This document shows positions 1 through 32,713 of a stretch of 32,713 nt of DNA, piece by piece. The stretch is taken from contig JAFPUM010000057.1 of NCBI GenBank assembly GCA_017395425.1, positions 1-32,713 of the forward strand. Reading direction: 5' to 3'. Each line of letters opens with the position of its first letter. Position 1 is the first letter of the stretch. Origin of the DNA: Clostridia bacterium (GTDB lineage: Bacteria; Bacillota; Clostridia; Oscillospirales; Acutalibacteraceae). The notes under the pieces were generated by a model. It was not told the origin of the DNA. It made no database searches and saw only the letters and a program-made list of their open reading frames with translations. The translations under genes and the position numbers were made by a program.

Positions 1-231
1 GCCGATCACATCCCAGACGAGGGTATTATTGCCACGCTGGCAAGTAAGCTGATCTCCGATAGAAAAGACACGGCTGGCGCGTCCAGCCCGGACAATTTTT
101 TGTACATCTTCCCATGATGTCGGCTGCGCGTTGAAATGTTTCGTCTGAATCAGGCTTGCCAAGGTTTGATTGATCTGATGGGTTTGGTTGACATAATTTT
201 CCTCGGTCAGCATTTCATTGAGATTCTGCAT
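1..231 (-). CDS. Tail-tip protein, N-terminal fragment cut by window edge
   Basis: Seventy-seven codons run open from an ATG to the left window edge. The ATG is preceded by an AAAGGAAGTGAT ribosome site. Codons 39-77 read SWEDVQKIVRAGRAS, FSIGD and WDVIG. These align with SWKKVQQIVRLGLAK, FSIGDKL and WDVIG in the neighbouring gene at 250-1476, so the two are tandem paralogs. Codons 1-38 do not obviously match. By analogy it is probably a virion tail-tip or adhesin protein. The 18-bp gap to the upstream gene implies one transcript. Its C-terminus, which would show whether it carries the same variable domain as its neighbour, lies outside the window. Confidence 0.7.
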   Translation of the reverse strand, partial: MQNLNEMLTEENYVNQTHQINQTLASLIQTKHFNAQPTSWEDVQKIVRAGRASRVFSIGDQLTCQRGNNTLVWDVIG

Positions 232-249
232 AAAATATCACTTCCTTTC

Positions 250-1476
250 TTAAATAATACAACAAGCCGGGGCAACCCCACGGTTATTGTACGCATAGCT
301 GTTGGCGACACCGCCTGATTCATCAACACTATAGATATAGGCACTGTCCGTGGAGTTCGTGCTTCTTATTCGCCAAGATTGCGTCGTGGGGGGTTCCGTA
401 CCGTTTCTGTACTTGATGCGGTTGCTGTCGGCGCCGGTTCCAGCCGAAGACAGTTTGGAATAATTGGCGTAGTAAGGATAAGGCGCACCCTCATCGACGC
501 CATTCTCCAGACCGCCGTAAACTTCACTTTTCGAAAGCAGGAAAAATGTCTCGGTCGTCGTGTCGGTGGTATTGCTGTCCGGAACTGCCGTTACTTTCGT
601 GACATTGCCGAGAACCGCAAGAAAATCCGCATCCATGCCGTCCACGAAACCGGCGGTATTATTGCCTGTATACCATGTGGGCGGTCTATCGAAATTATTC
701 TGTGCTGTCCAAACGGGGCCTGCAACATTCGACTTGTTCAGCCACTGCCGGATAGCGGATTCCTTGTAGTTATTGGAGCCTTTGTTGACACGATCGATGT
801 CGTTGATGTAATCGGCATTCAGCGGAGTCCCGCCGGAACCGGCTGTCACGGCAATGGTCAGATTATCTGTACCATTTGTGTCTTTAACGAAATCTCCGCC
901 TACTGCGGCACTCACAAAAATGCTTGTCGGCGTATTGCCTGTGAAATTGAGAATTAACTGACTGCCCGCCGCGATACCGTCGCCGGTCACTGTGAACTGA
1001 TAATTCGTCCCATTCGCGGCAAAATAATAGGTTCCGGCTGTCAGCACCGAATGGCAATAATAAAACGCTTCGGGTGCGTCAAACTGCATGGCTGTGGGAA
1101 AACAGTCGTGCAGCTGCAAGGTCAGACTGTGGGTAAACCGTGAGTCGGTGGGCGTATCATGGTCAACGCCGATCACGTCCCATTCCAATTCTACGCCTGA
1201 TCTGTTACAATAAAGTTTATCACCGATGGAAAACATCGTTTTTGCCAATCCGAGCCGCACGATCTGCTGTACCTTTTTCCAGGAATTCGCCAGCAGTAGC
1301 ACGTCTGAACCCATTTCCACCGCCGAAAGCGCTTTCAGCAACATGATTGTGGTATCGGTTTCTTCCCGGAACGCCGCGCCCGATACCGACGCGAGCAGCG
1401 GGGCTTCCAGATGGTCATACGCCGCCTTTGCCTGAGCGAGCGAAGCGGCAACCGCCTGATTGTTATTCGCACTCAA
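250..1476 (-). CDS. DUF6273-like tail-tip/adhesin protein
   Basis: About 408 residues from a TTG start placed 9 nt after GAGGAGG; a more upstream start would read through the preceding gene's tail. The N-terminal 60 residues are Ala-rich and helical. A SWKKVQQIVRLG...WDVIG module follows, shared with the gene at 1-231. The middle is Gly/Thr/Asn-rich, probably beta. Near residue 245 NNYKESAIRQWLN begins a region like the DUF6273 family, with PTWYTGNN and FFLLSKSEVYGG. It ends with SWRIRST, then YAYNNRGVAPACCII. Such domains resemble formylglycine-enzyme/C-type-lectin-like folds used in phage receptor-binding proteins. Its place downstream of the baseplate genes agrees with surface recognition. 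The family call is from memory of motifs. Confidence 0.7.
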   Translation of the reverse strand: MSANNNQAVAASLAQAKAAYDHLEAPLLASVSGAAFREETDTTIMLLKALSAVEMGSDVLLLANSWKKVQQIVRLGLAKTMFSIGDKLYCNRSGVELEWDVIGVDHDTPTDSRFTHSLTLQLHDCFPTAMQFDAPEAFYYCHSVLTAGTYYFAANGTNYQFTVTGDGIAAGSQLILNFTGNTPTSIFVSAAVGGDFVKDTNGTDNLTIAVTAGSGGTPLNADYINDIDRVNKGSNNYKESAIRQWLNKSNVAGPVWTAQNNFDRPPTWYTGNNTAGFVDGMDADFLAVLGNVTKVTAVPDSNTTDTTTETFFLLSKSEVYGGLENGVDEGAPYPYYANYSKLSSAGTGADSNRIKYRNGTEPPTTQSWRIRSTNSTDSAYIYSVDESGGVANSYAYNNRGVAPACCII

Positions 1477-1729
1477 AACCAAACGCCTCCTCAAATTCTT
1501 CATTCGTGGCAATCCGGATGCCAATCTCTACGCCGTTTTCGTCAAGATAGGCATCTACTGCGCCTTGAATATCCTCTGCCGACGGCGTGCCGATATCGTC
1601 CAGCCGTTCGCAGATATCGTTCAGATATTCTTCTTCCCGCGTGAGCGGGGTTTCGGGTTTGCTCACGTTTCCACCTCCCGCGTAGGCAAGATACTGTTCT
1701 TTGCGCGTCAAAGGGTCAATCGCACTCAA
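1463..1729 (-). CDS. Small tail-region protein with LTR(K/E)E repeats
   Basis: Eighty-eight residues from a TTG start 9 nt after GAGGAGG. It contains two copies of one motif: DPLTRKEQYLAYAGG at residues 5-19 and TPLTREEEYLNDICE further on, a pattern seen in short Bacillota phage tail-fibre-associated proteins. The C-terminus IATNEEFEEAFGFECE is almost the same as the C-terminus of the upstream baseplate protein. It overlaps both neighbours by 14 bp in the same way, so translation is likely coupled on both sides. Function is unknown; a linker or assembly factor for the tail tip is possible. Confidence 0.65.
   Translation of the reverse strand: MSAIDPLTRKEQYLAYAGGGNVSKPETPLTREEEYLNDICERLDDIGTPSAEDIQGAVDAYLDENGVEIGIRIATNEEFEEAFGFECE
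1467..1517 (-). repeat. Coding/ribosome-site direct repeat, copy 1
   Basis: A 51-bp sequence identical at 49 positions to 1720-1770. On the minus strand it encodes the IATNEEFEE(A/V)FGFEC C-terminal peptide, includes the GAGGAGG site, and ends with the TTG start of the next gene. Confidence 0.9.
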
Positions 1730-3494
1730 AACCGAACACCTCCTCAAATTCTTCATTCGTGGCAATCCGGCACTTGCCGTCAATCGCTTCTCTCAGCGTC
1801 CGGACTTGATAGCGTACCGCGTCACCCGCTGACCCCCGATCAATGCCGTCTACATCGTATCGTATATTGACCAATTCCGCGTCGGCAGTGGTCGCGCCGT
1901 CCGGCAGGGCAATGATCTGATTGATCTGCCCCTGCAATGACGCGATCTGCGCATCGGTAGATGTTTCCGCCACAGCGTTGATCTCAGCGTATCCGCGATA
2001 CAGCGCGATTTCGGAAACGTCAAACCGGCTGCCGTCGTCGGCGGCAGTGATGCAAACGGTTCCTTTGCGCTGGACGTAGAAGGTAAGGTAGCAGTCGCCG
2101 TTAAGGCAGTGCATGGAGCCGTGAGAGATGGGCGCTGTCTCGCCGTCATACAGTGTTTGAACGAACAGCGAGGACGGAATATCGCCGTGAATGACGACAG
2201 TGTAGAAGCCCTTGTAAACCGTGCCGGAGAAGGTGTGCAGCGTGCTGTAACTTCCCTGTAATACGGTGGTAGTCAGTGAAACGCCGGTCGCGGATTCCAG
2301 CAGGAGCGGCTTGTTGTCCACGTCGCCGAGCGGGAATGTGCCTCCATAGGTAAAATAGGATAATGCCCGCTTGTTGATTCGCAGTCCGACCGGTTTCCCG
2401 TCGGACTTGGTGGTATTCCATGCTTCCAGAACGCTGATGCGTGTTTCGCCCATATCCATTTCGCCGTTTGCGTTCAGCCGCGGTTCACCGACATTGATGA
2501 CAATCGCGACATGATCTACACCCAGATGCCGTTCGGGATCAGTTCCCGAAAACACCACGTCGCCGGGACGCACCCGATGGACGTTGTCGATGGTGTAGAG
2601 CCAGCCGTGTTCTTCGGCATATTTCGCGAGGTTCTGGGAGGTCAGATAGCGGAGTTTTGTCTCGGTATCGTCATCAGCAGTGGAACCGAAATCTCCCGTA
2701 TCATCAAACACCATGCCCCATGCGTGCCCCAGATTGGCAGCATTGCCGTTGTACCGGGAATTATCAAAGGTTACGCCGTTCAGAATCGCGTCCACGAAGG
2801 AACTGCACACAATACCGAAGACCCCGTTTGCCGCACCGCTGCCGAGATTGCCCGAATAGAGACCGTGATGACTTTCGTACAGAATTTTTGCATCCCGGTT
2901 TTTACCGGTGTAGGCGTAATTGAAATAGGATTCCGCGCACCAGAGCATTTCGGCGACAGTGCCGAAGCTCACGGTGTTGTGCGGTGCCCGCAGCGCGTCG
3001 CTGAGATGTGCCGCGTCAGTGACGTGATTGGTAATGCGCTCGTCCAAAGAATCCGCGACGCGCAGGGTTTCAGAGAGTGCGGTGTACTGCGGGGTTCCCT
3101 CCAGCAGATCATCCGTCCGGACAGCACCCGTCACACGAAGCGTGAACGGGCTGAGACTGATGACAGCGCCGTCATTGGCACGCGTGATACGCAGCTCACA
3201 GCGGTACGAGCCGGGACGGTAAGTCAACCCGTTGTAAATGTTGAACCGTACCACACCGCCTTTTGCGTCGGGAATCCCGCAGGTGAGCAGATCGGTGTCA
3301 GCGAGCGTCACGGCATCGACCGCCCGTTCCACATAGAGCCGCGCTTTGCATCCGGTCAGGTCGAGCGGACTGCCGGAACTGTCCTCGATCTGCACGGTGA
3401 CAATGCGGCTGAGGTTGTCATATTGGCGCACCACCATGTCGGGGATTGTGCCGTTGACGGGGATTATTCTGATCAATTCATCCAAATAGTTCAC
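1716..3494 (-). CDS. BppU-type baseplate protein fused to NlpC/P60-like hydrolase
   Basis: About 592 residues. Residues 10-130 have the BppU N-terminal pattern (PDMVVRQYDNLSRIVTVQIE, DLTGCKARLYV, YRPGSYRCELRI), which anchors baseplate upper proteins of Gram-positive phages. Residues 175-395 look like an NlpC/P60-type cysteine peptidase: GIVCSSFVDAIL supplies a candidate nucleophile Cys230, RPGDVVFSG is the usual GD turn, and VDHVAIVIN gives candidate His328. Residues 400-530 look like a beta sandwich. The end carries an IATNEEFEEVFGFECD tail. A role in local cell-wall cleavage during DNA entry is inferred. The GTG at 3494 lies almost on top of AAGGA; a TTG at 3485 has better spacing and may be the true start. 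Confidence 0.75.
   Translation of the reverse strand: MNYLDELIRIIPVNGTIPDMVVRQYDNLSRIVTVQIEDSSGSPLDLTGCKARLYVERAVDAVTLADTDLLTCGIPDAKGGVVRFNIYNGLTYRPGSYRCELRITRANDGAVISLSPFTLRVTGAVRTDDLLEGTPQYTALSETLRVADSLDERITNHVTDAAHLSDALRAPHNTVSFGTVAEMLWCAESYFNYAYTGKNRDAKILYESHHGLYSGNLGSGAANGVFGIVCSSFVDAILNGVTFDNSRYNGNAANLGHAWGMVFDDTGDFGSTADDDTETKLRYLTSQNLAKYAEEHGWLYTIDNVHRVRPGDVVFSGTDPERHLGVDHVAIVINVGEPRLNANGEMDMGETRISVLEAWNTTKSDGKPVGLRINKRALSYFTYGGTFPLGDVDNKPLLLESATGVSLTTTVLQGSYSTLHTFSGTVYKGFYTVVIHGDIPSSLFVQTLYDGETAPISHGSMHCLNGDCYLTFYVQRKGTVCITAADDGSRFDVSEIALYRGYAEINAVAETSTDAQIASLQGQINQIIALPDGATTADAELVNIRYDVDGIDRGSAGDAVRYQVRTLREAIDGKCRIATNEEFEEVFGFECD
1720..1770 (-). repeat. Coding/ribosome-site direct repeat, copy 2
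   Basis: Partner of 1467-1517, with two differences. It forms the end of the BppU-type gene and the start of the 88-residue gene. Confidence 0.9.
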
Positions 3495-3509
3495 TTCCTT
3501 TTGTATGAA

Positions 3510-4565
3510 TTACTCGACGGCGTATTGCAGCACAGCACCGTCGGCAGTGACGCGCAGGATTTTCCGGGTAATGGTGCGCGTGTCGCCGAAGCCGATAACG
3601 CGATCCTTAATTCCCACGATATCGCCCAGCGGAATGTCAGCATCCGGCGGGTCAAAGTCAATGATAATCGTATTCTGTGCGCCGTGTTCCTTGAGCTTTT
3701 TGCGTGCGTCCTTGATGAGTTCCTTGGCGTTTTCGCAGCTGGAACGGTCGTATACCATCGCTTTTTCACGAAAACCCGTGATATGATTTGTCTGTTGTGC
3801 CAATGTGCTGTTAGTGGTAGTTTTGCCATTGGGCAGCAGCCAGACGTGCCGGACAATGCGGTCAGTACCTTTGCCTTCACCGAGAGCAATGATATGATTG
3901 TATCGGGCTGTCGCCTTGGTTGCGGTGTATTTCATGTCGTAATCGCCGGAAAGCTCAATTTCACTGCTGCGGTTGACCACTTCTTCCGGGGTCAGAATGA
4001 CCTTGTGTGTGCTGCTGTCATAGGTGACACCCAGCCGCAGTCCTCTGTCCACAAGGTTGCCGTTGTCATCTTCATCGTCGCCTGTCAGCAGGTCGGTGAG
4101 CGCGTCAAAGACGGTCGCGTAGCGATATTTTTGTTCCCCGATGTTTCTAAGCCCTTCGGCTGCGTTTGTATCCACCGCGAAGATACCGCCGAATCCGGAA
4201 ACCAGCGACGCCATGATCTGATTGATCATTTGATTGGTGTAGACCTTATGTGTACTTTCCGAAGGCGGCACCACCACCTTGCGGATGAGCAGCCCCCGCC
4301 ACGTGACGCCGGAGAGTTTGACGATTCCGGTGGAACTGATATGCTCGATCTTCTCGACCGCACCGCCCCATTCGGAGCCGTCGAAATAGAGGTAATACCC
4401 GATGTCGATGCCGTACTTTGCAAAATCTTCGGCGTAAATTTCGGCTTCCCAGTCGTTGTCATCCAACTCGCCGTTGACGGAAGCAACACCGTCAAAAGAG
4501 ATGAAATCTAATATCCCCTGTTCCTCAAAATTGCTGTCCGCATACAGCAATTCCCCATAATTCAA
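3510..4565 (-). CDS. Gp37-like tail/baseplate hub protein (Tal-like)
   Basis: 351 residues, starting at TTG after GAGGTGAGCTGAT; no ATG is available near the N-terminus. The protein looks like the siphovirus ReqiPepy6 Gp37-like family: an N-terminal beta-rich region with DDNDWEAEIYAEDFAKYGI and YLYFDGSEWGGAVEKI, a central GVTWRGLLIRKVVVPP, and a C-terminal TRTITRKILRVTADG that recalls XkdQ-type hubs. Members sit between the distal tail protein and the baseplate upper protein, as here, and form the tip of the tail tube. No peptidase motif was seen in it, so the wall-cleaving activity probably rests with the next gene. Confidence 0.75.
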   Translation of the reverse strand: MNYGELLYADSNFEEQGILDFISFDGVASVNGELDDNDWEAEIYAEDFAKYGIDIGYYLYFDGSEWGGAVEKIEHISSTGIVKLSGVTWRGLLIRKVVVPPSESTHKVYTNQMINQIMASLVSGFGGIFAVDTNAAEGLRNIGEQKYRYATVFDALTDLLTGDDEDDNGNLVDRGLRLGVTYDSSTHKVILTPEEVVNRSSEIELSGDYDMKYTATKATARYNHIIALGEGKGTDRIVRHVWLLPNGKTTTNSTLAQQTNHITGFREKAMVYDRSSCENAKELIKDARKKLKEHGAQNTIIIDFDPPDADIPLGDIVGIKDRVIGFGDTRTITRKILRVTADGAVLQYAVE

Positions 4566-4581
4566 ATCAGCTCACCTCACC

Positions 4582-4620
4582 AAAAAATTCCGAATTACGC
4601 ATTCCGAATTCCGAATTAAA
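4582..4620. repeat. Dispersed repeat family B, copy 1 (gene junction)
   Basis: ATTCCGAATTACGCATTCCG-type sequence with ATTCCG units, between the Gp37-like hub gene and the Dit-like gene. The TAA stop of the Dit-like gene lies in it. Related units are at 13063-13146 and 18062-18090. Confidence 0.6.
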
Positions 4621-5485
4621 TTTCATTCCATCGCGGTTCGCTTCGACGCACATGGAATACGACGTCCACCGCGAAGGCGGCGGAACCGTTGCTGTCGGAG
4701 CGGGAGACCGACAGTCGGGAACCAGCGGCATCCGCAAATGTCGGTGCGGGCTGGAAGACGTCGGTGGTTTTATTGCGCAGATTGAAGACGTTCATCCAGA
4801 CGCCGTTCCGACAAGCCCGGATTTTCTTGTTCTGCTGGTCAATCACGACATAATCAGAGGAAGACGACAGCGTAATGTTCACGCCGTATTGGTTACCGCC
4901 CACCGTCACGACGGGATTGACGCAGGAGCCGTAAATCGTGATGGTCATAGGCGTTTCGTCCGCGGAGGAAAGACCGTTTTCCCCGTCAAGGCTTGTGTCG
5001 GGGAAGGTCAGGGAAGCGGTTCCAGCGGCGAGCGTGTGGGAATAATCCTTCGTCCACGCGGGGGAGATGACCTTGAAGGTCAGCCCGACGACCGAATAGG
5101 TTGTCCAGTCGCGGTCTAAGGTTTTGATCGAGACCGCGGCGAAACACTCGATATAATGGTTGTTGATGTAGAGCCGACCGGGCGAAAGGTGACACACGTC
5201 ATAATCGAGGACATCATGCAGACGGTTCAAAGCGGCATTATGCGCCGCCTGCGTGTCGGCGAAAACGTCCAGCACGAGGGACTTGTCCTGCACGGCGCGC
5301 CGGGCAAATACCAGCCGTCCGCCGTCGCGTCGTGCGCGGTCATAGGTTGTCATGCTCCACTGATAATCGAACATCGCGGACGTCTGAATGAGATAGGGCG
5401 CATCCTCCCGCCCGTCAAACCGCAGGATTTCCCCCGCGCTGTTCTGATACAGGCAGGCATAAGGCAGTAAATATTCATCATCCAT
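4616..5485 (-). CDS. Distal tail protein (Dit-like)
   Basis: 289 residues. The ATG at 5485 is chosen because it follows a run of seven G and GTG at workable spacing; longer upstream readings lack a ribosome site. The sequence has the Sipho-tail pattern: SAMFDYQWSMTTYDRARRDG, then VFADTQAAHNAALNRLHDVLD and DWTTYSVVGLTFKVISPAW, followed by a beta-rich galectin-like second half with PMTITIYGSCVNPVVTVGG. It would form the ring joining the tail tube to the baseplate. It follows the tape-measure gene, the canonical order. Its TAA stop falls on the edge of a repeat (4582-4620). Confidence 0.78.
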   Translation of the reverse strand: MDDEYLLPYACLYQNSAGEILRFDGREDAPYLIQTSAMFDYQWSMTTYDRARRDGGRLVFARRAVQDKSLVLDVFADTQAAHNAALNRLHDVLDYDVCHLSPGRLYINNHYIECFAAVSIKTLDRDWTTYSVVGLTFKVISPAWTKDYSHTLAAGTASLTFPDTSLDGENGLSSADETPMTITIYGSCVNPVVTVGGNQYGVNITLSSSSDYVVIDQQNKKIRACRNGVWMNVFNLRNKTTDVFQPAPTFADAAGSRLSVSRSDSNGSAAFAVDVVFHVRRSEPRWNEI

Positions 5486-5549
5486 AAACATCACCCCCCC
5501 GGAAAAAATTAGAAAAATGCCGGAAATCATTGCCTAAAAAATATATTTC

Positions 5550-5626
5550 CAGCGCGAAGCGCTCCAAAATTATTCATTATTCGTTATTCATTATTCACTC
5601 TTCATTTAGCGAGCGAATGCGAGCGC
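5550..5626. repeat. Dispersed repeat family A, copy 1 (77-bp exact pair)
   Basis: The element begins CAGCGCGAAGCGCTCC, a palindrome, then has repeated ATTCATT/ATTCGTT units and ends with TAGCGAGCGAATGCGAGCGC. It is identical over 77 bp to 11333-11409. It encodes the last codons and stop of the tape measure gene. Confidence 0.85.
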
Positions 5627-8433
5627 ACCAGCCTTCCGAACGGTCTCCCGTCAATCTGCATCACAGGCTCGGACGCAACCAGACGCTCCACGGCGTCAAG
5701 CAGACGATCCAGCCGGTCGCCGTAATCCGTAGCGGGGGTCTGATAATTATACCGCGCCTGCGAGACGCCCGCCAATACCTCCGCGGTATCCAGCGAGATA
5801 TCCGACGCGGTGCGGTAAAGGCTGTCCTTGCCTTTATTCATGCCAAGTTCCATGCCCTCGGTGACACTTTCGCCAATCGCCATTGTCACTTTCGACGGGG
5901 AATTGATTTTCAGGGCAGCACTCATCACAGACCCGACGCCCGAAGCGATCGTTTCCGCCGCTCTCAGTACCTTCGCTTTTCCCTGATTCAAAGCCCGCCG
6001 CATACCTTCCACCGCGCTGTCCATTGTCTTCCGGAGTTTTTCCGGCAGATTATCATAGCAGGCGACAAAATCAGTTGCAAACTGCGTGGCATCAGAGGTC
6101 ATCAGACCGTTGCTTTTATCGACTTCCGTCACCATCGCGGAGAAGGTACCCACAATTTTCTGCGCGTTGTCATCAAAACTCTTGGCAAGCTGTCCGTTCA
6201 GTTCGTCCATTTTTTTATTGTGTTTTTCGATTTCTTTTTCCTGTTCAAACGCGCCTGCTTGTGCATCTAAATTTCCCGCTGCAATATCGTCCAATATTTT
6301 TTGCTCTGCGTCAGCGTGCCGCTGATTTTCGGCTTCCACATCGGCGTTGTACTGTTGCAAAGCCGCGTAGAATTCGGAATTTTGAACGTTTTGCTCAAAA
6401 TACGCATTGGTCACGGCACTGACGATTTCAGCGTAGCTGTCATTGACGGTTTTCACCTGTTCGTCATAATGCGCTTTTGCGTTCTCAGACTGTTTGCGCC
6501 GTTCCTCAGAGCCTTCCTTTGTGGTGTTGGCAATGTACGACATTTCGGTCAGATAGGACTGCCATGCCAAGGAAAGCGCCTCTTTCTTATTGGCTTTGGC
6601 ATTGGAAAGCACCTGCTGGGAACTTTCCTCCGTCATTTCCAACCCCGAATCAATGACGTTTTTCAAGCCGCTGAGATTGCTGTTGTAGTATTCAAATTCG
6701 CTGTCGGTGAGTGTACGCAGTTCGTCCAGATACTCATGTAGCTTGTCAATTTCCTTCTGGGTCAACTGACGGCGTTCAGAGTGTGCCTTTGACGTGATTG
6801 CGGTAATTTTATCCTGTACATTTTTGATTTTGGTTTTCACGTCGTTCAGATTGAACCCCGCATTCAGTTCGGCGGTAAATTCATCTATCGCGCCGGACGA
6901 TATATCCAGACCGCTTTTGAATTCATCGGCATATTTGGAAGCACCCTTCATAGCCTCGCCGAGTTCGCGCGTGCCTTTCGTGGCGTCTCTGTTCGCGAGA
7001 TAAATCGCACCAACCACGCCAACCACAGCCGCCAGCCCGGCAACGACCAGACCGGAGGGAGTAATTAAAGTCGCCAGCCACTTGCCAAAACCCGCAATAC
7101 CCCCACCGGCGGCGGTAAATGCAGCTTTGGCGGCGCTTCCGGAGGTAATCAGCGCACCGATGCCGCTGTTTACTTTCCCCAGCGTAGCAGACACAGGACC
7201 GATAGCAGCGGCAACCAGACCGGCATTGACAATCAGTCGTTTGGAGCCGCTGTCGAGGGAGTTGAATTTATCCACCAACCCTTGCGCGGCACTTACAGCG
7301 CTGTTAGCGTAGGGCATGAGTTCGGAACCGATGGAGATCGCGAGTTCTTCGGTCTGGGATTTCAGAATGGTGAGTTGACCCTTGAGATTCCCCTGCATGG
7401 TTTCCGCCATTCTGGCGGCGGTGCCGTCGCAGTTTTCGATAGCGGAAGCGAGCTTGTCCACGTCTCCGGCGGAAGCGTTCATCAGCGCGAGCCAGCCGGA
7501 TATGCCGTTTTTCCCAGCGATTTTTTGAGCAAACAAAGAGGAATCTTCGGCGCTCAAGGTCTTCCATTTCTCGCGTGCCTCGTTCAGCACGTCGCCGAAA
7601 TCGCGCACCTTGCCCTCGGAATCGTAGAACTGTACGCCCAATTTCTCTGTCAAGATACCCAGCGCGCCCAGACCGTTAGCCGAAGCGCCCGCGTCGGTGG
7701 AGAGCCGGGTGAAAATGGAGCGGAGCGCGGTACCCGCCTGAGAGGCTTTAATGCCCGCGTTCGCCATCAATCCCGTAGCAAGGGCGGTATCCTCGGCGGA
7801 GATGCCCAGCGCCCCGGCGACAGGCGCGACGTATTTGAATGTCTCGCCCATGAGAGAAACGTTGGTGTTGGCGTTGGAGGAAGCCGCCGCCAGAACATCC
7901 GCGAAATGCCCGGAATCCTTGGCTTTCAGACCGAACGCGGTGAGCGCGTCGGTCACGATGTCGGAGGTTGTGGCAAGACCTTCACCGGACGCGGCGGCGA
8001 GGCTCATGATACCCTCGATGCCGCCCAGCATTTCCTCGGTCTTCCAGCCCGCCATTGCCATGTAACTCATAGCGTCGGCGGCTTCCGTCGCGGAGAATTT
8101 GGTTTTCGCGCCCATCTCGCGCGCCTTGTCGCGGAGCGCGTCCAATTCATCCCCGGTTGCGCCGGAGATTGCCGCGACCTTGCTCATGCCCTCGTCGAAA
8201 TTGGCGGCAACGTTCAGCGCCGCCAGACCGGCGCCCGCGAGCGGCAGCGTGACGTGGGTGGTCATGGTCCTGCCGATATCGGTGAGCGCGGAACCGACGC
8301 CCTTGAGCTTGTCGCGCATTTTCATATTATCGTCGCCAAGGGCGAGCAATTGGGCGTTGGCGCCCTTGATGCCCTTGTCGAATTTCTCCGTGTCCAGCGT
8401 GAGGAATGCCGCCACGGTACCAGCGTTAATCAT
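5602..8433 (-). CDS. Tail tape measure protein
   Basis: 943 residues, by far the longest gene. Residues 1-350 match the TP901/TIGR01760 tape-measure core (ATTHVTLPL-like region, AANFDEGMSKVAAISGAT, DALTAFGLKAKDSGHFAD, ASQAGTALRSIFTRL). Hydrophobic segments lie around residues 400-500 (LVVAGLAAVVGVVGAIYLA). A long charged coiled coil spans about 550-760, and the tail has a NSPSKVTMAIGESVTEGMELGM motif common to tape measures. Its last seven codons (RSHSLAK) and stop are supplied by a dispersed repeat, so the native C-terminus has been replaced. The start overlaps the upstream chaperone stop by 8 bp (ATGATTAA). Confidence 0.93.
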   Translation of the reverse strand: MINAGTVAAFLTLDTEKFDKGIKGANAQLLALGDDNMKMRDKLKGVGSALTDIGRTMTTHVTLPLAGAGLAALNVAANFDEGMSKVAAISGATGDELDALRDKAREMGAKTKFSATEAADAMSYMAMAGWKTEEMLGGIEGIMSLAAASGEGLATTSDIVTDALTAFGLKAKDSGHFADVLAAASSNANTNVSLMGETFKYVAPVAGALGISAEDTALATGLMANAGIKASQAGTALRSIFTRLSTDAGASANGLGALGILTEKLGVQFYDSEGKVRDFGDVLNEAREKWKTLSAEDSSLFAQKIAGKNGISGWLALMNASAGDVDKLASAIENCDGTAARMAETMQGNLKGQLTILKSQTEELAISIGSELMPYANSAVSAAQGLVDKFNSLDSGSKRLIVNAGLVAAAIGPVSATLGKVNSGIGALITSGSAAKAAFTAAGGGIAGFGKWLATLITPSGLVVAGLAAVVGVVGAIYLANRDATKGTRELGEAMKGASKYADEFKSGLDISSGAIDEFTAELNAGFNLNDVKTKIKNVQDKITAITSKAHSERRQLTQKEIDKLHEYLDELRTLTDSEFEYYNSNLSGLKNVIDSGLEMTEESSQQVLSNAKANKKEALSLAWQSYLTEMSYIANTTKEGSEERRKQSENAKAHYDEQVKTVNDSYAEIVSAVTNAYFEQNVQNSEFYAALQQYNADVEAENQRHADAEQKILDDIAAGNLDAQAGAFEQEKEIEKHNKKMDELNGQLAKSFDDNAQKIVGTFSAMVTEVDKSNGLMTSDATQFATDFVACYDNLPEKLRKTMDSAVEGMRRALNQGKAKVLRAAETIASGVGSVMSAALKINSPSKVTMAIGESVTEGMELGMNKGKDSLYRTASDISLDTAEVLAGVSQARYNYQTPATDYGDRLDRLLDAVERLVASEPVMQIDGRPFGRLVRSHSLAK

Positions 8434-8680
8434 GGTTGATCACCACCGCCCCCCATTTTTTCATCATGTCAATCGCTTCCCGGTTGCCCGCGGTTCCCGC
8501 GTCGCAGGACGAATCATCCGACCGACGCGGAAAACGGGGCTGTTTGCCCTCGTCGAGCTGACCCAGAATATACACACCCGCCTCGTCCAGACAATAGGCA
8601 ATGTATTCATCGTCAATGTGCAGCAGTTCGGAGGGTCTATTCCGATACCTCCGCGCCGCGGACAACAGGTTCAGAAACAT
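8426..8680 (-). CDS. Tail assembly chaperone, frameshift partner (gpGT-like)
   Basis: The frame is open from 8746 and protein-like from about 8650 on: NRPSELLHIDDEYIAYCLDEAGVYI, a pattern of the second tail chaperone ORF in clostridial siphophages. It lies in the +1 frame relative to the gene at 8637-9047, overlaps its 3' end by about 110 bp, and directly precedes the tape measure. There is no ribosome site before the only ATG (8680), so it is more likely made by programmed frameshifting as a fusion than by independent initiation. The C-terminus ends WGAVVINHD, where the tape-measure ribosome site GTGGTGAT and start codon are embedded. Confidence 0.65.
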   Translation of the reverse strand: MFLNLLSAARRYRNRPSELLHIDDEYIAYCLDEAGVYILGQLDEGKQPRFPRRSDDSSCDAGTAGNREAIDMMKKWGAVVINHD

Positions 8681-9047
8681 CGGTGAGCTGACGAAATCGT
8701 TCCAGCATCTTCGCGCCTCCCTGGACGAACTTCCAGATTGCCACAAGCTGTTCGTCGGTCAGATCGATGCCGCGCGCGGCGAGCTCGTCGAAGGAGGGCT
8801 CAATCATCGCGGCTTTTGCGACGGCAAGAAGAATCTCGCCGTCCTCGGCGAGACTGCCTTTGTCGGGACTGAAGCCGCCGTCAAAGAAGAGCTTCCGAGC
8901 TGCCGGCAGGAGGGGATTGGGAATCGCGCCGCAAGCCGCCATTGCGAGCAGGGACGGACGTTTCAATTCGCACATAAAATCACCGTCTCCCAGCCAATCC
9001 GGCAGGGCGACGGTCAGAGAAGTCTTGATGTTTTCGGTATTCATCAT
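8637..9047 (-). CDS. Tail assembly chaperone (gpG-like)
   Basis: 136 residues starting ATGATG after AAAGGAAGACC. The protein begins with TVALPDWLGDGDFMCELKRPS and contains LLAMAACGAIPNPLL, typical of short siphophage tail chaperones that bind the tape measure during tail assembly. It lies between the major tail protein and the tape measure, the position conserved in nearly all siphophages. Its last third overlaps a second ORF in the +1 frame. The overlap ends at the TAG at 8637-8639. Confidence 0.75.
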   Translation of the reverse strand: MMNTENIKTSLTVALPDWLGDGDFMCELKRPSLLAMAACGAIPNPLLPAARKLFFDGGFSPDKGSLAEDGEILLAVAKAAMIEPSFDELAARGIDLTDEQLVAIWKFVQGGAKMLERFRQLTDVSEPVVRGAEVSE

Positions 9048-9074
9048 GTTGAGGTCTTCCTTTCAAAAGCATCA

Positions 9075-9965
9075 TCACGCAGTGGCAATCTTGTAAGTGC
9101 AGGTATAGGTAGTGGCTTCGTTTACGGTAGTAGAGGTGACGGACTTGCAGACGGCAATCTCCCCCTTGGCGATTTTAGCCAGTGCTTCGTTCACTCGTGC
9201 ATTATAAGCATCATCGGATTCATTGGTTCCCTTGGCGGCAACATTGAAAAGAGTTTTCAGTGCAGTTTTAATATTGGCGGCAGTCGTTTCCTCCGGTTCA
9301 TTTTCCGCCACTGTAACCTGCACAAGTTTATCGTTGCTGTAAGGATTACAGGCTATCAGAATGGTTGAATTAACGGTCGGAGCCTTGCTTGCTTTTTCCG
9401 GCATATCATTGTAGGATGAAACAACCTTGGGCAGTGACGGCAGATTGGCAATTTTGGCAGGTATATAGCCCTTGGTGGGTTTGCTTTTAATGGTGTAAGA
9501 CGGCGAATAAAATTCTCCGTCACGGAAGGACATCGACGCGGGGGAACCGACGCAGTGCGGGAAAATCCACACCGTATATCCAATTGTATCGCCGTCATAA
9601 TCCTTCTGTTCGGTATAGATGTACATACAGAATTTTTGGCGGGATGTGCCTTTCCCGGCTACCGGCGAAGCGTACAGTAAAAAATCGTTGCTGGAATTCC
9701 CATAGCTTTCTCCACCGTTCACCAAGGCAAATACATCAGGTGAAAATTCCGTATCCTTAAAAGTAATGTTGTAGCCTTTTACGATATCTGCCATTGTGTT
9801 ATGGGCAAGAATCTGATTTCCGACGCGCAGTTCGTTGTCATTTCCGGCGGACACATTGGGTTCAATAGTTGCTTCATTTGCGCTTTTAAGACTATATACA
9901 GCCGTGTTTTCTTCGGTCATAATGTCAACTCTGACAATATTGGCAATTGCCATAGAATTAATCAT
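9075..9965 (-). CDS. Major tail tube protein
   Basis: 296 residues from ATG at 9965 (MINSMAIANIV); AAAGGA lies about 13 nt upstream, and a second ATG at 9953 is an alternative. It is beta-rich with EENTAVYSLKSANEATIEP near the N-terminus, DYDGDTIGYTVWIFPHCVG in the middle and a YTIKSKPTKG turn, in agreement with phage major tail proteins. Residues from about 185 on (VSSYNDMPEKASKAPTVNS onward) look like an added C-terminal domain, Thr/Asn-rich and possibly exposed on the tube surface. Position before the chaperones supports the call. The family itself was not recognised with certainty. Confidence 0.72.
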   Translation of the reverse strand: MINSMAIANIVRVDIMTEENTAVYSLKSANEATIEPNVSAGNDNELRVGNQILAHNTMADIVKGYNITFKDTEFSPDVFALVNGGESYGNSSNDFLLYASPVAGKGTSRQKFCMYIYTEQKDYDGDTIGYTVWIFPHCVGSPASMSFRDGEFYSPSYTIKSKPTKGYIPAKIANLPSLPKVVSSYNDMPEKASKAPTVNSTILIACNPYSNDKLVQVTVAENEPEETTAANIKTALKTLFNVAAKGTNESDDAYNARVNEALAKIAKGEIAVCKSVTSTTVNEATTYTCTYKIATA

Positions 9966-9983
9966 AAACAAAAACCCGTCCTT

Positions 9984-10334
9984 TCAATGATTGACTTTCA
10001 AAATCTGATATTCGACCGCCGCCTGATGCGCCTTGAACTTGTCGTTGATGCCGTAAGGCTGGACAGTGCCGGTAGGGCGCAGATCAGGATAGAGCGGGCG
10101 GAGCGCGGACTTCACAGAATTGACCAATTCCGCGAGCGCCGCGTATTGATTGAGAGGCACATAGCAATGCACCTCGATGAGCGCATATCCCAGCCGCCAC
10201 GATTCCGCGAAGGAATAGGAACCGCTTTCCTGCACGACGACGTAAGGCGCGGTGCAGATGCCGATTTTCAATCCGGGGTCATACACCGCGATACCGGCAG
10301 TTTTCAGCGCGGAAACGATATTTTCGTAAAGCAT
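9984..10334 (-). CDS. Tail terminator/completion protein (minor capsid-like)
   Basis: 116 residues. It starts ATG after AGAAGGGG with a rather long 13-nt spacer. The pattern LYENIVSALKTAGIAVYD, then PYVVVQESGSYSF, YALIEVHCYVPLNQY and AVEYQILKV is that of small alpha/beta tail-terminator proteins (DUF3168-like or gp17-like) encoded just before the major tail protein. It would cap the tail tube and join it to the head. Downstream spacing to the major tail gene is 18 bp. Upstream it is parted from the gp10-like gene by a dispersed repeat. Confidence 0.62.
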   Translation of the reverse strand: MLYENIVSALKTAGIAVYDPGLKIGICTAPYVVVQESGSYSFAESWRLGYALIEVHCYVPLNQYAALAELVNSVKSALRPLYPDLRPTGTVQPYGINDKFKAHQAAVEYQILKVNH

Positions 10335-10363
10335 ACAGCGATACAGCCCCTTCTCAAGAAAAT

Positions 10364-10443
10364 GAAAAATATATTCAGCGCGAAGCGCTCCTCAACTATT
10401 CACTATTCACTATTCACCATTCACTCTTCACTTAGCGAAGCGC
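10364..10443. repeat. Dispersed repeat family A, copy 2
   Basis: Same architecture (ATATTCAGCGCGAAGCGCTC, then CTATTCACTATTC units, ending TTAGCGAAGCGC), diverged in the middle. It supplies the last codons and TAA of the gp10-like gene. Confidence 0.8.
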
Positions 10444-10950
10444 CCTCATCATTGCCGCCCAGCCGTTGATGGTTTCGGCGGCGCAGGCATTGACAGCTTT
10501 TTTGAGGATAGCGTATTTCTGCCCGTGGGCGTATTCGAGGAAGGGAGAATAATTCATGTTGCCGCTCACGCCGATCACGAAGGTATGGGAATCCCCGCCG
10601 GAACTGCCTGAATTGCCCGACGAACCGAGCGGATAATAGGTGGGATAATGGCTGGTGTGCGGGAGGGAGGTATCGACATATTCGCCCGCGTCGTCCACCG
10701 TTTCTCCGCTGGCGTTGACATAGCCTTCGGAATCAGCGTGCACATTAGCGCTCACACTGCCCCAGCCGTAAATGCCCTTGATGGTGCTTCGCGCATTGCC
10801 GGTGTGATTGTGCCACGGCGCGTGCGCCTTGGCGTAGGCTTCCATTTTAATTGCGGCGGTCTGCCCGTAGAGAGCGGTGCCGCGAAGATAGCGGGACTGG
10901 GCATTGTCCAGCCCCCGCAGAACGTCCTTGACATTAACCCGAAATTGTAT
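10432..10950 (-). CDS. HK97 gp10-like tail-completion protein with apparent AUA start
   Basis: 172 residues if begun at ATA (10950), which lies 9 nt after GGAGG. The frame upstream of the first ATG (10845) encodes plausible gp10-family sequence: QFRVNVKDVLRGLDNAQSRY, then LRGTALYGQTAAIKMEAYAK, and the invariant region NARSTIKG follows. Starting at the internal ATG would delete the N-terminal helix and leaves no ribosome site. No ATG, GTG or TTG exists in between. GGAGG and ATA lie inside the 3' end of the preceding gene (17-bp overlap). The final codons GCG CTT CGC TAA come from a dispersed repeat. Gp10 members join tail to head. Confidence 0.75.
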   Translation of the reverse strand: MQFRVNVKDVLRGLDNAQSRYLRGTALYGQTAAIKMEAYAKAHAPWHNHTGNARSTIKGIYGWGSVSANVHADSEGYVNASGETVDDAGEYVDTSLPHTSHYPTYYPLGSSGNSGSSGGDSHTFVIGVSGNMNYSPFLEYAHGQKYAILKKAVNACAAETINGWAAMMRALR

Positions 10951-11314
10951 AAGGATACACCTCCAGATCGAGCAGCCAGAAGACCCCGTAAAGATCGTTC
11001 ATAGCGGCAACGCGATACACCGTGCCGCCCACGTCAATCAGATCGGTGACTTTGCAGCCGATTTTGCCGTGACGGTCAGGGAAGACGTACAGATGAAAAT
11101 CATACGCGGAAGTCCCGGTAATCTGCCCGGCGATTTCTAAGGTTTCGCCGTTGCGGCGGGAGGATTTCCCCCGCCAGAAATAGCCCTTGACGGCGCTGTA
11201 AAGGGTCGCTTTGACAGCGCCGTCCGGGAAGTCAAACACATTGTAATCCAGCAGCAACCCGCGGCGGCACAGTTCGCACCGCACCCGCCGCAGATGATTG
11301 AAATCATTATTCAT
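10934..11314 (-). CDS. Putative head-closure/neck protein
   Basis: 126 residues from ATG at 11314 (MNNDFNHLRRVRCE). It carries a CELCRRG motif near residue 13, then DYNVFDFPDGAVKATLY and SRRNGETLEIAGQI, with SAYDFHLYVFPD further on. It is beta-rich, like the stopper/neck proteins found between gp6-like connector and gp10-like genes. The family was not recognised. No ribosome site precedes this ATG: a 77-bp dispersed repeat ends about 19 bp upstream and apparently replaced the native leader. A longer frame begins at TTG inside the repeat (11350), also without a ribosome site. Confidence 0.6.
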   Translation of the reverse strand: MNNDFNHLRRVRCELCRRGLLLDYNVFDFPDGAVKATLYSAVKGYFWRGKSSRRNGETLEIAGQITGTSAYDFHLYVFPDRHGKIGCKVTDLIDVGGTVYRVAAMNDLYGVFWLLDLEVYPYTISG

Positions 11315-11332
11315 AAGCAAATCATATATTTT

Positions 11333-11409
11333 CAGCGCGAAGCGCTCCAAAATTATTCATTATTCGTTATTCATTATTCACTCTTCATTTAGCGAGCGAA
11401 TGCGAGCGC
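11333..11409. repeat. Dispersed repeat family A, copy 3 (77-bp exact pair)
   Basis: Identical over 77 bp to 5550-5626. It lies between the gene at 11411 and the gene whose ATG is at 11314, touching the stop of the first and replacing the expected leader of the second. Confidence 0.85.
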
Positions 11410-11410
11410 T

Positions 11411-11725
11411 TCATGCCTCGTCTTCGCGAACCATCGAGCGTGAGCCGGACGGACGGTAGAACGCCGCCAGCCGAAGCCAGTATGCCCGGCGGCTGGGGAT
11501 TTCGAGACCGTCGGGGAGGGTCAGACCGTCGTCGTCGGCTTTGCGTAAAAGACCCTCGTAGGCGGCGGCACGGACGTCACCGGCGTGCTTTTCGAGCAGC
11601 GCCAGCAGTTCCGCTTCGGTGAAATAGCCGCACCCGCATTCGAGGCAGGCGCCGCCGTCGGTTTCCCGCAGACAGAAACGCAATTCGGGCAGCAGACGGC
11701 TGAAATCGGTGGTATCTGCCATCAT
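11411..11725 (-). CDS. Head-tail connector-like protein
   Basis: 104 residues starting ATGATG, overlapping the stop of the previous gene (ATGA type). It has a cysteine trio ECGCGYF near residue 30, followed by TEAELLALLEKHAGDVRAA and a helical end containing RRAYWLRLAAFYRPSG. Helical connector proteins of the gp6 kind occupy this slot directly after the capsid block, so a role in head completion is inferred. The TGA stop lies at the border of the dispersed repeat at 11333-11409. No membrane segment was seen. Confidence 0.55.
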   Translation of the reverse strand: MMADTTDFSRLLPELRFCLRETDGGACLECGCGYFTEAELLALLEKHAGDVRAAAYEGLLRKADDDGLTLPDGLEIPSRRAYWLRLAAFYRPSGSRSMVREDEA

Positions 11726-12057
11726 GAACCACCCGCCAGCAGCCGTTCAATCACGCCGGACTTGTCGCCGCGCCGGATACCGGAGAGCGGCACATCCAGC
11801 TCATGCGCGAGCTTCACAAGGTCGTCAATCGGCATTTCTTCCAGCTCGGAGGTGTCGGGCAATACAGGCGGTTCCCGGACGGGTTCCGCCGTGGACAGTT
11901 CCGTAAAAACAGGCTCATCCGGAGCCAGCGCGAAGCCTTTGGCGCAAAGAACCCCGGCGAGAAAATCGCTGTCACAAACACCCACGCCGTCCGAAAAATC
12001 AACGCCGCAGATTTTCCCGGTAAATTCGGGAATCGGGTGATAAAGCATCCGTTTCAT
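11722..12057 (-). CDS. Hypothetical head protein with HeH/SAP-like C-terminus
   Basis: 111 residues, starting ATG nine bases after AAAGG. Residues 1-45 are compact (PIPEFTGKICGVDFSDGVG). A proline/glutamate-rich linker spans about residues 48-75. The end, MPIDDLVKLAHELDVPLSG, then KSGVIERLL, looks like the small helix-extended-helix fold of HeH/SAP-type domains, which often occur at the end of phage proteins encoded right after the major capsid gene. The role is not known. It lies 18 bp downstream of the capsid gene and overlaps the next gene by 4 bp. Confidence 0.55.
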   Translation of the reverse strand: MKRMLYHPIPEFTGKICGVDFSDGVGVCDSDFLAGVLCAKGFALAPDEPVFTELSTAEPVREPPVLPDTSELEEMPIDDLVKLAHELDVPLSGIRRGDKSGVIERLLAGGS

Positions 12058-12075
12058 ACGTCACAACCTTTCCGG

Positions 12076-13038
12076 TTAATCCACCTTGATGCCCTTGATC
12101 TGGAAATGCTTCCAGGCGGGACCGTGATCCAGACCGATCTGCCCGAAGATCTGATATTCCTCAGCAGCGCCGTTCTTGGCGAGCGGTTCGAGGAAGAAGT
12201 TGCCCTTGCCGGGAACGTCCTGTTCGACGGGGCGCACGCAGGAGATATCCACGCCCAGCAGCTTGTCGGCAGGCATGAAGCGGTCGATCACGATGTGCAT
12301 CACGCCGAAATCGGTCTCAATGGTTTCGAGATTGAAGCCGCCTGCCGTGCGGGATTCGGGCAGTCTGACGCCCTTCTGACCGTTGTAGATGACGGAGAGC
12401 ATCTGTTTCACGGCGGAATTGCAGAAAAGCACCATGTCGGTAAAATCGGCGCCCGCGTCATAAGCAGCCTTGAAGGCGGCGTTGAGATTGGTCTGGGTGA
12501 GAGCGGCAGCGACGTTGTTGGAGGTGAGATTGGTGGCGGCGCTGTCGGTCAGTGCGAGAAGACCGCGGGTCTTGTTGGCGACATTGGAAGCGTCCGAAAG
12601 CTGATACGCGCCGTTGAGGAAGGTATATTCCACATTGCGGGCAATCTTTTCCATTGCACGCCGCACCTGAAAATCGAGGGGATTGTCAGCGCTGTTCTGA
12701 GCGCCTGCGGTATTGATACCGGTGAGCCGTCCGGCGTTGGACTGCGCCATGTAGGAGACGCTGATTTTTTCCTGAAAAATCTGGGTCACGTTGGAATTCT
12801 GGATGCGGACATAACTGACCGCCGTCGGCGCGGTGAGGGAATCGGTTTCGGAAATCGTGGGCTGACCGGCGTTTTCATGGGCATATTCCACGCCGGTCGG
12901 GAACTGGAAATTTTCGGTCTTGACCGCTTTTGCCGAAATCATATTCAGCAGCGGAGTAATAATAGGGGACGCGGAATAAAGCTGTCCCGCAAAATTAGGA
13001 AGATTGAATACGGTACCTGTTCCACTTTGATTTGCCAT
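12076..13038 (-). CDS. Major capsid protein (SU10/DUF5309-like)
   Basis: 320 residues. The start at 13038 (MANQSGTGTVFNLPNFAG) is preceded by GAAAGGATG; longer readings run into a repeat and are not protein-like. The pattern is that of the SU10-type major capsid family with an HK97 fold: TVFNLPNFAGQLYSASP at the start, a central SNVTQIFQEKISVSYMAQSN, then FQVRRAMEKIARNVEYTFL and MVLFCNSAVKQMLSVIY, and VMHIVIDRFMPADKLLGVD near the C-terminus. It lies directly after the scaffold gene. It should be the most abundant virion protein. Confidence 0.88.
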   Translation of the reverse strand: MANQSGTGTVFNLPNFAGQLYSASPIITPLLNMISAKAVKTENFQFPTGVEYAHENAGQPTISETDSLTAPTAVSYVRIQNSNVTQIFQEKISVSYMAQSNAGRLTGINTAGAQNSADNPLDFQVRRAMEKIARNVEYTFLNGAYQLSDASNVANKTRGLLALTDSAATNLTSNNVAAALTQTNLNAAFKAAYDAGADFTDMVLFCNSAVKQMLSVIYNGQKGVRLPESRTAGGFNLETIETDFGVMHIVIDRFMPADKLLGVDISCVRPVEQDVPGKGNFFLEPLAKNGAAEEYQIFGQIGLDHGPAWKHFQIKGIKVD

Positions 13039-13062
13039 AAATGAAAACATCCTTTCAAAATA

Positions 13063-13146
13063 AATTCGGAATGCGTAATGCGTAATGCGGAATGATTTGC
13101 CATCCATTACGAATTACGAATTCCGCATTCCGCATTAGCGAAGCGC
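13063..13146. repeat. Dispersed repeat family B, copy 2 (inverted)
   Basis: Contains AATGCGTAATGCGTAATGCG, a short centre with CCATCCATTACG, then ATTACGAATTCCGCATTCCG, so the two halves can pair. It ends TTAGCGAAGCGC like family A. It supplies the final codons and TAA of the scaffold gene. Confidence 0.75.
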
Positions 13147-13776
13147 AATGCCTTTTGCTGCCGCCTCACGGATAATGGAGACCGCGAGGGTCTGATTGCC
13201 GGACTGCCGTGCCTCAAGGAGGCGGGCGGCATAATCGGCTTGTTCACTGCCGGAACCGCGCGGGAAATTGCCGGTGGAGCCGGTTCCGGACGGTGCGGGA
13301 GCAGGCGAAGCCACCAGCCACGGACGTGACTGGGTCAGCGCGTCGAGAGCTTCCCGCACGCCGCTCACAGTGCCGTCCTCACCGATCGCCACGGCGGACT
13401 TGTCCATGAGCCGGAGTGCCGCGTCAAAGTCCACGATATGGAGTTCCGCGCCGACGGTGCGCACTTCGGCGGCGAGAAGACGGTCATTCGCGGCTTTGAG
13501 CTGGGCATCAATGCGCGCCTGCACGTCGGCAGGGATAGCGGAAGCCTGTTTTGCCTTGTAATCGTCGACGGCGGCTGTAACCTGTTCCACGCTCAAACCT
13601 GTCTGTTCGGCGTAGGATTTGAGGGCGGAACGTCCGGCGCGTTCCTGACGGGCTTCCAGCATCGCGGCGAGTGCTTTCACATCGATAGAAGCGGGCGGAT
13701 TCTGCTGCGAAGTCGCAGCGGTCGGGTTTGTGTTCTGTACGTTCTGATTGTTTTCCATGTTTTCCATATTTTCCAT
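13135..13776 (-). CDS. Capsid scaffolding protein
   Basis: 213 residues from ATG at 13776 (MENMENMENNQNVQ), preceded by GGAAAGGGG eight bases upstream. The N-terminus is low-complexity Asn/Gln/Pro-rich. A long helical charged stretch follows (DVKALAAMLEARQERAGRSA, then VQARIDAQLKAANDRLLAAE). The C-terminus holds YAARLLEARQSGNQTLAVSI. Acidic helical proteins of this size directly upstream of the capsid gene are scaffolds (DUF4355/GP20-like). The last three codons and TAA are the start of a dispersed repeat at 13063-13146. Confidence 0.75.
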   Translation of the reverse strand: MENMENMENNQNVQNTNPTAATSQQNPPASIDVKALAAMLEARQERAGRSALKSYAEQTGLSVEQVTAAVDDYKAKQASAIPADVQARIDAQLKAANDRLLAAEVRTVGAELHIVDFDAALRLMDKSAVAIGEDGTVSGVREALDALTQSRPWLVASPAPAPSGTGSTGNFPRGSGSEQADYAARLLEARQSGNQTLAVSIIREAAAKGIALR

Positions 13777-14065
13777 TAAGAAAAACCCCTTTCCGTTTAT
13801 AGCCCGTCGGCTGTCCGTTTTCGTCAAACGTAATGGAATCAAAAAGCCGCGGCAGTTTAACGTCGTAAGCGTTTCGGACAAAATAAAAACGCACCGTGAC
13901 GCGATTAAAACACGTCATGAAGCGTTTTTCAAACAAACCTTGTCAGATTTTAACTTGCACAAAACATCCAACAAGCCCCAAAAACGCCCGATTTACGCGG
14001 TTTGTGAACTTGCCGGTAACTTGCAGCTTGTCAGATTTTTGAAAATCCCCTAAAATCTAACAAGC
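13777..14065. other. Intergenic region with CTTGTCAGATTTT repeats
   Basis: 289 bp between methyltransferase and scaffold genes. CTTGTCAGATTTT occurs near 13937 and 14027, AACTTGC occurs three times, and GCTTGTCAGATTTT (14026-14039) pairs with AAAATCTAACAAGC (14052-14065) at the methyltransferase stop. A remnant frame encodes LPRLFDSITFDENGQPTGYK just before the scaffold start. It may hold a capsid-operon promoter. Confidence 0.4.
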
Positions 14066-14920
14066 TCATTTCTGAGTGTTAGCTAAGCCCGCGATAATAG
14101 CGCGTTCCCTGTCGCTGAGTTGCCACCGCTCCGCTTTCTCCCGCTCCGCTTTCTCCCGCTCCGCTTTCTCCCGCTCCGCTTTCTCCCGCTCCGCTTTCTC
14201 CCGCTCCGCTTTCTCCCGCTCCGCTTTAACTTCAGCCGAAACGAGCCAGCCACAGCCGAAGATGCTTTTTTTGCTTTCCCGCTGTGAATCCAGCGCTGAC
14301 ACCCGCACGCTCTCCGAACGCGGCACGACAAATTCAATTCCCAGCCGGGCCAAAGGATAGATCGCGGCGACCGTTACCACTTCGGACGGGTAGACGTATT
14401 TCGGCAGTGTCCTGACCTGCTCGCGCCTGTTTTCGTCGTTGGCTTTCTTGACGGCTTCATACAGTGACGGCACGACCCGCACCCGCGTTTCATACGGCTC
14501 CAGATTGGTGACGAATGACGTCTTGATCTCGGCGCCGTTCTCGTAGGTAACGTCCACGCCTACCGGTAAAGCCGTGCATAAATCGGCGCAACGCTGAATA
14601 GAGGACAGCGTCGGAGCAAACAGCAGAAACGGCACACCGCGTTCACAGTAAAACCGGACGATCTGCGACAGTATCGAAAAAGGCGGATTATCCACAACGA
14701 CCTTCCCGCCGCCATAATCAAAATTTTCATAATCTCCACCGGGATAAAACGGACGAACAAAGCAGGATTTATCAACGTGATATTCCTTCGCCGTCCAGTC
14801 CGCGACCGCTTCATAAACCAAAGGCGGCGTGTAGCAGTCATCGGTTGTCAGCTTTGGTTTGAATTTTTCGACAAATCCATCGTAATCTTCAAAAGTTTCT
14901 TTTTTTTGACTGGTTGCTAT
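14066..14920 (-). CDS. Phage adenine-N6 DNA methyltransferase, AUA start, ER/K helix tail
   Basis: 284 residues if begun at ATA (14920), 8 nt after GGGGAGG. This start keeps an N-terminus of the kind usual in these phage enzymes: DYDGFVEKFKPKLTTDDCYT, then PPLVYEAVADW. DNPPF at residues 77-81 is the amino-methyltransferase catalytic motif IV and binds the target adenine with S-adenosylmethionine. The first canonical start (TTG at 14821) would remove 33 residues including TTDDCYTPP. Near the C-terminus six to seven tandem AEREK pentamers form a predicted single alpha-helix before WQLSDRERAII. The target site cannot be told. It is probably a host-restriction shield or packaging mark in the late operon. 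Confidence 0.75.
   Translation of the reverse strand: MATSQKKETFEDYDGFVEKFKPKLTTDDCYTPPLVYEAVADWTAKEYHVDKSCFVRPFYPGGDYENFDYGGGKVVVDNPPFSILSQIVRFYCERGVPFLLFAPTLSSIQRCADLCTALPVGVDVTYENGAEIKTSFVTNLEPYETRVRVVPSLYEAVKKANDENRREQVRTLPKYVYPSEVVTVAAIYPLARLGIEFVVPRSESVRVSALDSQRESKKSIFGCGWLVSAEVKAEREKAEREKAEREKAEREKAEREKAEREKAERWQLSDRERAIIAGLANTQK
14126..14230 (-). repeat. 15-bp tandem repeat encoding AEREK
   Basis: Six perfect units of CCGCTCCGCTTTCTC (plus strand) and a partial seventh in the methyltransferase gene. On the coding strand each unit gives AEREK. Charge pattern (E, R, E, K spaced i to i+4) favours a stable single helix. Copy number may vary by slippage. Confidence 0.92.
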
Positions 14921-14942
14921 ATTCTTTACCTCCCCTCAGGCA

Positions 14943-14976
14943 TAAGAAAAGCCGCCCTGATTGCTCAAAGCGGCTT
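14943..14976 (-). terminator. Intrinsic terminator after the candidate immunity gene
   Basis: On the minus strand: AAGCCGCTTTGA, loop GCAA, TCAGGGCGGCTT, then TTCTTATG. The 12-bp stem has two G-U pairs. It is 14 bp after the 79-residue gene and would limit readthrough into the methyltransferase gene, perhaps partially. Confidence 0.75.
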
Positions 14977-14989
14977 GGTTATTCGGTTG

Positions 14990-15229
14990 TTAGCACCACA
15001 CAATATTTCGTGCCTGTGTTTCAATATCCTTACCAATAAAGCTTTGCAGATACCTTTTCGCATAAGCAATATGATAAGAACACCATTCATAATTTTTTGG
15101 CAATTGATAATCATCAAGTTCAGCGCTTGTTTCATTCAGTGCCAATTGAATCGGTTCTTGACAGTTTTCTACAAAAGCAAGACAAAAGATATATCCATTA
15201 TTTCTTCTTATGTTTTTCAATCTCACCAT
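14990..15229 (-). CDS. Candidate immunity protein for the MuF-linked toxin
   Basis: 79 residues from ATG at 15229, which follows AGGAGG at a 12-nt spacer and lies inside the 3' end of the head-protein gene (32-bp overlap). It reads MVRLKNIRRNNGYIFCLAFV, then YQLPKNYEWCSYHIAYAKRY and ends ARNIVWC. It is acidic to neutral, without membrane segment. It is visibly AT-richer than the head genes, like the toxin-like domain just upstream. A strong terminator (14943-14976) follows. Small cassette genes in this place beside MuF fusions are usually immunity proteins; the assignment is by position, not by fold. Confidence 0.55.
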   Translation of the reverse strand: MVRLKNIRRNNGYIFCLAFVENCQEPIQLALNETSAELDDYQLPKNYEWCSYHIAYAKRYLQSFIGKDIETQARNIVWC

Positions 15230-16628
15230 AATATTCTCGCGCCTCCTTTGAGTAATTATAAACTTCCGATGTGATGTCATGGGCTTCCTTTTGAGACAAA
15301 CCTTGCGCCATCAGTTCTCTTTCCATTTTCTCATGCCTTAACAACGTAATATCATGTAGGAGAATATTTTTCCCATCAATTAGTCGTTGCCATGATTGTG
15401 CCATTAAATAGCTTGCATCAAAGTAATCATATCTACCTTCACCTAGATCATGCTTTTCAAGAAAAACGAAACTCTTAATTGAGTGAATCAAGTCTTCATC
15501 GAATCCTGTGTTCTCGGCAATGCGCCGCACATCGGTAGACATCTTGCGAACAGAAGCATAGTAGCGTTTAGCATGATCCTCAGCTTCATCGCTATCGGGA
15601 TTTAATCCACCTGAAACTATTCTACCACCGTCAGCCGCATTTTTCAAGTCCCAAACCGAAGGAATCTGCCGGTCGTAATTCTGACCATACAGTGCGTTCC
15701 AGCGGTCAAGGCGGGGAACGGATTCCCCGGCAATCCAACGCCCGATCTCGTCGCCGATGACTTCCAGCGATTCCGGGACAACGCCGTACTGGACGCAAAG
15801 GCATTGGGGGTGAGGGAGTGGGATTTCATTGGGCGTCCAGTTGCCCATGCCGAAGCCCTCATCATGTTCGGCGTAATCGTCGCACTCGTCGGGACCGAAT
15901 GGAATCACCTGCCGGAAAAGGTGGGCGTCGCTCAATTCCCAGTGCATGACTTCGACATAAGGATTCTGCACACAAACCTTCTGATTGGCGAGAAAGTAGG
16001 AATGGTTGATAGCCGTCCGCGCCAGACGCTGGGCGTTGTAATCGATTTGTTTTCCGGCGAGATGGGGATAAACCCTCCCCCAATCCCAATCGCGTTTTGC
16101 TTTGGGCTTGACGTACTGTTCCAAATCCTTCGCCAGCTCATAGGCGGATTTGTGTTCCGCGATGCCGCGATTGACCATGTAATCAATGTCATGCTCAAAG
16201 GTCTTGGAAGCCGTCCAGATGCGATCGGATAAACCCTTGTTGTCCTGATAAATCTGCCCGGTGATGAGGTTGGTGAGGATGTCGTCGGGGGTGACGGCGA
16301 ACATGTCGCGGAAGGACTGCCCGCCGACGGCTTCCCAGAAATCCCCGTCCGCGGCAATGGGAAGATTGGCGGAACGTTTCAAGCCCTGATAGGTCACATC
16401 ATACAGCCCGGCACGTAATTCCCGCGCACGCTTGTCCAGCGCGTCGGCGTATTCTGTCGCCCATCGATGAGAGAGCGTGCGCTTCTTCATGGAAGCGGCT
16501 TGTGAGGATAAATCCTTCGCGGCATCCTCGTAGAGCGAGGCGATCTGCCCGGACACCTGCCGGATATTGACCAGATGATCCCGCCGCGCCTGCCGCATCA
16601 AATCTCTGTAATGGGGGTTATTCGCCAT
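15198..16628 (-). CDS. MuF/SPP1 gp7 head protein with toxin-like C-terminal domain
   Basis: 476 residues. Residues 1-195 are helical. Residues 196-290 hold the MuF core: QRLARTAINHSYFLANQK, an ELSDAHLFRQ region, then CDDY and PLPHPQCLCVQYG. After a linker (about 290-345), residues 346-476 form a separate domain: EDHAKRYYASVRKMSTDVRR, ENTGFDEDLIHSIKSFVFLE, FDASYLMAQSWQRLIDGK, LLRHEKMERELMAQGL and EAHD. Conserved-looking polar groups are His432-Glu433, Glu436 and His450. This domain is not needed in plain gp7 proteins and resembles toxin tips of MuF polymorphic toxins delivered with the virion. Its base composition is more AT-rich than the head part. It overlaps the portal gene by 11 bp. Confidence 0.8.
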   Translation of the reverse strand: MANNPHYRDLMRQARRDHLVNIRQVSGQIASLYEDAAKDLSSQAASMKKRTLSHRWATEYADALDKRARELRAGLYDVTYQGLKRSANLPIAADGDFWEAVGGQSFRDMFAVTPDDILTNLITGQIYQDNKGLSDRIWTASKTFEHDIDYMVNRGIAEHKSAYELAKDLEQYVKPKAKRDWDWGRVYPHLAGKQIDYNAQRLARTAINHSYFLANQKVCVQNPYVEVMHWELSDAHLFRQVIPFGPDECDDYAEHDEGFGMGNWTPNEIPLPHPQCLCVQYGVVPESLEVIGDEIGRWIAGESVPRLDRWNALYGQNYDRQIPSVWDLKNAADGGRIVSGGLNPDSDEAEDHAKRYYASVRKMSTDVRRIAENTGFDEDLIHSIKSFVFLEKHDLGEGRYDYFDASYLMAQSWQRLIDGKNILLHDITLLRHEKMERELMAQGLSQKEAHDITSEVYNYSKEAREYYGEIEKHKKK

Positions 16629-18045
16629 CCGGCATCAGCTCGCTTTCTGCGGCTGAAATAAAACTGTCGGAAAACAGCGTCTCTTCCTTCTTGATCTGAA
16701 GCAACTCGGCGTCTGCGTCGGGAGCGGTGCCCCATTTTTCGATGTAGGATTTGCGCGAACGAACCTGACGGGAAACTTCCTGCATGTCGTTTGCCATCTC
16801 GTCAAAATCGTCCTCGAGAATGGGATAGAGCGATTCGACGTTTACCGTCAGCGCGTCCTCGTCGTAGGCGAAACCGTGATAAATGGATTCCATTTTCAGT
16901 ACGGCAAACGCCATCCATTCGAGTGCCGGACGCCAGCTTGCCCACTTGCCCTCGCAACGGGAGATGAGTTCCCAGTAGAGCGCCTTCATACTCTTGCCGG
17001 ACTGCATCAGCCCGCGGAGCTGTTCCAGCCCGACGTTGGGAACGCTGAGCAGGTCAAACATATCGTTCTTGGTGCGGGTGATAGCTGCCTCGAACCGTTC
17101 GGAATAACTGAACCCGGCTTCGAGCTTGTCAAGCCGAGCCTGACCGCCCTCTTTGGCTGGGTTGGCGGGGTCGGTCTGTAAATCAATCAGCGCGCCGGGA
17201 GAGATTTTCATTGCGTCGAGCGATTCCGCTTTGGCGTCCACAGCGACGGTCTGGGGGAACATATTGAACCGGAGCGCGTCGGCGTCGTCGGAGAGAAGAT
17301 GGTTGTAGCTGTTCTGGAGCTCAATGAGGTCTTCCACGTCGCTTTCGCCCTTCATATCGCCGGATAACCCGCCGTTGAGAATGACACAGCAGGGGATGAA
17401 ATCCAGCCCGGTGTCCACATCCTGCCCGCCTTCCAGCAACTGCCCGAACCCGTTGTATACGCCCTCATTCAGCCAGCACCGACCGTTTTCCAGCCAATAT
17501 TTCTGTTTCCATAGCCGCTGATCAGCGCGATTCTGTTCGTCATTGATCTGATAGAAGAAGATGATTTTGTCGAGAATGTCGCAATCGTCGTCGGTGACGG
17601 AATAGACGAATTCGGGGGACGGACGGAAGGAAACGCGGACAGGTTTGTCCTTGCCGCCGCTGATTTTGAGCGCGACGCGCTTGCCGATGAAGCAATCCAG
17701 CCCCGCCTGCATGAGCTTGTTGTTCCAGCGGGAACGTTTTAACGCGCCATCCAAAAACCTCTGTGCTTTGTCAACGGTTTCAGCAGACGCCTCGCGGTCA
17801 GAATCGAAGGTAATCTCCGGCGCACGCCCGAACATGAATTCCGCTTCCCGTTTGATGAGCTTTTTGACGAGGTTGACGCGCTTCTTGGTGGGACGGTAAT
17901 CCAATCCCTGCGGCAGCTCCCAATCCTGCCCCTTGCCGTCATAAAAATCGTAAAGCCGGATGATCTGACCAATGTCCTTCAGTACGGTTTGCCCGTAAAG
18001 CCCGGACATCTCCGCCAATAAAATACGCATAGGCGATTCCGTCAA
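16618..18045 (-). CDS. Portal protein (SPP1 gp6-like)
   Basis: 475 residues. The TTG start at 18045 has AGGGAG nine bases upstream; an ATG at 18030 lacks one. Recognisable stretches are YDFYDGKGQDWELPQGLDYR, VNLVKKLIKREAEFMFGR, the LIELQNSYNHLLSDDADALR stem helix, and FSYSERFEAAITRTKNDMFD with SVPNVGLEQLRGLMQSGKSM. These are typical of the SPP1 gp6 portal family. It forms the dodecameric channel for DNA entry and joins terminase and neck. It lies between the large terminase and the MuF protein, the standard order. The C-terminal residues overlap the next start. Confidence 0.9.
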   Translation of the reverse strand: MTESPMRILLAEMSGLYGQTVLKDIGQIIRLYDFYDGKGQDWELPQGLDYRPTKKRVNLVKKLIKREAEFMFGRAPEITFDSDREASAETVDKAQRFLDGALKRSRWNNKLMQAGLDCFIGKRVALKISGGKDKPVRVSFRPSPEFVYSVTDDDCDILDKIIFFYQINDEQNRADQRLWKQKYWLENGRCWLNEGVYNGFGQLLEGGQDVDTGLDFIPCCVILNGGLSGDMKGESDVEDLIELQNSYNHLLSDDADALRFNMFPQTVAVDAKAESLDAMKISPGALIDLQTDPANPAKEGGQARLDKLEAGFSYSERFEAAITRTKNDMFDLLSVPNVGLEQLRGLMQSGKSMKALYWELISRCEGKWASWRPALEWMAFAVLKMESIYHGFAYDEDALTVNVESLYPILEDDFDEMANDMQEVSRQVRSRKSYIEKWGTAPDADAELLQIKKEETLFSDSFISAAESELMPDGE

Positions 18046-18061
18046 TCCACATCACTCCCTT

Positions 18062-18090
18062 CAAAAAATATACTTCCGCATTCCGAATTA
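18062..18090. repeat. Dispersed repeat family B, short copy
   Basis: AAAAAATATACTTCCGCATT and the following CCGAATTA. The AAAAAATATA(C/T)TTCC part is also found just beside family A copy 1 at about 5536-5549. The large terminase TAA stop lies at its edge. Confidence 0.55.
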
Positions 18091-19398
18091 AAACCTCCCG
18101 CCGCGCCCAGAGACCGAAGGACGCACGGACGTATTTGTAAGCACATCAAAATACACGCCGTACCGAAGCGCGTCACAACAGTGGTCGTTTTCCTTGAGCG
18201 GTCTGTCCTCGCCGGTCTTTTGGGCGTGCTTCACGTCCCAGACGTAGGAATGCAGCTCCTTAACCGTGTGGACACAGCGGGGCGCAAAGGTCAACCGTCG
18301 CTGTTCCAATTCAACGGCAACGGCAGCGATACCGGCAGTGACGGCATTTTTGGCGGGAACAATATTTGTGAATCCCTCATGCCTCAGCCGTGTAATAAAG
18401 GAGCTGGCGGACGGGTCCACGATGATGAGCATATCCCGCCGACCGCCGGAAAAGGCGAGCATATCGGCGGCATACTGCGCGTCGTCCTTTTGAATCGCAA
18501 TGCCGGATTCCTCCCCCCTGCCGCTGTGGTAGAACTCGCGGTCAACGTGGTGCCGGATGCCGTCACCGACACCGGCAGCGACAAAGTGAAGGAAAACGCA
18601 GGGATTGAAGGTGCCGTAGTCCACGGCGATGAATTCCCGCTCCGGCACAAACGGAGCCGCATCCACCACATTGCCGTCTTCGGCGAACATGGAGTAGATC
18701 ACGCCGTCCGCAACCGCCCATTCGCCCAGGATAAAGCGCCGGGCGAAGACCCCGGCATACATCGCGCGGTATTTTTGCAAGGTTGCGGGCGAGAGGGTGA
18801 GGTTGTCGGTCATGGCGAAATGGAGATAGACCAGCCGACGTTCCTCCCGACGGTCAATCCAGCCGGTTTTGAACCAATGGAAAGGACCTTCCGGGTTGCA
18901 GTTGAACCACCACTTCGCACCCTCGACAGAGCAACGCGCCGTCGCCTGATTGACGAAGGATTCCGGCATGAGGGCAACTTCATCAAAGAACGCGCCCGCG
19001 AGCGTCACGCCCTGAATGAGGTCCTGAGAACTCTCATCCTTGCCGCCGAAGAGGTAGAAATAATTGACGTTCCCGCCGCACTGAATCACCAGCAGATTCT
19101 CGGCGCGCCTGTCGGTACAGACACAGCAGAGACCGGGCAACATCTGTTTGAGCGGGGCGATGACATTCCGGCGCAACGCACCGATGGTCTTGCCGCAGAT
19201 CGCAAAATTCATGCCGCGGAAGGATTCCATTGCCCAGCGGACGAAGGAGAGCGACATGCTGACCGTCTTGCCGGAGCGGATCGCACCGTCGGCGATCACA
19301 CCATCGTAACTGGCATAGGGAGAACCCCCGCGCCACCACGACAGTATTTTCAACTGTTTGGGAGAAAACGGTTGAAAGTCAAAGGAAGATTTCATCAT
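18088..19398 (-). CDS. Terminase large subunit (PBSX-type)
   Basis: 436 residues. The N-terminal ATPase has a Walker A-like GAIRSGKT at 38-45 and Walker B AGAFFDEVALM with Asp139-Glu140. The C-terminal RNase H-like nuclease shows EFIAVDYGTFNPCVF near 245 and MLIIVDPSASSF near 320. The length is normal for the family. It cuts and translocates concatemeric DNA into the prohead through the portal. The start ATGATG overlaps the stop of the small subunit gene. Its TAA stop falls on the edge of a short repeat (18062-18090). Confidence 0.93.
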   Translation of the reverse strand: MMKSSFDFQPFSPKQLKILSWWRGGSPYASYDGVIADGAIRSGKTVSMSLSFVRWAMESFRGMNFAICGKTIGALRRNVIAPLKQMLPGLCCVCTDRRAENLLVIQCGGNVNYFYLFGGKDESSQDLIQGVTLAGAFFDEVALMPESFVNQATARCSVEGAKWWFNCNPEGPFHWFKTGWIDRREERRLVYLHFAMTDNLTLSPATLQKYRAMYAGVFARRFILGEWAVADGVIYSMFAEDGNVVDAAPFVPEREFIAVDYGTFNPCVFLHFVAAGVGDGIRHHVDREFYHSGRGEESGIAIQKDDAQYAADMLAFSGGRRDMLIIVDPSASSFITRLRHEGFTNIVPAKNAVTAGIAAVAVELEQRRLTFAPRCVHTVKELHSYVWDVKHAQKTGEDRPLKENDHCCDALRYGVYFDVLTNTSVRPSVSGRGGRF

Positions 19399-19766
19399 CC
19401 ATTCCCTTCATTTTTCCAGACAGCCTCGGAAGCGGTCAGCGCGTCGGCGAGGGAGCGGCGTTCCTCTTCGGAGAAGCTGTCTCCGTCATCATGCCGACGG
19501 CGGATTTCATCCGTCTCCGCCTTGATTTTTGCGAGCTGGGCGCGCTTGAGTTTTTTGTCAAGGTCGTCGGAAGCCTCACCGTGAAGCTCAATCATAAGCC
19601 GAATTGCGTTGACATTTCCACCCGCAGCCTCTTCATAAAGCGCGTCCAGCACGTTGTCCAATTCATCGGGATTGTCATTCAGACGGCGTTTCAGGGCGGA
19701 TCGGAACCCTCTGGCGGCACCGCTAGCCTTACCGCCCTTTTTGGCAATTTCTCGCTGTTCGTTCAT
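19395..19766 (-). CDS. Terminase small subunit
   Basis: 123 residues from ATG at 19766, with AAAAGGG about nine bases upstream; the ATG at 19775 lies too close to that site. The N-terminus NEQREIAKKGGKASGAARGF is the basic Gly/Ala-rich pattern at the start of many small terminases. RLNDNPDELDNVLDALYEEA and NVNAIRLMIELHGEA follow, then a charged coiled coil. It should bind the pac or cos site and recruit the large subunit. It is the first gene of the late operon, directly downstream of the early/late terminator, and overlaps the large subunit gene by 4 bp. Confidence 0.8.
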   Translation of the reverse strand: MNEQREIAKKGGKASGAARGFRSALKRRLNDNPDELDNVLDALYEEAAGGNVNAIRLMIELHGEASDDLDKKLKRAQLAKIKAETDEIRRRHDDGDSFSEEERRSLADALTASEAVWKNEGNG

Positions 19767-19840
19767 GGAATCCATGCCCTTTTAAGTTTTCATCATTCAC
19801 TCGCCTCACCTTCTTCAAAAGGAAATAAAAGAAATGCACG

Positions 19841-19885
19841 AAAAAGCAGAAAAAGCCGCCCGGAAAAAGAACGGCTTTTTCTGCT
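19841..19885 (-). terminator. Early/late boundary terminator (bidirectional)
   Basis: AGCAGAAAAAGCCG and its exact complement (14-bp stem, 13-nt loop), followed on the minus strand by a short T-run (complement of AAAA at 19841-19844); T5 also lies in the stem. It is between the sigma-like regulator and the small terminase gene and should stop early transcription. Confidence 0.82.
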
Positions 19886-19949
19886 GTTTAGGATTAGGAG
19901 TTGAATCAAAACTTCCGGTAAAATCAAAGATAAAAGGAATATCCCCCGA

Positions 19950-20105
19950 CTGTCGGCGCGGTGGAAATGAGGAAAAACCCGCACCGACAGGCAAGTAGGG
20001 AAATCGGAGGCAATCCCAAATGAATCAAGCACTGTCCGCACTTGCTCATGATAGTATTTTACCACACAACCCACTATCATTCACTATCATTTTTCAGTTT
20101 TTCGG
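19950..20105. promoter_or_regulatory. Early/late intergenic region with hairpin and ATGATAGT repeats
   Basis: The interval from 19767 to 20076 (about 310 bp) holds no convincing gene. Besides the terminator it has CTGTCGG(C/T)GCGG paired across a 17-nt loop (19950-19961 with 19979-19990). At the regulator stop, ACTATCATT occurs twice (about 20080-20100) with an inverted ATGATAGT at about 20048. It is the likely place of the late promoter and of regulator binding; no sigma-A promoter was evident. Confidence 0.45.
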
Positions 20106-20502
20106 AGATAATTTTGATTGTCTGATTATATCGCCGCCACATCGTCGCGGGAGAAATGTATAGTCGTTCGGGGACATCCTCAAACCGCACGCCGTCAATG
20201 TAATGCAAGCGGAGGATCGCGGCACCGTCGGGGTCATCGGCGAGAGTGATCAGGGCTTCCGCGTCGGCACGGGCAGATACCGCTTGCCGTTCCAAGGATT
20301 TGAGCCGGTGTTCGAGCGCGTCGATTTTTTCAATGGCAGCCTCGAGGGAATTCCTCCGACCGCCGGGGAGCGCGTCGGCTTTGACGGTACGGGGAACGGT
20401 CATATCGGCGCGGCGGCGTGCGATTTCGCGGCGCAATTTCCGGCAGTCGCGGCGCAGCTCATTGTAACGCCGCAGCCGGGATTTGACTTCTTCAATGGTC
20501 AT
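20077..20502 (-). CDS. Sigma-70 region-4-like late regulator
   Basis: 141 residues from ATG at 20502, ten bases after GGAGG. The N-terminal half is a basic coiled coil (SRLRRYNELRRDCRKLRREI). The C-terminal part, ILRLHYIDGVRFEDVPERL, then YISPATMWRRYNQTIKII, is a helix-turn-helix like sigma region 4 or the DUF1492/ArpU phage regulators. Such proteins, placed last in the early operon and directly before the terminase genes, usually switch on late transcription. Its stop lies in a set of ATGATAGT repeats. The start overlaps the preceding zinc-finger gene by 11 bp. Confidence 0.72.
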   Translation of the reverse strand: MTIEEVKSRLRRYNELRRDCRKLRREIARRRADMTVPRTVKADALPGGRRNSLEAAIEKIDALEHRLKSLERQAVSARADAEALITLADDPDGAAILRLHYIDGVRFEDVPERLYISPATMWRRYNQTIKIISEKLKNDSE

Positions 20503-20662
20503 GATTGGCATTCCTCCCCGCACTTTCCTCAGCAGCCTGCATCCTGATCTTTGCACCGATAGCCATCAGCCGTCTGACCACCTTCAATTTTTCCTCACAG
20601 GCTTTGCAATACAGCCGCCCCTGAACAGCCGCCTTGCGGCAATAATAGCACCGCTTCACCAT
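20492..20662 (-). CDS. Small zinc-knuckle protein, 56 aa
   Basis: ATG at 20662 follows AAAGGGT at eight bases. The product starts MVKRCYYCRKAAVQG and continues RLYCKACEEKLKVVRRL, giving two CxxC pairs (Cys5/Cys8 and Cys19/Cys22), a compact zinc ribbon followed by a basic helix. The TGA lies inside the next gene's start region, so the pair is coupled to the sigma-like regulator. Small treble-clef/zinc-ribbon proteins are frequent in front of clostridial phage late regulators. DNA or RNA binding is likely but unproved. Confidence 0.7.
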   Translation of the reverse strand: MVKRCYYCRKAAVQGRLYCKACEEKLKVVRRLMAIGAKIRMQAAEESAGRNANHDH

Positions 20663-20668
20663 AACCGC

Positions 20669-20896
20669 TTACCCTTTCGATTGGTCCTTGATTTTGATAA
20701 AAAGCCTGACCAGCGCATCCTCCGCCTGTTTCCTGTCAGGAAAGCGCTGAATCGCACCGCGGGAGTGTTCGCTTTCCCACATAATCGCCCAGGGATTTTC
20801 CTCGTTGTCAATCCGGGAGACATCCAATTCCACCATATGAATATAGGTCACGTTGTTCAAATTGAGCAGTATCCCCAGATCGGTTTTAATCCACAT
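20669..20896 (-). CDS. Hypothetical early protein, 75 aa
   Basis: ATG preceded by TTGGAGGTAATACGTT. The product contains MWIKTDLGILLNLNNVTYIH, ENPWAIMWESEHSRGAIQRF and a C-terminal helix QAEDALVRLFIKIKDQ. It looks like one small alpha/beta domain resembling the short proteins with a conserved N-terminal strand found near MazG genes in Bacillota phages. No catalytic motif was seen. It lies 6 bp upstream of the zinc-knuckle gene, in the same operon. Confidence 0.65.
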   Translation of the reverse strand: MWIKTDLGILLNLNNVTYIHMVELDVSRIDNEENPWAIMWESEHSRGAIQRFPDRKQAEDALVRLFIKIKDQSKG

Positions 20897-20908
20897 AACG
20901 TATTACCT

Positions 20909-20974
20909 CCAAAATTACTATTCATTATTCGTTATTCATTATTCGCTCTTCATTTAGCGAGCGAACGCGAGCGC
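20909..20974. repeat. Dispersed repeat family A, copy 4 (truncated)
   Basis: CTCCAAAATTACTATTCATT units and end ATTTAGCGAGCGAACGCGAG, without the CAGCGCGAAGCGCT palindrome. It lies 12 bp upstream of the start of the gene at 20669-20896. Confidence 0.75.
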
Positions 20975-21074
20975 TTCTCCCTCTCCCCCGGAGAAATTAC
21001 CCCCTCCCCCGACCGAAAACCGGGAATTTTACCCCTTTCAATGAGTGGGGGGAGGGCTAAGTCAAACCATGTTG

Positions 21075-21263
21075 TCACTGCTTGCGACAGTCGCCCGACA
21101 CCACCATACAGGCATAAAAAATCGTCACCACGATAGCCGCCAGCACGAGCGCGCCGGAAATCAAAACATATTTCATCATTTGCAGCACCTTCTTTCCACT
21201 GATTATCTCAATCGCGACAGACAACGCCGCCATATCCTCACGCCAGATTGGTCTTCGTGTCAT
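21075..21263 (-). CDS. Small single-membrane-segment protein
   Basis: 62 residues from ATG at 21263, six bases after GGGGGA; this start overlaps the MazG-like gene by 26 bp. The cytoplasmic part reads MTRRPIWREDMAALSVAIEI. A hydrophobic helix follows (YVLISGALVLAAIVVTIFYA) and a short tail with two Cys. A second ATGATG inside the frame (near 21180) is preceded by its own AGAAGGTG site and would give only the membrane part (about 34 residues). Both forms may be made. Function is unknown. Confidence 0.55.
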   Translation of the reverse strand: MTRRPIWREDMAALSVAIEIISGKKVLQMMKYVLISGALVLAAIVVTIFYACMVVSGDCRKQ

Positions 21264-21567
21264 GTTCATTCCCCCGAATCCGTTCCAACTGCCGTTCAAT
21301 TTTTAAATCCACCATTTTCCAGACGTCCTTTTCAAAATCCTCGATGTAGACGATTTGGTCAATCATAATCAGCACATCAGCGATTTCCTCGATCAATGCC
21401 GCACGGGAGGCGGCAAGACTTTCGGAGCAAGGCGCTTGTGCAGCCAGAACGCGATAGCGTTTGATAGCGGCTTTGGCAAGTTCCGCGCATTCCTCCGCGG
21501 TCTGAATCAACTGACTTTCCTCGCCATAACGTCCCTCGATCAGGGCGATAGCGCTTTCATAGGTCAT
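21238..21567 (-). CDS. MazG-like nucleotide pyrophosphohydrolase
   Basis: 109 residues, ATG after AGGAGGATTGAGAA, overlapping the previous stop (ATGA). The all-alpha NTP-PPase pattern is visible: QTAEECAELAKAAIKRYRVL gives the first EExxE-type metal site and AALIEEIADVLIMIDQIV gives the ExxD site. Proteins of this type hydrolyse (d)NTPs to monophosphates, and in phages are thought to adjust nucleotide pools or alarmone response. Length is normal for single-domain phage members. Confidence 0.8.
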   Translation of the reverse strand: MTYESAIALIEGRYGEESQLIQTAEECAELAKAAIKRYRVLAAQAPCSESLAASRAALIEEIADVLIMIDQIVYIEDFEKDVWKMVDLKIERQLERIRGNEHDTKTNLA

Positions 21568-21764
21568 TTCTCAATCCTCCTGTTCCATACTTCAATTGCT
21601 TGTTCCTTTGTGTGTGCATTGCGGAGAAGTATCGCCAGCTTTATTATACACTCACTCTTTTTCAGGTCGTGGTAGGCGAAAAAGTGCTTTGTGTGTTCTG
21701 AATACTCTATCTCCACTTGTTCTCCGCAGAACGGGCAGGGCTTTAAATTCATCTGATTATCCAT
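21564..21764 (-). CDS. Lar-like restriction alleviation/zinc-finger protein
   Basis: 66 residues from ATG at 21764 (MDNQMNLKPCPFCGEQ), with GGAG nine bases upstream. A longer reading reaches 21860 but runs through a hairpin region and is not protein-like. It has CPFCG at residues 9-13, then HFFAYHDLKKSECIIK and a final KEQAIEVWNRRIEK. This is the Lar-family fold: CPFCG zinc knuckle and a closing EAxxxWNRR motif. Lar modulates type I restriction in Rac prophage. For phage homologs the function is inferred. Confidence 0.75.
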   Translation of the reverse strand: MDNQMNLKPCPFCGEQVEIEYSEHTKHFFAYHDLKKSECIIKLAILLRNAHTKEQAIEVWNRRIEK

Positions 21765-21789
21765 ATATTTTTTCTCCATGTAATTTTTC

Positions 21790-21848
21790 CGCTTGATTTC
21801 CGCTTGTTTTTGGCTTTGCGCTTGTTTTATTGTACAAACAAGCGCAAA
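21790..21848. other. CGCTTG motif cluster with 13-bp hairpin
   Basis: Three direct CGCTTG units (about 21790, 21801, 21819) and one inverted unit. TTTGCGCTTGTTT at 21815-21827 and its exact complement at 21836-21848 enclose an 8-nt loop. It lies in the 92-bp gap before the Lar-like gene. No T-run follows the hairpin on either strand, so it is not a clear terminator. It may be an operator or origin-related site. Confidence 0.5.
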
Positions 21849-21856
21849 ACCATTTC

Positions 21857-22081
21857 TCATTCATGCCGTTCAAAATACCTCCTCACTTTCATAGCAGCGT
21901 CATGAAAACTGTCCGCTTTCAGCAGTACGACCATGCCGGAATCGATCCAGCGGACGGAAAAGAGCCTGCCGCCGTGGTACTGGACGGTATAGGTTCCGAT
22001 TATCTCCACACTCTCTCCGTTGTCGAAGACGGGGTAGTGTGCCATCAAGTCACGGGCGGCTTGATCAATTGCGTGTCCCAT
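21857..22081 (-). CDS. Hypothetical early protein, 74 aa
   Basis: ATG nine bases after GAAGGAGG. The product has DQAARDLMAHYPVFDNGESV and then strands with TYTVQYHGGRLFSVRWIDSG, ending in a basic helix KVRRYFERHE. No known family is recognised. It directly follows the iteron region that lies downstream of the primase-helicase gene and may be translated from the same early transcript. Confidence 0.6.
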   Translation of the reverse strand: MGHAIDQAARDLMAHYPVFDNGESVEIIGTYTVQYHGGRLFSVRWIDSGMVVLLKADSFHDAAMKVRRYFERHE

Positions 22082-22108
22082 TGAAAAAATCCTCCTTCAA
22101 AATTTCTG

Positions 22109-22224
22109 TATGTAGGGTTATGTAGGGTTTGAACCTAAAATAAATTCTCTCTCTATAAAATCAATTTTCAAATTCCCTGCGAAAGAAATTATTTTAACCC
22201 TACAACCCTACATAACCCTACATA
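22109..22224. other. Candidate phage replication origin (iterons)
   Basis: Two 21-bp arms, 22109-22129 and 22204-22224, are perfect inverted copies (left begins TATGTAGGGTTATGTAGGGT). Together with an additional AACCCTAC at 22196 there are five TAGGGTT units. The 74 bp between them is AT-rich. The cluster starts 4 bp after the stop of the primase-helicase gene. Iterons plus an unwinding region beside the replication gene are typical of phage origins. Binding is not shown. Confidence 0.6.
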
Positions 22225-22227
22225 GAC

Positions 22228-24558
22228 TTATGATTTTATAGATATCTGATAGGGTGCATAATCTTCATTCAAAGCAATATTGCAATAAATAAACCCACTG
22301 GTTAATCTTGTTTTCTGAAACCGCTTGGCAACTTCGATGCCGAACTTGGTGGAGCTCATGCAATATTCATTGTTGCGCTGACACCAATCGGAATAAACGC
22401 GGTAGAGGTCGTTAGCCCTGACCTGTCTCCCGGCTTCGACGATACAGCAGGCGGCAATGAAGGAGCTGATCACGTCCATCTCGGCGCGGTACGCTTCGAC
22501 AGCGGCGGCGACGGCGGCGGGCATCTGCAACCCGAGCTGATTGTAGAGCCGGACGCCCTCGATAGCCCACGCGAAAATTCCTTCGATTTCATTCAGCAGC
22601 TTGTCCTTAAGACCTCTGTCCACCCTGTCGGGCGGGATATGCACGGTAAAGGGAATCATGCGGATACGCCGCCAGATACCGGTATCGGTGCCGCGGATAA
22701 TGGGCTTGTGATTGGTTGCCATCCAGAGTTTGAATTCGGGCTTGAATTCAAATTCCTCGGCATATAATTTTCTTGCCGTCACAATATCGTCGCCCGTGAG
22801 CTGTTTCAGCAGTCCCTCGTTGATTCTCATTCCCTCGTTCGGCTCCACGCTGGTGACGAACCGCGCCCCTTTGAGCCGTGCCACGTCGCCCGAAGCGCTG
22901 CCGCCGCTGGGACGCACCATGATGGTTTCGGGCTGGATGTTGGTGGCATAATCGCCGCAGATTTCCCGCACGATGTCAAGGAACGTAGACTTTCCATTGC
23001 TGCCGGTGCCGTAGAGGAAGAAGGCGCACTGTTCGGACGTAGAGCCGGAGAGCGAATAACCGACAGCCCGCTGGATGTACCCGATCAGTTCCTCATCCCC
23101 GCCGAATATTTCATGCAGAAAGGTCTCCCACAGCGGGCATTCTGCATCGGGCTTGTAGTGGATGGGCGTGCATTTGGTGATGAGCAATTCGGGGTCGTGC
23201 GGCTGGATGTCGAGTGTCCGCAGATCAATCACACAATCCGCAGTATTGAGCAGGGCTTTGTCCCGGTCAAGGTCGTTGGGCGTGACGGGAACGTGATGTT
23301 CCAGCTCGCTGAGCATCGCGTTTTTGGATTTGTTGGAACGGCAGGATTTCAGATGTTTTCTAAAAGCCTTTGCCACGTCCTCTTCCTGCGATTCATAATA
23401 ATCAGCTTCCCGCGACATGTGGGCAATGGCACGATCAGCCAGCGTGCGGATGAACCCGGTACCGTCGGTACGCCATTTGACGCCGTCGTAAATCAGCCAT
23501 TTCTTTTCGTTGTAATTGTAACGGATGCTGCCGCCGAATAAATCCATCATACGTTCGGCGTTGCCCATATCGTCAAAGCTGTATCGTTTATGTCCGGTGC
23601 CGGTCTTGCCTTCGGCAGCGTCTTTGGGTGCAATCTGAATGTGATAACCGTCGTCGCTGTCGCGGGGAGAATAGACCTTCCCGCAGCCGTCGGCGGCTTT
23701 CTGTAAGGTTAATGCGCCGTAGGTGGAGTCGCTTTGTTTGCGGTTCCACTTGTCGCGCATCAAGCCGGAGCGGCGGAAAAGTTTGTCCATCATCGCGGTA
23801 TCCTTGCCACACCAGAAGGCGAGCATGGAGCAGAGCGCCATGTCCGCTTCGGATTGGGAGGCATACTTGCCCTGCCAATGCCCCGTGTATAATTCGGAGA
23901 AGGCAAGCCCGTTCCGGGAATTCATCGCGAGGTGTAAAAGCTCGTCTTCGGTCTTGCTGATGCGGGGACGGGTGAATGATGACGTTTGAGAAGCCTGCGA
24001 AAGCGGATCAGCCGAACGGTGGGAACCGATGTATTTTTCATAAAGCGGTTTGATCGATTCTCCGCCGTCGGCAATTTCGGCAAAGCCGGGAATCACCTTT
24101 CCGGTCATCGCGAAATACCGCCCGCTGTCGTACATTTCTACATTCCCATGACGGCATCCGTCTCCCGGAAGTTCCCCGCGGCAGATGATATGAATCCCGT
24201 GACCGCTTTGGGAAACTTCTGTGTAGGAGCCGAGCGCGGACAAAAATTCGGAAACGATATTGTCGGGGGAAGCGGTGCCGTTCCGGAAATCGGCGATTTC
24301 GTCCGCTATGCCGTCAATATCAACCCCGAAATAGCCCGACCCGCCGAACATGAACCCAATCCCGGCGAACTCCACGGAGGATTCCACCGCCGTATGAAAA
24401 TCGCACCAAGTAGAAGGGGTATCGCTGGCGGCTTCCATGCCGGTGCGGGCATTGATGGGTACTTTTTTAGGCTTTTCGGGGTGCTTCGGGTCATGCACCC
24501 GCTTCCAGCAGACCCAATTCCGCAGCGATTTCAGTTCACCGGGAATTTGTTGGTACAT
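22228..24558 (-). CDS. Phage primase-polymerase/SF3 helicase
   Basis: 776 residues, ATG nine bases after GGGAGG. Residues 1-180 form a Prim-Pol (AEP) domain with VDID at 79-82 and SQSGHGIHI near 117-125, which bind metal and nucleotide. Residues 340-480 are D5_N-like. The SF3 helicase follows: Walker A GTGSNGKST at 518-526, ARLKGARFVTSVEP as Walker B region, then KLWMATNHKPIIRGTDTGIW with the sensor Asn. The C-terminal domain is about 650-776. It should prime and unwind phage DNA at the origin. The stop lies 4 bp from an iteron cluster, a likely binding site. Confidence 0.92.
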   Translation of the reverse strand: MYQQIPGELKSLRNWVCWKRVHDPKHPEKPKKVPINARTGMEAASDTPSTWCDFHTAVESSVEFAGIGFMFGGSGYFGVDIDGIADEIADFRNGTASPDNIVSEFLSALGSYTEVSQSGHGIHIICRGELPGDGCRHGNVEMYDSGRYFAMTGKVIPGFAEIADGGESIKPLYEKYIGSHRSADPLSQASQTSSFTRPRISKTEDELLHLAMNSRNGLAFSELYTGHWQGKYASQSEADMALCSMLAFWCGKDTAMMDKLFRRSGLMRDKWNRKQSDSTYGALTLQKAADGCGKVYSPRDSDDGYHIQIAPKDAAEGKTGTGHKRYSFDDMGNAERMMDLFGGSIRYNYNEKKWLIYDGVKWRTDGTGFIRTLADRAIAHMSREADYYESQEEDVAKAFRKHLKSCRSNKSKNAMLSELEHHVPVTPNDLDRDKALLNTADCVIDLRTLDIQPHDPELLITKCTPIHYKPDAECPLWETFLHEIFGGDEELIGYIQRAVGYSLSGSTSEQCAFFLYGTGSNGKSTFLDIVREICGDYATNIQPETIMVRPSGGSASGDVARLKGARFVTSVEPNEGMRINEGLLKQLTGDDIVTARKLYAEEFEFKPEFKLWMATNHKPIIRGTDTGIWRRIRMIPFTVHIPPDRVDRGLKDKLLNEIEGIFAWAIEGVRLYNQLGLQMPAAVAAAVEAYRAEMDVISSFIAACCIVEAGRQVRANDLYRVYSDWCQRNNEYCMSSTKFGIEVAKRFQKTRLTSGFIYCNIALNEDYAPYQISIKS

Positions 24559-24574
24559 GCTTCACTACCTCCCT

Positions 24575-24613
24575 TCATTTTTCTTTATTCATTTAGCGAG
24601 CGAACGCGAGCGC
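24575..24613. repeat. Dispersed repeat family A, copy 5 (truncated)
   Basis: Only the CTTTATTCATTTAGCGAGCG part and GAACGCGAGCGC end remain. It lies between the DUF669 stop (24615) and the primase-helicase ribosome site. Confidence 0.7.
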
Positions 24614-24614
24614 A

Positions 24615-25106
24615 TCACTCCCACGGTAAATCATTATTGCTGTCCAGAGCGAGGTCTGACACGGAGCCTTTTTTACCGCGCGCCGGTGCCTCATCCGACT
24701 TGTTGACCCACTTGATGACACATTCATTTTCCCCGCGATAATCGTTGAATTCGTGGGCAACCTTGACTTTGACGCAAGCGCCCGCGAGATCGTTCCCCAG
24801 CTCGTCGAGGGATTCATAGCTTTTGCCGTTGGGGAGCTGAGCCGCCCGGCAAAGGTTCATAATCTGCCGGAAACTGAAACCGTCGGTTTTCATGTCATCC
24901 GCGTCGGGTTCTCTTCTGCGATAGATTCTGTAAAAGAGCAGGCGCTTCTGATGCTTCTGTGCCACATCGTCGCGGATCACCAGCCGCACGCTGAAGAAGA
25001 GCGACCCTCTCGGTGTAGCGTCAACGAGAGCCTCCACAATCCGGCACTCATATTCCCCCGGTTCCACCAGATTGCTAGCCGCTTCATAATCCGTTATAAT
25101 TGCCAT
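24615..25106 (-). CDS. DUF669 family phage protein (SSB-like role)
   Basis: 163 residues. The sequence starts MAIITDYEAASNLVEPGEYE and continues with LFFSVRLVIRDD, then KRLLFYRIYRRREPDADDMK and FRQIMNLCRAAQLPNGKSYE, with LAGACVKVKVAHEFND. This is the DUF669 pattern, a beta-barrel protein next to recombination or replication genes, thought to bind DNA. The acidic tail DSNNDLPWE resembles the protein-docking tip of single-strand binding proteins. It lies between the VRR-NUC and primase genes. Confidence 0.8.
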   Translation of the reverse strand: MAIITDYEAASNLVEPGEYECRIVEALVDATPRGSLFFSVRLVIRDDVAQKHQKRLLFYRIYRRREPDADDMKTDGFSFRQIMNLCRAAQLPNGKSYESLDELGNDLAGACVKVKVAHEFNDYRGENECVIKWVNKSDEAPARGKKGSVSDLALDSNNDLPWE

Positions 25107-25112
25107 AGTCTG

Positions 25113-25424
25113 TCAATCCTCCATAATCAAATTCATTGCCTCTCCGGCGCTGTAACAGACGCCTGCGATAGCGCCGGAGGCTTTCATCTGCTGAATAAAA
25201 TTCCGCTGTGCGGACGATACCCTGCCGCCCGGTTTCTTGACTTCGATAAAGACGGCGCGACCGTCGGAACGTCTCACGCCGAAGAGATCGGAGAATCCGG
25301 GCGGCACGCCGGTATGGAAATACCGACCGTCAAAGGTGCGTCCGGACGCGACGTTTATCCGGAAAATCACGCAGTAGGGCGAGACCGCCGCCCGGATTTG
25401 ATTCTGAATGTCTTGTTCTGTCAA
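25113..25424 (-). CDS. VRR-NUC domain nuclease
   Basis: 103 residues from a TTG start at 25424 that overlaps the helicase TGA stop (TTGA) and lies eight bases after GGGGG. The VRR-NUC fold is visible: TEQDIQNQIRAAVSP, then GVPPGFSDLFGVRR holding the catalytic Asp, VFIEVKKPGGRVSSAQRNFI with the ExK pair, and a final GVCYSAGEAMNLI. Such stand-alone enzymes are Holliday-junction-type or flap-type nucleases of phage replication modules. Coupling to the helicase suggests that the two act together. Confidence 0.85.
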   Translation of the reverse strand: MTEQDIQNQIRAAVSPYCVIFRINVASGRTFDGRYFHTGVPPGFSDLFGVRRSDGRAVFIEVKKPGGRVSSAQRNFIQQMKASGAIAGVCYSAGEAMNLIMED

Positions 25425-26764
25425 GCGATAAACCCCCGTTTCTTCGCCTGATAATACGCCCAGCCGGGCTTGTATCCGCGCTTTTTGGCATATTGCAGAA
25501 GCTCCTTGTAACTGACGCAATCGTCCGGCGTCTGTAAATCGAGCGTGAACCCCTCGATTTTCACAATCTCCGCGTCCTGCTCCTGCTCAATCTCCTGCCT
25601 CTCCTTCTTGGGGAATTCAAAACCGCACTGCGGGCAGATTCTCACCGGCTTGCCGGTGTCGTCGAGAGAAGCGAAGGTGCAGAAGCACTGGGGACACTGC
25701 CGGACGTTGAGGGATTCATCATTGTCCTGCCTGCCGCGGCGTTTTTTGCCTTCCAGCGTCCATTCCCTGTCCTGATCGGGCAGACCGAACCGGGCATAGT
25801 TGCCCACATGGTCTATGATAATCGCGCGCTTTCCGGGCTTGTACCGCATACATCTCATGGACTGCTGAATATAGAGCGTGAGCGATTGCGTGGGGCGAAG
25901 CAGAATCGCGCATTCGCAGTCCGGCACATCGAAGCCCTCACTGATTAAATCGACGTTGCAAAGAATGTCAATCCGACCTTCCCGGAAGGCTTCCACAATG
26001 CGTTCCCGCTCCGGCTTGGGGGTTTCCCCGTCGAGGTGCGCCGCGTCGATACCGGCGTCATTGAATTGTTTTGCCATTTCCAGCGAATGTTTGACCGACG
26101 TGCAATAGCAGATTGCCTGTTTCCCGTCGGCGAGTTTGCGGTAGTATTCAATCACCGAACCGAACACGGCTTTTCGGATCATGAGCTGTTCAACGTCACC
26201 GACGGCATATTCTCCCTTGGATATCTTCACGCCGGTCAGGTCTACCAGCGACGGCGCGTAATAATCGTAGGGCGCGAGAAAATGGTTTTCAATCAGCCAC
26301 TTGGCATTCACGCCGATCACCAGCTTGTCATTGACGTCCGCCAGCCCGGAACCGTCCAGCCGCATCGGCGTAGCCGTTACACCGATTCGCCTTGCATCGG
26401 GGAAATACTCGTAGATTTTGCGATAGCTCGCGGCGAGACTGTGGTGATTCTCGTCGGTGATAATCAGCGCGGGCGGCGGGATTTTGTCCAGCCGCCGACA
26501 AATCGTCTGCACCATGCCGACCATGCAATAGTGCATGTCCACGCCCCATCGGTAGAAGGTGTTCCATATCTGGTCGCATAGCTCGCGACGGTGGACGATG
26601 AATAGCACCTGTTTTCCGTTTTCGGTGGTGCGTTTTGCCATTTCCGCGACAATGACGGACTTCCCGCCGCCGCAGGGAAGCACGATGCAGGGCGCACGGT
26701 AGCCGTGACGGTAGGCGTCCCGCACACCGTCAATGAGCTCCGTCTGGTACGGTCTCAGCGGCAT
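25421..26764 (-). CDS. SF2 DEAD/DEAH-type helicase with zinc ribbon
   Basis: 447 residues. Motif I is PCGGGKS at 30-36, motif II is DENH at 104-107 in place of DEAH, motif III TATP lies near 130-133, and motif VI is QSMRCMRYKPGKRAIIIDHV. After the helicase core a zinc ribbon occurs around residues 355-400 with CPQC and a second CPQCGFEFPKK. The C-terminal part is a small domain with YKELLQYAKKRGYKPGWAYY. Helicases of this type accompany phage primases and VRR-NUC nucleases, probably working in recombination-dependent replication. It overlaps the upstream ATPase gene by 35 bp. Confidence 0.88.
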   Translation of the reverse strand: MPLRPYQTELIDGVRDAYRHGYRAPCIVLPCGGGKSVIVAEMAKRTTENGKQVLFIVHRRELCDQIWNTFYRWGVDMHYCMVGMVQTICRRLDKIPPPALIITDENHHSLAASYRKIYEYFPDARRIGVTATPMRLDGSGLADVNDKLVIGVNAKWLIENHFLAPYDYYAPSLVDLTGVKISKGEYAVGDVEQLMIRKAVFGSVIEYYRKLADGKQAICYCTSVKHSLEMAKQFNDAGIDAAHLDGETPKPERERIVEAFREGRIDILCNVDLISEGFDVPDCECAILLRPTQSLTLYIQQSMRCMRYKPGKRAIIIDHVGNYARFGLPDQDREWTLEGKKRRGRQDNDESLNVRQCPQCFCTFASLDDTGKPVRICPQCGFEFPKKERQEIEQEQDAEIVKIEGFTLDLQTPDDCVSYKELLQYAKKRGYKPGWAYYQAKKRGFIA

Positions 26765-27626
26765 GTGCCTTCACCTGCTTTCCGGCTTCACAGGCGCATT
26801 CCCAGCAGAGCGGACGACCGAATTTTTTGACAGTGTTTTCCATAATCTTGTCGGCGCTCATGCGCTGGTGATTGACAATGAGCTTCCCGCAGTCGGCACA
26901 GACGGGACGTTCGTCTGTTTTGCCCGCGTCAAGCCAGACCGCCAGATCATGCCCGAGCTGAGGCGTGATGACCGCACCGAAACGGTCAAGGAAGGTCGTG
27001 TCCTTGCTGGCGGTCGCGATGTGGTTGCGTGCGATGTCCAGCACGATGTCAAATTCATACTCCGTGTTGTCGCGCTGAATCGGAGCCAATCCCACCTTGC
27101 GGGGTTCCATTTTGCCGCGTTCGTTTTCCTGCATCACGTACTCCATTTTGGAACGCATGGTGACGATGACATGACAGTCCGCGGAGAGAATGGTGTTGAC
27201 CAGGGCATTCTGTTCCTTCCCGGCTTCCTGCCACGCGGAGAAGTCGGTTTTTTTGGGTCTTGCCGCGATTTGTTCTTTGATGTCCAGAATGCCGCCTTCA
27301 TTGTTCCATGCGTGGGAAAAAGAATCGACAATCACCACGCCGTCGGAACCGACAGCCGCGGCGCCTTCGGCAACCAACGCCTTGTAACGGTCGGGCGAAT
27401 AGGGCGGACTGAACGGCGCGTAAAGAAATTCTCCGGTATCGAGATCGGAACGGCTGGCATAGAAGCGTGCGCGTTCGTGTTCGGTGTCAATGAGGGCAAT
27501 CCTGCTCCAATCGCCGGTGATGCCGTAAGCGATGTAAAGCGCGCCAAGCGTCTTGCCCGCTCCGCTCACGCCGGTCAGCGCCATACGCAGCTTCGCCCGC
27601 CGTCGTGTAACCTTTTCAAAAGCCAT
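26730..27626 (-). CDS. RecA-like AAA ATPase (Sak4-type) with C-terminal zinc finger
   Basis: 298 residues, ATG after AAAGGAGG. Walker A is GVSGAGKT at 19-26. The Walker B strand is DGVVIVDSFSHAW, and VIVTMRSKMEYVMQENERGK follows, as in phage NTP-binding proteins of the Sak4/AAA_24 group. After residue 235 a zinc-binding end appears: CADCGKLIVNH, then RPLCWECACEAGKQ. Members support single-strand annealing or strand exchange. The position beside Gp157, DUF669 and helicase genes supports a recombination role. Confidence 0.85.
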   Translation of the reverse strand: MAFEKVTRRRAKLRMALTGVSGAGKTLGALYIAYGITGDWSRIALIDTEHERARFYASRSDLDTGEFLYAPFSPPYSPDRYKALVAEGAAAVGSDGVVIVDSFSHAWNNEGGILDIKEQIAARPKKTDFSAWQEAGKEQNALVNTILSADCHVIVTMRSKMEYVMQENERGKMEPRKVGLAPIQRDNTEYEFDIVLDIARNHIATASKDTTFLDRFGAVITPQLGHDLAVWLDAGKTDERPVCADCGKLIVNHQRMSADKIMENTVKKFGRPLCWECACEAGKQVKAHAAETVPDGAH

Positions 27627-27647
27627 ATGGGATGATTCCTCCTTTTT

Positions 27648-27749
27648 TAGTGGTCAGTGGTTAGTGGTTAGTGATTAGTTTGTTTTCTCTCCACTCCTCA
27701 CTTCCCACTCCTTACTCACTGACCACTGTCCACTAATCACTAATCACTA
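27648..27749. repeat. Dispersed repeat family C, GTGATTAGT inverted array
   Basis: Left arm TAGTGGTCAGTGGTTAGTGG and TTAGTGATTAGT at 27648-27682; right arm CACTGACCACTGTCCACTAA and TCACTAATCACTA at 27717-27749. The arms are imperfect inverted copies about 35 bp apart. The Gp157 TAG stop is inside the right arm; the left arm ends 21 bp from the ATPase start. Confidence 0.75.
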
Positions 27750-28268
27750 TTTAATGATGACGGAGACCGTGCGCACCAGTGATGCGCCGGGGATTTCCCT
27801 GCCGTCCTGCAATGCCGCCTTGACCTTAGACCTGCTGATTTCGGGATCACGGTAAGTCAGGCAGTCTTCCGCGTGTTCTATCAGCCACGGGATGAGCGCC
27901 GCGTCGTTGGGGATACTGACGCTTTCGGCGTTGTTGCGCAGACTGATTCTGGCGCGGGGACGGTCAATCTTTTTCAAGCCGCACGCCTGCATATTGTCAA
28001 GAAGCATCGCTTTCAGACGGGCGATGAGGTTCTTCTTGACCTTTGCGCGTGCCGTCAATGCCTTTGCTTCAGCGTCCATCGCGTCGGCTTCGACGGTCAG
28101 TTCCTTGATGAAGCAGGCGATATTCTCGGCTTTCTCGGCAAACTCGCCTTCAATGCCTTCCAGCGTGTCAAAGTAGGCTTCAATCTGCTCGTCGGTCAGA
28201 TCGTCGCAGTCGTCGAATGCGTCAAACAATGCGCGGTAATTTTCCGCGATGTAAAACAGTGTTACCAT
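27747..28268 (-). CDS. Gp157 family phage protein
   Basis: 173 residues, ATG after GAAGGAGGATATTGACTG, overlapping the previous stop. It has the typical N-terminal LFYIAENYRALFDAFDD, a long helix AKALTARAKVKKNLIARLKA, then MLLDNMQACGLKKIDRPRAR and the final SKVKAALQDGREIPGASLV. This is Siphovirus Gp157 (Pfam PF05565 by memory), linked to phage resistance or DNA-metabolism genes and commonly placed before a recombination ATPase. The TAG stop lies inside a GTGATTAGT repeat (27648-27749). Confidence 0.85.
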   Translation of the reverse strand: MVTLFYIAENYRALFDAFDDCDDLTDEQIEAYFDTLEGIEGEFAEKAENIACFIKELTVEADAMDAEAKALTARAKVKKNLIARLKAMLLDNMQACGLKKIDRPRARISLRNNAESVSIPNDAALIPWLIEHAEDCLTYRDPEISRSKVKAALQDGREIPGASLVRTVSVIIK

Positions 28269-29272
28269 CAGTCAATATCCTCCTTTGTTATTTCGTCACA
28301 AATCGCCGTGCTTATTGATAAAAGCAGATCGTCCAGCCGTTCCAGAAACGCATGAGAACTGCCGCAGCCTGCGGCGTAAATGAAAGTCCGATTGAGTACA
28401 TCCTGCGCCATTGCCAGATACGCTTCAAAAATCGGTTCCTCACTCTCCATATTGATGACGGTGGGCGTGGCTGCGTCCTTTGCCTCCTGAAGCTGGCGTT
28501 CCATGTCGGCGATAATGTCCTGCTGCTTCTTGCGGAAATCGTCGAACTGCGCCTGTAAATCCCAGCGCTTTTGCATTTCGTCGTGCAGATTTCTGTCCAT
28601 CTGCTCACGGAATTCCATCATATCCTTGTCGTGCTTTTTGGCGGCGATGCGGTACTTGTCTTCCGGCATGGGATTGTTGCGAAGGTCTTCCAGCTCAGCG
28701 GCGAGGCTTTCCTTCTCGGCGACCAGCCGTCGATTGTTCGTAGCGAGCCGGTTCTGTTCCTCTCTGCCCTGTGTAACGCTCTCGGAATACTGGCGTTTCA
28801 CGACCGTCAGCGAATTTTGCAGCGTCTCCCGCATCTCGTCTGCCTCGGACAGATCGGTTTCCAGCCGTTCCTTATCCGCCCGGAGCGTCCTGATCTGCTC
28901 CTTCAGCTCGCGCACGGTGACGGATTCCACGTCGGTTTCCTCCATCACCTGTTCCCGTTCCCCGTCTGAGATGGATGCGAGAAGGGCAAATTTTTCAACG
29001 CCAATTTGTGCAGTTGACTGCACAAATTCAAGAGATAATCTATCTGCAATTGAGATATATTGATAGGCTTGCCTACGTTTCAACCCAACTTCCTTCTCAC
29101 AATAATCCTCGAAATTGGCATAGCCGAAGGATTTATAGAGCTTGTCGTCGCGCATTTCTTTGAGAGAACTGCACATCTCCCAAAGGTTCTGGGCGACGAG
29201 CTGGGCGCTGATGAGGATTTTCTGGTGCAGTTCCCGCGCCCGGACGTCTCTGTCTGCGATGGTTTGTGTCAT
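28268..29272 (-). CDS. DUF3102-like coiled-coil early protein
   Basis: 334 residues. The N-terminal 75 residues include LYKSFGYANFEDYCEKEVGL, then KRRQAYQYISIADRL, a helical domain like the DUF3102 group that resembles a ParB-type DNA-binding helix set. Residues 120-270 form one long coiled coil with many Glu/Arg/Gln. The C-terminal 60 residues are compact. It may bind DNA or organise replication; this is inferred. The gene contains a perfect 11-bp inverted repeat at 29003-29028 and overlaps both neighbours by a few bases. Confidence 0.6.
   Translation of the reverse strand: MTQTIADRDVRARELHQKILISAQLVAQNLWEMCSSLKEMRDDKLYKSFGYANFEDYCEKEVGLKRRQAYQYISIADRLSLEFVQSTAQIGVEKFALLASISDGEREQVMEETDVESVTVRELKEQIRTLRADKERLETDLSEADEMRETLQNSLTVVKRQYSESVTQGREEQNRLATNNRRLVAEKESLAAELEDLRNNPMPEDKYRIAAKKHDKDMMEFREQMDRNLHDEMQKRWDLQAQFDDFRKKQQDIIADMERQLQEAKDAATPTVINMESEEPIFEAYLAMAQDVLNRTFIYAAGCGSSHAFLERLDDLLLSISTAICDEITKEDID
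29003..29028. promoter_or_regulatory. Perfect 11-bp inverted repeat inside coding gene
   Basis: AATTTGTGCAG, loop TTGA, CTGCACAAATT. It is within the DUF3102-like gene and could be an operator for a dimeric regulator or an RNA hairpin. No second copy was noticed. Confidence 0.45.
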
Positions 29273-29826
29273 TCACTCTCACCTTCCTTTTTCTCGGGAG
29301 CGGCAACCTTCTTAGGTCTGCCGCAGGGACGCTTGGGCTTGTCCGCTTTGGGTGCGTCAGCCTCGGCAGTGAGCGGCTGATCATACAGCAGTTGGGACAG
29401 CATTTCGAGCTTGAGGTCATTGTCCGTCTCCGCAAAGAGGGGACTTTCCATCAGACAAAGCACCAGCGCCAGCCGTGTTCTGATGTTTTCCGTATTTTCC
29501 ATTTGACATTCCTCCGATTTTGTGATATCATAAACTTGTGATATTTTGCTTTGTGCCGCTTTGGAAGTGTCAGCTTCCGAGGCGGCTTTTTTTCGTTTCC
29601 GGTCAGTATGCTTATACCGGTCTCGGTAATTGCTGTAACCGTATCCCGGAACCGCCAGCGCCCGACGCTCCTGCGCCAGCATAGCGGCGTGCAGCTTTTG
29701 GTATTCCTTAACGTGACCTTCAATGCAATATCCCTGCCGCATACCTTCCTCAACGGACAGCCCGTGCATATTTTTCAGTTCCCGGGCGGTTAATGGGACG
29801 AAACCCGGATTGCCTTTGCCGTTCAT
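29269..29826 (-). CDS. Hypothetical early protein, possibly two products in one frame
   Basis: 185 residues, starting ATGA on the upstream stop. Residues 1-80 hold PLTARELKNMHGLSVEEGMR and a basic stretch YRDRYKHTDRKRKKA. An in-frame ATG at 29502 has its own GGAGGA site seven bases before it and starts MENTENIRTRLALVLCLMES, giving a 77-residue second product that ends in an AT-hook-like KRPCGRPKKV. The sequence between contains a strong terminator for the opposite strand. It may be a fusion of two genes or one gene with internal initiation. No family is recognised. Confidence 0.6.
   Translation of the reverse strand: MNGKGNPGFVPLTARELKNMHGLSVEEGMRQGYCIEGHVKEYQKLHAAMLAQERRALAVPGYGYSNYRDRYKHTDRKRKKAASEADTSKAAQSKISQVYDITKSEECQMENTENIRTRLALVLCLMESPLFAETDNDLKLEMLSQLLYDQPLTAEADAPKADKPKRPCGRPKKVAAPEKKEGESE
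29555..29593 (+). terminator. Terminator for rightward transcription inside a leftward gene
   Basis: GCCGCTTTGGAAG, loop TGTCAG, CTTCCGAGGCGGC, then T7. The 13-bp stem has two G-U pairs. It lies in the gene at 29269-29826 but points against it. Confidence 0.75.
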
Positions 29827-30050
29827 TCAGCATCCTCTCCGGTCAGCTCCACGGAATGCCGGTTGTCCCAGATCACACCTAGGAATCCGGCAATGACAAT
29901 CGCCACGAACCCGACCGGCACCGACCAAGCCGGAAGATGTTCCGCGATCCACCCCAACAGCCACAAGCCGCCGTAAACCGCTCCGATTCCAGCCGCCACT
30001 TCGACGGTCAAGCCGAGAATCAACAGCCGCCGGATATGTCTTTCACTCAT
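29823..30050 (-). CDS. Small membrane protein, two segments
   Basis: 75 residues. Two hydrophobic stretches are visible: VEVAAGIGAVYGGLWLLGWI and WSVPVGFVAIVIAGFLGVIW. Starts and stops overlap both neighbours by 4 bp, so it is part of a tightly coupled set of four small genes. Basic N-terminus (SERHIRR) suggests the first end is in the cytoplasm. The function is unknown; superinfection exclusion or host membrane effect is possible for early membrane proteins but not shown. Confidence 0.6.
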   Translation of the reverse strand: MSERHIRRLLILGLTVEVAAGIGAVYGGLWLLGWIAEHLPAWSVPVGFVAIVIAGFLGVIWDNRHSVELTGEDAE

Positions 30051-30271
30051 GCTTCCATCTGCTTTCTGGCTTCAATCCATTTGTCGGTGAATTCAAAATC
30101 GTGAATTTCGTTGATGATATCAAATAACACCCCAAAAGCTTCACTGAAGCGCAACCATTCATCACTATTCCTTGCTTTCAGCGCCGCCTTGGCTCTGATA
30201 TCGGCGTTGATACATTCCCTGATCACAAGGTTCTGCAATTGCTCCAATTTCTCCTTGTCTGTCATGGTCAC
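30047..30271 (-). CDS. Hypothetical early protein, helical
   Basis: 74 residues. GTG at 30271 lies six bases after GGAAGGAG and overlaps the upstream stop; the ATG two codons later has worse spacing. The sequence DKEKLEQLQNLVIRECINAD and RFSEAFGVLFDIINEIHDFE is helical and acidic. No domain is recognised. It belongs to the small coupled gene set between the mini-ORF at 30470 and the gene at 29269. Confidence 0.6.
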   Translation of the reverse strand: MTMTDKEKLEQLQNLVIRECINADIRAKAALKARNSDEWLRFSEAFGVLFDIINEIHDFEFTDKWIEARKQMEA

Positions 30272-30477
30272 TTACTGCTCCTTCCTTTGCTTCCGGTTAT
30301 TTCCTTCACACCCCAGTCGATGATTGACCAGAACGCGAATACAAACAGCGCGATAAAGCAGAAATAATACTGCACCTGATTATCCAGATGCGGCTTGATC
30401 AGCTCGCAAATCTGGAAAATCCCATAGAGACTGACCGCGATCAGCACCACCCGCGACGCAATCGTAAACTTAACCAT
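30268..30477 (-). CDS. Small membrane protein, two segments
   Basis: 69 residues. Hydrophobic segments are ASRVVLIAVSLYGIFQICEL and YYFCFIALFVFAFWSIIDWG, joined by a short polar loop and followed by a basic tail KGRSSK. There is no ribosome site of its own: the ATG lies inside the stop of a 14-codon upstream reading frame (ATGGTTAA), so translation is probably re-initiation coupled. Function is unknown. Confidence 0.6.
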   Translation of the reverse strand: MVKFTIASRVVLIAVSLYGIFQICELIKPHLDNQVQYYFCFIALFVFAFWSIIDWGVKEITGSKGRSSK

Positions 30478-30514
30478 ACCGCATCATCCCGCGGTTGCCG
30501 GACTTCACTGTCAT
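30470..30514 (-). CDS. 14-codon leader peptide coupled to membrane protein gene
   Basis: A short frame MTVKSGNRGMMRYG starts at ATG 30514 with AGGGAGG eight bases upstream and ends in TAA that overlaps the next ATG by 8 bp. The strong ribosome site has no other gene to serve, which supports real translation. It may only load ribosomes for the downstream gene. It is too short for family assignment. Confidence 0.45.
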   Translation of the reverse strand: MTVKSGNRGMMRYG

Positions 30515-30568
30515 GATAAATGCCCTCCCTTAATGCTTGTCCGAAAAATTTACACATCCTGCATGTAA

Positions 30569-30781
30569 TTACAGCTTGGACAATCCGTCGGCAGCCCGTT
30601 GAAGAAGTCCGTTCAGATAAGGGATACGCACGTCGTCAGGGACGGGATACACCGCAACGTATTCATCGCCGCGCCGGTAGACCTCACAGATCGTGACATA
30701 CTCCCCGTTAGGACCGATCGGCGCCTTAGAAACTCCCACCAACACCGGCTCGGGATCCGGCTTGGACTTTTTTCTTGCCAT
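30569..30781 (-). CDS. Hypothetical early protein, 70 aa
   Basis: ATG after CAAGGAGGTGTTGAT. It begins MARKKSKPDPEPVLVGVSKA and holds PNGEYVTICEVYRRGDEYVA with YPVPDDVRIPYLNG. A basic start is followed by a small beta domain. No family or catalytic motif was recognised. It lies near the beginning of the early operon, where host-takeover proteins are common. Confidence 0.6.
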   Translation of the reverse strand: MARKKSKPDPEPVLVGVSKAPIGPNGEYVTICEVYRRGDEYVAVYPVPDDVRIPYLNGLLQRAADGLSKL

Positions 30782-30835
30782 ATATCAACACCTCCTTGTC
30801 GCATTGTATTCAGATAGTAGGTTGTACTATTCAGA

Positions 30836-31048
30836 TCAAAAAATCTGACGCATCACGTCATAAATCAACGCCGTGCCGCTGTCGGCGGTTACATCGGCAA
30901 ACTTGACCCAACCGCCTTGAAATACCGCCGTAACGTTTTCCTTGTGCGGTTCTGCGGTATAGACCAGATTGACCAGCTTACTGCCGGCGTGTGTTGCCTG
31001 CAACGCAGGCAGCAGCAGGTCACAGATTTTCTGCTTGTCTTCGTCCAT
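30836..31048 (-). CDS. Hypothetical early protein, 70 aa
   Basis: ATG at 31048, six bases after GAGGTG; the GTG three codons earlier sits in that site and is rejected. The product reads MDEDKQKICDLLLPALQATH, then NLVYTAEPHKENVTAVFQGG and ends YDVMRQIF. It resembles small acidic alpha/beta phage proteins of unknown role. It shares the early leftward transcript. Confidence 0.58.
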   Translation of the reverse strand: MDEDKQKICDLLLPALQATHAGSKLVNLVYTAEPHKENVTAVFQGGWVKFADVTADSGTALIYDVMRQIF

Positions 31049-31077
31049 TTCTATCACCTCACAACAAATTGTCGCCG

Positions 31078-31272
31078 CTATATTCTTGCGATTTGCTCCA
31101 AGGCATCTTCACATCTTTCCAGAACACTGGAAGCGCTGCGATAATTAAGATTTTTTCTTTGCAGTACAGAAATGACTTCCGCTACAATCGGTGCTTCCTT
31201 TTCTTCTCTTGCTGTAAGTATGTTTCTTGGTACTTGATTCAAAATGATTTGCCTTGCTTCTTCTGTAGTCAT
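31078..31272 (-). CDS. Hypothetical early protein, 64 aa
   Basis: ATG at 31272 follows GGGGGTGAGGGTG. The product starts MTTEEARQIILNQVPRNILT, then KEAPIVAEVISVLQRKNLNY and SASSVLERCEDALEQIARI. It is all-helical, and the end resembles a small dimerising helix pair. It lies directly after the Cro-like gene and may take part in regulation; this is only by position. Confidence 0.6.
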   Translation of the reverse strand: MTTEEARQIILNQVPRNILTAREEKEAPIVAEVISVLQRKNLNYRSASSVLERCEDALEQIARI

Positions 31273-31311
31273 CACCCTCACCCCCTCTCCATATCGCACG
31301 GAATCGCGTCT

Positions 31312-31542
31312 CTACGCGGGCTTGTCCTCGGTCTTTGTCGCTGTGGCAGAATTATTGCGGAAATAATTCGGGTCAAGATTCAGTGCGATACAGATAAGCA
31401 AAAATTCATCAGCTAAGATTCGGCGTTTACCTGTCAAAATCAGCGAAATAGTGTTAGTGTCAATGCCTGTCTTCTTTGAGATGTAAATCTGTTTAATTCC
31501 GTTTGCTACCACATAGTCATTGAGCATCTGGTTTATATACAT
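31312..31542 (-). CDS. Cro-like XRE-family regulator
   Basis: 76 residues from ATG at 31542, placed after AGAGAGGTGGTGAT. The helix-turn-helix is clear: MLNDYVVANGIKQIYISKKT and GIDTNTISLILTGKRRILAD, then LLICIALNLDPNYF. It is transcribed leftward from a near-perfect promoter as the first gene of the early operon. It is the expected lytic-side repressor of the switch, binding the AATCTA/TAGATT half-sites together with or against the CI-like protein. Confidence 0.85.
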   Translation of the reverse strand: MYINQMLNDYVVANGIKQIYISKKTGIDTNTISLILTGKRRILADEFLLICIALNLDPNYFRNNSATATKTEDKPA

Positions 31543-31559
31543 ATCATCACCACCTCTCT

Positions 31560-31582
31560 GAAATCTATGTTTTGTAGATTTC
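31560..31582. promoter_or_regulatory. Operator palindrome of the genetic switch
   Basis: GAAATCTA, 7-nt spacer, TAGATTTC: 8-bp perfect arms at the leftward start point. More half-sites (AATCTA or TAGATT) occur near 31594, 31627, 31648 and 31666, and TTTTTTAGATTTTTAT is repeated about 22 bp apart, suggesting several operators. Confidence 0.65.
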
Positions 31583-31588
31583 ACTGAT

Positions 31589-31594
31589 ATTATA
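31589..31594 (-). promoter_or_regulatory. Leftward early promoter, -10 box
   Basis: Minus-strand TATAAT, paired with TTGACA at 31612-31617. Transcription would start about 31582, within the palindrome at 31560-31582. Confidence 0.85.
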
Positions 31595-31611
31595 ATCTAT
31601 ATTTTTCAGGT

Positions 31612-31617
31612 TGTCAA
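31612..31617 (-). promoter_or_regulatory. Leftward early promoter, -35 box
   Basis: Minus-strand TTGACA, 17-bp spacer, TATAAT at 31589-31594. It is a full consensus sigma-A promoter for the Cro-like gene and early operon. Confidence 0.85.
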
Positions 31618-31659
31618 GAGCTTTTTTAGATTTTTATCTTTGTTTTTTAGATTTTTATA

Positions 31660-31688
31660 TTGACAATCTAAATTTTGAGTGGTATTAT
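31660..31688 (+). promoter_or_regulatory. Rightward repressor promoter
   Basis: TTGACA at 31660-31665, 17-bp spacer, TATTAT at 31683-31688, about 32 bp before the repressor ATG. AATCTA at 31666 overlaps its spacer, so a switch protein bound there should control it. Confidence 0.82.
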
Positions 31689-31720
31689 AAATTCAAAAGA
31701 TTCACAGGTGGGGTTATGAT

Positions 31721-32107
31721 ATGTCAAGAGAATATATTGCAAGCGTATTAAAGCGCCTAAGAGAGGCAAGCGGATTAACAGCTGATCAGGTCGGGGAAAT
31801 GGTTGGTAAAAGTGGTAAAACCGTAAATGCCTGGGAGAATAACAGAGGTCAGCCAGACGCCGAAATACTAATGCTACTTTGTGAGATTTATAGAGTAGAA
31901 GATATCCTTGCTACTTTTAAGGAAGGATACATAACAAAAAAAGCCCCCGCGATAAGCGGGAGCGATATCCAGAAGCAGAGGCTGATGGAGAATTATGAGA
32001 AGCTGAACCCGTTGGGTCAGGAGAAGCTGGTAGATTATTCCGAGGATTTGACTGAGGTTGAAAAATATACGCAGACCGAGGCTGTATTTAGTGCCAAAGA
32101 AGCCTAA
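31721..32107 (+). CDS. CI-like XRE-family repressor
   Basis: 128 residues, the only complete rightward gene. ATG follows CAGGTGGGGTTATGAT. The helix-turn-helix occupies residues 5-60 (LKRLREASGLTADQVGEMVG, then KSGKTVNAWENNRGQP). After a linker there is a helical stretch KQRLMENYEKLNPLGQEKLV, typical of short clostridial prophage repressors that lack a peptidase domain. It should keep lysogeny by blocking the leftward promoter. No RecA-type autocleavage domain is seen, so induction probably needs another route. The linker codons hold a hairpin for the opposite strand. Confidence 0.85.
   Translation: MSREYIASVLKRLREASGLTADQVGEMVGKSGKTVNAWENNRGQPDAEILMLLCEIYRVEDILATFKEGYITKKAPAISGSDIQKQRLMENYEKLNPLGQEKLVDYSEDLTEVEKYTQTEAVFSAKEA
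31935..31963 (-). terminator. Terminator for leftward transcription inside the repressor gene
   Basis: Minus strand: GCTCCCGC, loop TTATC, GCGGGGGC, then T7. It is inside the linker codons of the rightward repressor gene and points against it. Confidence 0.7.
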
Positions 32108-32157
32108 AAAATAATAACCTCCCTGCCGCTGGGATTGGTCGTCGAAGCAGCAGGGAG
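32105..32157 (-). terminator. Leftward terminator just after the repressor gene
   Basis: Minus strand: CTCCCTGC at 32157-32150 and GCAGGGAG at 32126-32119 pair, then GTTATTATTTTTT follows. The loop is long (23 nt). It would stop leftward transcripts entering from beyond the DUF4236 gene. Confidence 0.5.
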
Positions 32158-32258
32158 ATCAGGTGTCTTAGAGTATGACATTACTCCAACAAGAATTATA
32201 TCACACTAAGTGAAATTTGTCAATATCTGGTGTGAAAAATTTTTTCGGAGGTGTAATA

Positions 32259-32713
32259 ATGGGGTTAAGGTATCGCAAATCATACAAGTCTGGACCTTTC
32301 AGGGTTACTATTTCTAAAAGCGGGGTTGGTTGGTCTGTTGGAGGTAAAGGCTTTCGATATACAAAGACTGCTAATGGACGGACAAGAAAAACTTATAGTG
32401 TTCCGGGGACAGGAATAAGTTATGTTACTGAAAGCGGCAAAAAAAACAATAGTCAATCACAAACTACGCAGAAAAGTACAAGTAAAACAACCAACACAGA
32501 TCAAGAATGGGAGATTTATTCTCCGCTTTTTACGAAAGCACGTGAGATAGAAAAAGAAAATCCTGATACTGCTTTAGAACTTATCCTAAAATTAAATTTG
32601 ATGAACAGGAAAGAGCTTGCGCCAAACGATGATAGCACAAGCAAAATGAATGAGAGCAAGATAGTTGTTAGCCTTCTTTTCATAGCGCACGAGAAGTTTT
32701 CTAAAGCGGTTCA
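32259..32713 (+). CDS. DUF4236-type protein, N-terminal part (cut by window edge)
   Basis: The frame is open for 151 codons from ATG, with TCGGAGG before it. The first 55 residues match DUF4236: MGLRYRKSYKSGPFRVTISK, SGVGWSVGGKGF, then SVPGTGISYVTESGKK. A Ser/Thr/Lys/Gln-rich linker follows and then a helical region (DTALELILKLNLMNRKELAP). Short DUF4236 proteins are widespread in bacteria and mobile elements with unknown function. It is AT-rich and probably a lysogenic accessory gene. The C-terminus is not visible. Confidence 0.75.
   Translation, partial: MGLRYRKSYKSGPFRVTISKSGVGWSVGGKGFRYTKTANGRTRKTYSVPGTGISYVTESGKKNNSQSQTTQKSTSKTTNTDQEWEIYSPLFTKAREIEKENPDTALELILKLNLMNRKELAPNDDSTSKMNESKIVVSLLFIAHEKFSKAV

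What the first reader, a model, noticed from the sequence alone, without database searches (positions are those of the whole stretch)
14990..15593. Virion-borne toxin-like domain on the MuF head protein with overlapping candidate immunity gene
Seen: residues 346-476 of the SPP1 gp7-like protein form an extra domain beyond the MuF core, with LLRHEKMERELM and EAHD groups. The DNA for it and for the 79-codon gene that overlaps its end by 32 bp is visibly more AT-rich than the head genes around, and a strong terminator closes the pair. Known: MuF polymorphic toxins of temperate phages have this layout. Inference: the domain is an exchangeable effector injected with DNA, and the small gene protects the lysogen. 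I could not name the toxin family; the HExxE...H pattern could hint at a metal-dependent enzyme.
Basis: partly seen in the sequence, partly recalled or inferred. Interest (0 to 1): 0.72.

Follow-up and report, generated by a model that had tools for sequence, protein, structure and literature searches.

The report
Phage head protein carrying swappable toxin
A bacterial virus carries, at the end of one of its head proteins, an exchangeable domain that looks like an antibacterial toxin of an unnamed family, followed by a small gene that very probably protects the carrier from it.

Summary
The MuF/gp7-like head protein (16628-15198, minus strand) ends in an AT-rich domain (residues 346-476), and a 79-codon gene overlaps it by 32 bp. 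The domain reaches no curated cut-off in Pfam or NCBIfam. It nevertheless behaves as an exchangeable module. It occurs on head or portal proteins of six PHROG families, and outside phage heads on WXG100 proteins, a pre-toxin-TG protein and a CdiA-like haemagglutinin-repeat protein. Y12, W68 and an HExxE...H signature (H87, E88, E91, H105 of the domain) are invariant in 22 diverse copies. The adjacent small gene is homologous in 47 of 47 distinct loci tested. Between two related phages, domain and small gene are replaced as one block, with 83-86% DNA identity on both sides. Nine of ten genome relatives of the MuF core carry other C-termini. Most likely this is a MuF polymorphic toxin with its immunity gene; the toxin is an unnamed, probably metal-dependent enzyme. 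Toxicity, packaging, injection, neutralisation and catalysis are inferred. The kind of system is known; the toxin domain appears new.

The parts
15594..16628 (-). MuF/gp7-like head part, residues 1-345: predicted delivery part
   Evidence: phrog_1657 head morphogenesis, residues 6-317, E 3.6e-66; directly after the portal gene 18045-16618 (PF05133 E 2e-28). The Pfam model of Phage_Mu_F was not among the matches at E <= 10
15198..15593 (-). Exchangeable C-terminal effector domain, residues 346-476, with stop codon
   Evidence: AT-rich; relatives in 35 viral, 28 genome and 3 plasmid loci and 14 significant phage records; alignments A1, A2, A5
15321..15335 (-). HExxE (H432-E433-x-x-E436 of the protein; H87, E88, E91 of the domain)
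   Evidence: invariant in 45 close and 22 diverse copies; codons checked
15279..15281 (-). distal His (H450 of the protein; H105 of the domain), in EAHD
   Evidence: invariant in 45 close and 22 diverse copies; codon checked
14990..15229 (-). Candidate immunity gene, 79 codons, overlaps the toxin by 32 bp
   Evidence: adjacent ORF is the best leave-one-out HMM hit in 47 of 47 loci; ribosome site
14949..14976 (-). Terminator-like stem-loop closing the pair
   Evidence: 12 pairs; folding z -2.25; such sites are not more frequent than in shuffles
16618..18045 (-). Portal protein (context)
   Evidence: PF05133 SPP1_portal E 2e-28

Best explanation
This is a MuF-type polymorphic toxin of a probably temperate phage. 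The conserved head part is expected to place a few copies in the virion at the portal. The AT-rich C-terminal 115-130 residues are an exchangeable effector domain that enters the recipient and acts in its cytoplasm. The overlapping 79-aa gene encodes a cognate cytoplasmic immunity protein that protects the producing or lysogenic cell, and the two travel as one cassette. The effector is most likely a metal-dependent enzyme using H87, E88, E91 and H105, with Y12, R16 and W68 also important; I slightly favour a nucleic-acid hydrolase over a peptidase. Shown by sequence: domain borders, exchange, linkage, homology to non-phage toxin-type proteins, invariant residues. Inferred: packaging, injection, toxicity, neutralisation, metal chemistry.
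For: Block replacement of domain plus small gene between L109 and L123: 82.7% DNA identity over L109 2984-4001 and 85.6% over 4689-4881, nothing aligned between, where the domain (4039-4431) and small gene (4403-4648) lie. Nine of ten core relatives have other C-termini, and in all ten the C-terminus is more AT-rich than the core. Adjacent small ORF homologous in 47 of 47 loci, E 4.2e-27 to 4.2e-6. Domain on WXG100 proteins, a pre-toxin-TG protein and a haemagglutinin-repeat protein. Domain and partner vary together: Mantel r 0.59, 0 of 5000 permutations. Eight loci have an interrupted or truncated domain with an intact small gene. Published MuF toxins have the same layout.
Against: No experiment. 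No named toxin family matches. Pfam's MuF model is not matched. The small-protein HMM also hits 18 of 391 genomes that have no hit to the toxin HMM, some of these weak or inside long frames. The haemagglutinin-repeat homologue has no hit to that HMM nearby, and the WXG100-type relatives have other, larger downstream genes. Temperate lifestyle rests on two repressor-like ORFs recognised by eye; I saw no integrase on the contig.
Confidence: 0.8

Rival explanations
1. The domain is an injected effector, but it serves the phage's own infection (lysogeny decision, host take-over, exclusion of rival phages) rather than killing of competitor bacteria; the small protein tunes or ends its action.
For: Location in the packaging module; Jamet et al. 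themselves propose influence on the lysogeny decision beside a weapon role (abstract); Iyer et al. describe MuF-linked effectors of infection (passages).
Against: The same domain on WXG100, pre-toxin-TG and haemagglutinin-repeat proteins has no phage to serve. This rival shares the toxin-immunity core with the best explanation.
Confidence: 0.25
2. The domain is a zincin-type metallopeptidase, in which HExxE plus the distal His replaces HExxH plus a distal Glu.
For: H and E four residues apart with a second E next to the H, and a distal invariant H; Jamet et al. report metallopeptidase domains in 20% of 191 putative MuF toxins.
Against: HExxH is absent in the aligned copies, which have E at that place; no peptidase match in Pfam or PDB sequences; a crude propensity profile looks mainly helical, whereas zincins need a sheet (recalled).
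Confidence: 0.25
3. An ordinary toxin-antitoxin pair that acts only inside the cell that makes it, merely parked on a head gene.
For: Small overlapping partner; toxin never seen without a neighbour in the 47 loci tested.
Against: The toxin is the C-terminus of delivery-type proteins in the carriers examined: head or portal proteins, WXG100, haemagglutinin repeats.
Confidence: 0.07
4. A structural extension of the head protein with no effector role.
For: It is part of a head protein; many MuF C-terminal extensions have no known domain.
Against: Exchange with unrelated C-termini, occurrence on unrelated carriers, invariant polar residues, linked partner gene.
Confidence: 0.03

Closest known systems
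MuF polymorphic toxins (Jamet et al. 2017, PMC5576092; abstract and Results section read)
   Same: Head protein coded next to the portal, exchangeable C-terminal extension, small ORF downstream, Firmicutes hosts.
   Different: This C-terminal domain has no named family and an HExxE...H signature; the supplementary toxin tables of the paper were not available, so I cannot tell whether it is listed there as unknown.
Apk2 toxins of MuF type (PMC12226406, passages) and Bxa (PMC11699363, passages)
   Same: MuF head part, C-terminal toxin, adjacent immunity genes; shown toxic and neutralised in those papers.
   Different: Their domains are an adenosine 3'-pyrophosphokinase and an ADP-ribosyltransferase; no sequence relation to this domain was seen in the family scans.
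WXG100 (type VII) and pre-toxin-TG polymorphic toxins
   Same: Relatives of this domain form the C-terminus of WXG100 proteins L097 and L099 and of a Priestia filamentosa pre-toxin-TG protein followed by an 83-aa gene.
   Different: The delivery part is unrelated to a phage head; WXG100-type relatives have larger downstream genes (162-186 aa) without significant match to the small-protein HMM.
CdiA-type haemagglutinin-repeat toxins
   Same: A Rhizobium hidalgonense haemagglutinin-repeat protein ends in the domain (37.3%, E 3e-7).
   Different: Different delivery part; no hit to the small-protein HMM near it.

Membership tests
MuF polymorphic toxins | MuF-superfamily head part | tested here: met
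   phrog_1657 head morphogenesis E 3.6e-66 and other head PHROGs
MuF polymorphic toxins | Match to Pfam's own Phage_Mu_F model (PF04233 in Jamet et al.) | tested here: not met
   not listed at E <= 10; Jamet et al. extend the family to MuF3 and MuF4, which those models missed, so this does not exclude membership
MuF polymorphic toxins | Gene next to the portal gene in the packaging module | tested here: met
   portal 18045-16618 directly upstream
MuF polymorphic toxins | C-terminal domain shared with other polymorphic toxin classes | tested here: met
   WXG100 proteins, pre-toxin-TG and haemagglutinin-repeat proteins
MuF polymorphic toxins | Small ORF under 150 aa directly downstream | tested here: met
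   79 codons, homologous in 47 of 47 loci
MuF polymorphic toxins | Temperate phage or prophage | tested here: inconclusive
   divergent repressor-like ORFs at 31584-31312 (-) and 31721-32107 (+), recognised by eye; no integrase seen by eye, no model search made for one; contig ends at 32713
MuF polymorphic toxins | Toxicity and neutralisation by the neighbour | not testable with these tools
   needs expression tests
MuF polymorphic toxins | Presence in the virion and delivery | not testable with these tools
   needs virion proteomics and infection tests
Zincin metallopeptidase toxins | HExxH motif | tested here: not met
   E, not H, at the last place, invariant in 45 close and 22 diverse copies
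Zincin metallopeptidase toxins | Zincin fold | not testable with these tools
Any toxin family with a curated Pfam or NCBIfam model | Score above the curated cut-off | tested here: not met
   window domain: none above cut-off; 26 members against Pfam and 45 against NCBIfam: only scattered weak matches, at most 5 members per family, best E 0.0013

The most novel reading that the evidence does not exclude
The domain founds an undescribed enzyme superfamily with a rearranged metal site (HExxE...H instead of HExxH...E). It is used as an interchangeable warhead by phage heads, portal proteins, type VII effectors, CdiA-like exoproteins and a hub/VgrG-like protein, and one immunity family is shared between phage and type VII versions.
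Probability: 0.5. Interest if true: 0.65.

Novelty: new member of a known kind. Interest (0 to 1): 0.5.

Why it matters
Few MuF toxins have been tested; the papers seen in passages treat Apk2 and Bxa. This cassette is compact, recurs in phages of gut and rumen Clostridia and of Streptococcus, and gives sharp predictions: six invariant residues and one small immunity gene. It is a practical test case for whether phage particles deliver antibacterial toxins, and any activity found would at once explain relatives on type VII and CdiA-like proteins.

Tried and rejected
Family libraries and solved-structure sequences gave no named match for the domain or the small protein. Weak matches were scattered over unrelated families. 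The one repeated phage family, phrog_33810 (unknown function), matches 4 of 45 members with best E 9.2e-6.

A viral-contig search with the MuF core gave only 2 loci, so genomes were used. Zhang et al. 2012 (PMC3482391, passages only): no toxin with this signature in the passages seen; its Ntox28 motif [DN]HxxE has another spacing. Papers: searches listed nothing that names this domain (listings only, beyond the papers cited); supplementary files could not be read. tRNA scan: none.

Weak genome hits were set aside as probable chance: G107, G319, G345 and G532, E 6e-4 to 0.006. Two of them lie in long ORFs whose sequence is unlike a toxin (L101, L102). In small local ORF sets these proteins still score about 4e-5, so local domain scores of that size prove nothing alone. 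The local small-protein matches near the Priestia gene and in G164 (E 2e-4 each) are likewise weak. A purely structural extension was rejected because of exchange and non-phage carriers.

Full report
Observation. The MuF/gp7-like ORF (16628-15198, minus strand, 476 aa) follows an SPP1-type portal (PF05133 E 2e-28). It matches phrog_1657 'head morphogenesis' over residues 6-317 (E 3.6e-66); residues 346-476 lie outside that match. The 79-codon ORF 15229-14990 overlaps by 32 bp and has its own ribosome site. GC is 0.558 in the core, 0.391 in the domain and 0.333 in the small gene. A 12-pair terminator-like stem follows (folding z -2.25), although such sites are no more frequent than in shuffles.

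Relatives. tblastn with the domain gave 35 IMG/VR loci. In the phage collection it gave 15 records at E <= 10, of which 14 are significant (13 Streptococcus, 1 Staphylococcus) and one, at E = 9, is not. One of the 14, phage Clyde, is recorded as an induced prophage. One-per-species genomes gave 28 loci, mostly Clostridia; 98 related genomes gave 3 including the window's own; plasmids gave 3 records. An HMM of 45 copies hit 15 of 391 genomes of the class and 7 of 398 of the phylum at E <= 0.01, each count including the own genome; the weakest are probable chance.

Exchange. The MuF core without the domain matched 11 places in 9 of 398 family genomes, own included. Of the other ten places, G007 has the same domain and nine have other C-termini without a significant hit to the domain HMM. 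In all ten the C-terminus is more AT-rich than the core. Of two viral contigs with the core, L109 has the domain and L110 does not. L109 and the genome locus L123 align at 82.7% over L109 2984-4001 and at 85.6% over 4689-4881. Nothing aligns from 4002 to 4688, where L109 has the domain (4039-4431) and the small gene (4403-4648) and L123 has another C-terminus and another small ORF. That is replacement of a cassette.

Carriers. Eleven full-length head-type carriers, the window's included, were scanned with PHROGs. Their best matches fall in six families: phrog_1657, 115, 2494 and 581 (head or minor head) and 15528 and 12 (portal). Outside heads the domain ends WXG100 proteins L097 and L099 (PF06013 E 5.1e-14 and 4.1e-11). 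It also ends L098, whose N-terminus resembles a baseplate hub or VgrG only below the cut-offs, and a 3753-aa ORF, L094. Named homologues are a Priestia filamentosa 'pre-toxin TG domain-containing protein' (39.8%, E 2e-9) and a Rhizobium hidalgonense 'hemagglutinin repeat-containing protein' (37.3%, E 3e-7). A shorter variant (L095, L096, and L100 on a WXG100 protein) shares only the second half with the HExxE...AH motif. A search with the WXG100-type domain hit 23 of 197 genomes of that family.

Immunity candidate. One search was given 65 loci (L061 and L067 were left out). Five were skipped because the domain is interrupted; the other 60 all had a fitting ORF, and 10 of these are exact duplicates. 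For 47 distinct members (the window and 46 loci; the four annotated phage loci were not among them) an HMM was built without the locus and without any sequence 40% or more identical. The adjacent ORF was the best hit among all frames of 50 codons or more in 47 of 47, E 4.2e-27 to 4.2e-6. The members had first been picked by position, with a preference for a C-terminal W-Y/G-like ending, so they were not chosen blindly. Three of the four phage loci (L039, L041, L042) hit clearly (E 1e-11 or better) and L040 weakly (2e-4). A ribosome-site-like motif, by a permissive test, precedes 39 of 46. Over 45 loci mean pairwise identity is 0.51 for the domain and 0.25 for the partner, and the two matrices correlate (Mantel r 0.59, 0 of 5000 permutations). 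L022 has two tandem partners. In 8 loci (L035, L036, L047, L048, L067, L070, L103, L164) the domain is interrupted or truncated and a small gene is present (weak scores for L103, 6e-4 and 0.004, and for L164, 3e-5). Assembly errors are possible.

Results against strict pairing. The small-protein HMM hit 27 of 391 class genomes. In 9 it lies next to a strong domain hit, and a tenth domain genome, G164, shows a weak match only in a local search (E 2e-4). The other 18 have no hit to the domain HMM. They include an orphan of about 83 aa (L169), a longer version of 109-135 codons in several chromosomes, and weak matches inside long frames. They may be orphan immunity genes or the source family. The haemagglutinin-repeat homologue has no hit nearby. 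The seven relatives L094-L100 have downstream genes of 162-186 aa that do not match significantly (best 0.02, L095 and L096).

Active site. In 45 close copies A8, Y12, I25, M64, S67, W68, Q69, R70, L71, D81, H87, E88, E91 and H105 are invariant. In 22 diverse copies, non-phage ones included, Y12, W68, H87, E88, E91 and H105 remain; in 12 copies including two of the short variant, H87, E88, E91 and H105 remain. HExxE with a distal His suits a metal site; that is inference. A crude propensity profile suggests a mainly helical domain and a mixed small protein, which is weak evidence. I saw no obvious signal or membrane segment by eye and so expect a cytoplasmic target.

Literature. Jamet et al. 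2017 (abstract and Results read) define this layout. They report a small ORF after 89.4% of 191 MuF toxin genes and after 25.5% of 952 short muf genes, and many extensions without known domains. Apk2 (PMC12226406) and Bxa (PMC11699363), passages only, show that MuF C-termini can be toxic and neutralised by neighbours. Iyer et al. (PMC5512222, passages) describe effector domains on MuF and portal proteins. No listing in searches or 81 named this domain.

Verdict. This is a MuF polymorphic toxin whose toxin domain has no curated family, with an unusual HExxE...H signature and a tightly linked immunity candidate. The kind of system is known; the domain appears unnamed. Toxicity, packaging and chemistry await experiment.

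Noticed in passing
window 14821-14066 (-), repeats at about 14118-14226: ORF with a VVDNPPFS stretch, recalled as methyltransferase-like, and about seven tandem copies of an EREKAER unit; a similar ORF follows the cassette in L003.
   Followed up: no
window 31584-31312 (-) and 31721-32107 (+): Divergent pair of small ORFs that look by eye like Cro-type and CI-type repressors: a possible lysogeny switch. No integrase seen on the contig.
   Followed up: no
window 15647-15619 (-): Promoter-like site (10 of 12, extended -10) just upstream of the cassette inside the muf gene; 6 promoter-like sites found against a mean of 2.3 in shuffles. It could drive the immunity gene separately.
   Followed up: no
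L056 2517-5381 (955 aa), same protein in L024 and L025: Portal protein, NUDIX-like stretch (phrog_1198, residues 612-741) and toxin domain in one polypeptide.
   Followed up: partly
L013 1648-3390 (581 aa): Toxin domain at the end of a protein whose best match is a portal family (phrog_12, residues 48-490).
   Followed up: partly
L169, L174, L175, L177-L184: Homologues of the small protein away from any domain hit, about 83 aa in L169 and 109-135 codons in several others: possible orphan immunity genes or source family.
   Followed up: partly
L123-L131, C-termini after the MuF core: Other C-termini on related head proteins. By eye (recalled motifs) they include metallopeptidase-like, ADP-ribosyltransferase-like, papain-like and JAB-like ones, each with its own downstream ORFs; no family scan was made.
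   Followed up: no
L022 3353-3872: Two tandem small genes after one domain; L021 has an identical domain and only one.
   Followed up: partly
window 250-1524 (-): Tail-end protein with a C-terminus that looks by eye like a variable receptor-binding domain; a second, partial one lies at the contig edge.
   Followed up: no
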